Under the pieces are notes generated by a model. It saw only the letters and a program-made list of their open reading frames with translations, ran no database searches and was not told the DNA's origin. The position numbers and the translations under genes are program-made. This document shows, one piece after another, positions 1 to 56,386 of a stretch of DNA of 56,386 nt (the first letter of the stretch is position 1; each line of letters begins with the position of its first letter). Source of the stretch: an uncultured Bacteriovoracaceae bacterium (lineage in GTDB: Bacteria; Bdellovibrionota; Bacteriovoracia; Bacteriovoracales; Bacteriovoracaceae); the NCBI GenBank assembly GCA_950054155.1, contig CATLOT010000024.1:1-56386 (forward strand), in the 5' to 3' direction.

Positions 1-485
1 CTTGAAGACGAATTATCCGAAATAACATCTTCCATTGAGAAATATTTAAACTGCTTATAGCGGCTATCGAGAATTTCCATACACGGATAGACTTCTCCAG
101 TTGCTTCTAAAACCTCTTCTCTTGTTACAGTCCCTTTAAGTTCTTTTGTAATAAGAAAGGCCAACTCTGGCTCAATTTTAGGATGAATTTGAGGCCTAAT
201 CTTATAAACCCCTTGATTCTTGATTTCCATTTTATCCGTTAATTCCCCATATAAAGGCGAATCAAGATCCATCTGCTTTCTTTTCGCTTCAGATGTTAAT
301 CCCATTTTAAGACCAATAAGTTTTTCTCCATCCTGTATTCTCATTTTAATTCCTTGCTCTTGAATAGAGTAAGCATCAGCACGAGAGAAATCCTTAATTT
401 TATCAGAGATTTGCTCAATCGGGTCATTATCAAGACGGGCTTTGTGCAGGGTTTCAGCCCATTGGTTTATATCATCTGGTGTCAT
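1..485 (-). CDS. 4-oxalocrotonate decarboxylase / 2-oxopent-4-enoate hydratase family protein, C-terminus cut off
   Basis: Only the first 161 codons are inside the window; the gene runs off the left edge. The translation begins MTPDDINQWAETLHKARLD and contains GLKMGLTSEAKRKQM followed by PLYGELTD and a PKIEPELAF segment, the signature of the 2-oxopent-4-enoate hydratase / 4-oxalocrotonate decarboxylase family within the fumarylacetoacetate-hydrolase superfamily; the EPELAF acidic residues belong to the metal site in this family. The start has an AGGGA site about six bases upstream. It is divergent from the kynurenine operon at 555, whose deaminase product, 4-oxalocrotonate, would be the substrate of the decarboxylase. 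Decarboxylase and hydratase cannot be separated from this half; context favours the decarboxylase. Confidence 0.8.
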   Translation of the reverse strand, partial: MTPDDINQWAETLHKARLDNDPIEQISDKIKDFSRADAYSIQEQGIKMRIQDGEKLIGLKMGLTSEAKRKQMDLDSPLYGELTDKMEIKNQGVYKIRPQIHPKIEPELAFLITKELKGTVTREEVLEATGEVYPCMEILDSRYKQFKYFSMEDVISDNSSS

Positions 486-554
486 ATCATTCCCTAGTTT
501 TGCCTAAATTAATCGTTGAATGGTAGAACAATGCTACTTCAAAAGGGATAAAAC

Positions 555-1199
555 ATGAACTTTAGTGACCTGACTAATAAGAAAATTATCGATATTTCTC
601 CCGTCATTAATACAAATATTGCTGTATTCCCTGGTGACACTCCCTTTCAAAGAGAAGAACTCTTAAGCTTTAAAAAAAATCATCATTTAGAACTCTCTAC
701 AATTAAAACAACTGTCCACCTTGGCGCCCATACCGACGCTCCCAGTCACTATCATCCTGATGGCGTGACAATGGAAAACCGTGAACTTCATTACTATATT
801 GGAAATGCACAAGTTATTGAGATTGAGGGTACACCGGAAAGAATAGAGCTTTCCCACCTCAAAGATCCGATAGCGTCGCAACGAATACTCTTAAAAACAA
901 ACTCATTTCCCGATCCTTATCAATGGAATGACAACTTTTGTGCTCTCTCTCCCGAATTGGTTGAGGCACTTTCACAAAAAGGCGTTCTCTTAATCGGTAT
1001 TGATACACCAAGTGTAGATCCTTCAAATGATAAAGAGCTTAAAAGTCATAACACTATTTATATAAACGACATGGCGATTCTTGAAGGAATTGTTTTGAAG
1101 GATGTTTCTCCTGGACACTATAACTTAATAGCTCTCCCGTTAGCGATAGAGGGCTCTGATGCAAGTCCTGTTAGAGCAGTACTTTTACCAAAAGACTAA
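555..1199 (+). CDS. kynB: Kynurenine formamidase (cyclase family)
   Basis: 214 residues, the usual size for bacterial KynB. It hydrolyses N-formylkynurenine to kynurenine and formate, the second step of tryptophan catabolism. The metal-binding signature of the cyclase family is plain: H55-L-G-A-H59-T-D61-A-P-S-H65. A second conserved block, GIDTPSVDP, lies near residues 147-155. The start at 555 has an AAAGGGA Shine-Dalgarno site. It is the first of five co-directional genes with gaps of about 20 bases or less, four of them recognisable kynurenine/3-hydroxyanthranilate pathway enzymes, which supports KynB over other cyclase-family members. No tryptophan dioxygenase, kynurenine monooxygenase or kynureninase is in the window. 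Confidence 0.88.
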   Translation: MNFSDLTNKKIIDISPVINTNIAVFPGDTPFQREELLSFKKNHHLELSTIKTTVHLGAHTDAPSHYHPDGVTMENRELHYYIGNAQVIEIEGTPERIELSHLKDPIASQRILLKTNSFPDPYQWNDNFCALSPELVEALSQKGVLLIGIDTPSVDPSNDKELKSHNTIYINDMAILEGIVLKDVSPGHYNLIALPLAIEGSDASPVRAVLLPKD

Positions 1200-1219
1200 A
1201 GAAAAATAGGAAATGTAAT

Positions 1220-2644
1220 ATGAGAGAAGTTAATAACTTTATCAATGGCGAATACTGTAAAGGCCAAAAGGATGAATGGATTGAGTCGATTAATCCGGCA
1301 ACTGAAGAAGTCTTTGCTCGTGTTGTGAACTCTACGCAAGAGGATGCTCTTACTGCAATAAAGTCTGCTAAAGAAGCTTATAAGACTTGGTCAAAAACTA
1401 CTCCTAATGAAAGAGCTTCTATTTTAGAAAAGATGGCCCAACTTATCGAGGAACGCTTAGACGATCTTGCTCTAATAGAGTCACAAGATAATGGAAAACC
1501 TCTATCGGTAGCTAAGGCCGTTGATATTCCGCGAGCTGCTCAAAACCTACGCTTCTTCTCCCAAGCCATAAGCCAATATTCACAAGAGGCTCAATCGATG
1601 ATGGGAGCAATTAACTATACACTTAGAGAACCTCTAGGTGTTGTTACATGCATCAGCCCCTGGAATCTGCCACTCTATCTTTTTACTTGGAAAATAGCTC
1701 CCGCACTTGCTGCAGGAAACTGCGTGGTTGGTAAACCCAGCGAAGTCACTCCGGTCACAGCGAGTATACTTGGTGAAATTGCAAATGAAGCAGGCTTACC
1801 CAAAGGTGTTCTTAATATCATTCACGGGGAAGGTCACCGCATAGGTGACTCACTCGTCACATCAAGAGATATTAAAGCGGTTTCCTTTACGGGCTCAACT
1901 GCTACAGGAAAGAAAATTAACGAACTCGCTGCTCCCTATTTTAAAAAGGTCTCTTTAGAAATGGGTGGAAAAAATGCAACCATTGTTTTTGATGATTGCG
2001 ACTATGACAAGGCCCTCTCAACAGCTGCAAGAGCGGCTTATTCTAATCAAGGACAAATCTGCTTATGTGGATCTCGTATTCTTGTCCACGAAAAGATTTA
2101 TGATCGCTTTAAAGCTGATCTTGTTGAAAAAATTAAAAGACTAAATGTCGGAGATCCCCTAAAAGCAAATACTCATCAAGGCTCTCTTGTAAGTAAACTC
2201 CATTTTGAAAAAGTACGAAACTGCATTGAGATTGCAAAGAGCGAAGGTGGGACTATCTTAACAGGCGGACATAGGGTCGGTGACAAGGGATTCTTTATTG
2301 CTCCTACTTTAATTGAAGGACTAGATCAAAATTGTGTGACAAACAAACAAGAGATCTTTGGTCCAGTTGCAACGATTCAATCCTTTAGTACAGAGGAAGA
2401 GGCCAACGATAAGGCAAATGATACTAACTACGGACTTTCGGCCTCAGTTTGGACTAATGATATTTCTAAAGCCCATCGAATGAGTAACTCTTTAAATAAC
2501 GGCATTGTGTGGATAAACACTTGGATGTTGAGAGACCTAAGAACTCCCTTCGGTGGAATGAAAGAGAGTGGTATGGGGAGAGAGGGTGGCTTCCATGCTC
2601 TCAATTTTTTTACAGAAACGAAAAATGTATGCATACAGTACTAA
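1220..2644 (+). CDS. 2-aminomuconate-6-semialdehyde dehydrogenase (NAD-dependent ALDH)
   Basis: 474 residues with full-length aldehyde dehydrogenase architecture. Visible motifs are the cofactor-binding segment ISPWNLPL (about 145-152), GNCVVGKPSE (166-175), SFTGST (222-227), the general-base glutamate E247 in SLEMGGK and the nucleophile C281 in SNQGQIC. The N-terminus (INGEYCKGQ...WIESINPATEE) and C-terminus (RTPFGGMKESGMGREGG) match the 2-hydroxymuconic / 2-aminomuconic semialdehyde dehydrogenase group. The specific substrate is inferred from position: the next two genes are an aminomuconate-deaminase-like RidA protein and 3-hydroxyanthranilate dioxygenase. It would oxidise 2-aminomuconate semialdehyde to 2-aminomuconate. 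Start 1220 follows an AGGAAA site. Confidence 0.87.
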   Translation: MREVNNFINGEYCKGQKDEWIESINPATEEVFARVVNSTQEDALTAIKSAKEAYKTWSKTTPNERASILEKMAQLIEERLDDLALIESQDNGKPLSVAKAVDIPRAAQNLRFFSQAISQYSQEAQSMMGAINYTLREPLGVVTCISPWNLPLYLFTWKIAPALAAGNCVVGKPSEVTPVTASILGEIANEAGLPKGVLNIIHGEGHRIGDSLVTSRDIKAVSFTGSTATGKKINELAAPYFKKVSLEMGGKNATIVFDDCDYDKALSTAARAAYSNQGQICLCGSRILVHEKIYDRFKADLVEKIKRLNVGDPLKANTHQGSLVSKLHFEKVRNCIEIAKSEGGTILTGGHRVGDKGFFIAPTLIEGLDQNCVTNKQEIFGPVATIQSFSTEEEANDKANDTNYGLSASVWTNDISKAHRMSNSLNNGIVWINTWMLRDLRTPFGGMKESGMGREGGFHALNFFTETKNVCIQY

Positions 2645-2661
2645 ATCAAAAAGGATAAATC

Positions 2662-3084
2662 ATGAGTGAAGAGCTAAATTCAGATCAAGCGCCAGAGCCT
2701 GTTGGGCCTTACCCCCATGCTCGCAAGGTTGGTAACCTCCTATTCCTTTCTGGTGTCGGTCCTCGAGAAAGAGGAAAAAAAGAAATACCTGGTGTTACTT
2801 TAGATCAAGATGGAAAAATTCAGTCCTACGATATTGAGGCTCAATGCCACAGTGTATTTAAAAATGTAAAACTTATACTCGAAGCATCCGGCTCTAACTG
2901 GGAAAGCCTTATCGATGTCACAGTTTTTCTCACAAATATGGATGATGATTTTAAAAAATATAACGAGATATATAGCGAATACTTTAAAGATAACCGTCCG
3001 TGTAGAACGACAATAGAAATTAATAAGCTACCAACACCAATTGCAATAGAACTTAAGTGTACTGCGACAGTGGAGAATAAATAA
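2662..3084 (+). CDS. 2-aminomuconate deaminase (RidA/YjgF family)
   Basis: 140 residues of the RidA/YjgF/UK114 fold, recognised from PVGPYPHARKVGNLLFLSG at the N-terminus, the central VFKNVKLILEASGSNWESLIDVTVFLT and the C-terminal PTPIAIELKCTA. At 140 residues it is slightly longer than general RidA imine deaminases, as the aminomuconate deaminases are. Placed between the semialdehyde dehydrogenase and the dioxygenase it most likely converts 2-aminomuconate to 4-oxalocrotonate with release of ammonia. Its TAA stop overlaps the ATG of the next gene by one base (TAATG), indicating translational coupling. A generic RidA housekeeping role is the alternative but is less likely in this operon. Confidence 0.82.
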   Translation: MSEELNSDQAPEPVGPYPHARKVGNLLFLSGVGPRERGKKEIPGVTLDQDGKIQSYDIEAQCHSVFKNVKLILEASGSNWESLIDVTVFLTNMDDDFKKYNEIYSEYFKDNRPCRTTIEINKLPTPIAIELKCTATVENK

Positions 3085-3590
3085 TGAGTGCTTTTAATTT
3101 TCAAAAATGGATTGATGATCACAGAGAGCTATTGAAACCTCCCGTCGGAAACAAAGTTGTCTTTAAGGACTCTACATTTATTGTCATGGTAGTTGGCGGT
3201 CCCAATGAGAGAACAGACTTTCATATAAACGAGTCTGATGAGTTCTTTTACCAAATAGAGGGTGAGATGAACTTACGTACAATCAATGAAAAAGGTCAAT
3301 TCGAAGACATTCCTATTAAAGCAGGCGAAATTTATATGCTTAGACGAGGAACACCTCATTCCCCTCAGCGCATGGCCGACTCTATTGGACTGGTTGTTGA
3401 GAAAACAAGGCAAGAAGGTGAAATAGATAAGCTTCAATGGTACTGCAAAAAGTGTTGCCACAAGCTCTATGAAGAATCTTTTCACCTTACAAATATTGAA
3501 ACGCAATTTGGTGCAGTTTTTGATCGCTATTATAATAGTAACCATAAAAAGTGCCCTACGTGTAACACCATCACAGATAGGATTTGGTAA
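3084..3590 (+). CDS. nbaC: 3-hydroxyanthranilate 3,4-dioxygenase
   Basis: 168 residues; a cupin-fold Fe(II) ring-cleavage dioxygenase producing 2-amino-3-carboxymuconate semialdehyde from 3-hydroxyanthranilate. The iron ligands are H47 and E53 in DFHINESDEFFYQIEGE and H92 in RRGTPHSPQR. The C-terminus carries the second, rubredoxin-like metal site typical of bacterial enzymes: C121-x-x-C124 and C157-x-x-C160. All expected ligands are present. The start overlaps the stop of the deaminase gene. The next enzyme in sequence, the carboxymuconate-semialdehyde decarboxylase, is not in the window and should lie elsewhere, perhaps left of position 1. Confidence 0.92.
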   Translation: MSAFNFQKWIDDHRELLKPPVGNKVVFKDSTFIVMVVGGPNERTDFHINESDEFFYQIEGEMNLRTINEKGQFEDIPIKAGEIYMLRRGTPHSPQRMADSIGLVVEKTRQEGEIDKLQWYCKKCCHKLYEESFHLTNIETQFGAVFDRYYNSNHKKCPTCNTITDRIW

Positions 3591-3591
3591 A

Positions 3592-4329
3592 ATGGATTTA
3601 CAATTAAAAGGAAAGAAAGCATTAATTTTCGGCTCAACGGGAGGTATTGGTCTATCAATAGCTAAATCTTTAATCAGTGAGGGAGCCGATGTTTATATCA
3701 ATGGCAGAACAGAAGATAAGTGCGCCCGTATTTGTGATGAAATAAAAGCCAAAGGCTTTTATGCTGGGGACCTTACCGAAAAAGGCATTGCTAAAGAAAT
3801 CACAGAGCTCTTTATTAAAGATAATGGCGCTCTTGATATTCTTGTAACAAATACCGGTGGCCCTAAAAAGGGAAACTTTCTTGATGTGGATACGGAACAA
3901 TGGAACACAGACTTTCAAAGTCTTTGGCTTTCAGTTGTAGATAGCCTTCACGCTGCACTTCCTCAAATGGAAAAGCAGAATTTTGGGCGTGTTCTACTTG
4001 TTACCAGCTTGGCCGCAAAAGAGCCTCTTCCAGGCCTCACCACTTCAAATGGTTTAAGAGCAGGCCTTGCTGGTTTGGTTCGCAGTATTTCAAATGAATA
4101 TGCCTCAAAGGGAATAACTCTTAATTTAATTCTTCCTGGATATACGAATACTGAAAGACTTCAAGCGCTAAACTTGTCAGAGGAAAAGATAAAAGAACTT
4201 GTTCCCGCTGGAAGACTCGGAGAACCCGAAGAGCTTGCTGACTTAGCAACATTCTTAGCTTCACCTCGAGCCGCATATATCACGGCCCAAAGTATAGCTA
4301 TTGATGGTGGTGTTTTAAGAGGGCATTAG
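3592..4329 (+). CDS. SDR-family oxidoreductase with altered catalytic residues
   Basis: 245 residues from the ATG at 3592, two bases after the stop of the dioxygenase gene; a longer frame reading back to 3469 would lie inside that gene and is rejected. The Rossmann motif GSTGGIG and the TNTGGP segment (in place of NNAG) identify a short-chain dehydrogenase/reductase. The catalytic serine lies in LLVTSLAAKE, but the usual YxxxK is replaced by S-N-G-L-R. I recall a subgroup annotated as 3-oxoacyl-ACP reductase with this S-N-x-x-R pattern. It ends the kynurenine operon and converges on the AMP ligase gene, with four bases between stops. Its reaction is unknown to me; a link to aminomuconate metabolism is only positional. 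Confidence 0.75.
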   Translation: MDLQLKGKKALIFGSTGGIGLSIAKSLISEGADVYINGRTEDKCARICDEIKAKGFYAGDLTEKGIAKEITELFIKDNGALDILVTNTGGPKKGNFLDVDTEQWNTDFQSLWLSVVDSLHAALPQMEKQNFGRVLLVTSLAAKEPLPGLTTSNGLRAGLAGLVRSISNEYASKGITLNLILPGYTNTERLQALNLSEEKIKELVPAGRLGEPEELADLATFLASPRAAYITAQSIAIDGGVLRGH

Positions 4330-4333
4330 AATA

Positions 4334-5668
4334 CTATCGTTTCTTCTTAAAGTTGTTACTTAAAGCTATTTTTTCAACAAGTTCAATGTTGACCGGAACT
4401 TTATATTTTTCTAAATACTGTAGACAAAAAGTTTTCAAGCCACTTAAGTCTTTTTCCGTTAAGGCCGTTGATACAACTTCTGCACATACAACTTGCCCCA
4501 GCATGTCATGAGGCTTCGCAAATACAACCGCATCAATAACCATTGGATGCATTAGTATCACCTCTTCAATCTCTAGAGGTGATACTTTTTCACCTCCAAC
4601 ATTAATTCGGTCTTCCATACGACCAATGATCCGAAGAGTCTTGTCTTTTAATTCTACACTATCTCCGGTCTTCAAAAAGCCATCATCAGAAAACGGGCTT
4701 TCTGCATTCAAAAAACCTATCATCATATAGGGACTTTTTACCTCTAATCTTCCCTCAACGACACGATACTGATTAACATCGCAATCAAAATCTAAGTAAG
4801 AAGGATTGTTTTTGACTGTTTTCGTTTTTAAAGTTCCAGTTTCTGTTAGTCCGTATGTTTGAATAACTTTGGCATTGGGAAAGTACTGATGAACATTCTT
4901 AATACTTTTTTCATGAACTGGCTCTGCCCCCAGAGTTACCAGACTAACGCTAGAAAAAGTTAAACCTTTAGTGAAATGGGAAATATGATAATCGAGAACA
5001 GATAAAAAAGAGGGAGTCACGGGTAAAAAAGTAATCTCATTATCTAGCAATAACTTTATTATCTCTTCTGGTCGTCGACTCTTTAGAAGAACACTCACAC
5101 CTCCACAAGATAACTGACTAAATAACGTCTGAAGTCCTCCCAGGTGGTTAAACTTTAAGAACAAAGGTGAACGTGAGTCTGGTCGATCTTGCTCAAAATC
5201 AAATCTTCCAAGCCATGACTCAAAATCATACAATGCCGCTTTTGGGCTTCCAGAAGACCCTGATGTTAAAACAACAAGGCCAGGTTTTTTAGATTCATAA
5301 AAGGTATTTAAGATCGGCGGTATTTCTCGTTTCTCAATACTAAAAAAGCTCTCTTCACCTTCTTGAATAGTAACAACAAGATCCCCACCAAGGCTTCCCA
5401 AATAATCGAACTGCTCATCGAGCATAAAATCAGGAGGAATAGGACAAACAACTTTATTTAAACTCAAAAGAGCCAATAAGAAGCTTATTGATTCTTTAGA
5501 GTAGTCCGAGGATAAAAATATAAAACGAGCATCGAGTGACTTTAATTTTTCTATATTTTTTTGAATACTTTCATATAAATCAATATGGGAGACTCTCTTG
5601 CCTGCCTCTAAAAGGGATTCTCTTGTCCCTCTTTTTCTAAATTCTCTAATAAGACTTTCTATATGCAT
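4334..5668 (-). CDS. AMP-forming acyl/amino-acid ligase (adenylation enzyme)
   Basis: 444 residues, a compact member of the AMP-binding superfamily. Signature motifs: the P-loop TSGSSGSPK at 135-143, TYGLTETG at 271-278, TGD (D336), the hinge region GRMEDRINVGGEKVSPLEIEEVI at about 349-371 and a lysine-rich end (KIALSNNFKKKR) where the thioester-forming lysine usually sits. It would adenylate a carboxylic acid and load it onto a carrier, very likely the ACP encoded two genes upstream. Gene order on the minus strand is ACP, SDR, ligase, with a four-base overlap and then a two-base gap, so one transcript. The substrate cannot be read from the sequence; DltA-like amino-acid activation and fatty- or hydroxy-acid activation both remain possible. 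Confidence 0.85.
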   Translation of the reverse strand: MHIESLIREFRKRGTRESLLEAGKRVSHIDLYESIQKNIEKLKSLDARFIFLSSDYSKESISFLLALLSLNKVVCPIPPDFMLDEQFDYLGSLGGDLVVTIQEGEESFFSIEKREIPPILNTFYESKKPGLVVLTSGSSGSPKAALYDFESWLGRFDFEQDRPDSRSPLFLKFNHLGGLQTLFSQLSCGGVSVLLKSRRPEEIIKLLLDNEITFLPVTPSFLSVLDYHISHFTKGLTFSSVSLVTLGAEPVHEKSIKNVHQYFPNAKVIQTYGLTETGTLKTKTVKNNPSYLDFDCDVNQYRVVEGRLEVKSPYMMIGFLNAESPFSDDGFLKTGDSVELKDKTLRIIGRMEDRINVGGEKVSPLEIEEVILMHPMVIDAVVFAKPHDMLGQVVCAEVVSTALTEKDLSGLKTFCLQYLEKYKVPVNIELVEKIALSNNFKKKR

Positions 5669-5670
5669 TT

Positions 5671-6375
5671 TTAAATGGGAACTCCAGCTAAGTTAATGAT
5701 TTGTCCCGAGATATATGAGCTTTCCTCTTTCATTAAAAAACTTATCACATTAGAAATATCCTTAGTTTCACCAAACCTTTTAAAACCTTGTTTACTAAGG
5801 ATAGTCTCTTTTAAGTGTAATGGAACCTTTTCCACTAACCCTATATTCATAAGAGGTACGCCAATTGCATTTATTGTAATTCCAAATGGAGAAAGTTCAC
5901 GCACCATAGACCTTGTAAATGCACTCACAGCAGACTTACTTGCAATGTACACACTCTCTCCCTCAATATTCAAGGAAGATGCAATTGAAACTAAATTTAT
6001 AATCCTTCCTGATTCACCGTTAGCCCTCATTATTTTCACTGATTCTTTTGTTATATGAAACAATGAGACAAAGTTTATGTTCATTATCTTCTCAACATCC
6101 TTTGGAGGTGTTAATAAAATATGATTCATAAAAGCACTTCCTGCATTATTCACAAGAACATCAAATACAACATCATCTTCTCTCATTTTAAAAAACAAGG
6201 TCCTGATTGACTCCTCTGATGATAGATCAACTATATAGTGACAGTAATTTGGGTCATTGATCGTTGACTCACTTCGTGAACAACCTATTACAGAGTGGCC
6301 CGCAGCGAGATAGTCTATGGCCAAAGAATGACCGATACCTCGACTCGTCCCTGTTATAAAAAACTTTTTTTTCAT
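5671..6375 (-). CDS. SDR-family ketoreductase, FabG-like
   Basis: 234 residues with a complete classical SDR set: TGTSRGIG (8-15) for NAD(P) binding, NNAG (76-79), catalytic S130, Y143 and K147 in YIASK, and a C-terminal SSYISGQIINLAG segment typical of FabG-like reductases. It overlaps the ACP gene by four bases and is followed two bases later by the ligase gene. A FabG-type enzyme beside an ACP and an adenylating enzyme suggests reduction of a keto group on a carrier-bound acyl chain, making a hydroxyacyl group for transfer. That role is inference from context. Confidence 0.83.
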   Translation of the reverse strand: MKKKFFITGTSRGIGHSLAIDYLAAGHSVIGCSRSESTINDPNYCHYIVDLSSEESIRTLFFKMREDDVVFDVLVNNAGSAFMNHILLTPPKDVEKIMNINFVSLFHITKESVKIMRANGESGRIINLVSIASSLNIEGESVYIASKSAVSAFTRSMVRELSPFGITINAIGVPLMNIGLVEKVPLHLKETILSKQGFKRFGETKDISNVISFLMKEESSYISGQIINLAGVPI

Positions 6376-6662
6376 GATAACCTTGTTAGAGCGAAACTTG
6401 TTAAGCTATCTATCGTCCTAAAAGGTGACCTTTCTTGGCTAAAGGCTTTACTATCACTTAGCGAAACCTCAATCTTAAGCTCAAGGTTTATAGCTCTCTC
6501 TATTTCAACGATAAGATGAACTAGACTTAAAGAGTCAAGCACACCATTCTCACCATATAACCTTGTCGATGGTGTAATGTCTTGACTATCTTCTATTCCT
6601 AATAACTCTTTATGCTCAGCTATTGTATTTATAATTACTTGAGATATCGATTCATAGTTCAT
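6372..6662 (-). CDS. Acyl/peptidyl carrier protein
   Basis: 96 residues. The phosphopantetheine attachment site is S44 in NGVLDSLSLVHLIVEIE, the standard D-S-L motif at the start of helix II. The length is slightly above the usual 75-85 because of an N-terminal extension. A GGGGAG site precedes the ATG. It is the first gene of the minus-strand ACP-SDR-ligase operon and is divergent from the MBOAT gene, so the two transcripts share the 100-base region 6663-6766. It probably carries the group that the MBOAT protein transfers across or onto the envelope, as DltC does for DltB. Confidence 0.88.
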   Translation of the reverse strand: MNYESISQVIINTIAEHKELLGIEDSQDITPSTRLYGENGVLDSLSLVHLIVEIERAINLELKIEVSLSDSKAFSQERSPFRTIDSLTSFALTRLS

Positions 6663-6690
6663 TTCATGCTCCCCCCAAAGTCCTTAAGCT

Positions 6691-6718
6691 TTTTCATATT
6701 AAGGAATTGTACTATAAT
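6691..6718 (+). promoter_or_regulatory. Sigma-70-type promoter for the MBOAT gene
   Basis: TTTTCA at 6691-6696, a 16-base spacer and a perfect TATAAT at 6713-6718. The predicted transcript would start near 6725, after the TTG at 6707 but before the GTG at 6767. This helps choose the GTG as the start of the MBOAT gene. Confidence 0.5.
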
Positions 6719-6766
6719 AAAACAAAACATCGTCACCTTCAAACTCTTCACAAGATAAGAAAATAC

Positions 6767-8143
6767 GTGAGCTTTTATAATCTGACATTTTTCCTCTTTC
6801 TCTTTCTTACGGTAATGGTCTATCACCTGATACCCAAAACTCATCGCTCCATAAAAAAAATCTTTCTTATTTTTTCAAATTTTATCTTTTATTTCTCTTT
6901 AAATACAATTCTCCCCTTCCTTCTTTTGCTCTCAACTTCACTTGATTATTTTCTGTTTCAAAAAATGAGAACAAATAAAGCTAATAAGAAAGCTTTTCTC
7001 CTACTAGGTATAACCATAAATTTACTCCCCTTATTATTAATCAAACTGATAAACGATTTTGACTTATGGTCTTCGCCTTTTATAGGTATTACAGTATCTA
7101 CAGACCTAGCGATTCCGATTGGGATCTCCTTTTATTCATTTAAGTCAATTAGCTGCCTTATTGACTCCTATAATAAACCATCAGAATCTCCCGAGAACTT
7201 TCTGGACTACCTCATGTACTTAAGCTTTTTCCCGGAACTACTTTGTGGCCCGATTAGTCGATTTTCGAGCTTTAAACACAATCTTCGACTTCCCACTCCG
7301 ACTAAGAACGATCTCGGTAATGCTCTTATTATGATATCTAGAGGCCTTTTTTATAAAATAGTTATAGCGAACACATTTTTAACATTTATTGACTCTAGAA
7401 TATTTAATACTGACAAGACAATTATAGACTCGCTTATTCTTGGCTACATAACGGTTCTCCAAGTTTACTTTGATTTTTCTGGCTATACTGAAATTGCCAA
7501 AGGAACTGCAAAGCTTTTTGGTATGAAAATATCAGACAATTTCAAATACTCCTTCTTAACAACCAATATAGCTGACTTTTGGAGGAGACATCATATATCA
7601 ATGTCAACTTGGTTCAGAGACTATGTCTTTATTCCTTTATCCTTTCGACTAAAACAGAGAAGTCGTATCATTATTATTATTTTTACAACAATAATAACCT
7701 TCACCTTATCAGGTATCTGGCATGGATTTACAAAAGGTGCACTTATATTTGGGCTTACTCAAGGAATACTTCTATCCATTTACACTCTAATTGCGCCAAA
7801 AGTAAGGCCACTTTCAAAAAAATATAAAATCTCTTTCAATATTCTTGGATGGGGAATCGTCAGCGTTATTCAAAGCATTAGCTTTAGTTATTTACTGCTT
7901 TCTACGCGACAAATAAAGGCACTTTTATCATTTTCACTTGAAGCATCAATGTCTTCACATATGAAAACACCACTATTCTTATTAATTCTTACTCTAATGT
8001 TTTCTTATCTCATTACAAGGAAGGATGGTGAATATAAAGATTGGTGGGAAAAAAGCCCAGGTTTCTTAATTGCGGGAACAATGCTTACTCTTGTAATATT
8101 ATTTAAAGGAAAAGATCTACCGTTTATTTACTATCAATTTTGA
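6767..8143 (+). CDS. MBOAT-family membrane O-acyltransferase (DltB/AlgI-like)
   Basis: About 459 residues from a GTG at 6767. The open frame extends to a TTG at 6707, but that codon lies upstream of the predicted transcription start and the family normally begins directly with a hydrophobic helix, as here (VSFYNLTFFLFLF). The protein is polytopic. The MBOAT core is clear: YFDFSGYTEIAKG, NIADFWRRHHISMSTWFRDYVFIPL and the catalytic histidine in SGIWHG. Such enzymes transfer acyl or D-alanyl groups from a cytoplasmic carrier to an extracytoplasmic polymer. It is divergent from the ACP operon and converges on an SGNH-like gene (10-base overlap of the ends), the usual functional partner of MBOATs. 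The acceptor is unknown. Confidence 0.87.
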   Translation: MSFYNLTFFLFLFLTVMVYHLIPKTHRSIKKIFLIFSNFIFYFSLNTILPFLLLLSTSLDYFLFQKMRTNKANKKAFLLLGITINLLPLLLIKLINDFDLWSSPFIGITVSTDLAIPIGISFYSFKSISCLIDSYNKPSESPENFLDYLMYLSFFPELLCGPISRFSSFKHNLRLPTPTKNDLGNALIMISRGLFYKIVIANTFLTFIDSRIFNTDKTIIDSLILGYITVLQVYFDFSGYTEIAKGTAKLFGMKISDNFKYSFLTTNIADFWRRHHISMSTWFRDYVFIPLSFRLKQRSRIIIIIFTTIITFTLSGIWHGFTKGALIFGLTQGILLSIYTLIAPKVRPLSKKYKISFNILGWGIVSVIQSISFSYLLLSTRQIKALLSFSLEASMSSHMKTPLFLLILTLMFSYLITRKDGEYKDWWEKSPGFLIAGTMLTLVILFKGKDLPFIYYQF

Positions 8144-9114
8144 TTATTAATAATAAAATCCATAAGACGCTCAGAACCTGTCCCATTTAAGTGAATGCAA
8201 TCAAAAAAATAGTCCTCTTCCCAAATTAATTTCTTAGGTCGCAACACATTCAATTCTCTTTTCTCAATCAACTTATTTATTTTTTGTAAGTAATGCTGTG
8301 GCACTATACTATAACTTTCATATGAATAGGGAGGGCTCCACAGAACAACATTTTTAGCAGCCTTTAGGGCAAGGTCAACCCCCTTTTCTAAAAGATCTAA
8401 ATCAATAAAAGAGTTGTTAAAACTATGTTTTAACATTGCCATGCATTCACCACGTAGCCTATTTTTAAACGAAGTATTTTTAAGATTAACGATTACTCCG
8501 CCTCTTGAGGTTGCATCATCTAGAGTATTAAACTCTTCTAGATGAATACTTTTACGCCATTGCAGGTAATCCTTATCCCCTTTAGCATACTGATCGCTAA
8601 AAAGAGAGCGAAACGTTTTCTTTATGACGTTTGAATATCTTAACATTGGTATATAGTCTCTCATAAAAGACTTAATGGGATAGGAATATTCCCAAGACTG
8701 ATAATCTACAAACCCCTCTAACTCTTGCCTAGACATCGACTCAATATGATTAGAGCTTAACGACATAGGATTTATTTCTAAGTATAAAACATCTAACTTT
8801 ACACCTGTTTTGGAAAGATGCTCAAGTAATTTATTTATCTGCATTTGACTTGCGGCCATAAGGCCCAAGTTATATGAAGAACGATTGCGATTCTTTAAAT
8901 CAATCCCATATAGCGTCCTACTCGTTCCAACAAAAGCCGTCTTTCCACTTAAATCTTTTCTTAAAACATCATCGAACTTAATTTGCCAATCGTGATTAAT
9001 ATAAAAATATGAAGAATTATTAAAAGATAAAAGATAATTACGAACAGGTGCAATGAGCAGTAATAAATTAACAACTATCAACGGCAACAAGTAAATAAAT
9101 ACTCGCTTCACCAT
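8134..9114 (-). CDS. Membrane-anchored SGNH/DltD-like protein
   Basis: About 326 residues from the ATG at 9114, which follows the upstream gene's stop as TAAGATG; a slightly longer in-frame start at 9129 overlaps that gene. There is one N-terminal membrane helix (VKRVFIYLLPLIVVNLLLLIAP), then a presumably periplasmic domain. GTSRTLYGID after a short beta-strand matches the serine block of SGNH hydrolases in DltD/AlgJ-like proteins, and FFDCIHLNGTGSERL near the end fits the D-x-x-H block. These proteins act with an MBOAT partner, which is the adjacent convergent gene. The similarity is at motif level only; a catalytic role is inferred. Confidence 0.66.
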   Translation of the reverse strand: MVKRVFIYLLPLIVVNLLLLIAPVRNYLLSFNNSSYFYINHDWQIKFDDVLRKDLSGKTAFVGTSRTLYGIDLKNRNRSSYNLGLMAASQMQINKLLEHLSKTGVKLDVLYLEINPMSLSSNHIESMSRQELEGFVDYQSWEYSYPIKSFMRDYIPMLRYSNVIKKTFRSLFSDQYAKGDKDYLQWRKSIHLEEFNTLDDATSRGGVIVNLKNTSFKNRLRGECMAMLKHSFNNSFIDLDLLEKGVDLALKAAKNVVLWSPPYSYESYSIVPQHYLQKINKLIEKRELNVLRPKKLIWEEDYFFDCIHLNGTGSERLMDFIINNQN

Positions 9115-9115
9115 C

Positions 9116-9409
9116 TTACAAGCAAACACAAGTTGTCACCCATGAGCCAGAATATATTTCAGAGCAGGTGTCAAACTTTGCCTTACCGTTTTTACACTTC
9201 TTCTTTGAAGCATCCTGGCAGTCTTTATTTTCTAAACACCTGTTTCCAGTGGTAGGGTGTTGAAAGATATCTCCCTTAATCAATTTAGAAAATGCCTTAG
9301 GTGCTTTCTGCTTCTCCACACCTAGAAACGGCTTTGAAAAATAATCGACATCCTCAGCTAAAGATGTCGAGTTCAAGTAGATAAGTATTGTGAAAACTGT
9401 TGCAACCAT
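9116..9409 (-). CDS. Small secreted cysteine-rich protein of unknown function
   Basis: 97 residues. A hydrophobic N-terminal segment (MVATVFTILIYLNSTSLA) looks like a signal peptide with cleavage after SLA. The mature part has six cysteines clustered in the C-terminal half (NRCLENKDC, KKKC, DTC and the final CVC), suggesting disulfide bonds in the periplasm or outside. It sits two bases upstream of the SGNH-like gene on the same strand and 26 bases downstream of the lipoprotein gene, so it is probably in the same transcript. I do not recognise a family. Confidence 0.6.
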   Translation of the reverse strand: MVATVFTILIYLNSTSLAEDVDYFSKPFLGVEKQKAPKAFSKLIKGDIFQHPTTGNRCLENKDCQDASKKKCKNGKAKFDTCSEIYSGSWVTTCVCL

Positions 9410-9435
9410 AAGAGATATCTCACTTTATCATAAAA

Positions 9436-10521
9436 CTATTCTTCTAATATGGATTCAATGACCTTAAAGTAACTTATCCACTTATCTTTATTAGTATAAT
9501 AATCATTATGATACATTCCTTTTAGCATAAAAATCTTATCCTTCTCAAAGCTATTAACCTTCATGGTATCAAATGATAACAAGTCTTCATACTCTGGATA
9601 AATCAAGTAACGATCATGTATTCCGTCGAGAGTGAATCCCTTTTTGAAACTCTTAGAAAGATTAAATTCTGTGATTAAGTTTATATACTGGTCGGATTTA
9701 GGTACAACCTTAGCGTTTTGATTATTACCACGAGGTAGCTGATAAAAGTTACTCATTTCATGATAGTTGATTACCTTTTTGTCCTCCTGATAAACCTCAC
9801 TCATCAAAACAAGCTTATCACTCTTACTCTTAACAACCATTGGTGTATAAAATATCGACTTCTTATAGAAGTCACTATTTTCCGTTAAAAACTTATAAGT
9901 AAAAGCGAAAGAGCGACATGTCACATTAACTATCACTTTATCTTTTTCTAAATTTTGATCTTTAAAAAAGCTATTTAACTCTTTTCCAAACACATCATTT
10001 AACTCTACAACCGTAAATGATTTCTCATTTCTACTGACTTTAGTCAGGTCTACTGAAATAAAATTATAGTCTTTAAAATAAAGCGAATACTCAACAAGAA
10101 ACTCCCACCCAAGACTCGGGCTAGTTAAATTATCATGCACATAAATGATCGTCCCTTTGCTATTAACTACTTCTGACCGATAGAGATGAAAATTAAAAAT
10201 ATTTCTTGTGGTCTGAATAGGGAACCGATTATTGTATCGTGACAGCTGCTTTTTTACCCAAGAGATATACCACTTTGCCTTATCGCCGACTTCTATAAAA
10301 TTTTTTATCAAATCATCTTTCTTTCTCAAACCAGGGACTTTCTTTTTAAAGTCGTCATAATAGTCATCCAGAAAGTTTTCAAAGTTTTTCCGAGTAGATA
10401 TAACGTAATCATCAGCTGAGTCATAGTTCTCTAGTTTATGCTGAAAGCTTCGCTCTTCATTAACTTCACATGACAAAACTGTAGTCAGCAGAAGTATATA
10501 GAATTGCACCTTAAATCTCAC
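9436..10521 (-). CDS. Lipoprotein with a degenerate alpha/beta-hydrolase-like fold
   Basis: 361 residues. The N-terminus MRFKVQFYILLLTTVLSC is a lipoprotein signal with the lipobox VLSC, so the mature protein should be lipid-anchored at its cysteine. The middle resembles an alpha/beta hydrolase: GTIIYVHDNLTSPS (strand and oxyanion-loop region), NFISVDLTKVSRN, and a strand VIVNVTCRSFAF where the nucleophile elbow GxSxG would be expected. That motif is not intact, so it may not be an esterase. A GMYHNDYY histidine lies near the C-terminus where the catalytic histidine often sits. It is followed by the small secreted and SGNH-like genes. The fold assignment is tentative. Confidence 0.55.
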   Translation of the reverse strand: MRFKVQFYILLLTTVLSCEVNEERSFQHKLENYDSADDYVISTRKNFENFLDDYYDDFKKKVPGLRKKDDLIKNFIEVGDKAKWYISWVKKQLSRYNNRFPIQTTRNIFNFHLYRSEVVNSKGTIIYVHDNLTSPSLGWEFLVEYSLYFKDYNFISVDLTKVSRNEKSFTVVELNDVFGKELNSFFKDQNLEKDKVIVNVTCRSFAFTYKFLTENSDFYKKSIFYTPMVVKSKSDKLVLMSEVYQEDKKVINYHEMSNFYQLPRGNNQNAKVVPKSDQYINLITEFNLSKSFKKGFTLDGIHDRYLIYPEYEDLLSFDTMKVNSFEKDKIFMLKGMYHNDYYTNKDKWISYFKVIESILEE

Positions 10522-10676
10522 TCCCCCTCCTTCTCTCTAAGTGCCTTGTTCACTTATCCTTCACTTACAACAAAGCTCATCATCATTATAATTCATTGTC
10601 ACTTAAAAGCCACACAATCCCTTGCAATGACATATTTATTATACTAGCCCACCATTCTCCCTGACCTGACCATTAA

Positions 10677-11792
10677 CTATCTCGCTCTTGAGAGGCCCAA
10701 GTGCCGATTGAGAAATCTTTGATTTTCTAGTCTTCCGAACTTAAAAAGATGCCTATCAAAATAGTAGTGAGTAAAGGTCAATGACCAAAAAAGGGAAAAA
10801 AACACGAAATCAAACAAACGACGATCAATCAGAGGACTAGCTTCCAAAGAAGCAATATATATAACCCTATTATTAAAAAATACAGAAATCCCACTTAACA
10901 AAATAACGATAACAAGAACTACCCTCCCTTTATCCCTACGACTCATGCTGATCAACCGGGGCCTCACCATTCGTTTGAATATATAAATGTATTCAAATGA
11001 ATGAAATATCATCCTCGAATAATTAAAAAAGGGAAGAAATGGTGCCAATGGATAAAAGAATAGTCTCAAATGAAAGAGTATTTTTTTATTCCTATAAGTA
11101 GAATTTAGAAAAAACCAATTAACAGCCAAAATCATTACGATAGGCAAATACGTGAGCAACAGAAAACAAATAAATACCTTACTCATGCCTATTTTGATAA
11201 TTCCGAGAGCCCCTAAGGCATAGCCACTAAAAATCAAGGCAAATACAACATAAAAAAGCCTCTTTTCAGCTTTACTAACTTTATCGAAAACTCCTGATAA
11301 GTCTGAATCTGCTGTATCTTTCATATCATGATTCATAAGTAATGCTACTCCCATATTCTGGAACACAAAATGAGAAGTAATTAAGAATACTATAATAACT
11401 TTAACAATCTTTCTGTAGTCAACTTGTGGGTAATGAGCCGCCCACTCATCATAGTAAAATAAAAAGAAAGCAAGAGTGAAAGTCGTTAAAAAAATACTGA
11501 TTACGGTAAGTCGAACCTTTGTTGGCCCGATTTCCATAATCCACTTTCGAGAACCCTTAAAGTACCTCAAAATGACAAAAGTAAATACAATATGGATAAA
11601 AGCAAAGAATAAAATATCTATAATTATTTGAAGGCTCACCGACTGTTCTAGGTCATATAAATTATATGGGGTAAAAACCGAAACCACACTTAGAGTAAAA
11701 AGAATAACAGGTAAAAATAAGTGTAGGCATTCAGTCAAGCCTTCAATGCGGTAATCTATTAATTGATACTTCATCACCGCAAATATTAGCAT
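10677..11792 (-). CDS. Polytopic membrane protein of unknown function
   Basis: 371 residues with about eight or nine hydrophobic helices (for example LFLPVILFTLSVVSVF, IIIDILFFAFIHIVFTFVI, VFICFLLLTYLPIVMILAVNWFF) separated by short basic loops. Near the C-terminus is THYYFDRHLFKF, an H-Y-x-x-D pattern I associate with some membrane enzymes, but I cannot name a family. Two ATG codons (11792 and 11774) are possible starts and neither has a good Shine-Dalgarno site. It is divergent from the SGNH gene at 11840 with only 47 bases between them. The 155 bases between it and the lipoprotein gene (10522-10676) show no further gene. Confidence 0.6.
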   Translation of the reverse strand: MLIFAVMKYQLIDYRIEGLTECLHLFLPVILFTLSVVSVFTPYNLYDLEQSVSLQIIIDILFFAFIHIVFTFVILRYFKGSRKWIMEIGPTKVRLTVISIFLTTFTLAFFLFYYDEWAAHYPQVDYRKIVKVIIVFLITSHFVFQNMGVALLMNHDMKDTADSDLSGVFDKVSKAEKRLFYVVFALIFSGYALGALGIIKIGMSKVFICFLLLTYLPIVMILAVNWFFLNSTYRNKKILFHLRLFFYPLAPFLPFFNYSRMIFHSFEYIYIFKRMVRPRLISMSRRDKGRVVLVIVILLSGISVFFNNRVIYIASLEASPLIDRRLFDFVFFSLFWSLTFTHYYFDRHLFKFGRLENQRFLNRHLGLSRAR

Positions 11793-11839
11793 AAGTATGG
11801 TGAATTTGACATAATTCTAAAAAACATACAGTTATTGCT

Positions 11840-13039
11840 ATGAAACTTACTGCCATTATACTTTTACCTTCATTTATTATTTTACTCTTCTTTGAGTATT
11901 GCGCTTATCAGTATTTTAAGGCTAATCATACGTCCTCCAATAAGGACCTTTCCTTTTTTTATCAATCTCAAAAACCTAGTCTAGCTGGTCGTAGTAAGTA
12001 TTTAAAAAAACGCTCATTGTATTTTACATATCATCCTATTCTTGGAGTAAAGTTTCGACCAAATAGCCTGGTGTATGGTTTAAGTCCAGACGCAAGCGGA
12101 TCTCCCTACTTTGATGAAAGAAGTGCATTAATAATTGATAAAAATGGTTTTGTTGCAAATGAAAATATCTTTAACCAAAAAGACATAAAGAGGGCAAAAC
12201 AAATCAATATTATTATTACGGGTGGGTCAACGGTTTCTGGATGGGGTGCTACGCAAAACAAAAAAACATGGCCTGCCAGATTAGAGAAAAAGCTAAACGA
12301 CTTAGCGGAAGTTCAAAATAAACCGTATTATTTTAAGATAAAAAATGCAGGCGTCTTTGGTTACTCAATATCTCAAGAACTCCTCTATTATCTACATGAC
12401 TTACGATATCATCCAATAGATACGATTATTTCCTTTAATGGTATTAACGAAAAATGGAAATTTGAAGACACTCCTCAAAATTATTTTCTTTCCTACCATC
12501 ATAGAAACTTAATTAAAGCTTTAAACAAAGGTAATTCATCAAATACAACCGGGCTACTCCCAAACGTAAGAAGAGCAATGAAGCATCTATTCGTACGGCA
12601 GAAAGACAATCAAATCACCCATGAAAACGTCGACCATTTAAGGGGCGATCAACTATACCTAAGGCAGATAAACACTTACGCTAAAATAGTTTTGTCTGAT
12701 GATATTAAGTTCTTGCATATCCTTCAACCAACGATGGGCTTTTGCGACAAGCGACTTACCGATAATGAGAAAAAACTTCAAAACTTTTTCGGTAACCCTT
12801 TTTACAGAAATAGTTGGGACAAATGGGAATCTTACATAGACGAACTGGAGCCTTTTTATAAAAGAGTAACAAGTCAACTTAAGAGGCCCTGGCACTTTAA
12901 CATGTCATGCCTTTTTAAAGATGAGGAGAAAGAGGTTTTTCATGATCCTAGACATTATAATGATTATGGACAAGAAATTATAGCAAACAAAGTACTTACG
13001 TTATTAAAAGAGAATTCATTAAAAAAATATCTTCAATAA
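11840..13039 (+). CDS. Membrane-anchored SGNH/GDSL-like hydrolase
   Basis: 399 residues: an N-terminal membrane helix or uncleaved signal (LTAIILLPSFIILLFFEYCAY), then an extracytoplasmic SGNH-type domain. Block I is IIITGGSTVSGWG (GGS instead of GDS, common in envelope SGNH proteins), the block II glycine is in GVFGYSISQ, block III is SFNGINE with the asparagine, and block V is FHDPRHYNDYGQE with the Asp-x-x-His pair. This is a full catalytic set, so esterase or acetyl-transfer activity on an envelope or prey polymer is plausible. A TTGACA lies at 11806-11811 and no Shine-Dalgarno site is visible, so translation may be nearly leaderless. It converges on the HTTM gene. Confidence 0.72.
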   Translation: MKLTAIILLPSFIILLFFEYCAYQYFKANHTSSNKDLSFFYQSQKPSLAGRSKYLKKRSLYFTYHPILGVKFRPNSLVYGLSPDASGSPYFDERSALIIDKNGFVANENIFNQKDIKRAKQINIIITGGSTVSGWGATQNKKTWPARLEKKLNDLAEVQNKPYYFKIKNAGVFGYSISQELLYYLHDLRYHPIDTIISFNGINEKWKFEDTPQNYFLSYHHRNLIKALNKGNSSNTTGLLPNVRRAMKHLFVRQKDNQITHENVDHLRGDQLYLRQINTYAKIVLSDDIKFLHILQPTMGFCDKRLTDNEKKLQNFFGNPFYRNSWDKWESYIDELEPFYKRVTSQLKRPWHFNMSCLFKDEEKEVFHDPRHYNDYGQEIIANKVLTLLKENSLKKYLQ

Positions 13040-13040
13040 G

Positions 13041-13985
13041 TTAAAAACTATAAACTTTAGTTCGAAAAAGATTCCACTTATCGAACAGCCCTTTCCAGTC
13101 CGGCCAACAGAAAAATAATATTGTCATATTTATAAACCCATTTGAGCTGGTGAAAAAAAACATGATATGCCAAACAAACATTGCAGTGATAAACACTCTT
13201 TTTGCATTCGTGTTAAATAAGGCAAGAATAGTACCTAGCTCTACCACTAATGTTAACAGACCACTCACTTTACATAGAAGTGGAAACTGAGAAAGTTTTA
13301 AGCCTAAACCAAGAGAGAGCCCTAAGCGATCAAGATCAGTTTTATAATGAGAAAAAATAAAATAGTTCTTAACTGTATCTCCCCATATCCACTCTAATCC
13401 ACCATTATAAAGTTTTGAAAAGGCGGCACTTACATAGACAGAGCAAAACACGATCATCATAAGCTTTATTGGCCAATTGAAAACCCCCTCGCCTACCTTC
13501 TGCTTAAGCCTTTTTATATTTTCCTTAGCTCCTCTTTTCTTGAGAAAAAAAGAGTCAAGAGATAAAGATTCTCCGCACTGAGAAAATGCAAATATCCATA
13601 AAAATACTACCGTAGTAAGATTATCATGACTTCCCTCTAGGAAAGACACTCTAAAAGAATAAATCATAGTCCCTGTGAGGGCACAGGATAATGTAGATAT
13701 TCTCGTAAATAGCCCAATGCTACTTAAAAGACAAAAGACTATAAAGGTATTAAAGAGAATAATATACTGTGTAACACTGAGAGGTGGGGCACTAAAAAAT
13801 GACATTGGCGCGACAGGATGCCAAAGCTCACCAGGCAAGCTTGCCCAATATTTACTAAATTGATCTTGAAAGTAGGTATATTGTGCTAAAAAAAGGTAAA
13901 AAATTAAACGTGTAAACGAAAGATTAAAAGGCCCTGCTTTAGAAAAAAAGAAATCTGACCATCTCTTATAAATACTCACCACCAC
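13041..13985 (-). CDS. HTTM-domain membrane protein
   Basis: 314 residues with several membrane helices. The opening FNLSFTRLIFYLFLAQYTYF, the ELWHPVAPMSFFSAPPLS segment, GLFTRISTLSCALT and SFLEGSHDNLTTVVFLWIFAFS are typical of the horizontally transferred transmembrane (HTTM) domain related to vitamin K-dependent gamma-carboxylase. Bacterial HTTM proteins are mostly uncharacterised. It is divergent from the spermidine-synthase-like membrane protein at 14133 with about 147 bases between them. The gene at 16244 encodes a WPFSSYPMFS motif that I have seen in proteins encoded beside HTTM genes, so the group may act together. Confidence 0.7.
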   Translation of the reverse strand: MVVSIYKRWSDFFFSKAGPFNLSFTRLIFYLFLAQYTYFQDQFSKYWASLPGELWHPVAPMSFFSAPPLSVTQYIILFNTFIVFCLLSSIGLFTRISTLSCALTGTMIYSFRVSFLEGSHDNLTTVVFLWIFAFSQCGESLSLDSFFLKKRGAKENIKRLKQKVGEGVFNWPIKLMMIVFCSVYVSAAFSKLYNGGLEWIWGDTVKNYFIFSHYKTDLDRLGLSLGLGLKLSQFPLLCKVSGLLTLVVELGTILALFNTNAKRVFITAMFVWHIMFFFTSSNGFINMTILFFCWPDWKGLFDKWNLFRTKVYSF

Positions 13986-14132
13986 AGCCCTAAATAATTA
14001 TCTTCTTTTATAACAAACCTTTATTAAACCAAGGTAAAATTAAGTATACCTCAAGTACGTCCATTAGACATATTCCAAAGATATACTTTAAAATTAGTCT
14101 CACAGCTACGTACAAAGGAAGGATATATCCAT

Positions 14133-16247
14133 CTGAAAAAATATTCAATCCATACTCTTGTTTTTCTTTCCGGAATGACTTCACTTGGTTTTCAAGCGCT
14201 ATGGTTCAGAGGGTTTTCTTTAATCATTGGCTCCACTAGTCAAGCCATATCCCTTATAATAGGTTTTTTTCTGCTGGGAATTTCTCTAGGGTCCTTCGCT
14301 ACTGCTGCCATGTCACCTATCTTCCACCACGGAAAAAAACATCCTCTTCTATATTATGGCCTTGCCGAATTCCTTGGTGGACTAATTGCTGTCATGGGAA
14401 TCTATACGCTTTTCCATAACGATAATATTATTATTGACCTCCTCCTAACTTTTCAAGACAAGAGGATTTCAACTACTTTGATCGTTGCAATTTTTGTACT
14501 TCCCTCTACCTTTTTCTTGGGTGCAGGTCTTCCATTTCTAGCGAGCGAGAAAAGGAGTCTATTTAGACTCGAACGTCTATACGCAACGAACACTTTAGGT
14601 GGAGCATTTGGATGCTTCATCTTTGGTATTCTTACTCCCTACTATTTTAGCTTTTTTATAAGTGCACTCGTTGCATTTATCATTAATTTTTTAATACTTA
14701 CTTATAGTCTCGTTATAGAGATGCATTTAATACATAATAAATATGAAGAAAAAAGAAGGTCTTTCAAGCTAAATAGAAAAGCACTCTTTCTTTCAGTTTT
14801 ATCTGGCTTCTTTTTCATTTCACTTGAAATCGTCAGTGAAAGAATGCTTGGATTAATACTAGGAGATAGATCTTATATTGGGATTCTTACTCTTATTCTT
14901 ATTTTAATAATAATTGCTTTAGGGGCATATACTGTACGAATTATCAAAAAAACCTCTCATCTTTTTAATATCGTCATCACAACAGGTTTTCTTTCTCTAT
15001 TCATTATATATATATTTAAAGATCAAGCTTTTCTCCTTACAATCGATCAGCAAAACATATCCCTATCCAAAATACTATATATAGTCTTTGGGCTTTCACC
15101 ACTTCTATTCTCATTAAGCCTTGTTTTACCAACATGTCTAACCTGGATCAAACAAGAAGATGCTACGACAGAGACAGGAACCTACTTGGCGGCAAATACA
15201 TTAAGTGCTCTTTTCGCATCATTGTTAACGACACACTTCCTCTTTCCGACCATTGGATTAAACGGAACAATGATGTCTGTCACAGCCGGAATTATGGTCA
15301 TCGGTTTTTTAACATTGAGATCAGCTAATAAATTTTTACTTCTCGGCGGAATTCCAATTCTCATTTTGTTTTACTCTAGTCCATTTTCCATTACCAAAGA
15401 AGAGAACATTATTCTTCAAAAGGAAACACCTCTTACTCATTTTACTGTAGTAAAAAGAAATGGAATGGAGGAAATTTATGGAGGAAACAATAGGCTTATT
15501 GCGCCATGGAAAAGAAAGAACATTGCCTTTGCCCAAGAAGCTCTCGCTTTCTTCCCAGCACTATATAAAAAAGATATTCGACAAACACTAACAATTGGAC
15601 TTGGGTATGGCATCACTGCACGCGCTTTTCTCGAGCTGTCCCATGGAGATGTCGAGATCGTAGAAATATTACCCTCATTAATTAACATTACTGATCGCTA
15701 CAAAGAACTTAACGGTTCTTGGAATAAAGACCCCCGAGCAAAGGTATTTAACACAGATGGAATTAGCCACTTATCTCTTTCTCCCAAAAAATACGATATT
15801 ATTTCCGTAAGTATTGATAATGCATATACATCAGGTGGTAGTTTTGCCCTAACTAAAGAATTTTATTCATTAGTTAGCAAGAAATTAACAGACGGAGGTA
15901 TTTTTAGCCAGATGATCTGGGGTCCTCATCTACCAGAAATAGTAGCTACGCTTAAAAGTGTTTTCCCATACCTCAAGCTCATTCCTGCATATTCTGATAC
16001 GGACTATATTATTATAGCAAGTAAAGAGCCCATTAAGAGTGCAAAAGAAATAGTTCACTACAATGATAAATGGAGCACCTTTCTTCACGATGGAAAACGA
16101 AGAACCATTTCTCAAAATCTTGATATAGGAGAAAGGGTTTTAAATAAAATCCTTATCCAGAAACACCGTTTTATTATTTCTAAGCATTCACCAAAGCTTG
16201 AGCTAGAACAAAATAAGAATTTAGGCTATTTCTGGGTTAGAAAATGA
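14133..16247 (+). CDS. Membrane protein fused to a spermidine-synthase-like domain
   Basis: About 704 residues if started at a CTG at 14133; the first ATG is at 14175. The CTG is preferred because it has a strong AAGGAAGGA site about nine bases upstream and restores the family's usual N-terminus, KKYSIHTLVFLSG before MTSLGFQALWFRG. The N-terminal half is a polytopic, transporter-like domain with about 10-12 helices. The C-terminal domain resembles polyamine aminopropyltransferases: the nucleotide motif IGLGYGITAR, the acidic residue in VEIVEILPS, FNTDGISHL and FYSLVSKKLTDGGIFSQMIW. Proteins of this fusion type are common but their substrate is unknown. It overlaps the next gene by four bases. 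Confidence 0.75.
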   Translation: MKKYSIHTLVFLSGMTSLGFQALWFRGFSLIIGSTSQAISLIIGFFLLGISLGSFATAAMSPIFHHGKKHPLLYYGLAEFLGGLIAVMGIYTLFHNDNIIIDLLLTFQDKRISTTLIVAIFVLPSTFFLGAGLPFLASEKRSLFRLERLYATNTLGGAFGCFIFGILTPYYFSFFISALVAFIINFLILTYSLVIEMHLIHNKYEEKRRSFKLNRKALFLSVLSGFFFISLEIVSERMLGLILGDRSYIGILTLILILIIIALGAYTVRIIKKTSHLFNIVITTGFLSLFIIYIFKDQAFLLTIDQQNISLSKILYIVFGLSPLLFSLSLVLPTCLTWIKQEDATTETGTYLAANTLSALFASLLTTHFLFPTIGLNGTMMSVTAGIMVIGFLTLRSANKFLLLGGIPILILFYSSPFSITKEENIILQKETPLTHFTVVKRNGMEEIYGGNNRLIAPWKRKNIAFAQEALAFFPALYKKDIRQTLTIGLGYGITARAFLELSHGDVEIVEILPSLINITDRYKELNGSWNKDPRAKVFNTDGISHLSLSPKKYDIISVSIDNAYTSGGSFALTKEFYSLVSKKLTDGGIFSQMIWGPHLPEIVATLKSVFPYLKLIPAYSDTDYIIIASKEPIKSAKEIVHYNDKWSTFLHDGKRRTISQNLDIGERVLNKILIQKHRFIISKHSPKLELEQNKNLGYFWVRK

Positions 16248-16849
16248 TAAGAGATAAAAAACGTTTCCTTACAAATATATTTATTACTTTCATTATTATC
16301 TCTAGTTTCGGCTTTGGATTGACCGAAAAGTTTATCAGCCAAGGCTTTCAAGAAGATAACTTTAAAAACCACCCCCTATTTATAGATGATACACGTAATG
16401 TAAGGGACCAAGACTTCTGGCCCTTTTCAAGCTATCCAATGTTTTCTGATGGATACCATAATCCACAGGTTTCTCGAATTGAGATAAGAGGTGTTACTCA
16501 GGATGATAAAGAACTTGTGCTGAAAATCTCTAAGGTACTTTATCCCTTATGGGAAAATGGACTTCACAGAATGCTTAAAAAAGCTATTGTCCATAACAAA
16601 AGTGAAGGCAAAATCATGGACTCTCTCTCTCGACTTTTTCAAGAGAGGATTAATCACAATACTCTCGAAAACATAGAGAATTATAAAAGGATCATAAAGT
16701 TGGATTGGTATATTCAACTATGGGACTTCGATACATGGGTTAACTTTAGAAAAACTCACGGTAATCTCAATGAATGGCATGATTATAAAGAGAGTAGCTA
16801 TTCACCAATCTACAGCAAACTCTTTCATACAAGTAGTTTAAACGACTAA
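16244..16849 (+). CDS. Membrane-anchored protein with a YPMFS motif, unknown function
   Basis: 201 residues, translationally coupled to the spermidine-synthase-like gene by an ATGA overlap. An N-terminal hydrophobic stretch (FLTNIFITFIIISSFGFGL) is followed by a soluble, probably extracytoplasmic domain. The DFWPFSSYPMFSDGY motif (about residues 63-77) is the only recognisable signature; I have seen similar W-P-F-S-x-Y-P-M-F/Y-S motifs in small proteins next to HTTM genes, such as the one at 13041-13985 here. The remainder is rich in charged and aromatic residues and matches no family I know. Confidence 0.6.
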   Translation: MIRDKKRFLTNIFITFIIISSFGFGLTEKFISQGFQEDNFKNHPLFIDDTRNVRDQDFWPFSSYPMFSDGYHNPQVSRIEIRGVTQDDKELVLKISKVLYPLWENGLHRMLKKAIVHNKSEGKIMDSLSRLFQERINHNTLENIENYKRIIKLDWYIQLWDFDTWVNFRKTHGNLNEWHDYKESSYSPIYSKLFHTSSLND

Positions 16850-16859
16850 AGCTTTATGT

Positions 16860-16888
16860 TTCACACAAAATTGTTATTCCTGTATAAT
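16860..16888 (+). promoter_or_regulatory. Sigma-70 promoter giving a near-leaderless transcript
   Basis: TTCACA at 16860-16865, a 17-base spacer and a perfect TATAAT at 16883-16888. The predicted start is near 16895, two bases before the ATG at 16897, and there is no Shine-Dalgarno sequence between. Confidence 0.6.
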
Positions 16889-16896
16889 TATTTTGT

Positions 16897-18102
16897 ATGA
16901 ACCGTCGAAGCTTTTTAAATACCCTAAAAAATGTCTCTCTCTCTGCTTTACCACTAAGCTTATTTCTTAGTTGTAATGAGAACGACCAAAATTTAAAAGG
17001 CAAAATTCTCACAATAGGAGAAAACTATAAAACTGGAGATAAGGAATCACTCGTCACTAAAGTTGATTTAAGCACTAAACGTGTTTCACAAAAAGTAATA
17101 CCCATAAGGTGGGGTCACATGGTTAGCTCTTATAAGAAAGATGAACTTCTCGCGTGTGGCTATAGTGCTAATCAACTGATTGTCTTAGACTCTGACGATC
17201 TCTCTATAAAGAGAAAGTTAAATATTCCAAAGTCATATGTATCCTCCGGCCACTTTCTCATTCAAAATAAGAAATTGTATGTCGGACTTTATCCACAATC
17301 CTATGATAAAACAGCAGCTCTTTTAATTAAAGATTTAGATAGCGAAAGCACATTAAAAATAGTTCCTTTTAAAAGCTATGGTTGCCACGATATTGTATCG
17401 TTTAATTCAAACCAAATTTTAGTTTCTCTAACTCCATCTAAAAAGGATGAAGGGTTTCTTTATCCTGATAAAAAAGGTGGTTTAGCCTTATTTGACACCA
17501 ACCATGACACCTTGAATGACTTAATCAATGTTAGCTATAACGGGTCGCCAGACCACCTTGAAGCATCAAGATCCGGCAATATTTTTCTTGGGATTACTCA
17601 ATTTATCCCTTTTAAAAATAAAAAATTCTTAGAAAGCTGCTTTAAAAATAAGTATCTTTCTAGAAAGGATATTTTTAACCCCACTGCTATTCGGCAAGAA
17701 AAAATAGGAATTCATCGACCACTTGTAAAACTTAGCATTTCGAAAAATCAGATTGATACTAAGGAATTACATCTCGTTAATGGAAAACAACAAAAAATTC
17801 TCTCTTTTGCGAAAGATGAAAGTAACGATAAAATTTTCATGACCTGCGGCCACTCAAATCAGCTAATATGCTTTAATTCAAAAACGGGTGAACTCATAAA
17901 GTCTTGGGATGGCAGTATATTCAACCTAAATAGTCTACAGGGAGTCTGTATTCTTAATGAGAACTATATTGCCGTTTCAGGAGATAAAGAAAATATTGTC
18001 ATCTACTCCACTCGTAATGAACGAATTTTTCATACGTTTGTTACTAAGCTACATTCTTCTACACATCTTTCAATTATCGAAGCATCAACTATATTATCTT
18101 AA
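16897..18102 (+). CDS. Exported beta-propeller-like protein (DUF1513-type), Tat/lipoprotein signal
   Basis: 401 residues. The N-terminus MNRRSFLNTLKNVSLSALPLSLFLSC combines a twin-arginine RRSFL motif with a lipobox-like SLFLSC, so a Tat-exported lipoprotein is likely. The rest contains repeated blade-like segments (KILTIGENY, ELLACGYSANQLIVLDSDDLSIKR, NYIAVSGDKENIVIYSTRNERIF) like a seven-bladed propeller, with IPIRWGHM corresponding to the P-x-R-G-H region of the DUF1513 family. Its promoter suggests leaderless translation. It converges with the DUF420 gene, with 14 bases of overlap. Function unknown. Confidence 0.62.
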   Translation: MNRRSFLNTLKNVSLSALPLSLFLSCNENDQNLKGKILTIGENYKTGDKESLVTKVDLSTKRVSQKVIPIRWGHMVSSYKKDELLACGYSANQLIVLDSDDLSIKRKLNIPKSYVSSGHFLIQNKKLYVGLYPQSYDKTAALLIKDLDSESTLKIVPFKSYGCHDIVSFNSNQILVSLTPSKKDEGFLYPDKKGGLALFDTNHDTLNDLINVSYNGSPDHLEASRSGNIFLGITQFIPFKNKKFLESCFKNKYLSRKDIFNPTAIRQEKIGIHRPLVKLSISKNQIDTKELHLVNGKQQKILSFAKDESNDKIFMTCGHSNQLICFNSKTGELIKSWDGSIFNLNSLQGVCILNENYIAVSGDKENIVIYSTRNERIFHTFVTKLHSSTHLSIIEASTILS

Positions 18103-18631
18103 GCATAAAGAAAATTAAAACACCTGTAATAGATACGTATAACCAGATTGGAAAAGTTATTTTGGCCACCTTTCTATGAGTAGTCCATCTTCCCATAAAT
18201 GCAAAAGTAAATGTTGCTAAAATTAAGGGAACTTGTGCCATCGAAAGAACAATATGGCTAATCAAAGTAAAAAAGTAAATTGGCCGAATAAGACCTTGTC
18301 CTAAGAACTTAGTATCACCCTGGAAGTGATGATACGTTAAGTAAGAAACTAAAAATAGTGCGCTTGTGAGTCCTGCCGTGATCATTGTATTTCTGTGAAG
18401 CTTTTGCTTCCCGGCCTTTATAAACGACAAACCAACACAAAGAAGAACGGCGGTTAAAAGATTGAGAGTGCAATTCAAGTAAGGCAAGTATTGAACCCAA
18501 GTTAAACCTTGGCTTGAAGCGCTTTCTTTTGCATAGAGCCACCAAAATAGAAAAATGAATATTCCAATACTTAGTAGGAAAAAGATAAACCAGAGGTTTC
18601 TATTAGATTTAGTTTGTTTCAGATCCATCAT
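18089..18631 (-). CDS. DUF420 membrane protein (CtaM-like, cytochrome oxidase associated)
   Basis: 180 residues with five hydrophobic helices. The pattern LPYLNCTLNLLTAVLLCVGLSFI, KLHRNTMITAGLTSALFLVSYLTYHH and RPIYFFTLISHIVLSMAQVPLILATF is that of the DUF420 family, whose Gram-positive member CtaM is needed for haem-copper oxidase activity. Conserved histidines (HRN, HH, SHIVL) are present. It is the last gene of the respiratory operon, overlapping the preceding small gene. A role in oxidase assembly is inferred from family and neighbours. Confidence 0.78.
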   Translation of the reverse strand: MMDLKQTKSNRNLWFIFFLLSIGIFIFLFWWLYAKESASSQGLTWVQYLPYLNCTLNLLTAVLLCVGLSFIKAGKQKLHRNTMITAGLTSALFLVSYLTYHHFQGDTKFLGQGLIRPIYFFTLISHIVLSMAQVPLILATFTFAFMGRWTTHRKVAKITFPIWLYVSITGVLIFFMLKII

Positions 18632-18830
18632 TTAACGATTCATTAAAGTCTCTATTTTTAATGATTGTTTTATAGATCATATAAAAAGGAATATAGGTAA
18701 GAATGATAAAGCCACCTAATATATATACCAGATTCCCGCTTTTTGGATCATTCATAGAGCCCATGCAGCTTGGACATGCCATAAGCATCTCACAAGCCAC
18801 AAAAAGAAGAGCAGAAACTAGTTTTTTCAT
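18609..18830 (-). CDS. Small membrane protein with a CPSC motif
   Basis: 73 residues: a signal-like N-terminus (MKKLVSALLFVACEMLMA), then CPSCMGSMNDPKSG, one membrane helix (LVYILGGFIILTYIPFYMIY) and a charged cytoplasmic tail. The C-x-x-C motif just outside the membrane could bind metal or haem or be redox active. It lies three bases after the oxidase subunit III gene and overlaps the DUF420 gene, so it is part of the respiratory operon. An oxidase assembly or copper-handling role is possible but unproven. Confidence 0.62.
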   Translation of the reverse strand: MKKLVSALLFVACEMLMACPSCMGSMNDPKSGNLVYILGGFIILTYIPFYMIYKTIIKNRDFNESLNDGSETN

Positions 18831-18833
18831 ACT

Positions 18834-19472
18834 TTAAAGAAGGTAAACAAAGGTGAAAACAAGAATCCAAACGAGATCGACAAAGTGCCAGAAGAGGCCA
18901 GCGATCTCAAGAAGATTGTAATCACCATTATCAAAGCGACCATCTAAGGCCAATTTAAACATGTAAATGAGATAGAGCGTTCCAGAGAGAACGTGAAGTC
19001 CGTGAAACCCCGTAATCGCAAAGAAGGTTGCAGAAAAGAGTCCGGTACCTTTCTCATAAGTATTAAATGTCATCCCCATATCGTGGAGGAGATGGCTATA
19101 CTCGTACATCTGCATACCAAGGAAACCTAAACCACCAAGGCAAGTAAGACCTAGCCAAAGACGAATTCCCTTTGGGTCACGCAACTTACAAGCATCAATG
19201 GCCATAACCATTGAAACAGAGGAGCAGATAAGCCAAAAGGTCATAAAACCAGACAGACCAACACCACCAAGTGCCTCTACGGGATTAGGCCATTCATCGA
19301 ACATTTGGGCGCGAAGAATTCCGTAAGCCAGGAGGAAGCCAGAAAAAGACATGGCATCCGTACCTAAGAAAAGCCACATGCCTATTTTACCAGGGCTAGC
19401 TTTTCCGAATTGGGGATCGTCAGGGTAAGGCAATGGTCCATCATGACCAGCATTCTTAACTGCTGTGCTCAT
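18834..19472 (-). CDS. Haem-copper oxidase subunit III
   Basis: 212 residues with five membrane helices, the short form of subunit III. Diagnostic stretches are GKIGMWLFLGTDAMSFSGFLLAYGILR near the N-terminus, FFAITGFHGLHVLSGTLYLIYM and the C-terminal NLLEIAGLFWHFVDLVWILVFTFVYL. It overlaps the octaheme cytochrome gene by one base. No subunit I or II is in the window, so this copy is separated from the core oxidase genes and tied to the bc-type complex, suggesting a physical or regulatory link between the two. Confidence 0.9.
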   Translation of the reverse strand: MSTAVKNAGHDGPLPYPDDPQFGKASPGKIGMWLFLGTDAMSFSGFLLAYGILRAQMFDEWPNPVEALGGVGLSGFMTFWLICSSVSMVMAIDACKLRDPKGIRLWLGLTCLGGLGFLGMQMYEYSHLLHDMGMTFNTYEKGTGLFSATFFAITGFHGLHVLSGTLYLIYMFKLALDGRFDNGDYNLLEIAGLFWHFVDLVWILVFTFVYLL

Positions 19473-22306
19473 TATTGTTTACTCCAAAACTTAGTGTTCT
19501 TAGTTGGTAGTTTTTCCGTACCAAACTCATAAATTAATTTTGTAAGAGCATCAATCTGACGATCAACATCTCCACCTAGGATATCAGGAGAAGTACTTTC
19601 ACCATCCATCCAAAAGTTTGGCATCAGAGTTCCAGGTAGAATTGCCTGAGGATCCTCAAGCCACTTCTTAGTCCATGAAGGACGAAGTCTTCTTCTTGCA
19701 AAGTAGAGGTTAGGCGCAGAAGGATCATCATTATTGAATCCAGCTGTGTGGCAACTTGCACATGCCATCTCATCCCAAAGCTTCCAAGCGGCATCTTTCT
19801 CGCCTGGTTCCCAATTCACAATCTTAGAGCGGTCAACAAGTGTCGGCTGCTTTGCCTTGTGCTGGAACATGGTAACGATCTGATTTCTCTCTTCATCAGT
19901 TAAGTTATAAGAAGGCATTCTCACAGATAACCAAGGTCTAATCGGATACACATTGTCGAGGAAGTAATGGAACCAATCAACTTGAACTCTGTGCCCTTCA
20001 TTAACAAGACGTGGAGGACCTTCATTGAGATCATCTTCGTACTTCGCAAGAATATCCCCACGAACTCCATCAATTTGGTGACAGCCTACACAGTTAAACT
20101 TGTTAACAACTTTCATTCCTTCAGCGACGATTTTTTCATCGGCATCAAGACGCTTAACACCCGTAAGTGGAATCTTCTCACTTACCTGACCAAGAATAGC
20201 GATAGTCATTGTTTCCGCTTCTCTGTCAGTTAAGTAGAAATTAGGCATTCTTGTAAGATCCTTAAATGGCTTATCGATACCGATATCCCAGCGTCTCGGA
20301 TCAAGGAGGTGAGCTTTAATCCAACCATCTCTTGTATGCTCAACTTGTTTTTGAAGACCAAAACCAAATTGAGTAAGCGGCTTAGAACCTTCATTAGTAA
20401 GTTCAGGTCCAATTGGAGCTCTTCCTTCAAAACCGTCGATATTGTGACAAGAGTAACATCCATACTTCCCTACCGAGCGGTAACCAAGTTCGAGTGTTCT
20501 TTCTCTATCACTCATTTTAGCAAGTTTTGCTCTTGCAACCTCTTCAGTATCAAAAGCCGATAAGTAAGAGACAAGAATCTCATCACGTGATTCCTTATCC
20601 ATTTCCTTAAAAGTGTACTTTTCAAACTTCTTGTTACGAAGACTTAGTAAGTAAGCAGCAATATCATTTGCCTCTTTGTCTGTGAGACGGAAAGAAGGCA
20701 TGATCGTGTTCTCATCGTAATGACTTGGCTTCTTTAACCAAGAGACAAGCCAGTCAGGATCAACTTTTGACCCTGTACCGTAGAGGTAAGGTCCAGCATA
20801 AGCATTGATCTTTTCAGACTCCGCTTCCATGCCTTCAACACCGTGACAGCCCATACAACCAACTTGGGCCGTAAGCTCTTTACCAGCTTCGACATCACCA
20901 CCGGTATATTTCATAAATGGTCTGTAGGACTTTGACTTCTCCCAAACAAACTCAGCAATAGCATTTACTTCAGCGATATTCTTAACCATATGTTTTGGTT
21001 GAGAGTTATTGGACTGATTGAAAAAGCTAGGCATCATCGCGTTTGGATTAAAAGACTTTGGATCCCATACCCAGTTTTTAAAGAATTCTTTATCAACTTT
21101 AGAAGCAATCTTTTCTAAGCTCGGCCCAGGTTTTCTCTTATGTTCCCAACCTTCAATTTTGTGACATCCATAACAACCGTATTTTTCGATGTTCTGGCGA
21201 CCTTCGTTAAGAACTGTTGCCCCTGGGATATGCTCCACACCCTGATGACATTTAACACAGCTAGCTTCTGTATGCTTAAGTTTAAGCATTGGAGAAGGAA
21301 TACGGTGTGGCTCGTGCCATGCGTACTTCTCTTCCCACTCGGCTCTCTCTTCTTCGTCTTCTGGCCAGTGAGCAACACTCGTAAAGTCATTAACTCTGTG
21401 CCCTTCACCACCGTGACAAGTAGTACACCCTGTTTGCTTCATTGGGTGAGGTGAATCACGGCCTACCATTAATTCAAGATTGGGGTGAGTCTTGTGAGGG
21501 TTAGGCTGATCTTCATAACCAGCTTGATCGATAAATGTGTGACAAGTAATACAACGATCAACACGAGGAACCTGTTGGAAGTAACGATCGTCTGTGATGT
21601 TTTCAAGAACAATTTGCTCAATCTTGAGTGTAGGATCTAAGTAATCAAGAAAAGGCGCGTTTCGAATAGCAAAAATCGGCCCCATTTCCGTTTTCTTGAG
21701 AGCCTTCTTAACAAGGTCTCTCGTCACAGTCATTTTTTCAATACTTCTCTCTACTGTAAGAACCTCTGCTTGAAGCTCTTCCTTCTTCTTCATAAGAGAT
21801 TTCTGCTCGGACTGAAAAGCCTTCATACGGTCTTTTGACTCAGCAAATTTCTTCTTAAATTCTTTAAGGTTTGCGAAAACAACTGCTTTATTGTCTTTAC
21901 TCTTGAGTTGAGCTTGCTCGTACTTAAAAGTATAGGCGGCTACCTGCGAGTTCAAGGTACCATTAAGAATGGTTTCGGCCTTAACTTTCTTACCAATTTT
22001 GGTTAGCTCTTTATCGACTTTAATGATGTCTTGCTTTCTTTTAGAAACAACTTTTTCAGCTTCTTCTAGCTTAGTTTTAAGTTCAGTCAGTTTTTCCTGA
22101 TTGATGTCTTTCTCAGCCAAATCAAGCTTTGCTTGAAGTTTTTCCTTCTTGATTTTCATCGCCTCGATCTGAACTGCTTTCCATGGACGAATATAATCAT
22201 CAAGGAAAACCCAAACAGTAATCATGAGGAATAGGACTGAAAGAAACGCAAATAGCTTATTAAGCTTATTTGTGTCGTACGCCATACCTGGTTCTAATTT
22301 CTTCAT
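19472..22306 (-). CDS. Octaheme c-type cytochrome with coiled-coil stalk, bc complex component
   Basis: 944 residues. Order: an N-terminal membrane helix (about 17-36), a long lysine/glutamate-rich coiled coil (about 45-205), then eight CxxCH haem sites with first cysteines at 252, 294, 350, 378, 484, 617, 739 and 849. Haems 4-8 sit in repeated monohaem cytochrome c modules, each with a downstream M-P-x-F/Y motif (MMPSF, IMPSF, RMPNF, RMPSY, LMPNF) that can supply the methionine ligand; haems 1-3 are histidine-rich and may be bis-His. The gene follows the cytochrome b genes by 31 bases, where cytochrome c1 would be expected. It probably passes electrons from the Rieske protein to an oxidase. 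The coiled coil is unusual in this role. Confidence 0.88.
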   Translation of the reverse strand: MKKLEPGMAYDTNKLNKLFAFLSVLFLMITVWVFLDDYIRPWKAVQIEAMKIKKEKLQAKLDLAEKDINQEKLTELKTKLEEAEKVVSKRKQDIIKVDKELTKIGKKVKAETILNGTLNSQVAAYTFKYEQAQLKSKDNKAVVFANLKEFKKKFAESKDRMKAFQSEQKSLMKKKEELQAEVLTVERSIEKMTVTRDLVKKALKKTEMGPIFAIRNAPFLDYLDPTLKIEQIVLENITDDRYFQQVPRVDRCITCHTFIDQAGYEDQPNPHKTHPNLELMVGRDSPHPMKQTGCTTCHGGEGHRVNDFTSVAHWPEDEEERAEWEEKYAWHEPHRIPSPMLKLKHTEASCVKCHQGVEHIPGATVLNEGRQNIEKYGCYGCHKIEGWEHKRKPGPSLEKIASKVDKEFFKNWVWDPKSFNPNAMMPSFFNQSNNSQPKHMVKNIAEVNAIAEFVWEKSKSYRPFMKYTGGDVEAGKELTAQVGCMGCHGVEGMEAESEKINAYAGPYLYGTGSKVDPDWLVSWLKKPSHYDENTIMPSFRLTDKEANDIAAYLLSLRNKKFEKYTFKEMDKESRDEILVSYLSAFDTEEVARAKLAKMSDRERTLELGYRSVGKYGCYSCHNIDGFEGRAPIGPELTNEGSKPLTQFGFGLQKQVEHTRDGWIKAHLLDPRRWDIGIDKPFKDLTRMPNFYLTDREAETMTIAILGQVSEKIPLTGVKRLDADEKIVAEGMKVVNKFNCVGCHQIDGVRGDILAKYEDDLNEGPPRLVNEGHRVQVDWFHYFLDNVYPIRPWLSVRMPSYNLTDEERNQIVTMFQHKAKQPTLVDRSKIVNWEPGEKDAAWKLWDEMACASCHTAGFNNDDPSAPNLYFARRRLRPSWTKKWLEDPQAILPGTLMPNFWMDGESTSPDILGGDVDRQIDALTKLIYEFGTEKLPTKNTKFWSKQ

Positions 22307-22337
22307 CTTTATATGACCTTCCTTTAGGCTCTAAGGC

Positions 22338-23414
22338 TTACAGGTTCAACTCTAGTTCTGGTAGTGCAATGATGTACTTAAGTGAGAATAACCATCTCAA
22401 TACCATCTTAATTGGTAAGCTCATCATAAGAAGAAGCAACACAATAAAGATGTAGTAACGAATCATTCCAACTTTTTCGATCATCATCTTCCCGTACTTT
22501 GTCGCAGCAGACAGAGGAGGAAGAATAATAATATATCCAAGAGAGAGGATGATACCGAGGATCTCTCTTACAAACATATTTTCTGGCATGGCCGTATTAA
22601 GCCACTTGATCCACATAAACTCTGAAAGGTTTACGTTATATTCGGCAACGACCTTGTGATAATCCCAATATTCAAATGGTCCATAGAAAGTCCAGTTTGG
22701 CCCTCGAAGGAATGTCCCCACAATAATCAAGTACAGCCAAAGAACAAGCCAACCAAAGAGAAAGCCCCACATTGCAACTGGTCTTTCTGCGATTGTGTAG
22801 TAACCATTACCTTTTGGGTTTGTATCGATGTAAGGAATAGCAATAAGACCAACAACGACAACACCTGGAAGAACAACACCGGCCATCCACGGGTCAAAGT
22901 AAACAAGCATTTCTTGAAGACCAAGGAAGTACCATGGTGCCTTAGCTGGGTTTGGTGCCCAGGTGGGGTTGGCTGGCTCTTCAAGAGGTGCCTTGAAGAC
23001 GATCGCCCAGACAATCAAAAATGAAGTTGCGGCGATGATCATGAAAAGTTCTGTGTAAACAAGGTTTGGCCATGACCATACCTTCTCTCTATTTTCCGGC
23101 GTTCCTTCTAACGGACCTAGCCCTTCTTCAATACGAGCATCATTTTGAGCTGCCTTGTAGAAAGTGAACCACTGAAGAAAACCAACAGCAACAAGAAGGA
23201 TAATAATCGGGATATTATCCGGAAGAATTAAGATGGTGAAAAAGTTTGGATCAATCGCAAACCAGATTGATACGGGAATGATGAAAGCAAGTGACCAGTA
23301 AAGGAACTTCTTTGTTCCAACAACACGGTAGTACTTCATCATGAGGTAAAACAGAACACATACGGCCGGAAAGGAGCGAATGGGGTCTGCAAAATAGTTA
23401 ATTAATTCTCTCAT
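22338..23414 (-). CDS. Cytochrome b, C-terminal subunit (PetD-like) of a bc-type complex
   Basis: 358 residues with about eight hydrophobic segments. The quinol-site region reads NPAKAPWYFLGLQEMLVYFDPWMAG, where the PEWY signature of mitochondrial bc1 is APWY. The rest matches the C-terminal half of a split cytochrome b (GPFEYWDYH, REILGIILSLGYIIILPPL). It is longer than plant subunit IV, with an added N-terminal three-helix segment (ADPIRSFPAVCVLFYLMMKYYR...). It lies directly between the b6-type subunit gene and the octaheme cytochrome gene, in one minus-strand operon. The organisation implies quinol:cytochrome c oxidoreductase. Confidence 0.85.
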   Translation of the reverse strand: MRELINYFADPIRSFPAVCVLFYLMMKYYRVVGTKKFLYWSLAFIIPVSIWFAIDPNFFTILILPDNIPIIILLVAVGFLQWFTFYKAAQNDARIEEGLGPLEGTPENREKVWSWPNLVYTELFMIIAATSFLIVWAIVFKAPLEEPANPTWAPNPAKAPWYFLGLQEMLVYFDPWMAGVVLPGVVVVGLIAIPYIDTNPKGNGYYTIAERPVAMWGFLFGWLVLWLYLIIVGTFLRGPNWTFYGPFEYWDYHKVVAEYNVNLSEFMWIKWLNTAMPENMFVREILGIILSLGYIIILPPLSAATKYGKMMIEKVGMIRYYIFIVLLLLMMSLPIKMVLRWLFSLKYIIALPELELNL

Positions 23415-23476
23415 CTTATTACTATTCCTGTCTTATTCCTGTAATTTTCCTATTCAATTACCTAATAATCCTTCTC

Positions 23477-24259
23477 TTAAAGAGGTGCTGAAATACCACC
23501 GTCTTTTCTAACTCTCCAAAAGTGAACAGCAATAAGTGTTCCCACAACGAGAGGAATGAATACACAGTGAAGGATGTAAAATCTTAGTAGTGCTGGCTCA
23601 CCAACAAAACGTCCTGCAAGAAGCTGGAAACGGACGTCGTTCTTGTCTGATACGAGAACGAAGTCTCCAATTTGGGCAAGAGAAGCACCTGGACCACCGT
23701 GACCAAGGAATGGAGTTGCCTTTGCCATGTTCGCCCCAACAGTAATCGCCCAAATGGCAAGCTGATCCCAAGGGAGAAGGTAACCCGTAAAAGAAAGAAG
23801 AAGTGTGAGAACGAGAAGGATAACACCAACGCCCCAGTTAAACTCTCTTGGCGGTTTGTATGAACCTGTCATAAAGACGCGGAACATGTGAAGCCACGTT
23901 GTGATAACCATGGAGTGAGCACCCCATCTGTGAATCTCACGCATAATACCGAGAGGCACGTGCTCACGAAGTGCAATAATATCGTTGAAAGCATATTCCG
24001 CTGTTGGACGATAATAGAACATAAGAAGTACGCCCGAAACCGTAAGCGCAAGAAAGATAAAGAATGTAAGCCCACCCATACACCATGTGTATCCAAGCTG
24101 AACCCCTGACTTCTTTAACTTAATAGGGTGAAGGTGAAGAAAAACGTTACCTGCAACAACTGCTGCGCGGTTACGTGCATTGTCCGGTGGACCGTGGCGG
24201 AAAATTGATTTCCAAACCTGGGTCTCTCTTACTTTGTCGGCTAAACCTTTTGCTGCCAT
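23477..24259 (-). CDS. Cytochrome b6-type N-terminal subunit of a bc-type complex
   Basis: 260 residues, four core membrane helices. Haem-ligand histidines are seen in HRWGAHSMVITTWLH (helix B) and LHCVFIPLVVGTLIAVH (helix D); the second pair has 14 residues between the histidines, as in cytochrome b6 rather than mitochondrial cytochrome b. GYLLPWDQLAIWAITVG matches the conserved quinone-site segment. The N-terminal amphipathic region (VWKSIFRHGPPDNARN) is longer than in plant PetB. It follows the Rieske gene by 28 bases and precedes the PetD-like gene by 62 bases. Confidence 0.9.
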   Translation of the reverse strand: MAAKGLADKVRETQVWKSIFRHGPPDNARNRAAVVAGNVFLHLHPIKLKKSGVQLGYTWCMGGLTFFIFLALTVSGVLLMFYYRPTAEYAFNDIIALREHVPLGIMREIHRWGAHSMVITTWLHMFRVFMTGSYKPPREFNWGVGVILLVLTLLLSFTGYLLPWDQLAIWAITVGANMAKATPFLGHGGPGASLAQIGDFVLVSDKNDVRFQLLAGRFVGEPALLRFYILHCVFIPLVVGTLIAVHFWRVRKDGGISAPL

Positions 24260-24287
24260 TTCTTAAATCCTTATCTACAACAACTCA

Positions 24288-24788
24288 TTAAACTGAAAGA
24301 AATGAATTGGGATGATCCCATTGACCTTTTTCCCAACGATATACTTTTGTTTTATCTACTTTAATTTTTCCTTCGGCATTGAGAGAAATTGCATATCTCT
24401 CAAGTGGTCTTGGTGCTGGACCTTCGAAGTTAATACCACTCATGTAGTAACCTGAACCGTGACAAGGACACTTGAACTTTAGTTCAGCAGGAAGCCAGTT
24501 AGGAATACAACCAAGGTGAGTACAGATATTTGAAAGAGCAAAGAGCTTACCTTCAAGCTTTACCATCCAAACGCCGTAACCATTCTTATATCTTTCATCA
24601 ACACCCTCTTCGTAAACATCGGGAGTACCAGCAATGAATTCCATTTCTGGTTCAAAGTTTACGTTCGGGTAAGAATAACGAAATGCTAATGAAGCAAGGT
24701 TGGCACAAGCTGCACCAAACGCAATCCAAGCTACAGAAATATAGCTAAAGAACTCTCTTCTATTAAGACTTTGTCTTCTTTCACTCAT
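24288..24788 (-). CDS. Rieske iron-sulfur protein of a bc-type complex
   Basis: 166 residues from the ATG at 24788; a longer frame begins at a TTG at 24803 and is less likely. The cluster-binding motifs are CTHLGC and CPCHGSGY, with ligands C-x-H and C-x-x-H separated by 14 residues. The N-terminus has a twin-arginine-like NRREFF followed by a membrane anchor (FSYISVAWIAFGAACANLASLAF), typical for Tat-inserted Rieske proteins. It is the first redox subunit of the operon running to 18089. A 15-base inverted repeat (TTATGG-TTA-CCATAA, 24894-24908) precedes it, just after the HEAT-repeat gene. Confidence 0.93.
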   Translation of the reverse strand: MSERRQSLNRREFFSYISVAWIAFGAACANLASLAFRYSYPNVNFEPEMEFIAGTPDVYEEGVDERYKNGYGVWMVKLEGKLFALSNICTHLGCIPNWLPAELKFKCPCHGSGYYMSGINFEGPAPRPLERYAISLNAEGKIKVDKTKVYRWEKGQWDHPNSFLSV

Positions 24789-24909
24789 AAGACTAAACCC
24801 CAAACACTCATAACAAAGTGTTCATCAAAAATTTTGGCAGAAAATATCGTGCCTCGTAGTTATCATAATTTTCTTGGAAAATCAGCAGTTTAATTATGGT
24901 TACCATAAC

Positions 24910-25773
24910 CTACTTTTTCAATAAATTTAAGACTTCCTGTGCGAGGGCAGAAACTTTCAAACTTTTGTCTTGCTTCGCAACATTCTCTAATTGCTCATTC
25001 AATATCGGCCATTGATTTCTTTTTAGGGAAGTCAAAAGACTTAGTTTGAGAGCAACTACTTGGTCTTCATTTAGTGAAGAAGTTTTATTGCCAACCGGTT
25101 GAAGAAGTAAAATCTCCTTCAATGTTGGGATGGCCTTTTCGTTTTTATAGTTGGCTAATGCTGAAGCCACTGTGTAACGAAGAACGTTGTTAGGGTGACT
25201 GAGAAGGGCTTCGAGCTTTTCTTCAGCTTCAGGAACGCGGTGTGTAGCTAGCGCAAGTGCAGCTGCCTGAATCATGCCGACATCTTTATTATCGAGGTAG
25301 GCAATCACAGCGGGCCACTGCGTAAAACTAGATGTTTCAGGTAAGTTACCCAGTGCAACAATCGCGTGAAACCTCACCTTATCGTCGGAATCATTTAGCG
25401 CAGAACCAATTAATTCTGCTGAGTTCTTGTTACGCAAGGCGCCAGCAGCAACGACAGCAAATTGTCTTGTTCTGGGATCCTTAGCATCTGCATAAATTTC
25501 GTTGAGGTTTTCAATAAGCCATGGAATATCTTCAGCTGGAATACTTGAACTTGAAATAAGCTTGCTGAGTTCAAAGGCTGCTACCCAGCGGTTCCCAAAA
25601 GTCTTCGTGTGCATTTCGCGCACTAAATCTTTATAAGATCTTTCAGAAGAAAGAAGTTTAGTCACCCCAAAGACAACAAGTGCACCCACAAGAACAACAG
25701 CGATTGGCACCATAATGCCACTTGCAACCGGATTCTCGAGTATTTTTTTCTTTTTAACGTTTTCAGAACTCAT
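24910..25773 (-). CDS. Membrane-anchored HEAT-repeat protein
   Basis: 287 residues: a short basic N-terminus, one membrane helix (VASGIMVPIAVVLVGALVVFGV) and then a row of helical pairs of the HEAT / PBS-lyase type (AVVAAGALRNKNSAELIGSALNDSDDKVRFHAIVALGNL, QAAALALATHRVPEAEEKLEALL, RYTVASALANYKNEKAIPTL). Such domains are protein-binding scaffolds. It is encoded 121 bases upstream of the Rieske gene on the same strand, so it may help assemble or anchor the bc/oxidase complex; this is inferred from position only. Confidence 0.72.
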   Translation of the reverse strand: MSSENVKKKKILENPVASGIMVPIAVVLVGALVVFGVTKLLSSERSYKDLVREMHTKTFGNRWVAAFELSKLISSSSIPAEDIPWLIENLNEIYADAKDPRTRQFAVVAAGALRNKNSAELIGSALNDSDDKVRFHAIVALGNLPETSSFTQWPAVIAYLDNKDVGMIQAAALALATHRVPEAEEKLEALLSHPNNVLRYTVASALANYKNEKAIPTLKEILLLQPVGNKTSSLNEDQVVALKLSLLTSLKRNQWPILNEQLENVAKQDKSLKVSALAQEVLNLLKK

Positions 25774-25867
25774 AACGAATAACCAGATATAAAAACTTTA
25801 AGACTTCCATTTAATTAACGACCCACCCTAGAAAAAGGGTTTGCCTTAAAGTAATGTGCCTACGATT

Positions 25868-25883
25868 TGGCACAGGTTTAGCA
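25868..25883 (+). promoter_or_regulatory. Possible sigma-54 (RpoN) promoter
   Basis: TGGCAC, five bases, TAGCA: the -24 GG and -12 GC are at the correct spacing and only one base of TGGCAC-N5-TTGCA differs. The transcript would start near 25894, upstream of the ATG at 25953 but after the earlier in-frame ATG at 25854. Confidence 0.45.
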
Positions 25884-25952
25884 AATGCGGGAAAAGTTGA
25901 CAATCAACTTCGACCGTCGAAAGTTTCACACGATAAAAAAGGACTACCTGCA

Positions 25953-26498
25953 ATGGCCTATTTATTAAGAGTTCTGATTTTTCTCATGGTTATTGGTATC
26001 TCTCTTACTGCTGGAGTAGCCCTAGGTTGGTTCGAGTTAAGCTACAGTCATATTCATCTTGCGATCATTACCTTCATTTACACCATCTTTGCTCAAGCCT
26101 TTGTCATGTTCTATTTCATTGGTGTTGCCCGTTTAATGAACAACATTTATTCAGTTCTCCAAAGTAAGGCCAACCTCACTGAACTTTTTGATAATCCTCC
26201 AGAGGACCTGGAGCCCTATAAAAAGAAAGCTATTAAATTTGTTCAAGATGCTGATCGCTGTAAGCGACAAACGATTCCTTGGACGATGCTTATGCTTGTC
26301 CTTGGCTCCATCGCCTTCCTCCTTGGAGGAGCTCATGACACCAATCTTGTCTCAAAGGTTGTTCACTCTGGTGTGGTCTATGGCTTTATGGCGGCAATGT
26401 TTATTGGGTTCTTTCGCCAATGGCACTACCTTAAGGTTAGCCATATTGCCCTTCGTAAGGTGAAAGCTCTTTTTGAAATTCCTGATGGACAGATGTAG
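25953..26498 (+). CDS. Four-helix membrane protein of unknown function
   Basis: 181 residues from the ATG at 25953, which has an AAAAAGGA site; the frame is open back to 25854 but that start lies upstream of a likely sigma-54 promoter and gives a non-hydrophobic extension. Four membrane helices are visible: LLRVLIFLMVIGISLTAGVALG, AIITFIYTIFAQAFVMFYFIG, TMLMLVLGSIAFLLGG and VVHSGVVYGFMAAMFIGFF, with a charged cytoplasmic loop of about 45 residues in the middle. I do not recognise the family. It is divergent from the respiratory operon and converges on the next gene. Confidence 0.65.
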   Translation: MAYLLRVLIFLMVIGISLTAGVALGWFELSYSHIHLAIITFIYTIFAQAFVMFYFIGVARLMNNIYSVLQSKANLTELFDNPPEDLEPYKKKAIKFVQDADRCKRQTIPWTMLMLVLGSIAFLLGGAHDTNLVSKVVHSGVVYGFMAAMFIGFFRQWHYLKVSHIALRKVKALFEIPDGQM

Positions 26499-26526
26499 CG
26501 GTCTCACTGCGATTCTTTAAGAAAAG

Positions 26527-27828
26527 CTAAATATTTTTAACCCAAATAAAGACCTTATTTTTTCCTGGTGGGTTTCGCCCTGTTCTCGTTCGTGATTCAT
26601 AGAGAACGGCATCATCAAACTCCATAACTTGGGCCATGAATTCTTTAAGATATTCTCTTGGTACGTAAAGATTATAGTACATACCACCGGGAACCTTCTT
26701 ACCTGGCTTTACGTTATCAACTCGGGTCACTTCGTATTTTTTTAAAAGGACATCCAGTCTTTCTTTAGAAGAAAAGGCATCCACAGACCTCATGAGAACA
26801 CGATAAACTTTTGTGTTACCGTAGCGACTATCGCGATAGCCGCGTTTTTTAAGCTCTTCATAATCAGATTGCTCAAGATTAACGGTATCAAAATCTTTGG
26901 GGAGTGAATCCCAACTCGTTAGGACAACATCAGACTCTTCTTCATATCTAATCTCATCATCAAAACTTAAATTATCAAAGTTGTTCTCTTTAGTTTCAAC
27001 CTCTTCAATCTCTCGTGCTCCAAGCTCGAAGTCTTTTTTGACATTCTCTGTGCTCTCTTGAAAAGAAAGAGTCGTATCGAGCCACTGTAACTGAGGCTCA
27101 TAAATACTAATCTGCTCGAGGATGGATTTTTCCCACTTTAGATTGAGTTTTTGAATACCGTATACAAGCCCAAGTCCAATAAGTAGAAAGATAAGAATCT
27201 CACGAACGACTTTGAGTTGACGGGAAAAAGAGAGATTACTTTTGATCTTACTGAAATCGAAATTGGGATTATAGAGATCTCTTTGCATCTTTTTATTGAG
27301 GACCTGCCACTCAGGATAAAGAGTTACTTCCATACTATTGAGGACGCTCTCAACATTCCTCTCTTCAACTTCCGTATCTAAACTAAGTTCTGATTTAATA
27401 TTTTCGTAAGTCACGCTCAGATTCGGGCTAACACGATTGGCGACTTGGAATCGCTTTGAAAAATATTCTTCATACTCTGGTAAATGATTGAGAAAATACT
27501 CTCTCAAAATAAGAGCTAAGCTATCGTAGGGTATTTTAGCTTTTTGACTGAGCTCTAGGAGAGAAATGTTACGCTTTATAAAGGTGTAGCAAAGAAAACT
27601 ATTTCTAAGCCAAGTAAACCAAGAATTTAAAGGGCCAATCTGAGCATGAAGGAGAGCGTAATTAAAACGCTCTACCATTTGCTCGAGAGATTGCCCGGGA
27701 ACAAAGAAAGCCTCCCAAAAAGAGGAGAACTCTGCTTCGTAACGCCCCTGCCATGTAAGGGCATCGTAATTAAGACCGAGCCACTTCTCAAAGTCTTTCT
27801 GTTGTTCCTCAGTGTAGATTAAACTCAT
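26527..27828 (-). CDS. Single-pass membrane protein of unknown function
   Basis: 433 residues. The N-terminal cytoplasmic part (1-210) contains a helix-turn-helix-like stretch (ISLLELSQKAKIPYDSLALILREYFL). One membrane helix follows (about 217-234, VVREILIFLLIGLGLVYGI), then an acidic linker and a C-terminal domain (about 330-433, TKVYRVLMRSVDAFSSKERLDVLLKKYE...) that resembles a SPOR-like fold in layout. The topology of a cytoplasmic HTH-like region, one membrane helix and a periplasmic domain recalls RodZ, but I see no clear RodZ motif. It ends the minus-strand pair with the thiolase gene, ten bases apart. Confidence 0.6.
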   Translation of the reverse strand: MSLIYTEEQQKDFEKWLGLNYDALTWQGRYEAEFSSFWEAFFVPGQSLEQMVERFNYALLHAQIGPLNSWFTWLRNSFLCYTFIKRNISLLELSQKAKIPYDSLALILREYFLNHLPEYEEYFSKRFQVANRVSPNLSVTYENIKSELSLDTEVEERNVESVLNSMEVTLYPEWQVLNKKMQRDLYNPNFDFSKIKSNLSFSRQLKVVREILIFLLIGLGLVYGIQKLNLKWEKSILEQISIYEPQLQWLDTTLSFQESTENVKKDFELGAREIEEVETKENNFDNLSFDDEIRYEEESDVVLTSWDSLPKDFDTVNLEQSDYEELKKRGYRDSRYGNTKVYRVLMRSVDAFSSKERLDVLLKKYEVTRVDNVKPGKKVPGGMYYNLYVPREYLKEFMAQVMEFDDAVLYESRTRTGRNPPGKNKVFIWVKNI

Positions 27829-27837
27829 AAGAAAAGA

Positions 27838-29028
27838 TTAAACACTCTCGATAAGGATAGCAATTCCTTGCCCTCCACCAATACAAGCAGCTGCGATACC
27901 ACGCTTAAGGTTCTTCTCTTTAAGTTGGCGAGCAAGCGTTAAGGTAATACGATTTCCTGAAGCTCCCAGAGGGTGGCCAAGGGCAACTGCTCCTCCCCAG
28001 ATATTTAATTTTTCTTGGGAGAGATTAAGTTCTTTAGCACAACTTAGAACTTGACCAGCAAAGGCTTCATTAATTTCGACAAGATCAATATCATCTAAAG
28101 TAAGGTTATTTCTTTTAAGAAGCTCTCTTATCGCTGGTACAGGACCAATCCCCATAATGGTGGGATCAACACCTACCACTGCTCCATCCATAATTTGGGC
28201 CATAGGCTTCAGATTATGATCCTTACAAAAGTCTTCACTCGCTATAAGTGTCGATGAAGCTCCGTCAACGATTCCGGAAGCTGTGGCCGGAGTAACAACG
28301 CCTCCCTCTTTAAATGAAGCACGAAGCTTGGCCATTCCTTCAACGGTTGCATCGTCTCTAACATGCTCATCAAAGTCGAGAGTTCCTCTCTTAAGCTCAA
28401 CGGGAGCAATTTCCGCTTTAAAGTGGCCCTCTTCACGGGCCTTAACGGCCTTCTTGTGGGATTCAACAGAATATTTTTCAGCTTCTTCTCTAGTGATGCC
28501 AAATTTCTCGCTCAGATTTTCTGCGGTTATCCCCATGGGGCAACCAGCAAATTTATCTGTCAGGGAATCTAAGAGCATATCAACTGTCTTTAGTGCTCCG
28601 TACTTAGTGCCAAAGCGGCTTCCATAAACAAGGTGAGGGACATTGGACATATTCTCTGTTCCAGCTGCGATAACTGAGCTCGCCTCCCCACAGAGAATCA
28701 TCCTAACCGCATCCATAATAGCCTGCGCCCCAGAACCACAAAGTCTATTGAGACAATACCCCGGAGTTTCCTCGCGCGCCCCCACTTTGAGAGCGAGGTG
28801 GCGGCCACCATAAAGAGCATCTGTTGTTGTGGGAACAACATTTCCAAGAACAAAGTGATCAACTTTTTCAGCAGAAATTTTTGCCTCTTCAAGGGTCGCC
28901 TTTGTGGCGTGAACAGCGAGGTCAACGGGACTAATATCCTTGAGAGAGCCACCGAATTTTCCAAAAGGAGTTCTTTTCCCACTGACGAGAAAGACTTTAC
29001 GGTTACTTAGCATACTATTTAGCGTCAT
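27838..29028 (-). CDS. Acetyl-CoA acetyltransferase (thiolase)
   Basis: 396 residues, the normal length. Catalytic signatures: nucleophile C97 in NRLCGSGAQAI, NEAFAG, the histidine in GGAVALGHPLGASG, and the second cysteine in AACIGGGQG near the C-terminus. It acts in beta-oxidation or acetoacetyl-CoA formation; the direction cannot be told. The start at 29028 is supported by a strong AAGGAGG site. No other fatty-acid degradation gene is next to it. Confidence 0.92.
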   Translation of the reverse strand: MTLNSMLSNRKVFLVSGKRTPFGKFGGSLKDISPVDLAVHATKATLEEAKISAEKVDHFVLGNVVPTTTDALYGGRHLALKVGAREETPGYCLNRLCGSGAQAIMDAVRMILCGEASSVIAAGTENMSNVPHLVYGSRFGTKYGALKTVDMLLDSLTDKFAGCPMGITAENLSEKFGITREEAEKYSVESHKKAVKAREEGHFKAEIAPVELKRGTLDFDEHVRDDATVEGMAKLRASFKEGGVVTPATASGIVDGASSTLIASEDFCKDHNLKPMAQIMDGAVVGVDPTIMGIGPVPAIRELLKRNNLTLDDIDLVEINEAFAGQVLSCAKELNLSQEKLNIWGGAVALGHPLGASGNRITLTLARQLKEKNLKRGIAAACIGGGQGIAILIESV

Positions 29029-29118
29029 TTTTTGCCTCCTTGTAGAGAGCTTATACGATTAGATACTCTTAATATAAGGTGCCTTACAGGCATTTACAAA
29101 GAAATTAAGGATACTCCA

Positions 29119-29541
29119 ATGACGGATATTACCCACATCAGAGCTCAAAGATTTAAGGCCAATGAAGAGCAGAGGCATAATTTTGAGCTTAAAAAGCTTC
29201 GGAGCGAGAATCAAAAGAAATACGCTGACGAAGTGAAGAAGTATGAGGGAATGTTAAGCCGTATGCGCGAGGAGTATGAGACCAAAATTAATGGTCTTGA
29301 AAATGAACTTGAACAAAAACTTTCCACTATGAGAAGCCGTCATGACATCCGTCTTCAGGATGAGAACAGGCGTCTGGCTGAGGAGCTTAAAAACCTCAAG
29401 GCGACCCATGGTGATCAAGTCGCAGAAGTGAGTGAGTCTCAAAATAATGAAATTCAAGACATGAAAGAGAGTCATCGTAAGACCCTTCAAAATGCTCGCG
29501 AAAAGTTCATTAAAGAGAAGTCTAAATTTGAAACCGCCTAA
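29119..29541 (+). CDS. Coiled-coil protein of unknown function
   Basis: 140 residues from the ATG at 29119 (AAGGA upstream); the frame extends to 29032 but that region overlaps the thiolase promoter area. Nearly the whole protein is a heptad-patterned coiled coil rich in Glu, Lys, Arg and Gln (FELKKLRSENQKKYADEVKK, ENRRLAEELKNLKATHG). No signal peptide or membrane helix. It precedes the FliG-like gene by 26 bases on the same strand, so the two products probably work together. Confidence 0.65.
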   Translation: MTDITHIRAQRFKANEEQRHNFELKKLRSENQKKYADEVKKYEGMLSRMREEYETKINGLENELEQKLSTMRSRHDIRLQDENRRLAEELKNLKATHGDQVAEVSESQNNEIQDMKESHRKTLQNAREKFIKEKSKFETA

Positions 29542-29567
29542 AAGGATTTTGGGTAAAAGGAAGTTAA

Positions 29568-29993
29568 ATGGATTTTGATAACACTGGAAATGTTTTTATT
29601 AACGGTAGAGCGCAAATTCTCGAAATGTTCCAGTATCTTACTGCAGAAGAGCAAGCACGCCTTCTTAAGCAGATTAAGCCCAGAAATCCACAACTCGCTC
29701 AAGAGCTTCAAGAAACATCTATTTCTTTTAATCTTCTTACAGAGTTACCAGAGCATACAATTGAAGTCGTTCTTCGCTATGTTAAAGCGCCAATACTTGG
29801 CGTTGCCCTCAAGAGTGTAGGCGTCAAAGCTCAAAGAAAAATCTTAGGTGTTTGTGAAAGAGGATATGCTGAAGAAGCTTTCAAGGTCATGAACACACGC
29901 CTCTCAAATGAATCTAGAGACGTTGAAAGGGCTTGTGAACGCATTCGCTCTATCATGTCAGCCCTTAGTAAGAAGAAGCTTATTCAGTTATAA
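29568..29993 (+). CDS. Stand-alone FliG-like domain protein
   Basis: 141 residues. The segment FNLLTELPEHTIEVVLRYVKAPILGVALKSVGVKAQRKILGVCERGYAEEAFKVMNTRLSNESRDVERACERI resembles the repeated helical layout of the middle and C-terminal domains of the flagellar switch protein FliG (L-x-x-L-P, the dyad-like V-A-L-K-S and K-I-L, and the ERACERI end). At 141 residues it is well under half of a FliG and so is a partial-domain relative, not the motor switch itself. It has an AAGGAAG site and ends with a six-base overlap of the convergent cyclic-nucleotide-binding gene. Confidence 0.58.
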   Translation: MDFDNTGNVFINGRAQILEMFQYLTAEEQARLLKQIKPRNPQLAQELQETSISFNLLTELPEHTIEVVLRYVKAPILGVALKSVGVKAQRKILGVCERGYAEEAFKVMNTRLSNESRDVERACERIRSIMSALSKKKLIQL

Positions 29994-30464
29994 GCCTCTT
30001 CTTTTTCGGTACTCATCAACATTTTTAGAGAAGGCCGCAAGATCATTATCATTGATCGTTGCCCCTTGGCTTGATTGAATTTCGTCGACAATTCTGTGCT
30101 CTCTCAGAACATCCACTGTGCTTCTTAATCGGTCACTAATAGTCACCATAATATTCGTAACCCAATCGGGACACTCTCTTAGAACCTTTCTAATATCTGT
30201 CTTCTTTATCAGAACAAGTTCACAATCCGAAAGAGCAATCGCCGTCGCTGAGCGAGGCTCATCATTGAACATAGAGAGCTCACCGATAAAGTCCTGAGTA
30301 CTTACAGTTGAAATGGGTGACACTCTTCCTTTTCCCTCTTTGACAATAGCGACCTCACCCTTTGCAACGATATAGAGGTAAGTAGAGGCCTCTCCCTCAG
30401 CAAAGATCACTTGTCCCTTTTTAAAAGAGACTGGCTTATCAAAATTATCGACAGAATCGTTCAT
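29988..30464 (-). CDS. Cyclic-nucleotide-binding domain protein
   Basis: 158 residues from the ATG at 30464, chosen because AGGAGG lies six bases upstream; the frame is open to 30491. The cNMP-binding beta-roll is clear: KKGQVIFAEGEASTYLYIVAKGEVAIV, then FIGELSMFNDEPRSATAIALSDCELVLIKKTDIRKVL, which contains the phosphate-binding cassette (G-E-L-S-...-P-R-S-A-T-A). There is no DNA-binding domain after it, so it is not a Crp-type regulator; it may be an adaptor. It overlaps the Ppx gene by 20 bases, suggesting joint expression. Confidence 0.82.
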   Translation of the reverse strand: MNDSVDNFDKPVSFKKGQVIFAEGEASTYLYIVAKGEVAIVKEGKGRVSPISTVSTQDFIGELSMFNDEPRSATAIALSDCELVLIKKTDIRKVLRECPDWVTNIMVTISDRLRSTVDVLREHRIVDEIQSSQGATINDNDLAAFSKNVDEYRKRRGL

Positions 30465-31377
30465 CAATTCCTCCTGAAATAAGTGTTCCATAGCGAAGCC
30501 CTAGAGTCGAAATCTCAAAGGTCTTTACTCCGAGAGCTGCCCCGAGGACCTCTCCAAGAAGAGCTCCTCCAACAATAGAGTGCACTCGCTTGCCAAGAAA
30601 AGGAAACTTCTGAGCAATCGATTCCTTGGGAGCTAACTTTATTTTACTTGAGAATTTTAAAAATTGTTCAAACTCAATTTTCACACCATTCACGCCGGTC
30701 GGATCAAATTCCTTTAAACCTTTTATCATTGCTCCCAATGAGGTCATGGAACCTGCAACACAGAGAAGGTGTTCTGTTTTAAATTCACTGACATCAAATT
30801 TCTTGAGTAGTTCTTGCGAGCGTAAATCGAACTCACATTGAGCAAGCCAATCAGTACAGCGGACACTTCCCATAGGAAGGCTTATTGTCTTTTCGATGGA
30901 AAAGGGCTCAAGGTTTACTTTAATAAGCTCTGTTGAAGCACCACCAATATCCATTATCGTAATATCATGACCAGAAAGTTCCGTTCCTTTAACCACTCCT
31001 AGTGATGTGTAATAGGCCTCAGCCTCACCAGAAATAATCTCAAAGTTAAAGCCTGTTAGTGCTTTCATCTTTTGATAAAAGTCTGGTGCGTTTTGAGCGA
31101 CGCGGGATGCCTCCGTTGCCGTCACAACGATTTGGTCATTAGAGATCCCTAAGTTCATAAGTATCTCTTTATACTCAAGAAGAGCATCCTCAGTGTCTTT
31201 CATCGATTGATCACTAAATACTCTTGTTGTATCGAGGTCTTTTCCAAGACTAGTTACTCTAGACTCGTTGGCCAATTCCTGAGTTAGTCTTCCCTCTTCG
31301 ATAATACCCGCAAGGAGAAGTACTGTATTAGAACCGATATCGATAGAAGCTCTTCTTATATTAGATTCATTAACCAC
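30445..31377 (-). CDS. Ppx/GppA-family phosphatase (exopolyphosphatase-like)
   Basis: About 310 residues from a GTG at 31377 with GAGAGG upstream; a TTG six bases earlier is the other option. The actin-like ATPase-fold motifs of the Ppx/GppA family are visible: SIDIGSNTVLLLAG at the N-terminus, TATEASRVAQN, ISGEAEAYYTSLGV and the phosphate-2 loop MDIGGASTELI. The protein lacks the C-terminal HD-like extension and so is the short form. It would act on polyphosphate or pppGpp. It overlaps mtnA upstream by eight bases and the cNMP-binding gene downstream. Confidence 0.85.
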   Translation of the reverse strand: MVNESNIRRASIDIGSNTVLLLAGIIEEGRLTQELANESRVTSLGKDLDTTRVFSDQSMKDTEDALLEYKEILMNLGISNDQIVVTATEASRVAQNAPDFYQKMKALTGFNFEIISGEAEAYYTSLGVVKGTELSGHDITIMDIGGASTELIKVNLEPFSIEKTISLPMGSVRCTDWLAQCEFDLRSQELLKKFDVSEFKTEHLLCVAGSMTSLGAMIKGLKEFDPTGVNGVKIEFEQFLKFSSKIKLAPKESIAQKFPFLGKRVHSIVGGALLGEVLGAALGVKTFEISTLGLRYGTLISGGIDERFCR

Positions 31378-32422
31378 GAACAACCCTCTCGACTTCTTCA
31401 GGGGTTATCTTTTTAATTAATCCTTTCTCACAGATTATTCCTCTTAGGTGCTCGTGATCTGTAACATCAAAACTAGGATTCAGGGCACGAGATGAGTTTG
31501 GAGAAATCCTATGCCCCATAGCTCCCAAGACCTCATCTTCAGGTCTTAATTCTATTTCAATTTGATCACCCGTATCGAGACTTAAATCAAATGTGCTTGT
31601 TGGAGCGACAGTATAGAAAGGAATACCATAATGCTTGGCCACAATGGCAAGAGTAGAACTTCCCACTTTATTTGCTGTATCGCCATTTTTAACAATTCGG
31701 TCGGCACCAATAAAAATAGCATCCACTAATTTATTCTTCATCAGATAAGAAAAGGCACCTTCAACTGTTACACTATGGGGGATTCCCTGAACACTTAACT
31801 CATAAGCCGTTAAGCGCCCTCCTTGTAAATAAGGTCTCGTCTCACTTGCATAAACATGATTTACGCGCCCCTGACCAAAGGCATATTCAATAACACCAAG
31901 AGCAGTTCCCATGGGGCCACAAGCGAGAAAGCCAGTATTACAGAGAGTCATCAAATTCAACTTTTTATCACCATAAAGACTTGTTAACTCATCAAATGCA
32001 AGTTTTGCCATCGCTAAGTTATTTTTTTCAAGAAGATCCATCTGCTCTTGGGAGAAGGTGATCAATTCCTTTATAAGATCTTCTCTCGTCTTTGTTTCTA
32101 TTTGGCTGCATACTAACTCACAAGCGCGATCGACTTCGTAAGCAAGATTAACTGCTGTTGGCCTTGCTGTTTTAAGGTAATCTGCGGCTTTAATAACATC
32201 ATCTTTTGAAAACGACTCCATCCCCATTAAAGCTAAAACCATTCCATAAAGTGCAGTAAAACCGATAAGGGGTGCCCCTCTGACAACCATATCTTTTATC
32301 GATGAGTGAACACCCTCTACGGAATCATAAGAGAGAAAGACTTCCTCGTGGGGCAGTTTTCTCTGATCAATGAGAGTTAACTTTTCACCATCCCATTCAA
32401 GGGGTTTTACTTTTCTTTCCAT
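31370..32422 (-). CDS. mtnA: S-methyl-5-thioribose-1-phosphate isomerase
   Basis: 350 residues, full length. Family motifs: MVVRGAPLIGFTALYG near residue 47, TARPTAVNLAYEVDRA, the catalytic cysteine in TLCNTG, the ETRPYLQGGRLTAYEL segment, and GADRIVKNGDTANKVGSSTLA with the catalytic aspartate. It isomerises methylthioribose-1-phosphate to methylthioribulose-1-phosphate in methionine salvage. No other salvage gene is nearby. It overlaps the AsmA-like gene upstream by 16 bases; AAGGATAAATT before its ATG is the ribosome-binding site. Confidence 0.93.
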   Translation of the reverse strand: MERKVKPLEWDGEKLTLIDQRKLPHEEVFLSYDSVEGVHSSIKDMVVRGAPLIGFTALYGMVLALMGMESFSKDDVIKAADYLKTARPTAVNLAYEVDRACELVCSQIETKTREDLIKELITFSQEQMDLLEKNNLAMAKLAFDELTSLYGDKKLNLMTLCNTGFLACGPMGTALGVIEYAFGQGRVNHVYASETRPYLQGGRLTAYELSVQGIPHSVTVEGAFSYLMKNKLVDAIFIGADRIVKNGDTANKVGSSTLAIVAKHYGIPFYTVAPTSTFDLSLDTGDQIEIELRPEDEVLGAMGHRISPNSSRALNPSFDVTDHEHLRGIICEKGLIKKITPEEVERVVRG

Positions 32423-33915
32423 AATTTATCCTTAAAAAATAATGACTTAATATTTGAAGCTTCTAGTTTCTTATTCTTGCGATAAAGACCACTGCTTTTC
32501 ACCTTTATATTCTCTGAAAAGTTCCACAAGTTCCCTTTACCGGACGCCTTTATCTTGTCTTCTCTAGCCTCTATCTTGATAAAGCCTTCAACAGGAATAC
32601 CTTTTAAGAGAGAGTTCTTAGCTTCTATATTGATGGTGACAGGGGGAAGGAGAACATAATTTCCCTCTTCATCCCTTGTCAGCTTCTTAAGTGGAAGGTC
32701 CTTAAACAAAGAAGCTGTTTCAATGGTGGCGTCATCGAAAATAAGGTTGATATTGAGAGAACTCACAAGCTTATGAAAGCTCTCTTCTGTTGTCTTATTA
32801 AACTCTGCTTTAGTCTCTAAATTAATCTTTCCCTCGCCCATCGGGCCATAGGCATAAAGTGAAAATTCACGATGATTTCCTTTAAACTCTCCACTTAAGG
32901 GGCTCATTCCCTTTCCATAGGGCATCATTAAGGAGCTAAAAGTTAAGTTCATGTCCGGTTCAAAACGACTCTCGCTCCACAACAACTTTCCAACACCATC
33001 TATAAGCGCTTTCTTAGGTTGATTTACCTCCAGAATAGCTTTAGAAAGGGGTGCTAATTCATTTCCTTCTAAGTGAAAGGATATCTTTTTTAGATTTAGA
33101 GAATTATTTCCAAATTTTCCCTCTACTTGGATATTGCTGTTTTGGTGAAAGGCCTCAGCGCCTCCCTCCATCACTCCTTCACTGTCTAAGGAAAAGCCCA
33201 ATCTCCCATTTACAGTTGTCAGCACCCCTTTATTTCCGTTTATAGCGATATCATTAAGTTTAAAGTTCGCATTAAAAGGGAGTTTCTTTTTTTGAATATA
33301 TTGAGCAACGTTGAAGCTTCCAATGATATAGAGGTTCGTATCAAAGGTTGTTTTTTTATTTTCCCATGCCACTTTGGATTTAATTTCAAAAGCTGCATTT
33401 GAGCGCAATCCAATGTTTTTTAAAATAAAGCGATCAATGAGAAACTTCTTTTCCTGATCTTTCTTACTTGAATCATCTTTATAAATAATGGTTAGGTTTT
33501 CAAATCTAAAGCTACCGGAGGAGTTCGCCAAAAACGAAGGAACTGTAACTTCCTTGGAGGAGCTTTTCTTTTTATTATCTTTAGAATTTAGACGAAGTGT
33601 TGAATTCCGTAAGAGAACCTCAACATTGCCCCCTCCCGCGATCAGGGAGACAACAGGCAAACGCAAAGTAAAGGAATCTACCTCAAAGTAATGCGAGGTC
33701 ATTCTCTTACCCTTAACGACCAATGAAGGTCCATAATTGATATCAATATCTTCGATGGCCACATCAGACTCAGGTAACATCTCCTCGAGAAGACCTTCCA
33801 CCTGAGCTTTCACTCGCTCTTTATTGTAGTATTGGGTTACAGAAACATAGGCGATCAAAAAAATCACCACGATACTAGCTAAAAGTCCAAAAATCCGTTT
33901 TTGATTACTTTTCAA
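32407..33915 (-). CDS. AsmA-like / intermembrane repeat protein
   Basis: 502 residues. One N-terminal membrane helix (IFGLLASIVVIFLIAYVSVTQYY) is followed by a long beta-strand-rich periplasmic region. The start of that domain (VEGLLEEMLPESDVAIEDIDINYGPSLVVKGKRMTS) has the AsmA / DUF748 appearance, with a short amphipathic helix and then alternating strands. AsmA-like proteins form lipid-conducting grooves between the membranes. At about 500 residues it is a medium member. It lies 18 bases downstream of pcrA. Confidence 0.68.
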   Translation of the reverse strand: MKSNQKRIFGLLASIVVIFLIAYVSVTQYYNKERVKAQVEGLLEEMLPESDVAIEDIDINYGPSLVVKGKRMTSHYFEVDSFTLRLPVVSLIAGGGNVEVLLRNSTLRLNSKDNKKKSSSKEVTVPSFLANSSGSFRFENLTIIYKDDSSKKDQEKKFLIDRFILKNIGLRSNAAFEIKSKVAWENKKTTFDTNLYIIGSFNVAQYIQKKKLPFNANFKLNDIAINGNKGVLTTVNGRLGFSLDSEGVMEGGAEAFHQNSNIQVEGKFGNNSLNLKKISFHLEGNELAPLSKAILEVNQPKKALIDGVGKLLWSESRFEPDMNLTFSSLMMPYGKGMSPLSGEFKGNHREFSLYAYGPMGEGKINLETKAEFNKTTEESFHKLVSSLNINLIFDDATIETASLFKDLPLKKLTRDEEGNYVLLPPVTINIEAKNSLLKGIPVEGFIKIEAREDKIKASGKGNLWNFSENIKVKSSGLYRKNKKLEASNIKSLFFKDKLWKEK

Positions 33916-33933
33916 TTCTTCAATCCTTGAATT

Positions 33934-36180
33934 CTATGCCATCACAAGAGGAGCAAACCTCACCATAAACTTCTTTCTTGCTCCATCTCTAAACTTGATG
34001 ACAACCTTCTCCTCTGGACCGGTTCCCTCACACTCGAGGACAAAGCCTTCACCATATAAAGAGTGAATGATGCTGGATCCTTTTGGAAACTTTTGAGGAA
34101 TTTTCACACTTGGCGTATCAACCTGATAAACCACTTCTCCATCTTCATAATCACTACTCTGATTAAAATCAAAGTCGTCATCATCTCCCTTATTTTCCCA
34201 AGAATAGCTTCCTTGAGAACTGCTTCCATCCTTTTTCCAGTCATAATACTTCGGTGGAATTTCATGGATGAATCGACTCGGGCCATTAAACTTCAGTTGA
34301 CCAAAGAGCATACGCCCTTGAGCAAAGCAGATATAAAGTTGAACCATTGCCCTCGTCATGGCGACATAGAAGAGCCTGCGCTCCTCTTCCTCGGCCTGCG
34401 ATCCCATTTCTAGACTGCGATAACTTGGAAAAACATTTTCCTCCGCACCGGCAAGAAAGACGTGAGTGAACTCAAGTCCCTTTGCCCCGTGGACCGTCAT
34501 AAGAGAGACTTCTCCTTGAGGGAGTTCGCGGTCTTCTTCACTTGATTGGTCCAGAGTTATCGTTTCAAGAAAGCCAAGAAGCTCGGGTTTTGCTTCGCTT
34601 TGTTCATATTGTTTTATCGCACTACCAAGCTCTTCAAGGTTTTCAAGCCTTGCCATGGACTCATAATCTTTTGATGCTTTTAAGTTATCCCAATAGCCCG
34701 ATTCATGAAGCATTTTCTCATATTGAATACTCGGTAGAACTTCAGAACTATTAAGATGACGAACATCTTGAATCAACGTGACCAGACCATGCAGTGACGA
34801 TCTTACCTTTGCGGAGAGCCTTAGGTGCTTATACTCATTATAATTTTCAATGATATTTTCAATTGCCTCAAGAAGAGAAACGCCTTGTTTAACAGCTTCT
34901 CCCTCTAACTTTCTAAGAGAGGTCGCTCCAATGCCCCGGGTTGGAACATTGATAATTCGACTTAAGGCCAAGGAGTCTTTCTCGTTTACGACGATTCTAA
35001 GATAGGCGAGAAGGTCTTTGATTTCCTTACGCTCATAGAACTTTACCCCGCCAACAACCCTATAGGGAATATTGGAACGTCTGAGATAATCTTCAAGTAA
35101 ACGTGACTGTGAGTTTGTACGGTAAAATACCGCCATTTCTTTGTATTCAATCCCCTCATTCTTATTAAGTTTAATAATTTGAGAGGAAATAAACTCTGCT
35201 TCTTTCTTATCATTATGGCATTCAATGATTTGGATATCTTCACCCTCTGGGTTTGATGTCCACATCTCCTTGCCCTTTCTCATGGAATTTCGAGCAATGA
35301 CATGAGAAGCCGCTTCAATTATTTTCTTACTGGAGCGATAGTTTTGTTCAAGCTTTAAGACTTTTGCTTGGGGAAAATTCTTCTCAAAATCGAGAATATT
35401 ATTAATATCAGCTCCACGCCATGAATAGATGGACTGGTCCTCATCACCCACTACACAAATATTTTCGTTGTGGGTACTAAGAAGTCTTAAGAGATCAAAC
35501 TGCGCCCTATTGGTATCTTGATACTCATCAACAAGCATATATTGATAGCGATCTTGATAACGCTTGAGTATTTCGGGAAACTTTTCAAAGAGTTGGAGTG
35601 TGCCTGTAATAAGCCCACCAAAATCGACGGCATTCGCCCTATGAAGCTCACTTTCATATTCTTCATAGTACTCAAACCAAGGGTCTTCTCTGTCTGGAAT
35701 AAAAGAGTCGTTCTCTCTTCCTGGGTAATAGCCGTTATTCTTTAAGTGGTCCATGAAGTTGAGGATTTCAAAGGGAGAGACTTCCTTGGTATTAATTCCT
35801 CGTCTTGCAAGCACTGCCTTTACAACTGACTTGCTTTCGCTCGTGTCATATATGGTGAAGTTTTTAGAGAGTCCAAGGTACTGAGACTCTTGCCTTAGGA
35901 CACGTGAGCAAAAAGCGTGAAAGGTTGTGATTTGAAGGGATCCAAGATCCTCATTAACCTCGGTCGAAACACGGTCTCGCATTTCACGAGCAGCCTTATT
36001 TGAGAAGGTAAGCGCAAGAATACGGTAAGGGCTGACATGCTTTTCCATAAGCAAGTAAGAAATACGAGTGACAAGAGTTCTCGTCTTTCCAGAGCCTGCA
36101 CCGGCCAAAACCATGATGGGGCCTTCTGTCTCTTCGACAGCTTTTCTCTGCGCTTCATTTAATTTTGATAGATCAATCAT
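33934..36180 (-). CDS. ATP-dependent DNA helicase, UvrD/PcrA type
   Basis: 748 residues, typical of PcrA/UvrD superfamily 1A helicases. The N-terminal LNEAQRKAVEETEGPIMVLAGAGSGKTRTLVTRISYLL contains the Q-motif and Walker A (GAGSGKT, 27-33). Later motifs are TFSNKAAREM, DEYQDTN (motif II), GDEDQSIYSWRGA (III), LEQNYRSS (IV), VSLMTVHGAKGLEFTHVFL (V) and EEERRLFYVAMTRA (VI). The C-terminal end (IIHSLYGEGFVLECEG...VKFRDGARKKFMV) resembles the Tudor-like domain of PcrA. It unwinds DNA during repair and replication restart. It overlaps glmS by four bases. Confidence 0.93.
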   Translation of the reverse strand: MIDLSKLNEAQRKAVEETEGPIMVLAGAGSGKTRTLVTRISYLLMEKHVSPYRILALTFSNKAAREMRDRVSTEVNEDLGSLQITTFHAFCSRVLRQESQYLGLSKNFTIYDTSESKSVVKAVLARRGINTKEVSPFEILNFMDHLKNNGYYPGRENDSFIPDREDPWFEYYEEYESELHRANAVDFGGLITGTLQLFEKFPEILKRYQDRYQYMLVDEYQDTNRAQFDLLRLLSTHNENICVVGDEDQSIYSWRGADINNILDFEKNFPQAKVLKLEQNYRSSKKIIEAASHVIARNSMRKGKEMWTSNPEGEDIQIIECHNDKKEAEFISSQIIKLNKNEGIEYKEMAVFYRTNSQSRLLEDYLRRSNIPYRVVGGVKFYERKEIKDLLAYLRIVVNEKDSLALSRIINVPTRGIGATSLRKLEGEAVKQGVSLLEAIENIIENYNEYKHLRLSAKVRSSLHGLVTLIQDVRHLNSSEVLPSIQYEKMLHESGYWDNLKASKDYESMARLENLEELGSAIKQYEQSEAKPELLGFLETITLDQSSEEDRELPQGEVSLMTVHGAKGLEFTHVFLAGAEENVFPSYRSLEMGSQAEEEERRLFYVAMTRAMVQLYICFAQGRMLFGQLKFNGPSRFIHEIPPKYYDWKKDGSSSQGSYSWENKGDDDDFDFNQSSDYEDGEVVYQVDTPSVKIPQKFPKGSSIIHSLYGEGFVLECEGTGPEEKVVIKFRDGARKKFMVRFAPLVMA

Positions 36181-37994
36181 TCTACAGTTACAGACTTCGC
36201 TAAATTTCTTGGCTTATCAATATCTGTCCCTTTGAATTTAGCCATGTAATAAGACAGAAGTTGGTTGACCACGTTAACATAGATTGGCGACAGCTCATCA
36301 AGCCCATCAAAGTTAAGTTCAATAAAGAAATCTGAAATCTTCTCTAGTGAGCGATCTTTTGGTCCAATGCCAACAATAATTCCCTTACGCGCTTTAATTT
36401 CTTGAATATTACTTATCGTTTTATCTTTTAGTTCAGGGCCTACAACAGCGATGTTGACCATCTCCTCATCAATGAGAGCAATAGGTCCGTGCTTTAATTC
36501 ACCGGCGGCATATCCCTCAGCATGAACGTAAGCAATTTCCTTAAGCTTTAGAGCTCCCTCTAGAGCAACCGGATAATACTGTCCACGACCAGTGAAGAAG
36601 TATCCCTTTTTGTTATAAATTTCTTCGGCGATCTTTTTGATAACATCTACGCGATGAAGAACATCGTCCACTCTCTCAGCAAGGAGAGAAAACTTATCAA
36701 CCAGAATCTTTTCCTTGTCCGTATCTCCATAGTCAGGCGAAAGGGCATGAGATAATAGGCGGCCAGTTAGGGCCATTTGAGTAAATGCTTTTGTTGAGGC
36801 CACCCCAATCTCGACGCCAGCTCTAATAAGGAGGTTATAATCACACCCTCTAAAAAGACTACTGCCTTCAACGTTAACGAGAGACACTGTTGGGACTCCC
36901 TTCTCTTTACACTCCCCTTGAGAAGCAAGAGTATCCGCTGTTTCCCCAGACTGACTAATGAAGAGAGAAACATCTCCCTTTTTAAGAATGGGATTACGAT
37001 AGCGAAATTCACTTCCTAGCTCGTAGACACAGGGAATACGGTTTATTCCTTCAAGATAATCCCTAACGAGAAGTCCTGCGTAGAAAGCTGTACCACAAGC
37101 TGAAATATGAAAACGCTCTGGCTTAAGTTCGCTCGCTTCTTTTAAGAGCTTTTTCCCATCTCCATCGAAGTAAAACTGACAGAGTGAGCGCATTAAGCCT
37201 GGCTGCTCATAGATTTCTTTGAGCATATAGTGCTCGTAATCACCCTTATCAGAGGGGTCATATTCCATTTCTTGGCTTTGGGACTTGTAATCCGATGAAG
37301 GATTTCCATCGAGATCATAGAAAGAAATAAGTTCTTTATTTGAGGCACTTAAGTGGCAAAGGACACCGTCCTCAGGAAAATAAATTCGATCTGCAGCACC
37401 AATGAGTGCGTACGGATCAGAGCTTAAGACAGCCTGTGAATTTGTGGCATGAGTTCCACAAACAAGAGGAGCCGCTCTTTTGATAGCAAAAATCTCACGG
37501 CTCTTTTCATTGATAAAAACAAAAGCAGAATTACCATCAACCATCTTAAAGGCTTTTAGGATCGCTTCCTTTAGGCTGAGTTTTTCGAGTAAGGAGTAAA
37601 CGAGAATGAGGAAGACCTCGGAGTCTGTTTCTGACTTAAATTCAAAACCATTTTTTATGAGTTCATCTCTAAGGTCATCGGCATTCTCAATAATGCCATT
37701 ATGAACCATGCTAAGGTGACCATAACTGTGGGGATGGGAATTAAGATCTGTCACTCCACCATGTGTGGCCCAACGAGTATGGCCAATAGAGGCCATGGAC
37801 TCTGTATTGACGTTCTTTAATTCACCGGCAAGATTCTCAATCTTCCCTGTCTTTTTAACAGTCTCAAGTTGGCCATCATTGTTAAGAAAAGTAATACCTG
37901 CAGAGTCATATCCACGGTATTCAAGTCTTCGCAATCCCTCTAAAACAATATCTACTGAGTTTGATGGTCCAAGATGACCCACAATTCCACACAT
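36177..37994 (-). CDS. glmS: Glutamine-fructose-6-phosphate aminotransferase
   Basis: 605 residues, full length. The N-terminal glutaminase domain begins MCGIVGHLG with the nucleophile cysteine exposed after methionine removal, and continues with YRGYDSAGI and HTRWATHGG. Two SIS sugar-isomerase domains follow (ISACGTAFYAGLLVRDYLE, SQSGETADTLAS, GRGQYYPVALEGALKLKEIAYVHAEGYAAGELKHGP). The C-terminus LAKSVTVE is canonical. It makes glucosamine-6-phosphate for peptidoglycan and LPS. glmU lies 81 bases upstream on the same strand, so the two amino-sugar genes are linked; no glmS ribozyme fits in that gap. Confidence 0.97.
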   Translation of the reverse strand: MCGIVGHLGPSNSVDIVLEGLRRLEYRGYDSAGITFLNNDGQLETVKKTGKIENLAGELKNVNTESMASIGHTRWATHGGVTDLNSHPHSYGHLSMVHNGIIENADDLRDELIKNGFEFKSETDSEVFLILVYSLLEKLSLKEAILKAFKMVDGNSAFVFINEKSREIFAIKRAAPLVCGTHATNSQAVLSSDPYALIGAADRIYFPEDGVLCHLSASNKELISFYDLDGNPSSDYKSQSQEMEYDPSDKGDYEHYMLKEIYEQPGLMRSLCQFYFDGDGKKLLKEASELKPERFHISACGTAFYAGLLVRDYLEGINRIPCVYELGSEFRYRNPILKKGDVSLFISQSGETADTLASQGECKEKGVPTVSLVNVEGSSLFRGCDYNLLIRAGVEIGVASTKAFTQMALTGRLLSHALSPDYGDTDKEKILVDKFSLLAERVDDVLHRVDVIKKIAEEIYNKKGYFFTGRGQYYPVALEGALKLKEIAYVHAEGYAAGELKHGPIALIDEEMVNIAVVGPELKDKTISNIQEIKARKGIIVGIGPKDRSLEKISDFFIELNFDGLDELSPIYVNVVNQLLSYYMAKFKGTDIDKPRNLAKSVTVE

Positions 37995-38075
37995 AAATCG
38001 TATTCCTCACGTTATATTTGAGGGCTAAGAATACCATTGTCATGGGCTAGCAGACAAAGTTTACGCGACGCAAAC

Positions 38076-39491
38076 CTATCCCTTCTTAATGGCCCACTTC
38101 CCTTTAAGAAAACGGCTTGCCATCTTTTCTTTGGTAACCTGACGAGAGCGGCTCAAGGCAAAGCCTTCATCTGGAACATCTTGGTTAATTGTGGAGCCAC
38201 TCGCGACAAAGGCCCGCTCGCCAATATTGATGGGCGCAATCATTTGCGTGTCACTTCCAATGAATGAATCCTTACCTATCTTTGTAAGGTGCTTGGCCTC
38301 ACCATCATAATTACAAGTAATAAATCCACAGCCAATATTCACATTTTCGCCAACCTCAGCGTCACCAACATAGCTTAGGTGAGAAACACTCACTGCTTTT
38401 TCTAACTTGGCCTTCTTTACTTCAACAAAGTTACCAATTTTTACTTTTTCTCCAAGGTCAGTTCCTGGTCGAAGCCTTGCGTAAGGACCAACCTGACAAC
38501 TTTCCCCAACCAGAGCGTTTTCTAGATAAGAGTAAGCCTTAATGAGAACACCTGTCTTAATGACGGAGTCTTTAATTATAGTTCCCGGCTCAACGGTTGC
38601 ACCGCTTTCGATTGTTGTCTCGCCATGAAGGAAACAATTGGGATAAATCGTTGTTCCTGCCGAAATTTGAACTGTTGGTTCAATATAAGTGTGGGCCTTA
38701 TCCATAACAAGCACCCCTGAGGCCTGAAGACTCTCATTAATTCTAAGCTTCAGCTGATGAAGGGCATTTGAAAGCTGCACTGGACTATTGACCCCAAGAA
38801 AAGGTGTCTCAGAGTCAAAGCATACAGGATAAACGTCAGAATCCTTTTTAAAGGCATCTGTCAGGTAGAATTCCCCAGCCTTATTATTAGAGTCAATCGA
38901 AGCTAAATTTTCTAAAATCATTTTGGTTTCAAAAATATAGAGACCTGAATTTACTTCAGTGATTTGGCGCTGCTCCTCTGATGCATCCTTTTCTTCAACG
39001 ATCTGAAAACCTTTATCAAAGCGCACGATACGCCCATAGCCAGTAGGCTTTGGTGTTTTAAAAGATGCCGCCACAGCCTTTGCTTGATTTGTCTTTAACT
39101 CCTCCCAGAGAGTGCTTAACTCTGTTGAAGTTAAAAGAGGAGTGTCCGCACAGAGAACTAAAGTGAAGTCAGTATCCTTCGCCCATGGACAATCATTGAA
39201 GTAAGAACGAAGAGCATCCGCGGTACCAAGCTGTTCTTTCTGAAAGGGGAAACTTATTTCCTTATCACTGTGATGGAGTTTTACATGCTCTGCCACTTTT
39301 TCTTTTTGATGGCCTACGACGACCCCAAATTGGGCATTGAGGGAGTGAGATCTTGCAAAGTCAGCTGCAGCATCAATTGAAAAGTCCAATAACTTCTTGC
39401 CCATGAGAGGAATGAGGGGCTTTGCGATATCCACGCCCATTCTTTTTCCAAGTCCCGCTGCTAATATTGCCACACCAATTTTGTCAGACAT
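38076..39491 (-). CDS. glmU: Bifunctional UDP-N-acetylglucosamine pyrophosphorylase / glucosamine-1-phosphate N-acetyltransferase
   Basis: 471 residues from the ATG at 39491 (AAGGA upstream); the frame is open to 39515. The uridyltransferase domain starts AILAAGLGKRMG and shows GTADALRSY and VLCADTPLL. The C-terminal left-handed beta-helix is seen as hexapeptide repeats (YPNCFLHGETTIESGATVEPGTIIKDSVI, GPYARLRPGTDLGEKVKIGNFVEVKKA, SYVGDAEVGENVNIGCGFITCNYDG). It makes UDP-GlcNAc. Divergent from lon across 229 bases. Confidence 0.96.
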   Translation of the reverse strand: MSDKIGVAILAAGLGKRMGVDIAKPLIPLMGKKLLDFSIDAAADFARSHSLNAQFGVVVGHQKEKVAEHVKLHHSDKEISFPFQKEQLGTADALRSYFNDCPWAKDTDFTLVLCADTPLLTSTELSTLWEELKTNQAKAVAASFKTPKPTGYGRIVRFDKGFQIVEEKDASEEQRQITEVNSGLYIFETKMILENLASIDSNNKAGEFYLTDAFKKDSDVYPVCFDSETPFLGVNSPVQLSNALHQLKLRINESLQASGVLVMDKAHTYIEPTVQISAGTTIYPNCFLHGETTIESGATVEPGTIIKDSVIKTGVLIKAYSYLENALVGESCQVGPYARLRPGTDLGEKVKIGNFVEVKKAKLEKAVSVSHLSYVGDAEVGENVNIGCGFITCNYDGEAKHLTKIGKDSFIGSDTQMIAPINIGERAFVASGSTINQDVPDEGFALSRSRQVTKEKMASRFLKGKWAIKKG

Positions 39492-39720
39492 TATTTTTTC
39501 CTTATTCCCGAGCAAAAAAATTCAGTTTTCTAATTACCCATGATTACTATCGTTAAGAGATTTTAAACAAATTTATCAATCATTCCAATTGTTTTACTCC
39601 CCTTATCTTTTTAATTTTTCACATGAAAATGCATAAAAACTTTAAAGAATGAACTAGTTATACCCGAACAATGTTTGTGTACAAGACTAAGCACGGAATT
39701 GCTGTTGTTGGAGGACAGAT

Positions 39721-42159
39721 ATGGTAACAAACTACGAGGGTGATAATATCGAATTTAAGGACCGCCTCCCTCTCCTTCCCATTAGGGACATTGTTGTTTA
39801 TCCCTTTATGATACTCCCATTATTTGTTGGTAGAGAATCATCAATACAAGCGGTTGAGCACGCCCTTAATAAAAGTGATCGCCTGATCCTTTTAGCTAGC
39901 CAAAAAGATATCTCAGCAGAGCATCCAGATCCAAGTGAAATTTATGATCTTGGAACGGTTGCGATGATTATGAGAATGAGAAAGCTTCCTGATGGAAGAA
40001 TCAAAATTCTTGTTCAAGGCTTAAGTAAAGCTAGAATTATTGATTTTGAACAAACTTCTCCCTATTTCACAACTAAGCTTGAAAAAGTAGAAGATTCAGA
40101 GAATACGACTGATAATGTTGCCGTCAATGCTCTGATGAGAAATATTCGCGAGCAACTCGAAAGAGTGATCACACTTGGTAAAGTTCTCTCCCCGGATATC
40201 CTCACAGTTCTTGAAGACATTCAAGAGCCTGGCCGTCTCGCAGATCTTGTGGCTTCTAACCTCAATCTTCATGTGGCCGAAGCACAAATGATTCTCGAAA
40301 CTTTCGATCCCATCGAAAGGCTTCATAAGATCAATGACATCCTTACTCGTGAGCTCGAGATTCTCTCCATGCAAGCGAAAATTAGAAACAATGCCAAGGG
40401 TGAAATTAATAAGAATCAAAAAGAATATTTTCTTCGTGAACAAATCAAAGCCATTAAATCTGAACTCGGTGACGAGCATGATGAACAAGGTGATGATGAG
40501 TTTGAAGAAATCAGAAAGAAAGTTCGTGCTGCTGGCATGAGCGAGGACGTCGAAAGAGAAGCACTCAAGCAACTTCAACGCTTAGAAAAAATGCATCCCG
40601 ATAGTTCAGAAGCTAGTATTATTCGCAGCTATCTTGAATGGATGGGTGATCTTCCTTGGAGCGCCTCTTCTGAAGAGAAGATTGATCTTGATAATGCTCT
40701 AGATATTTTAGATGAAGACCACTTTGATCTCACTAAGGTCAAAGAGAGAATTCTTGAATATCTTGCTGTTCGCCAACTTAAAGGAAAAGAGATGAAAGGG
40801 CCTATCCTTTGTTTCTCTGGTCCTCCAGGTGTTGGTAAGACCTCTCTTGGTAAGAGTATTGCTCGTGCCACAGGTAGGGAATTTGTTAGAATTTCACTTG
40901 GTGGTGTTAAAGATGAAGCTGAAATTCGTGGTCATAGAAGAACCTACGTGGGTGCTATGCCAGGTCGCTTCATTCAAGCTCTTAAACAAGCTAAAACAAA
41001 TAATCCTGTTATCCTTCTCGATGAAATCGATAAGCTTGGCGGAGATTATAAAGGTGATCCTTCAAGTGCTCTTCTTGAAGTTCTTGATCCTGAACAAAAT
41101 AAAGAATTTCGTGACCACTACCTCAATGTGCCCTTTGATCTCTCAAACGTCATGTTCATTGCAACATCTAACGTTCTTGAGAATATCCCAGGACCTCTAA
41201 GAGACAGAATGGAGGTACTCAACCTCTCTGGATACACTCAAGAGGAAAAGGTAGCGATCTCAAAACGATATATTATTCCTAAGCAACTAGAAGAAAATGG
41301 TATTACTTCTGATCACGTTGAGTTTACAGACGAGGGTCTTCAATCAGTTATTGAACACTTTACGGCTGAAGCTGGACTTAGAAATCTTGAGCGCAGAATC
41401 GGGGCACTTTGTAGAAAGGTCGCGATGAAAATTGCGAAGGGTGATCAAAATGTAACTCATATCATCCCAGACACAGTTCTCGACCTTCTTGGACCGCCAC
41501 AATTCTCAAAAGAGGATCATCGTGAAGAAGATGAGGTGGGAGTTGCTACAGGATTAGCTTGGACAGCAGCTGGAGGACAAGTCCTCTATATCGAATCAAC
41601 GAAAATGAAAGGAAAGGGATTCACCCTTACCGGTCAGCTCGGTGATGTGATGAAAGAATCTGCTCAAACGGCTATTGGCTACATCAGAAGTCGTGCTGAA
41701 TACCTTGGAATTGAAGAGGATGCGTTTGAAAATAACGAAATCCATATTCACCTCCCTGCCGGAGCAATTCCTAAGGATGGACCAAGTGCCGGTATTACAT
41801 TAGCGACAACAATCATTTCACTTCTCACTGATTGTCCCATTGATAAAACAGTGGCCATGACTGGTGAGATCACACTAACAGGAAAAGTTCTTCCCGTTGG
41901 AGGTGTTAAGGAAAAATGTTTGGCTGCCATGAGAATGGGAATCAAAACAGTTATTATTCCTTGGAAGTGTCAAAAAGATCTTGTTGATATCCCAGAAGAA
42001 TATCGTGAAAGACTTGAACTCATTCCAGTGAAGACAATTCATGAAGTTCTCGACCTTGCTCTTGTTGGCTGGGACGAGAAGAAGAAAGAACTTAAGAAGA
42101 AAATGAAAAAAGCGAAGGAACAGAAGAGAACAAATAATCTTCCTCCAGTAGCAGCTTAA
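39721..42159 (+). CDS. lon: ATP-dependent protease La
   Basis: 812 residues with all three Lon regions: an N-terminal substrate-binding domain (LPLLPIRDIVVYPFMILPLFVGRE), an AAA+ module with Walker A GPPGVGKT at 367-374 and Walker B ILLDEIDK at 431-438, and a C-terminal protease domain with the Ser-Lys dyad S689 (PKDGPSAG) and K732 (GGVKEK). It degrades misfolded and regulatory proteins in the cytoplasm. GGAGGA lies just upstream of the start. The C-terminus has a lysine-rich tail (KKKELKKKMKKAKEQKR). The 205-base upstream region holds no clear promoter that I would assign with confidence. Confidence 0.97.
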   Translation: MVTNYEGDNIEFKDRLPLLPIRDIVVYPFMILPLFVGRESSIQAVEHALNKSDRLILLASQKDISAEHPDPSEIYDLGTVAMIMRMRKLPDGRIKILVQGLSKARIIDFEQTSPYFTTKLEKVEDSENTTDNVAVNALMRNIREQLERVITLGKVLSPDILTVLEDIQEPGRLADLVASNLNLHVAEAQMILETFDPIERLHKINDILTRELEILSMQAKIRNNAKGEINKNQKEYFLREQIKAIKSELGDEHDEQGDDEFEEIRKKVRAAGMSEDVEREALKQLQRLEKMHPDSSEASIIRSYLEWMGDLPWSASSEEKIDLDNALDILDEDHFDLTKVKERILEYLAVRQLKGKEMKGPILCFSGPPGVGKTSLGKSIARATGREFVRISLGGVKDEAEIRGHRRTYVGAMPGRFIQALKQAKTNNPVILLDEIDKLGGDYKGDPSSALLEVLDPEQNKEFRDHYLNVPFDLSNVMFIATSNVLENIPGPLRDRMEVLNLSGYTQEEKVAISKRYIIPKQLEENGITSDHVEFTDEGLQSVIEHFTAEAGLRNLERRIGALCRKVAMKIAKGDQNVTHIIPDTVLDLLGPPQFSKEDHREEDEVGVATGLAWTAAGGQVLYIESTKMKGKGFTLTGQLGDVMKESAQTAIGYIRSRAEYLGIEEDAFENNEIHIHLPAGAIPKDGPSAGITLATTIISLLTDCPIDKTVAMTGEITLTGKVLPVGGVKEKCLAAMRMGIKTVIIPWKCQKDLVDIPEEYRERLELIPVKTIHEVLDLALVGWDEKKKELKKKMKKAKEQKRTNNLPPVAA

Positions 42160-42175
42160 TTTTTGGTGGCCCAAT

Positions 42176-42212
42176 TCTCAAATTCCTTTAAAATGGTTTA
42201 AAGGAATTGAGA
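42176..42212 (+). promoter_or_regulatory. Long hairpin covering the ribosome-binding site of the response-regulator gene
   Basis: The left arm 42176-42192 and right arm 42197-42212 are complementary over 16 pairs with one bulged A and a four-base loop (ATGG). The right arm contains the AAAGGA Shine-Dalgarno sequence, about nine bases from the ATG at 42215. No T-run follows, so it is not a normal terminator for lon. In RNA it would hide the ribosome-binding site; in DNA it is a near-perfect inverted repeat that could be an operator. Confidence 0.6.
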
Positions 42213-42214
42213 TT

Positions 42215-42610
42215 ATGGCCAACCAAAATGATCAGGATTTAAGAATCGCAGTCGTAGATGACTCCGACTTCTCACGAAAGACAGTTGTTGAAATACTTGA
42301 AAATGAAGGTTTCAATGTTGTTGGCCAAGCCTCTTCTGCGGAAGAGGGCATCAGCTTAGGCACCAGTGCAGGTGCAAACCTCTTTATCATTGATGTCATT
42401 ATGCCAGAGAGATCCGGCCTTGAAATGGCTAAGCTCATGAGTGAAAAAGGCATGGGTGTTCACATCATCATGATGTCTTCAATCAATATGGAATCAATCA
42501 TCATTGAATCTATCTCAAGTGGGGCCATTGACTTCCTTCCTAAGCCATTTATGGCCGAGGACCTCATAAAGGCCGTTAAAAAAATACAACTTGAAAGGGC
42601 TAAGTTTTAA
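42215..42610 (+). CDS. CheY-like single-domain response regulator
   Basis: 131 residues, a receiver domain only. The phospho-acceptor set is complete: acidic pair D15-D16 (VVDDSDFS), phosphorylation site D60 (FIIDVIMPERSG), the switch serines at 88-89 (IIMMSSIN) and K110 (FLPKPF). The IDFLPKPF end fits the CheY / CheB-receiver group. There is no output domain, so it signals by protein contact. It lies 55 bases after lon and two bases before a small membrane-protein gene. No histidine kinase is in the window. Translation may be controlled by the hairpin that covers its ribosome-binding site. Confidence 0.88.
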   Translation: MANQNDQDLRIAVVDDSDFSRKTVVEILENEGFNVVGQASSAEEGISLGTSAGANLFIIDVIMPERSGLEMAKLMSEKGMGVHIIMMSSINMESIIIESISSGAIDFLPKPFMAEDLIKAVKKIQLERAKF

Positions 42611-42612
42611 TT

Positions 42613-42957
42613 ATGTTTTCGATCCTTAAGTTCTCCATTGCCTTTTGTTTTAGTTTTCTTCTCCTGAGTATTCCCGTTCAAGAAAAGCCCCTCTTTTACT
42701 ACCTTAACACTTGGGCCCAACCCATTACTGAAGAAGTCTTCTCTGGGTCTCGAGAGGCACTTCTCGATGGTGTAAAGAAAGGGAAAAGCTTCAGCACAAA
42801 AATTTTCAACAACACCATTCCAAAGGAAGATAAAATCTCCACGAAGTCTTCGTCAGTTGATAAAGAAGAGCTAGAAGAGCATCTTCACAACCATTCTGAG
42901 GACTACACCATGGAAGAGAGAGATATGCTTCAAAAGATTATTCTCAATAACCAGTAA
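42613..42957 (+). CDS. Small membrane-anchored or secreted protein, unknown function
   Basis: 114 residues. The N-terminus (FSILKFSIAFCFSFLLLSIPVQ) is a signal peptide or anchor. The rest is hydrophilic with an acidic, histidine-containing C-terminal part (KEELEEHLHNHSEDYTMEERDMLQKII). It begins two bases after the response-regulator stop and is surely co-transcribed with it. No family recognised. Confidence 0.6.
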   Translation: MFSILKFSIAFCFSFLLLSIPVQEKPLFYYLNTWAQPITEEVFSGSREALLDGVKKGKSFSTKIFNNTIPKEDKISTKSSSVDKEELEEHLHNHSEDYTMEERDMLQKIILNNQ

Positions 42958-43021
42958 AACCTTCATTTCTCAACACCAAAAAAAGTCGGCAGATTTCAGG
43001 GCTAAGTCACCATCCTTCAAT

Positions 43022-43041
43022 GGGGCTAAGGCCCTTATTTT
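43022..43041 (+). terminator. Weak intrinsic terminator
   Basis: GGGC-TAAG-GCCC (43023-43034) followed by TTATTTTTCT. The stem is short; it is suitably placed 65 bases after the small membrane-protein gene to end the lon-side transcript. Confidence 0.4.
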
Positions 43042-43116
43042 TCTCAGTTTGAGGTTTTTATCTTAAATCACCTCAAATTAGTTTAAGGTAGTGAAGACTT
43101 AAATTAAGGAGGGGTT

Positions 43117-43203
43117 ATGAAAAGAGATAAGATTAAGAATTCGATTCAGTTTCATGCACCAGGCATCCTCTTTCTCGCAATTGGATACTTGCTTATTAGT
43201 TAA
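43117..43203 (+). CDS. 28-residue hydrophobic small protein
   Basis: An ATG at 43117 with an excellent AAGGAGGGG ribosome-binding site opens a 28-codon frame (begins MKRDKIKNSIQFHAPG, ends FLAIGYLLIS) and stops at 43201-43203; a strong terminator begins three bases later. The layout of basic N-terminus and hydrophobic C-terminal half suits a small membrane-inserted peptide. An inverted repeat (TTTGAGGT / ACCTCAAA, 43048-43077) lies upstream. The frame is short, but the ribosome-binding site directly followed by a terminator argues for a real gene. No relatives known to me. Confidence 0.55.
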   Translation: MKRDKIKNSIQFHAPGILFLAIGYLLIS

Positions 43204-43205
43204 AT

Positions 43206-43234
43206 AAAAAAGCCACCTTAGAGGTGGCTTTTTT
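43206..43234. terminator. Bidirectional intrinsic terminator
   Basis: GCCACC (43212-43217), loop TTAGA, GGTGGC (43223-43228), flanked by A6 and T6. It serves the 28-codon gene on the plus strand and the convergent small secreted-protein gene on the minus strand. Confidence 0.9.
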
Positions 43235-43258
43235 AATGCGGTCAATTTGAGCTTGTTC

Positions 43259-43444
43259 TTATTTTGCAGTAGCTTCTGATTCAACTTCTTTAGCAACTTC
43301 AGTCTCTGCTACAACGTCAGCATTTCCATTACGACTCGCTTGGATCATTTCAGCACAATCAGTAACACTCTCTCCTACTTGTGAAGCAGCGATTGAAGAA
43401 GTCATTGTTAAGATCATACATGCAGTAAAAAGTAGTTTTTTCAT
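43259..43444 (-). CDS. Small secreted protein, paralogue of the product at 45050-45241
   Basis: 61 residues from the ATG at 43444 (GAGGAGAG upstream; the open frame extends to 43522, which lies upstream of the promoter). Signal peptide MKKLLFTACMILTMTSSIAA, then SQVGESVTDCAEMIQASRNGN and a Glu/Ala/Val-rich tail ending EATAK. The mature motif G-E-S-(x3)-D-C-(x3)-I-Q-x-S-R is shared with the protein at 45050-45241, so the two are paralogues. The single mature cysteine may form an intermolecular disulfide. It has a near-perfect sigma-54 promoter and its own terminator, so it is a single-gene, regulated transcript. Confidence 0.75.
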   Translation of the reverse strand: MKKLLFTACMILTMTSSIAASQVGESVTDCAEMIQASRNGNADVVAETEVAKEVESEATAK

Positions 43445-43480
43445 TTCTCTCTCCTCTTTTGTTTTAGTTGCTTTATATAG

Positions 43481-43497
43481 AAGCAAAGATAGTGCCA
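43481..43497 (-). promoter_or_regulatory. Sigma-54 promoter of the 61-residue secreted-protein gene
   Basis: Read on the minus strand: TGGCAC, TATCT, TTGCTT, matching TGGCAC-N5-TTGCW exactly. The transcript would start near 43471, 27 bases before the ATG at 43444. Confidence 0.75.
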
Positions 43498-43582
43498 ACT
43501 TTTTAGTTGTAAAAACAGGCACTTAAAAACCAATGAGTGAGTAAAGATTTTACTGTGTATAAACAATTGACGAAATTAGCCC

Positions 43583-44971
43583 TCAACCGAGCCAGGAGAG
43601 GAGCTTTCTTATCAATCCCAGCTTCCCTTTATAGGGAGGATAGCGCACGGGTAAGTCTAAAAATGTCCCTCGATGCATAATCGACTTGGTATGGCTGAAT
43701 GTATCGAAGCTCTTCTTGCCATGATAAGCACCCATACCACTAGCCCCTCGTCCGCCAAAAGGTAAGTGAGGGCTCGTTAAGTGCACGATGGAATCGTTAA
43801 TACATTGACCACCACTTGGAATCTCAGACACAAAGCGCTCAATGATGGTGTTACTGTCGCTGAAGAGGTATGCCGCTAAAGGGTTAGGTCTCTTAAAGAT
43901 CAGCTGCTTGGCCTCATCAAAGCTCTTAACTTTTACAAGGGGCAGAATCGGCCCAAAGATTTCATCTTCCATAACCTTTTTATGAAAGTCGGCTTTAACC
44001 AATGTTGGTTCAAGATAGAGGTCTTTTTGGTCCCCCTTTCCACCATGAAGAACATCTTCTGGATTAATTAAATCCAATAGTCTAGTGAAGTGGCGCTCAC
44101 TGATGATCCGTCCATAGTCTTCCGACATCTGGGGGTTATCCCCAAAGAACTCAGTAATATATTTTTTAAGGTTATCCACAAGTTCATCAAAGCGCGATTC
44201 GTGCACCAGGATATAATCTGGGGCCACACATGTTTGACCCGTGTTAAAAAACTTCCCCCAAACAATTCTCTTAGCGGCAAGAGAGATGTTATCCGCCTCT
44301 AAAACCAAACAGGGTGACTTTCCTCCCAATTCTAAAGTTACCGGACAAAGGTGTTTAGCTGCTTTTTCCATAACGATTCTGCCAACGCTCCCATTTCCCG
44401 TGTAAAAAATATGATCAAAAGGAAGATCGAGCAGTGCCTGAGTTTCCTCAACAGCCCCCTCGACAACAGACACCACATCAGAAGAAAAATAGCGGGGAAC
44501 AAGCTCTGCAATAACTTTAGATGTTGCTACTGCAATTTCAGAGGGCTTAAGGATCACGACATTCCCAGCAGCTAAAGCCCCAATCAAAGGAGACATCAGT
44601 AACTGAAAAGGATAATTCCACGGACTAATAATAAGAACCTTTCCTAGTGGCTCAGGACGCGTCCAGGACCATGCAGGAAATTGAAGGTGGGGGGCGAGAT
44701 GAAAACGCTTCTTCATCCACTTTTTTAAGCTTTTTAAAGTATGCTTAATTTCATTAATGGTAAAAAGAGTTTCGCTAATAGCCCCCTCAAACTCACTCTT
44801 ACCAAGATCCTCTCTCAGAGCGGCAATAATGCTCTTCTCGTTGTCCTCGATCAGTTTCTGGAGTGCCAATAGGTTATTTTTCCGGGCTTCATAAGAGGCC
44901 ATTACGCCCTTCTCAAAAGCAACCTTCTGCGATTCAAATATTGTGCTAATTTGCTCAAGTTCTGTATTCAA
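43583..44971 (-). CDS. Aldehyde dehydrogenase, class 3 / AlkH-like
   Basis: 462 residues from a TTG at 44971 with AAGGATAGG upstream. The open frame reaches 45004, but its first codons lie inside the terminator of the preceding gene, so that start is rejected. ALDH motifs: PLGKVLIISPWNYPFQL, GNVVILKPSE, FYTGNGSVGR, the glutamate in TLELGGKSP, the nucleophile cysteine in FFNTGQTC and LPFGGRGASGMGAYHGK. The short form with YPPYKGKLGLIRKLLSW at the C-terminus, hydrophobic and possibly membrane-binding, is typical of class 3 fatty or aromatic aldehyde dehydrogenases. It stands alone between two small secreted-protein genes. Confidence 0.88.
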   Translation of the reverse strand: MNTELEQISTIFESQKVAFEKGVMASYEARKNNLLALQKLIEDNEKSIIAALREDLGKSEFEGAISETLFTINEIKHTLKSLKKWMKKRFHLAPHLQFPAWSWTRPEPLGKVLIISPWNYPFQLLMSPLIGALAAGNVVILKPSEIAVATSKVIAELVPRYFSSDVVSVVEGAVEETQALLDLPFDHIFYTGNGSVGRIVMEKAAKHLCPVTLELGGKSPCLVLEADNISLAAKRIVWGKFFNTGQTCVAPDYILVHESRFDELVDNLKKYITEFFGDNPQMSEDYGRIISERHFTRLLDLINPEDVLHGGKGDQKDLYLEPTLVKADFHKKVMEDEIFGPILPLVKVKSFDEAKQLIFKRPNPLAAYLFSDSNTIIERFVSEIPSGGQCINDSIVHLTSPHLPFGGRGASGMGAYHGKKSFDTFSHTKSIMHRGTFLDLPVRYPPYKGKLGLIRKLLSWLG

Positions 44972-44984
44972 AAGACCTATCCTT

Positions 44985-45018
44985 AAAAAAGAAAAGTCCC
45001 ACAATCGTGGGACTTTTT
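44985..45018. terminator. Intrinsic terminator
   Basis: AAAAGTCCCAC (44992-45002), loop AATC, GTGGGACTTTT (45007-45017), followed on the minus strand by a T-run (44985-44990). It ends the 63-residue secreted-protein transcript immediately before the ribosome-binding site of the aldehyde dehydrogenase gene. Confidence 0.9.
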
Positions 45019-45049
45019 AACTAAAACAAAAATAGTATCTCTTTTTACA

Positions 45050-45241
45050 TTACTTTGCGCTAGCACCTTCATTATTTTCTTCGGCTTTGTCTACCGAAGC
45101 AGTGTTGTCTACTGTTTCTTGAAAACGGCTGCTTTGAATTGAGTCAACACAGTCTGCTTTCATACTTTCACCCATTTCCTCACCAGCGTAAGATACGTTA
45201 ATAAGTAAAATGGCCATCATTGCTAAAAATAAATTCTTCAT
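45050..45241 (-). CDS. Small secreted protein, paralogue of the product at 43259-43444
   Basis: 63 residues: signal peptide MKNLFLAMMAILLINVSYA, then GEEMGESMKADCVDSIQSSR and an Asp/Glu/Ala/Asn-rich tail ending GASAK. GES, DC and IQ-S-SR align with the paralogue at 43259-43444 and the C-terminal A-(T/S)-A-K is shared. GAGGGAGGTAAGAG precedes the ATG. It has its own sigma-54 promoter and terminator. Such acidic, signal-bearing micro-proteins are common in predatory bacteria of this group, but I know no function. Confidence 0.75.
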   Translation of the reverse strand: MKNLFLAMMAILLINVSYAGEEMGESMKADCVDSIQSSRFQETVDNTASVDKAEENNEGASAK

Positions 45242-45294
45242 CTCTTACCTCCCTCTAAACTAAGAGTTCATTTAAACTATTATGTTTATATAAG

Positions 45295-45311
45295 AAGCAA
45301 GTAGCGTGCCA
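45295..45311 (-). promoter_or_regulatory. Sigma-54 promoter of the 63-residue secreted-protein gene
   Basis: Read on the minus strand: TGGCAC, GCTAC, TTGCTT, an exact match to the consensus. The following bases (CTTATATAAAC) resemble those after the other site (CTATATAAAGC). Predicted start near 45285. Confidence 0.75.
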
Positions 45312-45393
45312 GACTTGGTCTTTTGATTTTAACTAGTTAAAGAGGTGTAAAAAGATGAAGCGCTTAATGCTTCATACAGTGTTTAAATTTTTG

Positions 45394-45426
45394 ACAAAAA
45401 AAAGCCGCTTCATTTGAAGCGGCTTT
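45394..45426 (-). terminator. Intrinsic terminator of the 70-residue secreted-protein gene
   Basis: Perfect 11-base inverted repeat AAAGCCGCTTC / GAAGCGGCTTT (45401-45411, 45416-45426), with a T-run on the minus strand from the A-run at 45396-45403. Confidence 0.88.
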
Positions 45427-45448
45427 GAAAAAGAAGATTTTTTTTACT

Positions 45449-45661
45449 TTATTGGACAGTACTTGTGTTATCTGAAGCATCAGCAGGGAGATTAGAACCA
45501 TCTCCATCCACATCTGATCCGGTACCTTGTACCACACACTCACCACATGTCGAATTAGGACCACAATTAGCTTGTTCACCTAATTGAGCATCGCCGTCCG
45601 CCATTGAGTAAGTACTTAAGCCCATTAGCATCATCATCATTAGTAGTTTTAATCCTTTCAT
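45449..45661 (-). CDS. Small secreted protein with two close cysteine pairs
   Basis: 70 residues from the ATG at 45661, preceded by a perfect AGGTGAT ribosome-binding site; a GTG nine bases earlier also keeps the frame. Signal peptide MKGLKLLMMMMLMGLSTYSMA, then DGDAQLGEQANCGPNSTCGECVVQG and a Asp/Ser/Gly-rich acidic tail. It shares genomic habit (short, secreted, own terminator) with the 61- and 63-residue proteins but has no clear sequence similarity to them and no sigma-54 site. It lies downstream of the YD-repeat gene on the same strand. Confidence 0.7.
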   Translation of the reverse strand: MKGLKLLMMMMLMGLSTYSMADGDAQLGEQANCGPNSTCGECVVQGTGSDVDGDGSNLPADASDNTSTVQ

Positions 45662-45723
45662 ATCGATCACCTGTGTTTGTGTTTTTTCTATTATCTCAAG
45701 TATTCGTTGTCGGTCCTACTTTT

Positions 45724-45752
45724 ACCCCAACTAGCTGAAATGCCGTTGGGGT
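45724..45752. repeat. Inverted repeat between the YD-repeat gene and the 70-residue protein gene
   Basis: ACCCCAAC (45724-45731) and GTTGGGGT (45745-45752) are exact reverse complements around 13 bases. No T-run follows on the minus strand, so it is more likely a leader-RNA hairpin or operator than a terminator. Confidence 0.5.
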
Positions 45753-45778
45753 GGGTGCCTCTAAAGTGAGGCGCTTTC

Positions 45779-47404
45779 TTACATATTCAGATTTACACCT
45801 GCTGGCTTAACAATAGCGAGCAGACTCTGAAAAGCTTGTGTCACCTGAAGAGCCATCTTGTGACCTTGCTTTGACTCTACCTTCTTGATCTCACCATAGT
45901 TGTCATAGGCAACGTTAATTTTTCCATGACCTTCCATTTTGATTTCAACAGGCTTACCAAGAGCGTTGTAAACAAAGCTTAGAGTTCTGTTCTTATTCGT
46001 CTTAGAATCTTTGTCGAACATCTTAGTGATGCGACCTTTTGTATCGTAGAAGAGCATCACTTGCTTACCTTTGTCGTTTGTCGCTTTCACAAGGTTCGCA
46101 CGACCATCGTAAGAAAAGTTCGTAACACCTTTATTGTTAACAACTTTAGTAATCTTGTTAAACTTTGGGTGGTAAGAAAGCTCTACGCTATCACCTTTTG
46201 AAGAGGCTTTCTTCGTGAGGAGCCCTTTCTTGTTATATTCAAAAGTCGTTGTGTTATTTCCACGTGTAATCTTAAGAGGAAGTGAACAACACTCAGAGTA
46301 AACGGTCTCAGTTTTGATTGAGTTGATCTCTGTTGCGATTCTATAAGTGTACTGAGATCCATCTGGACGAGTTTTGATTTCGTACTCGTACTTAGAAACC
46401 GATTTCTTACCACTTGGAGATGTTTTCGCAACAGTTGTCCAGTAGTGAAATTCAGGGTTCTTAGGGTTAGACTCATACTTATACTTTGTTGATTCACCAT
46501 TTCTTGAGATCACTTCTTCAACAAATTGTGTCTTAGGAGTGTATTTAATTTCTAGCTTAGACCCATCTGTGTAGCCAACAGAAGTCATATTGTGGTTACC
46601 ATCATATGTGTACTTGAACACATTTCCAGCAACATCTTTAGACTCCACAAGGTTATCTTCACGATACTTGTAGTGAGTTTTCTTATCACCTGAAGAGTAG
46701 ATATGCTTTACTTTACCGTCTGCGTACCACTCGAAGAAAAGTTGCTTTGCTTGGCTATCTTTAATTGAAACGAGGTTACCTTTTTTGTAATTGAGAGAAA
46801 CACTGTAACCATTCTTAGTAGACATCTTTACGAGTTTACCATCTTTGTTAAAGTATTCTTTTTTGCCATCGTTAAAAGCTCTCATGAAGCCCTTCTTTGT
46901 TTTAACGATCTTTTGCAGCCCTCTTACATTGGAAAAAAGCTCCGTACCTGCTGCAATCTTAGCCTGTACCTTGTACTTTCTCGCATAAGCTTGTCTCAAT
47001 TCAGCATCGTTCTTAAGTTTCCCTAAGAGATTCTTTGCCACGCCGTCATTAATAGCTGACTTCTTTCTGATTGCAGCGATAATATCTTGTGCTGCTTTAT
47101 CAGCATTTACTGCCGTTTTAGGAGTAAATCTTGTCAAAGCCCCTGAGCCATTTTCATGAACAACTACAGAACCGTCCGCAGACACTGTCACGTAAGTCTC
47201 ATAATCACTACCCCAGCCAAATCCAAACCAACCTTTCTCAGTCGACTTAGAGTTATTTGTTCGAGTAATCTCAAGATCCATTCCGCCACCGGGAACAATG
47301 ATATCCGTATAGGAAATATAAAAATTCCCATTTTTCAGATTCACCCCAGCAAATGCCATTGAAGGGATTAGTAATAAAAGTAACAACAGTTTCATAGCTC
47401 TCAT
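45779..47404 (-). CDS. Secreted YD-repeat (RHS-like) protein without a toxin domain
   Basis: 541 residues with a signal peptide (KLLLLLLLIPSMAFA). The N-terminal part (VNLKNGNFYISYTDIIVPGGGMDLEITRTNNS...GWFGFGWGSDYET) is the conserved head found before RHS repeats. From about residue 190 there are repeated YD-type units: FEWYADGKVKHI, FKYTYDGNHNMTSVGY, FEYNKKGLLTKKA, FSYDGRANLVKAT, LFYDTKGRITKMF, FVYNALGKPVEIK. The normal RHS core-end and variable C-terminal toxin are absent; it stops soon after the last repeat (KPAGVNLNM). It lies between the Tad operon and the small secreted genes. AAAGGA precedes the start. A role in attachment or host contact is a guess from context. Confidence 0.78.
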   Translation of the reverse strand: MRAMKLLLLLLLIPSMAFAGVNLKNGNFYISYTDIIVPGGGMDLEITRTNNSKSTEKGWFGFGWGSDYETYVTVSADGSVVVHENGSGALTRFTPKTAVNADKAAQDIIAAIRKKSAINDGVAKNLLGKLKNDAELRQAYARKYKVQAKIAAGTELFSNVRGLQKIVKTKKGFMRAFNDGKKEYFNKDGKLVKMSTKNGYSVSLNYKKGNLVSIKDSQAKQLFFEWYADGKVKHIYSSGDKKTHYKYREDNLVESKDVAGNVFKYTYDGNHNMTSVGYTDGSKLEIKYTPKTQFVEEVISRNGESTKYKYESNPKNPEFHYWTTVAKTSPSGKKSVSKYEYEIKTRPDGSQYTYRIATEINSIKTETVYSECCSLPLKITRGNNTTTFEYNKKGLLTKKASSKGDSVELSYHPKFNKITKVVNNKGVTNFSYDGRANLVKATNDKGKQVMLFYDTKGRITKMFDKDSKTNKNRTLSFVYNALGKPVEIKMEGHGKINVAYDNYGEIKKVESKQGHKMALQVTQAFQSLLAIVKPAGVNLNM

Positions 47405-47494
47405 GCAATAGTCCTTTTTTCCAAACAGACTTAATTATTTCTCTCTGATACTATTCGACTCATTTATGAAAAAGCTTTAGGAATTTTTACATCT

Positions 47495-48388
47495 CTAAGT
47501 CTTTATTTTTACTACTTTTAGAATAACCCAGAATCCAAAAGCATCGAGAGCGATAGCGACAATCGTCATAACAATGCCAAGAGGGTGTGTGACCATCAAT
47601 TTGATTGAATTGGGATCACTAGCGCCATAGATTCCCGCGATAGCAAAAGGCATACAAGCGATCGTAACCCCTTGAAACATACCTTGTGCGGTATAGGTAT
47701 CAACCTTTTGCTGAAGGCGGACCCTTTCACGAATAACGCTAACAATGGTGTCAAAGACCTCTGCAAGGTTACCACCAGTTTCGCGAAGAATATTAATCGA
47801 AGAAACAAACATATCATTATCTTCAGTAGGCACCCTCTTCGTGAGGTTTTCAAAGCACTCTTCAAGCGTAATACCAATTCTATTTTGCTGTAGGATTAAG
47901 CCGAACTCTTGGGAGATAGGTGGATTGAGCTCGTTAACAACCATACCTAAAGCTTGAGGAACAGAGAGACCTGCTCGAATACCGTTTGCCAGAAGAGTAA
48001 GGCCATCAACCATCTGCCCCTGGTATTGCTTAATCCTTCTTTGAACCATGTAATCTACAATTTTCTTGGGTATTCGAAAGGAAAGGACACCAACAATAAT
48101 GCCTATGACAAAGCCAAGAATCCAACTTATCCACAGACCAAAAAAGATCATAAAGAAACAAGAAAGGGACAGTGAAAAAATCAATAATCCCATTGTGAGT
48201 TTATCTGGATTGACCTCAATAAAAAGAAGCTCAAGCTTTTCTAAAATATAAGTTCTTGTTCCTAAGGTCTGGGCTTCAATCCAGTCAAAAATATTTACCG
48301 AATAACGTAAACAAAAGATAAAGATCAACAAGGCGATTATTATTAAAATCCCCTTCTGCCCGAAAATAACAGTAATGACATATGACAT
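47495..48388 (-). CDS. tadB: Tad pilus inner-membrane platform protein TadB
   Basis: 297 residues with hydrophobic helices at both ends and a GspF/T2SSF domain in between. The signature GLTLLANGIRAGLSVPQALGMVVNELNPPISQEF and EDNDMFVSSINILRETGGNLAEVFDTIVSVIRERVRLQQKV is that of TadB-type proteins. TadB normally pairs with TadC, but no tadC follows: the next gene is the YD-repeat protein. It ends the Tad operon, five bases after the TadZ-TadA fusion gene. Confidence 0.88.
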   Translation of the reverse strand: MSYVITVIFGQKGILIIIALLIFIFCLRYSVNIFDWIEAQTLGTRTYILEKLELLFIEVNPDKLTMGLLIFSLSLSCFFMIFFGLWISWILGFVIGIIVGVLSFRIPKKIVDYMVQRRIKQYQGQMVDGLTLLANGIRAGLSVPQALGMVVNELNPPISQEFGLILQQNRIGITLEECFENLTKRVPTEDNDMFVSSINILRETGGNLAEVFDTIVSVIRERVRLQQKVDTYTAQGMFQGVTIACMPFAIAGIYGASDPNSIKLMVTHPLGIVMTIVAIALDAFGFWVILKVVKIKT

Positions 48389-48393
48389 AACTC

Positions 48394-50634
48394 TTACGCC
48401 TTTTTCTTCTTAGGTGGTGCTCCGTTTGGTCTTTGTGGTCTTTGACCCGGCCTTTGACCTGGTCTTTGCCCCGGCTTCTTTTGCTGCCCCTCAGGTGGTG
48501 CAGCTTCTTTCTTAGGAGGCGGTGCCCCCTGAGCATTATTGAAGAGCCCTCGTGGGACGTTGTAACCCTTCTTTTCTAGGATTTCGATAAACTTAGGGAT
48601 GAAGCCTGTCGCTTGATACTCACCCTCAATTTTTCCATTCTTATCAAATCCTCTTTGATTATAAATAAAGATATCCTGAAGAATAACGACGTCCCCCTGC
48701 ATACCACCAAGTTCAGTAACATAAGTCACTCTTCTTGAACCATCATCAAGACGGGACTGTTGAATAATGAGGTGAACTGCATTTGAGATCATTTCACGAA
48801 TGGCCTTAGGCTCTAGACCTGCACCAGCATACTGAACAAGTGTCTCAATACGACCAATACATTCTCGAGGATTATTTGAGTGAACTGTCGTCATAGAACC
48901 TTCGTGCCCAGTTCCCATAGCCTGAAGCATATCAAGAGTCTCTCCACCACGACACTCCCCAACCACAATTCTATCTGGTCTCATTCTCAGCGTCTGTTTT
49001 ACCAAACAGCGAATATCAATTTCTCCATCACCTTCGAGTGAAGGTGGTCTCGTCTCAAGGCGAACAACGTGATCTTGAGGTAGATCAAGTTCAGCCGAGT
49101 CCTCACAAGTAATCACCCTTTCATTAGCAGGAATAAAGGATCCCAGAACGTTAATAAGGGTCGTCTTACCAGAACCAGTACCACCGGAAACGATAATATT
49201 CTTGTGGGCCTCAACGGCAATCCGAAGAAAGTCAGCCATGTTTTGAGTCATAGAATCAAACTTCACAAGATCTTTATAAGTAAGTCTGTTCTCAGGAAAT
49301 TTACGAATAGTAATCGTGCATCCATCAAGTGCACAAGGAGGAATGATGGCGTGAACCCTCGATCCATCCTTCAAACGAGCATCAACATAGGGTGTTTTTT
49401 CATCAATTCGACGTCCAATGGGCGCTACAATTCTTTCAATAACATTAAGAACCTGACGATCATTAGTGAAGGTAATATTGGATTTCTTAATTTTACCGCC
49501 GTGCTCATAATAGATTTTATCTGGACCAATAACCATGATCTCTGAACATTCTTTATCCGCAAGAAGATCCTCTAGAGGTCCAAGGCCTAGAGCTTCATCT
49601 AAAATCTCCTTAACAATCTGATTCATATCTTCACGACTGTTCAGGACACCCTTTGTGTCTTCTTTATTGAGAATATCGACGACAACTTTTTTGGTCTGCT
49701 CTTTTAAAATGACTTGCGCTTTAGGATCATCTTTATCAGTCTTCTTAAGATCCATCTCATCATAGAGACGACGATGAATTCTCGATTTAAGAGCACCCCA
49801 GGCATCGCCCTTTTCCTCGCCTCCTGCACTTCCCGCGGCACCAGTGCTCTTTTTTTGAACATCAGTCGGCTTATTGAGCCTAGCAAGGGTTTTAAGCACG
49901 TTCTTTTGAATAAGCTTTCTTACAGTCTCAGTGACTCCCTTTGCAAAGGCAGAGTTCTTATTGAGAACCATAATGGGCTTTTTCTGGTTAAGGGCAGAAA
50001 CACAAGTTTGATCATCTTTAGGAACTGTTGAGAAAACGGGCTTACCAATTGTCTTTCCCATCACCTCCGGTGTTACCGGATGACCCTTTTGAACCTGATT
50101 TCCAATGACGAGAATCATATCTTTTGGGAAGAGCATCGTAACAAGCTCTGAATAAAGACGCTTAGTTTGATTTAGTGCTAAGATGTCTGGCGTAACGACT
50201 AGAAAAATCGCCGTGCTATATTCAAGAGCCTTTAAAGTAAGAGGTGTTAGCTCACTCCCCCCATCAATAATAGTAAGAGGATAGAGATTGGGAGCTGCTT
50301 TAAGAAAAGCACCAAGCCCTTCACTATTGATGGCTGCAGATGCTGTTGGATCATCCGGCATACCAATATATTGAACACCTGAGGGGTGAGCTGTTAGAAA
50401 GGGCATAATCGAGCGCGGATCAATAGACCCACTAAACTCAGAGAGTTCTCTAACGCTTTTCTTAGACTTAATACCCGTAATAAAGTTCTGATCACCAGAA
50501 GCCTTTTGATCAAAGTCCATAAGCATGATCTTTGATCTTGTTTCAGCCGCATAAGCGAAGGCCATATTGGCAGCAATCTGAGATTTACCAACCCCACCTT
50601 TACCACCAATAATCGTAATTATATTTCCGGCCAT
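48394..50634 (-). CDS. Fused TadZ-TadA: ParA-like localisation domain plus pilus secretion ATPase
   Basis: 746 residues. Residues 1-250 are a MinD/ParA-like TadZ (CpaE) domain with the deviant Walker A KGGVGKS at 12-18. Residues 275-690 are a complete TadA (CpaF) ATPase: GPDKIYYEHGGKI, the Walker A GGTGSGKTT at 484-492, EDSAELDLPQDHVVRLETRPPS, RMRPDRIVVGECRGGETLDMLQAMGTGHEGSMTTVHSN (Walker B and His box). The last 45 residues are Pro/Gln/Lys-rich with GQRP repeats. In most Tad loci these are two genes; here one chain ties pole localisation to assembly power. It sits directly after the secretin gene (adjacent, no gap). Confidence 0.9.
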   Translation of the reverse strand: MAGNIITIIGGKGGVGKSQIAANMAFAYAAETRSKIMLMDFDQKASGDQNFITGIKSKKSVRELSEFSGSIDPRSIMPFLTAHPSGVQYIGMPDDPTASAAINSEGLGAFLKAAPNLYPLTIIDGGSELTPLTLKALEYSTAIFLVVTPDILALNQTKRLYSELVTMLFPKDMILVIGNQVQKGHPVTPEVMGKTIGKPVFSTVPKDDQTCVSALNQKKPIMVLNKNSAFAKGVTETVRKLIQKNVLKTLARLNKPTDVQKKSTGAAGSAGGEEKGDAWGALKSRIHRRLYDEMDLKKTDKDDPKAQVILKEQTKKVVVDILNKEDTKGVLNSREDMNQIVKEILDEALGLGPLEDLLADKECSEIMVIGPDKIYYEHGGKIKKSNITFTNDRQVLNVIERIVAPIGRRIDEKTPYVDARLKDGSRVHAIIPPCALDGCTITIRKFPENRLTYKDLVKFDSMTQNMADFLRIAVEAHKNIIVSGGTGSGKTTLINVLGSFIPANERVITCEDSAELDLPQDHVVRLETRPPSLEGDGEIDIRCLVKQTLRMRPDRIVVGECRGGETLDMLQAMGTGHEGSMTTVHSNNPRECIGRIETLVQYAGAGLEPKAIREMISNAVHLIIQQSRLDDGSRRVTYVTELGGMQGDVVILQDIFIYNQRGFDKNGKIEGEYQATGFIPKFIEILEKKGYNVPRGLFNNAQGAPPPKKEAAPPEGQQKKPGQRPGQRPGQRPQRPNGAPPKKKKA

Positions 50635-52110
50635 TTAACGGCGCCTCCGTCTGAACTTACGCTTTATATCTTCTGTTCCCGTGCTCGCTGATTCCACAAT
50701 TTCTGGTGTCACAAAAACCACAAACTGACTTTTTGAATTTGCAAAAGCCTTTGAACGAATAAAATTAAAGAGAGGACTCGCATCTTCCACTTCATCGGGT
50801 GCGATCTTGTCATAGTCTGTGCTCGATTTATTAATCACGATCCCACCAATGACGGCAGATTCCTTCGACTTCACAATAACTTCGGTCGTAATATTATTTG
50901 ACTGCGTTGAAGGAGGACTTGTCCCAGTGTTTGTCGAAACGCCTATATTGAGTTCCATATTTATTTTCTCATCTTGAAGAATCTCGGGCTTCACTTTCAC
51001 GGTAAAGCTGGCATTCGCTTCTTGCGCTTGTGCAAACTCCCCAGAACCAAGAGAAAATCTTCTTGTATCCGTCTTATCAATACTTCCGTTCTTCTTATCT
51101 TTTACAAGGATGACACCACTTTGAACGACTCTCGCGTATCCTGCAGCCTTAGCTGAATTAAGCTTGGGAAATAAATTTGAAATCGTTCCACTAAGAGTTC
51201 CGTCAGACCTCGTCGTCACTCCACCACTTTCCGTTCGCCCAAAACTAATACTTCCTGAGCCATTTGAAACTAGAGGCGTCCACTTGAAACCAAAAGTTTT
51301 AGCATAATCCTTTGTGAGTTCCACAAACTGAGCCGTGATTTTAATAAGCTTATCAATTGGCGGTGGTTGGCTTTTCGCATTTACTTGAATGAAGTTTTGA
51401 ATAGCCGGTTTTTGCGCTTGAACAATCTGCCCAGTTCTTTCACCAAGACTTGCAATCTTATCGGGATAGAAGGCTTTTGCAATATCTTCAGCGCGCCTCT
51501 TCTTTCCCTCAGTATTAACAATTCCTTCAAGCCAGTAGGTATGATTCACAATTCTGACCGTTACGTCTGGCAGCTGATTCTTTTGAATCTCTTCTTGCAT
51601 CTTTCGCGCAACGAGCCTCTCTGTCTGTGGACTCAGTTCCACAAGAAAGAGGACTTCAGCAAACTTTTCTTGATTTATGACCTTAACAACACGACCGATA
51701 TCATTAGGAACAATGATCTCGCCCCCAACATAGATGGTCTCTCCCTTGATCCCAATCTCAAGCCCTTCGACATCGCCCAAGAAGTCTTTTAACTCTTTCA
51801 CGAGCCTTGACTGATCATTAGCTGTAATTGTCACTAAAAACTTTGCTTTGACATCCCCTACGTTATTTCTCAATGTCACCGATGTTTTACCTGGCTTTAA
51901 GCCGGTGAAAGTGATTTCTCTTTTTTGAGGGATCATCGTGATTCTCAATAATGACTCGTCACCAATTTGAATTTGAGGATTAGGTGAAAAGTTCAGATTC
52001 TCAATTTTATCAATACCTAAAATCACTTCGACAGGTTTTTCTTGTACGGGCTGCGCCCAAGCACTGTTGAAAATCAAAAAGGTGAATAATATTGAGATGA
52101 TTAAGCGCAA
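50635..52110 (-). CDS. Tad pilus outer-membrane secretin RcpA/CpaC
   Basis: 491 residues with a signal peptide (LIISILFTFLIFNSAWA). The N-terminal N0-like region (ILGIDKIENLNFSPNPQIQIGDESLLRITMIP...GLKPGKTSVTLRN) and a BON-like stretch precede the secretin core (ITAQFVELTKDYAKTFGFKWTP..., VVQSGVILVKDKKNGS, ASFTVKVKPEIL, SAVIGGIVINKSSTDYDKIAPDEVEDASPLFNFI, SQFVVFVTPEIVE). It forms the outer-membrane pore for Flp pili. The C-terminus has a run of arginines. It lies three bases after the CpaB gene. Confidence 0.9.
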   Translation of the reverse strand: MRLIISILFTFLIFNSAWAQPVQEKPVEVILGIDKIENLNFSPNPQIQIGDESLLRITMIPQKREITFTGLKPGKTSVTLRNNVGDVKAKFLVTITANDQSRLVKELKDFLGDVEGLEIGIKGETIYVGGEIIVPNDIGRVVKVINQEKFAEVLFLVELSPQTERLVARKMQEEIQKNQLPDVTVRIVNHTYWLEGIVNTEGKKRRAEDIAKAFYPDKIASLGERTGQIVQAQKPAIQNFIQVNAKSQPPPIDKLIKITAQFVELTKDYAKTFGFKWTPLVSNGSGSISFGRTESGGVTTRSDGTLSGTISNLFPKLNSAKAAGYARVVQSGVILVKDKKNGSIDKTDTRRFSLGSGEFAQAQEANASFTVKVKPEILQDEKINMELNIGVSTNTGTSPPSTQSNNITTEVIVKSKESAVIGGIVINKSSTDYDKIAPDEVEDASPLFNFIRSKAFANSKSQFVVFVTPEIVESASTGTEDIKRKFRRRRR

Positions 52111-52113
52111 TTT

Positions 52114-52932
52114 CTATCTCCCGCCACGAACTTTATTCTGTTCTTGAAAGTATTGTTTTGCTTCTTGTCTGCCGTCCTCTCCAATCACATCAAAAATATC
52201 AGTTGATTTGATACGAACATTATCTTTGTCGTTATTATTACGAAGAGACAACCATGGCTTGGCACCTGTCCAGTATGTGAGGAAAACGAGTTTTTGAGCT
52301 TCATAAGGGGTCAACTCAAGCGTTACGGTATCGTAACGGTCATAGACCTGCGCATTCATTTTCTTAATCTCACGAGGTGTTTTCACTCCATAAATGGGAA
52401 TGGCATTTGTCATCGACTTACCTGTAGAAAGCACCAAGACGTCTTGCAGGATCGTACTTGTTCTTTGCATATCTTTTCGGCCGTTAGAGATATCGATAGG
52501 CGCGAGGATATCGACTCGATCACCTGGCTTAATCAGTTTTGATACCGCCTGTCTCTCTGAAATTTGAATTGCTATCGCCCTCTTACCAATACTTACTTGC
52601 CTGGAAAGACCCGTTTTAGCACCTGGATAAGTTACTCTCGGTTTTGTGATTTGTTCACCGGCCATAATAGGTACAGTGGCCATCGTATTTTCGAGTGCTT
52701 TAATATTGTCAAAACTTCCCGGAGCAGCGAAAGACTTCGGAACTGGTTTAACAATGAGCATAGTATCATCAAGGAGCTCTAATTCCTGGATATCACGCTT
52801 TGCCACTACAATAGCAACTTCAGTTCCATACTTGCTAATATAAGCACTCTTTTGATCTTCAAGATAAGTGTAGACCATAAAGACCGCAATACCAGCAATG
52901 ACAAGAGCGAGGGTAAAGGCCCGTGTGTTCAC
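52114..52932 (-). CDS. cpaB: Flp pilus assembly protein CpaB/RcpC
   Basis: 272 residues. One N-terminal helix (AFTLALVIAGIAVFMVYTYL), then a SAF domain (VVAKRDIQELELLDDTMLIVKPVPKSFAAPGSF...ENTMATVPIMAGEQITKPRV) and the RcpC region (GKRAIAIQISERQAVSKLIKPGDRVDILAPID, VTLELTPYEAQKLVFLTYWTGAKPWLSLRN). It contacts the secretin in the periplasm. It lies upstream of the secretin gene and downstream of the TadE-like genes, with a 91-base gap that may hold an additional promoter. Confidence 0.9.
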   Translation of the reverse strand: MNTRAFTLALVIAGIAVFMVYTYLEDQKSAYISKYGTEVAIVVAKRDIQELELLDDTMLIVKPVPKSFAAPGSFDNIKALENTMATVPIMAGEQITKPRVTYPGAKTGLSRQVSIGKRAIAIQISERQAVSKLIKPGDRVDILAPIDISNGRKDMQRTSTILQDVLVLSTGKSMTNAIPIYGVKTPREIKKMNAQVYDRYDTVTLELTPYEAQKLVFLTYWTGAKPWLSLRNNNDKDNVRIKSTDIFDVIGEDGRQEAKQYFQEQNKVRGGR

Positions 52933-53023
52933 GAAACAACTCCTTATAATTGAGAAAATTTTCTACTTTAATCTTATCAAAGGCTTAGAGCTGAATCGCT
53001 AAGAGGAAAGAAAGTCCCCTTTA

Positions 53024-53563
53024 TTATTGGTCGGATATTGTACAGGCACGATTGGTTGAGCGTGGATCTTGGTTATCTGGAGTTTGGGCGTACTCACTTA
53101 CCCACCGGTCACCCTGAAGAGAGAGATTTTCACCACAAACACCATAGACGGTCATAACCCTGATATAAGAAGTCTGTCTTTCACCTTCCACAGGCTCATC
53201 GCAAGACTCATCACCACTATCTGAGAAAATAGAATTAAAGCGAAAGCAAGGAGCTACAGGTGTCCCCCCTGCTCCACTTGCTCCTTCTAGTCGATCAGCA
53301 AAACCAATCATACTGGCGCTCACACGAGTAACACCCCCAGCATAGCCGGAAAGCTCCCCTTGATAAGGCAGATAACTATTTCCCTTCATCAAAAAGTAAA
53401 AATAACGCCTTACTGTCTTTTGCTGATTGATAGAGACATTAATGGCATTACCTACATTAAAAATCACAGTGTAGAGAAAAATCAAAATAGGAAGAAAAAC
53501 AAGAAGCTCAAATATCGCCTGTCCCTTTTCCTCTCTCAATTTTCCATTTTTCTTAGCAGCCAT
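53024..53563 (-). CDS. TadE/TadF-like pseudopilin
   Basis: About 179 residues from the ATG at 53563, which overlaps the preceding gene by 11 bases; a TTG at 53569 is less likely. A short basic leader (AAKKNGKLREEKG) precedes QAIFELLVFLPILIFLYTVIFNVGNAI, the class III prepilin layout with glycine before the cleavage site and glutamate at +5 of the hydrophobic segment. The rest is a cysteine-containing periplasmic domain (CFRFNSIF, DESCDE, VYGVCGENL, NRACTI). It is the last of five pilin-like genes. Confidence 0.72.
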   Translation of the reverse strand: MAAKKNGKLREEKGQAIFELLVFLPILIFLYTVIFNVGNAINVSINQQKTVRRYFYFLMKGNSYLPYQGELSGYAGGVTRVSASMIGFADRLEGASGAGGTPVAPCFRFNSIFSDSGDESCDEPVEGERQTSYIRVMTVYGVCGENLSLQGDRWVSEYAQTPDNQDPRSTNRACTISDQ

Positions 53564-54095
53564 TATCAAAAACTGTTGCGTGCCTTACGCAACCAGCTCC
53601 TCCAACGTCACTTAATGAGGCACATATTTGTTGAAAACACTCAGCTCGTGTAGGTTCCATTCCTAAATAGGACTCGCTAATCATGGGAATTTCTATTTTT
53701 GCATTTGAGCCAGGTATGGCAATAAATTCATTAAACTCTACTCTAGCACCAATATAGAGATTACTTTGCATTGTACTTCTCGCACTGGGCTCCTCAAATG
53801 TAATAACGTTTGGAAAGTCTGGCATTAAAACATCAAGTTTGAAGTTATCAAAAACCTGTTTCGCATCTGCTGCCGCGGATGGATCAGATCCATCAGGGTT
53901 TTTAGAACCTGACTCTCCTACCATATACGCACGAGAGGCTTGAAAAGTAGCATAGTGAATAAGAAAACCATTTGTATAAACAATAGATAACTTTAAAAAC
54001 CCAAAAATAAAGCCAAGCGCTAGAGAAAAACTGAAGATAAATTCAATTGTCGACTGGCCTTTGGAATCCTTTATTTTCATTCTTGTTAATCCCAT
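53553..54095 (-). CDS. TadE-like pseudopilin
   Basis: 180 residues (175 if the second ATG at 54080 is used). The leader KIKDSKG is followed by QSTIEFIFSFSLALGFIFGFLKLSI, the TadE pattern, then a periplasmic domain with conserved YMVGESGS and a cysteine-rich end (RAECFQQICASLSDVGGAGCVRH). TadE proteins are minor pilins cleaved by the prepilin peptidase. It lies three bases after the preceding Flp-like gene. Confidence 0.75.
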   Translation of the reverse strand: MGLTRMKIKDSKGQSTIEFIFSFSLALGFIFGFLKLSIVYTNGFLIHYATFQASRAYMVGESGSKNPDGSDPSAAADAKQVFDNFKLDVLMPDFPNVITFEEPSARSTMQSNLYIGARVEFNEFIAIPGSNAKIEIPMISESYLGMEPTRAECFQQICASLSDVGGAGCVRHATVFDNGC

Positions 54096-54098
54096 TCT

Positions 54099-54401
54099 TT
54101 AATTCGGTGGATAAACACTAGTTTGATCATACCCAAAAAACCGTGAAGTTGAACCATCTGGTTGCGAAAAGCTTGGATGATTATTAGGGGGAACAGAAGG
54201 AATAGCGTCACCGGTATCAACAAAGGTACTATAGCGATAGTCCATTGCGATCCTCTCCGCTAGAGTTTGAAAAAACGAAGAGTTGCTACCAAAGAAGTCC
54301 TGGAAGGACTGTGATCTAGAGACTGTAAAAAAAAGTGAAGCGACGACTGCAAGGAGAAGTATATACTCCACAGTCGATTGACCCGACTCATTTTTCTTCA
54401 C
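54099..54401 (-). CDS. Flp/TadE-like pilin subunit
   Basis: 100 residues from a GTG at 54401 that overlaps the stop of the prepilin-peptidase gene as GTGA; a longer frame starting at 54443 would overlap that gene by 46 bases. The short leader MKKNESG is followed by QSTVEYILLLAVVASLFFTV, matching the class III prepilin pattern of Flp. The rest is a hydrophilic domain with Pro/Ser-rich end (GDAIPSVPPNNHPSFSQ). Longer than a standard Flp pilin, so it is more likely a minor pilin. Confidence 0.7.
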   Translation of the reverse strand: MKKNESGQSTVEYILLLAVVASLFFTVSRSQSFQDFFGSNSSFFQTLAERIAMDYRYSTFVDTGDAIPSVPPNNHPSFSQPDGSTSRFFGYDQTSVYPPN

Positions 54402-54910
54402 TTGAAATACTCTTTTAAAACATCCCATGAAAAAGCGACCCATGATATAGCAATTACTGGAGCGTAAGCGAATTTGGTGCCATAGACACTTTTAATTCCT
54501 CTTACATCCATGATTTTTACAGACAATGCCAGTTTATCAAAATTCTTCGCTGTATTATAGATCAGTAAATAAAGGCCGATTGCTATAGTTGAGTAAATGA
54601 GTTTTAAAAAGAAGAGCTCATGGTACATCTCTGGTACGAGAAGAAAGAAAGAGAAGAGGAATTTTGAGTCACCTCCACCCATTATTTTTAACGTAAAAAG
54701 GAAAAACCCAACTCCTAAGAAAACCAAGGGGTAGAAAAATGTTGAAAATGAAAAGAAGAAAAACTTTGGAAAAACGAACAGAGATGCAAGAAAGAGGGAA
54801 ATATTTAGCAAAGACCAGTAATTTGAAATCTTTCGGTACTTAATGTCTATATAGGAAACAACTGCTAGCTCTACGGCAAGGAAAACGAGAAGCACTAAGG
54901 GAAAGTTCAA
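54398..54910 (-). CDS. cpaA: Prepilin peptidase CpaA/TadV
   Basis: About 170 residues from a TTG at 54910 that overlaps the preceding stop as TTGA; the open frame extends to 54946. The A24 peptidase motifs are D in VSYIDIKYRKISNYWSLLN and the GGGDSKFLFSFFL segment (GxxD), the two catalytic aspartates. Five or six membrane helices. It cleaves the leaders of the Flp and TadE-like proteins encoded around it. Confidence 0.85.
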   Translation of the reverse strand: MNFPLVLLVFLAVELAVVSYIDIKYRKISNYWSLLNISLFLASLFVFPKFFFFSFSTFFYPLVFLGVGFFLFTLKIMGGGDSKFLFSFFLLVPEMYHELFFLKLIYSTIAIGLYLLIYNTAKNFDKLALSVKIMDVRGIKSVYGTKFAYAPVIAISWVAFSWDVLKEYFK

Positions 54911-55128
54911 TTGAATATCCCGTTTTTGTATTTGCCATAAAAGCAAGCGGACTCACAAACTCCGGTGGAAAGCTCTTGGCTCAATACAAATCCCAAGCCT
55001 TTTACTGTACCTTTAATTCCACTTCCTATAGTTCCGGCTAAACTCACGCCAACTAAGGACATAAAAGCAAAAATCAAAATATATTCAATCGTCGCCTGAC
55101 CTGCAGAGCACTTAAGATGTTTTTTCAT
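54907..55128 (-). CDS. Flp-type pilin (second copy)
   Basis: 73 residues. Leader MKKHLKCSAG then QATIEYILIFAFMSLVGVSLAGTIG, the Flp pattern with glutamate and tyrosine. The C-terminus is unusual for a pilin, with two cysteines (GVCESACFYGKY). No Shine-Dalgarno is visible upstream, so its level may depend on read-through from the first pilin gene. It precedes cpaA with overlapping stop and start. Confidence 0.78.
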   Translation of the reverse strand: MKKHLKCSAGQATIEYILIFAFMSLVGVSLAGTIGSGIKGTVKGLGFVLSQELSTGVCESACFYGKYKNGIFN

Positions 55129-55140
55129 GGAATTAGAATA

Positions 55141-55168
55141 ACAAAAAAGAGGACGCGTTTAAACGCGG
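55141..55168 (-). terminator. Attenuating terminator between the two pilin genes
   Basis: Self-complementary CGCGTTTAAACGCG (55154-55167), followed on the minus strand by TCCTCTTTTTT. It lies between flp and the second pilin gene and would let a fraction of transcripts continue, so the first pilin is made in excess. Confidence 0.65.
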
Positions 55169-55232
55169 AAAGATAACTCCTCTAGAATAGAGAAGTAAAA
55201 TGGCGAAAGGGAGAGCGGACTGCTACTCCCTA

Positions 55233-55427
55233 TTATTGACCTTGATTAAGTTGACCAACCCAACTGTCAGCGCCATCAAAAACACCGTCAGTGATTTTAC
55301 CCAATCTGTCTGTCGCTTTGTCTTTAAACTTAAAGACGATCAAGGCTACAACCGCAACAAGTAGGATGTACTCTGTTGAAGTTTGTCCGTCCTCATCCTT
55401 TAAGAAAGCAATGATTTGGTTTTTCAT
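55233..55427 (-). CDS. flp: Major Flp pilin
   Basis: 64 residues, the standard size for Flp. Leader MKNQIIAFLKDEDG then QTSTEYILLVAVVALIVFKFKDKAT, with the class III prepilin cleavage site after glycine and the conserved E-Y pair. AGGAGC precedes the ATG by about eight bases. First gene of the Tad operon, with a good sigma-70 promoter. A terminator downstream would keep its expression above that of the assembly genes. Confidence 0.9.
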   Translation of the reverse strand: MKNQIIAFLKDEDGQTSTEYILLVAVVALIVFKFKDKATDRLGKITDGVFDGADSWVGQLNQGQ

Positions 55428-55522
55428 ATTCAGCTCCTAAAATTCCTCGATATTCCCTCTATCGGAATCTTTCTCTAATAACTTGAGCTTTTTTCCCTCT
55501 TGGAAATTCACTTTATCTTACT

Positions 55523-55551
55523 ATTATAATCCACTATTTAATGCAGAGCAA
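55523..55551 (-). promoter_or_regulatory. Sigma-70 promoter of the flp/tad operon
   Basis: On the minus strand TTGCTC (55551-55546), a 17-base spacer and a perfect TATAAT (55528-55523). Predicted start near 55516, giving a leader of about 90 bases before flp. Confidence 0.65.
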
Positions 55552-55610
55552 GAAAACATAAACATTGTTTAAAATCAATAAGTTAGAGGCTTGGAGGTAC
55601 ATTATTACTA

Positions 55611-55639
55611 TTGAATAACGCGTTATTTTCGGGCATACT
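55611..55639 (+). promoter_or_regulatory. Sigma-70 promoter of the 6S RNA gene
   Basis: TTGAAT at 55611-55616, a 17-base spacer and CATACT at 55634-55639. The predicted start near 55645 falls at the 5' side of the RNA's closing stem. Confidence 0.65.
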
Positions 55640-55644
55640 GAAAG

Positions 55645-55827
55645 TGGGCTTTGTGGTTGGCATACAGTATTTCGCCCTACAAAAACTACCAAGGAAGCGG
55701 TCCCTGGCCATGGTGAGCAAGCTCACAAAAGCGCAAGCTGGAAGTGAGAAGCCTAAAATGGTTACTAACTGCGTCCACCTGTCAAATGACGGGCGGAAAC
55801 TTGAAGCCAGCAAAGCCCACCCTTTTT
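55645..55827 (+). ncRNA. ssrS: 6S RNA
   Basis: About 183 nucleotides, the usual size. The two ends pair: GTGGGCTTTG (55644-55653) with CAAAGCCCAC (55811-55820), followed by a T-run that ends transcription. The core closely follows proteobacterial 6S RNA: GGTGAGCAAGCTC (55712-55724) and GTGAGAAGCCTAAAA (55744-55758) match Escherichia coli GGTGAGCATGCTC and GAGAAGCCTTAAAA in order and spacing, and ACTGCG follows in both. 6S RNA binds the housekeeping RNA polymerase holoenzyme and lowers its activity in stationary phase. It fills most of the 449-base gap between flp and the next gene. Confidence 0.85.
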
Positions 55828-55876
55828 CTTCCCCTTAAAATTGACAAGTGGCTCCCTTAAAATCATCATTATAAGT

Positions 55877-56386
55877 ATGGAGAATCTCACAAATAGCCCT
55901 GCCCTGGGTTCAGAGAACTGGGCGACATGGATTGAAAACTTGGCCATTGAAGAAGTGAACATGGCCGAGTCGGGTGTCATTGACATTCATGAGCACCTCA
56001 ATCCCATTCATTTTCTCGAAGAGAGCTCCATTGAATTTATGAATGACCTTCGCGATCTCGTTGAAAGATTTATCGCTCGCTTCAATGAATACAGGGGCCA
56101 TCAATCAAGTCAGCATATTAAGATTTTTAAAATCTCTAATACCGTGAATGATTTCATGCTTTTTAGAAATTCTTTGCGCCTTATTTTTGCCAGAAGAGCT
56201 AACGATCTCATTAGCATTGCTTTTATTACTAATGGAAAGGATCTCCTTGCCCCAAGGCTTCAGGCACAAGATTCTTTTGGTCTTGAAGGTATGCACGAAG
56301 TCCGTGCTCACCTTGGTCCTTTTAATAAGATCACTTGGAGATTTCAAGGTGAGGTCGTCGATAAAGAAGCGATGGTGAAACACTAC
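55877..56386 (+). CDS. Conserved-looking hypothetical protein, C-terminus cut off
   Basis: 170 codons are in the window; the gene runs off the right edge. It begins MENLTNSPALGSENWATWIENL and has no signal peptide or membrane helix. The visible part is a mixed alpha/beta cytoplasmic protein (FMNDLRDLVERFIARFNEYRG, NTVNDFMLFRNSLRLIFARRANDLISIAFITNG). No family recognised. A TTGACA lies at 55841-55846 without a good -10, and no Shine-Dalgarno site precedes the ATG, so either translation is leaderless or the true start is the ATG at 55961. Confidence 0.6.
   Translation, partial: MENLTNSPALGSENWATWIENLAIEEVNMAESGVIDIHEHLNPIHFLEESSIEFMNDLRDLVERFIARFNEYRGHQSSQHIKIFKISNTVNDFMLFRNSLRLIFARRANDLISIAFITNGKDLLAPRLQAQDSFGLEGMHEVRAHLGPFNKITWRFQGEVVDKEAMVKHY

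Follow-up and report, generated by a model that had tools for sequence, protein, structure and literature searches.

How pilus contact is coupled to prey-dependent versus prey-independent growth in Bdellovibrio and its relatives is a long-standing question, and most prey-independent mutants map to bd0108. This gene encodes an exported, disordered protein, which binds Bd0109 and controls both pili and prey-dependence (PMC4267844; PMC3818213). Within the hit locus of strain HD100, Capeness (2013) described a "small non-coding RNA" at 96455–96716, between bd0103 and bd0108, which is up in all bd0108 mutants (prey-independent) and low in attack phase (PMC3818213). The part of an attack-phase study available to us contains no mention of bd0108 or the hit locus, and lists the attack-phase RNAs elsewhere (PMC3627812). 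A literature search on bd0106 and bd0107 found nothing. Outside Bdellovibrio, Prehna (2014) noted that the Bd0109 homologue of Bacteriovorax marinus has two small neighbours with signal peptides and no homology to Bd0108, and left them unexplained (PMC4267844).

The Bacteriovoracaceae counterpart of the hit locus

The window analysed here is a stretch of 56,386 nucleotides from an uncultured Bacteriovoracaceae bacterium (contig CATLOT010000024.1 of assembly GCA_950054155.1). The locus has a conserved end formed by a receiver-only response regulator (42215–42610, plus strand, PF00072), followed by a small membrane protein of 114 aa (42613–42957, plus strand) with a similar gene at the equivalent place in Bdellovibrio. 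On the minus strand are two micro-genes, pep1 (43259–43444) and pep2 (45050–45241), separated by an aldehyde dehydrogenase gene (43583–45004, PF00171), then a third small gene, pep3 (45449–45661), the gene of an exported RHS/YD-repeat protein of 541 aa homologous to Bd0109 (45779–47404, PF05593 and PF20148), and genes for a TadB/C-type membrane protein (47495–48388, PF00482) and a CpaE-like plus CpaF/TadA-like ATPase forming one 746-aa protein (48394–50634, PF01656 and PF00437). The window and Bdellovibrio agree in gene order, from the response regulator through the small membrane protein, the micro-genes, the CxEC protein and the RHS protein to Tad, and the RHS protein was found in 134 of the 144 genomes of the phylum sample. 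Judged from gene content and order, the locus corresponds, in Bacteriovoracaceae, to the Bdellovibrio hit locus. This identity, pep3 and the enhancer-like palindromes described below are new with respect to the sequence-only reading of the same DNA, which had recognized pep1, pep2 and their promoters. The aldehyde dehydrogenase gene is present at the orthologous loci of several genera and missing from others, and we regard it as a bystander or an insertion. The 746-aa protein, with its CpaE-like (ParA/MinD) and CpaF/TadA-like domains, appears to be two Tad proteins fused into one.

The positional counterpart of Bd0108 is pep3, whose 70-aa exported product is encoded about 117 nt downstream of the RHS gene, directly 3' of it; a terminator (45401–45426, minus strand) was found downstream of pep3 by the terminator scan. 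The pep3 product contains STCGEC, a CxEC motif, where Bd0108 has CREC, and pep3 is a third, more distant relative of pep1 and pep2 without a sigma-54 site. As in the window, Bd0108 is a small exported protein beside an RHS protein (Bd0109) and Tad genes, and it shares with the window's small proteins a lineage-specific distribution and the lack of a Pfam family. Bd0108, however, is 101 aa long, and its gene has no sigma-54 site and is co-transcribed with bd0109, whereas the pep1 and pep2 products are about 60 aa long, with one mature Cys, and each is under sigma-54. An hhalign comparison with Bd0108 gives a probability of 46% for a match that is essentially CxEC only. The relation suggested by the sequences is thus one of the same locus and a similar kind of protein, and we make no claim of a common family. 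In Bacteriovorax (Halobacteriovorax) marinus, the two small proteins BMS_0183 and BMS_0184, which have signal peptides and adjoin the Bd0109 homologue BMS_0182, are very likely members of the window's micro-protein family, the corresponding locus of our sample (L153 in genome G008) fitting by size and order. They are merely mentioned in PMC4267844, without analysis of promoter, family or function.

The pep1 and pep2 products, of 61 and 63 aa, respectively, are predicted to be exported by their signal peptides and contain a single Cys in the mature part, within the patterns GES..DC..IQASR..ATAK and GES..DC..IQSSR..ASAK. The GES, DC, IQ-S-SR and A-K elements that the sequence-only reading had taken as the mark of a paralogous pair are real in the profile built from 22 homologues (A1). 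The search for this motif in other genomes that it had proposed recovers members in 86 of 129 genomes sampled from the order; most of these genomes have two at a single locus, and the weakest matches span the signal peptide only. Across the window's family, Bacteriovoracaceae, about 90 homologues lie at the equivalent locus and keep the signal peptide, the single Cys and the GE..C core; exactly one Cys is present in the mature part of 88 of 90 members. A single-protein search yielded no relatives in 14 genomes of other families of the phylum, and there is no match in Pfam, NCBIfam or PDB. The mature part, of 40 residues, is probably disordered.

Each micro-gene has its own terminator, as had been proposed. 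That of pep2 (44992–45017, minus strand) was found by the scan, which listed the hairpins of pep2 and pep3 and not that of pep1; the latter (43207–43236, strand not assigned) was read directly off the sequence as GCCACCT-TAG-AGGTGGC, flanked on either side by T runs. On the opposite strand, a 28-codon ORF (43118–43204, plus strand, MKRDKIKNSIQFHAPGILFLAIGYLLIS) with a strong ribosome-binding site stops at this shared terminator and possibly encodes a membrane micro-protein.

Sigma-54 promoters and an upstream palindrome

Both micro-genes are preceded by an exact TGGCAC-N5-TTGCTT site, at 43481–43497 (minus strand, TGGCACTATCTTTGCTT), 38 nt before the ATG of pep1 and kept in its orthologues, and at 45295–45311 (minus strand, TGGCACGCTACTTGCTT), about 55 nt before that of pep2. 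Only five such sites occur in the whole 3.52-Mb genome (61 contigs) and none of the reversed pattern; a looser form, TGGCAYN6TGCW, has 48 sites versus six for its reversed control. Moreover, both micro-genes and both promoters are retained at the orthologous locus L008, and a GG-N10-GC element stands 30–55 nt before the ATG in nearly all homologues (53 loci). In 94 aligned homologue promoters the GG and GC are invariant and the spacer varies, and ribosome-binding sites precede the ATG of the homologues. Of 203 control ORFs from the same stretches, all 150 aa or longer, only two reach the promoter score of the micro-genes. The argument that the two promoters are no product of chance is borne out by these counts, and their pairing with the micro-genes, the absence of which from orthologous loci had been named as grounds for refutation, is present there. 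The genome encodes one rpoN (PF04552), and PF00158, the domain of sigma-54 activators, is matched 12 times, about nine of them strongly; rpoN is also found in 39 of 39 other genomes and, being universal in the phylum sample, is uninformative as a co-occurrence for sigma-54 dependence. Taken by motif, rpoN, activators and upstream site, the pep1 and pep2 promoters are predicted to be sigma-54 (RpoN)-dependent.

The upstream site is a conserved palindrome, TGTCTAAA-N-TTTAGACA. It reaches at least 12/16 in 78 of the 94 promoters, versus about 2.4 expected from shuffles. Since the consensus was drawn from those same promoters, it was retested on 30 held-out promoters from other families, of which 16 score at least 12 (0.4 expected) and 11 carry a perfect GTCT-N7-AGAC (0.10 expected). 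Measured from the −24 element, its positions cluster at approximately −57, −67, −76, −87 and −97, i.e. in steps of about 10 bp, and this helical phasing is significant (p<0.0002), also with each genus-position counted once; such spacing fits the site of an enhancer-binding protein. In the window, the palindrome of pep2 (45380–45396, minus strand, TGTCAAAAATTTAAACA) matches the consensus at 14/16, and that of pep1 (43556–43572, minus strand, CGTCAATTGTTTATACA) at 11/16, weak alone and located at the conserved position −75. In Bdellovibrio the palindrome often takes the form GTCTCA-nnn-TGAGAC and lies nearer to the promoter, at −24 or −34, a less usual placing for an enhancer. Neither the neighbours of the enhancer-binding-protein genes of the window's genome nor nearby sites point to a cognate activator. 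A PilR-like site, with TGTC half-sites, offers at most a tentative lead.

The sequence-only reading had proposed scanning the genome for further small secreted genes behind the same promoter. Exported proteins or lipoproteins do follow 11 of the 13 other promoters with both a sigma-54 site and the palindrome in the window's genome, versus a background of about 22% (p ~8e-6), export being called by a crude signal-peptide rule. The clearest non-hit member of this putative regulon would be a gene for a 490-aa exported protein, with a perfect palindrome, TGTCTAAAGTTTAGACA, upstream of its sigma-54 site (L014, G000:C15:77654-77735). Three intergenic sigma-54-like sites, L001 (C5:93415), L002 (C8:49421) and L190 (C21:26284), the last also with a palindrome, have no obvious downstream gene and are possibly sRNAs or missed micro-genes. 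At L069 (G000:C3:22000-31000), an NtrC-type activator gene and a response-regulator gene are divergent, the latter with TGGCATAGGAAATGCA ahead of it; 3.4 kb from there is a lipoprotein gene that has an exact sigma-54 site. Good palindromes also stand before exported-protein genes with no recognizable sigma-54 element (L210–L222, e.g. C2:25604, C6:53747, C14:61022); the regulator may have targets of other kinds, or these promoters may be degenerate.

The HD100 transcript

The HD100 hit locus (L274) agrees with the primers as published, both in sequence and in coordinates, which confirms the coordinate frame. A sigma-54 site (TGGCACACGCGATGCA, 96743–96758) lies beyond bd0108, 435 nt after bd0109, and is followed by a 66-codon ORF (96483–96683) encoding a signal peptide and one mature Cys; both published RT-PCR primers (96555–96574 and 96633–96652) fall inside this ORF. 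By codon position, the ORF differs at 2, 1 and 15 sites from a Tiberius-like genome and at 1, 0 and 12 sites from a third strain, the strains being related, so that these are not many independent tests, although the pattern is a clear mark of coding. In the Rfam search, every family stays below its gathering score. On the strength of the third-position bias, the hit-locus "non-coding RNA" looks like the mRNA of an exported micro-protein. It resembles the window's micro-genes in position, in its sigma-54 promoter and in its exported single-Cys ORF, here of 66 aa; it differs from them in its published designation as non-coding, in being present in one copy instead of two, and in the basic mature part of its product, acidic in the window's proteins. 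Sequence similarity between them is weak, an hhalign comparison with the HD100 micro-protein giving a probability of 56% that is partly due to the signal peptide.

Every examined genome of the genus Bdellovibrio has such a sigma-54 micro-gene, and some (L294, L301, L302) have two behind bd0108. Of 39 hit-locus stretches from other families, 26 have a sigma-54 site with a small exported ORF behind it, versus two in the reversed control; no sigma-54 micro-gene was recognized in the other 13 loci. Exported proteins under conserved sigma-54 promoters, with the palindrome at the position expected for an enhancer-binding protein, thus extend over the phylum, as the proposal of co-regulated secreted peptides would have it. 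The further suggestion of a switch during attack or host contact does not agree with the HD100 equivalent, which is low in attack phase and high in bd0108 mutants (PMC3818213).

Proposed role of the micro-proteins and competing explanations

We consider it rather probable that pep1 and pep2 are sigma-54-dependent micro-genes of the hit locus whose exported products act with the RHS and CxEC proteins. An enhancer-binding protein would bind TGTCTAAA-N-TTTAGACA on one helix face, 57–97 bp upstream of the −24 element, and the bound activator would switch on RNA polymerase-sigma-54 at each micro-gene. Each promoter would then give a short mRNA with its own hairpin end and one small, probably disordered protein exported by its signal peptide. 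Because the HD100 transcript rises on loss of Bd0108, the sigma-54 circuit appears to respond to Bd0108 or pilus status, and we infer that the enhancer-binding protein senses one or the other. The most likely partners of the micro-proteins in the periplasm would be the RHS protein and the Bd0108-like CxEC protein. Presumably the micro-proteins, alongside those of the Bd0108 kind, would bind the RHS protein (Bd0109 or its homologue) as ligands and may thereby tune pilus state and prey-dependence. The parts added to the prey-dependence circuit are a sigma-54 promoter, an enhancer palindrome common to other exported-protein genes and phylum-wide secreted micro-proteins. Moreover, if the published non-coding RNA is an mRNA, its induction in bd0108 mutants reads differently.

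Several other explanations were weighed against this scheme. Chance promoter matches, with transcription from another promoter, could draw on a weak sigma-70-like hexamer pair near pep1 and are nonetheless extremely improbable, given the controls and the phylogenetic conservation, which already refutes them. It is also quite improbable that the transcripts work as regulatory RNAs, the role suggested for the sRNA of the HD100 hit locus, and that their ORFs are incidental or secondary: the codon-position bias in both strain comparisons, the signal peptide, single Cys and GE..C core kept over the homologues, the ribosome-binding sites and the Rfam result all argue for coding genes, although short mono-cistronic units with a strong terminator do resemble sRNA genes and Capeness (2013) called the HD100 transcript, up in bd0108 mutants, non-coding (PMC3818213). 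The exported proteins and lipoproteins behind the other palindrome-bearing sigma-54 sites would fit a broad sigma-54 regulon in which the micro-genes are generic envelope-stress or housekeeping members and play no particular part in the hit circuit; we hold this to be unlikely, since the phylum-wide tie to the Bd0108/Bd0109 neighbourhood and the way the HD100 transcript responds when bd0108 is mutated speak against it.

A further reading concerns the paired evolution of the two paralogues, which was analysed in the 38 loci with exactly two members by within-genus permutation (5000 runs). Agreement between the paralogues of a genome is 0.55 in the mature core, versus 0.45 expected, and 0.54 in the last four residues, versus 0.36 expected (0/5000 and p<0.0002 in both cases). 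The signal peptides, in contrast, follow orthology (0.29 between paralogues versus 0.62 between orthologues in a genus), and in several genera the paralogue cores are identical at 20–21 of 21 positions behind strongly different signal peptides. Over all close pairs, 95 of 297 identical core residues have synonymous codon differences, which together with the differing signal peptides makes recent gene conversion alone unlikely; selection by a shared partner appears the simplest reading of the matching cores and C-termini. The same lineage-specific pattern, in which cores and ends differ between lineages and match within a genome, would suit pheromone-like signals of self-recognition or density, one mature sequence per lineage being secreted from two genes towards a receptor such as the RHS protein, and a quorum-like character of prey-independent growth has been mentioned by Prehna (2014; PMC4267844). 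We nevertheless judge this rather doubtful: receptor, processing protease and export out of the cell are all putative, and the pattern would be no different if the paralogues had coevolved with any partner common to both or had undergone gene conversion long ago. Within the scheme of hit-locus micro-proteins acting with the RHS and CxEC proteins, a more tentative idea is that of an unrecognized arm of the prey-dependence switch, made of sigma-54 and an enhancer-binding protein, in which the RHS shell of the Bd0109 type may recognize lineage-matched secreted micro-proteins as a signal of self or of status, the "small RNA" being the mRNA of one of them. Matching C-termini are especially striking in one genome (L057, G006), in which all three small proteins do so with SIDG, SIDG and TIDG, the third being the product of the gene free of a sigma-54 site.
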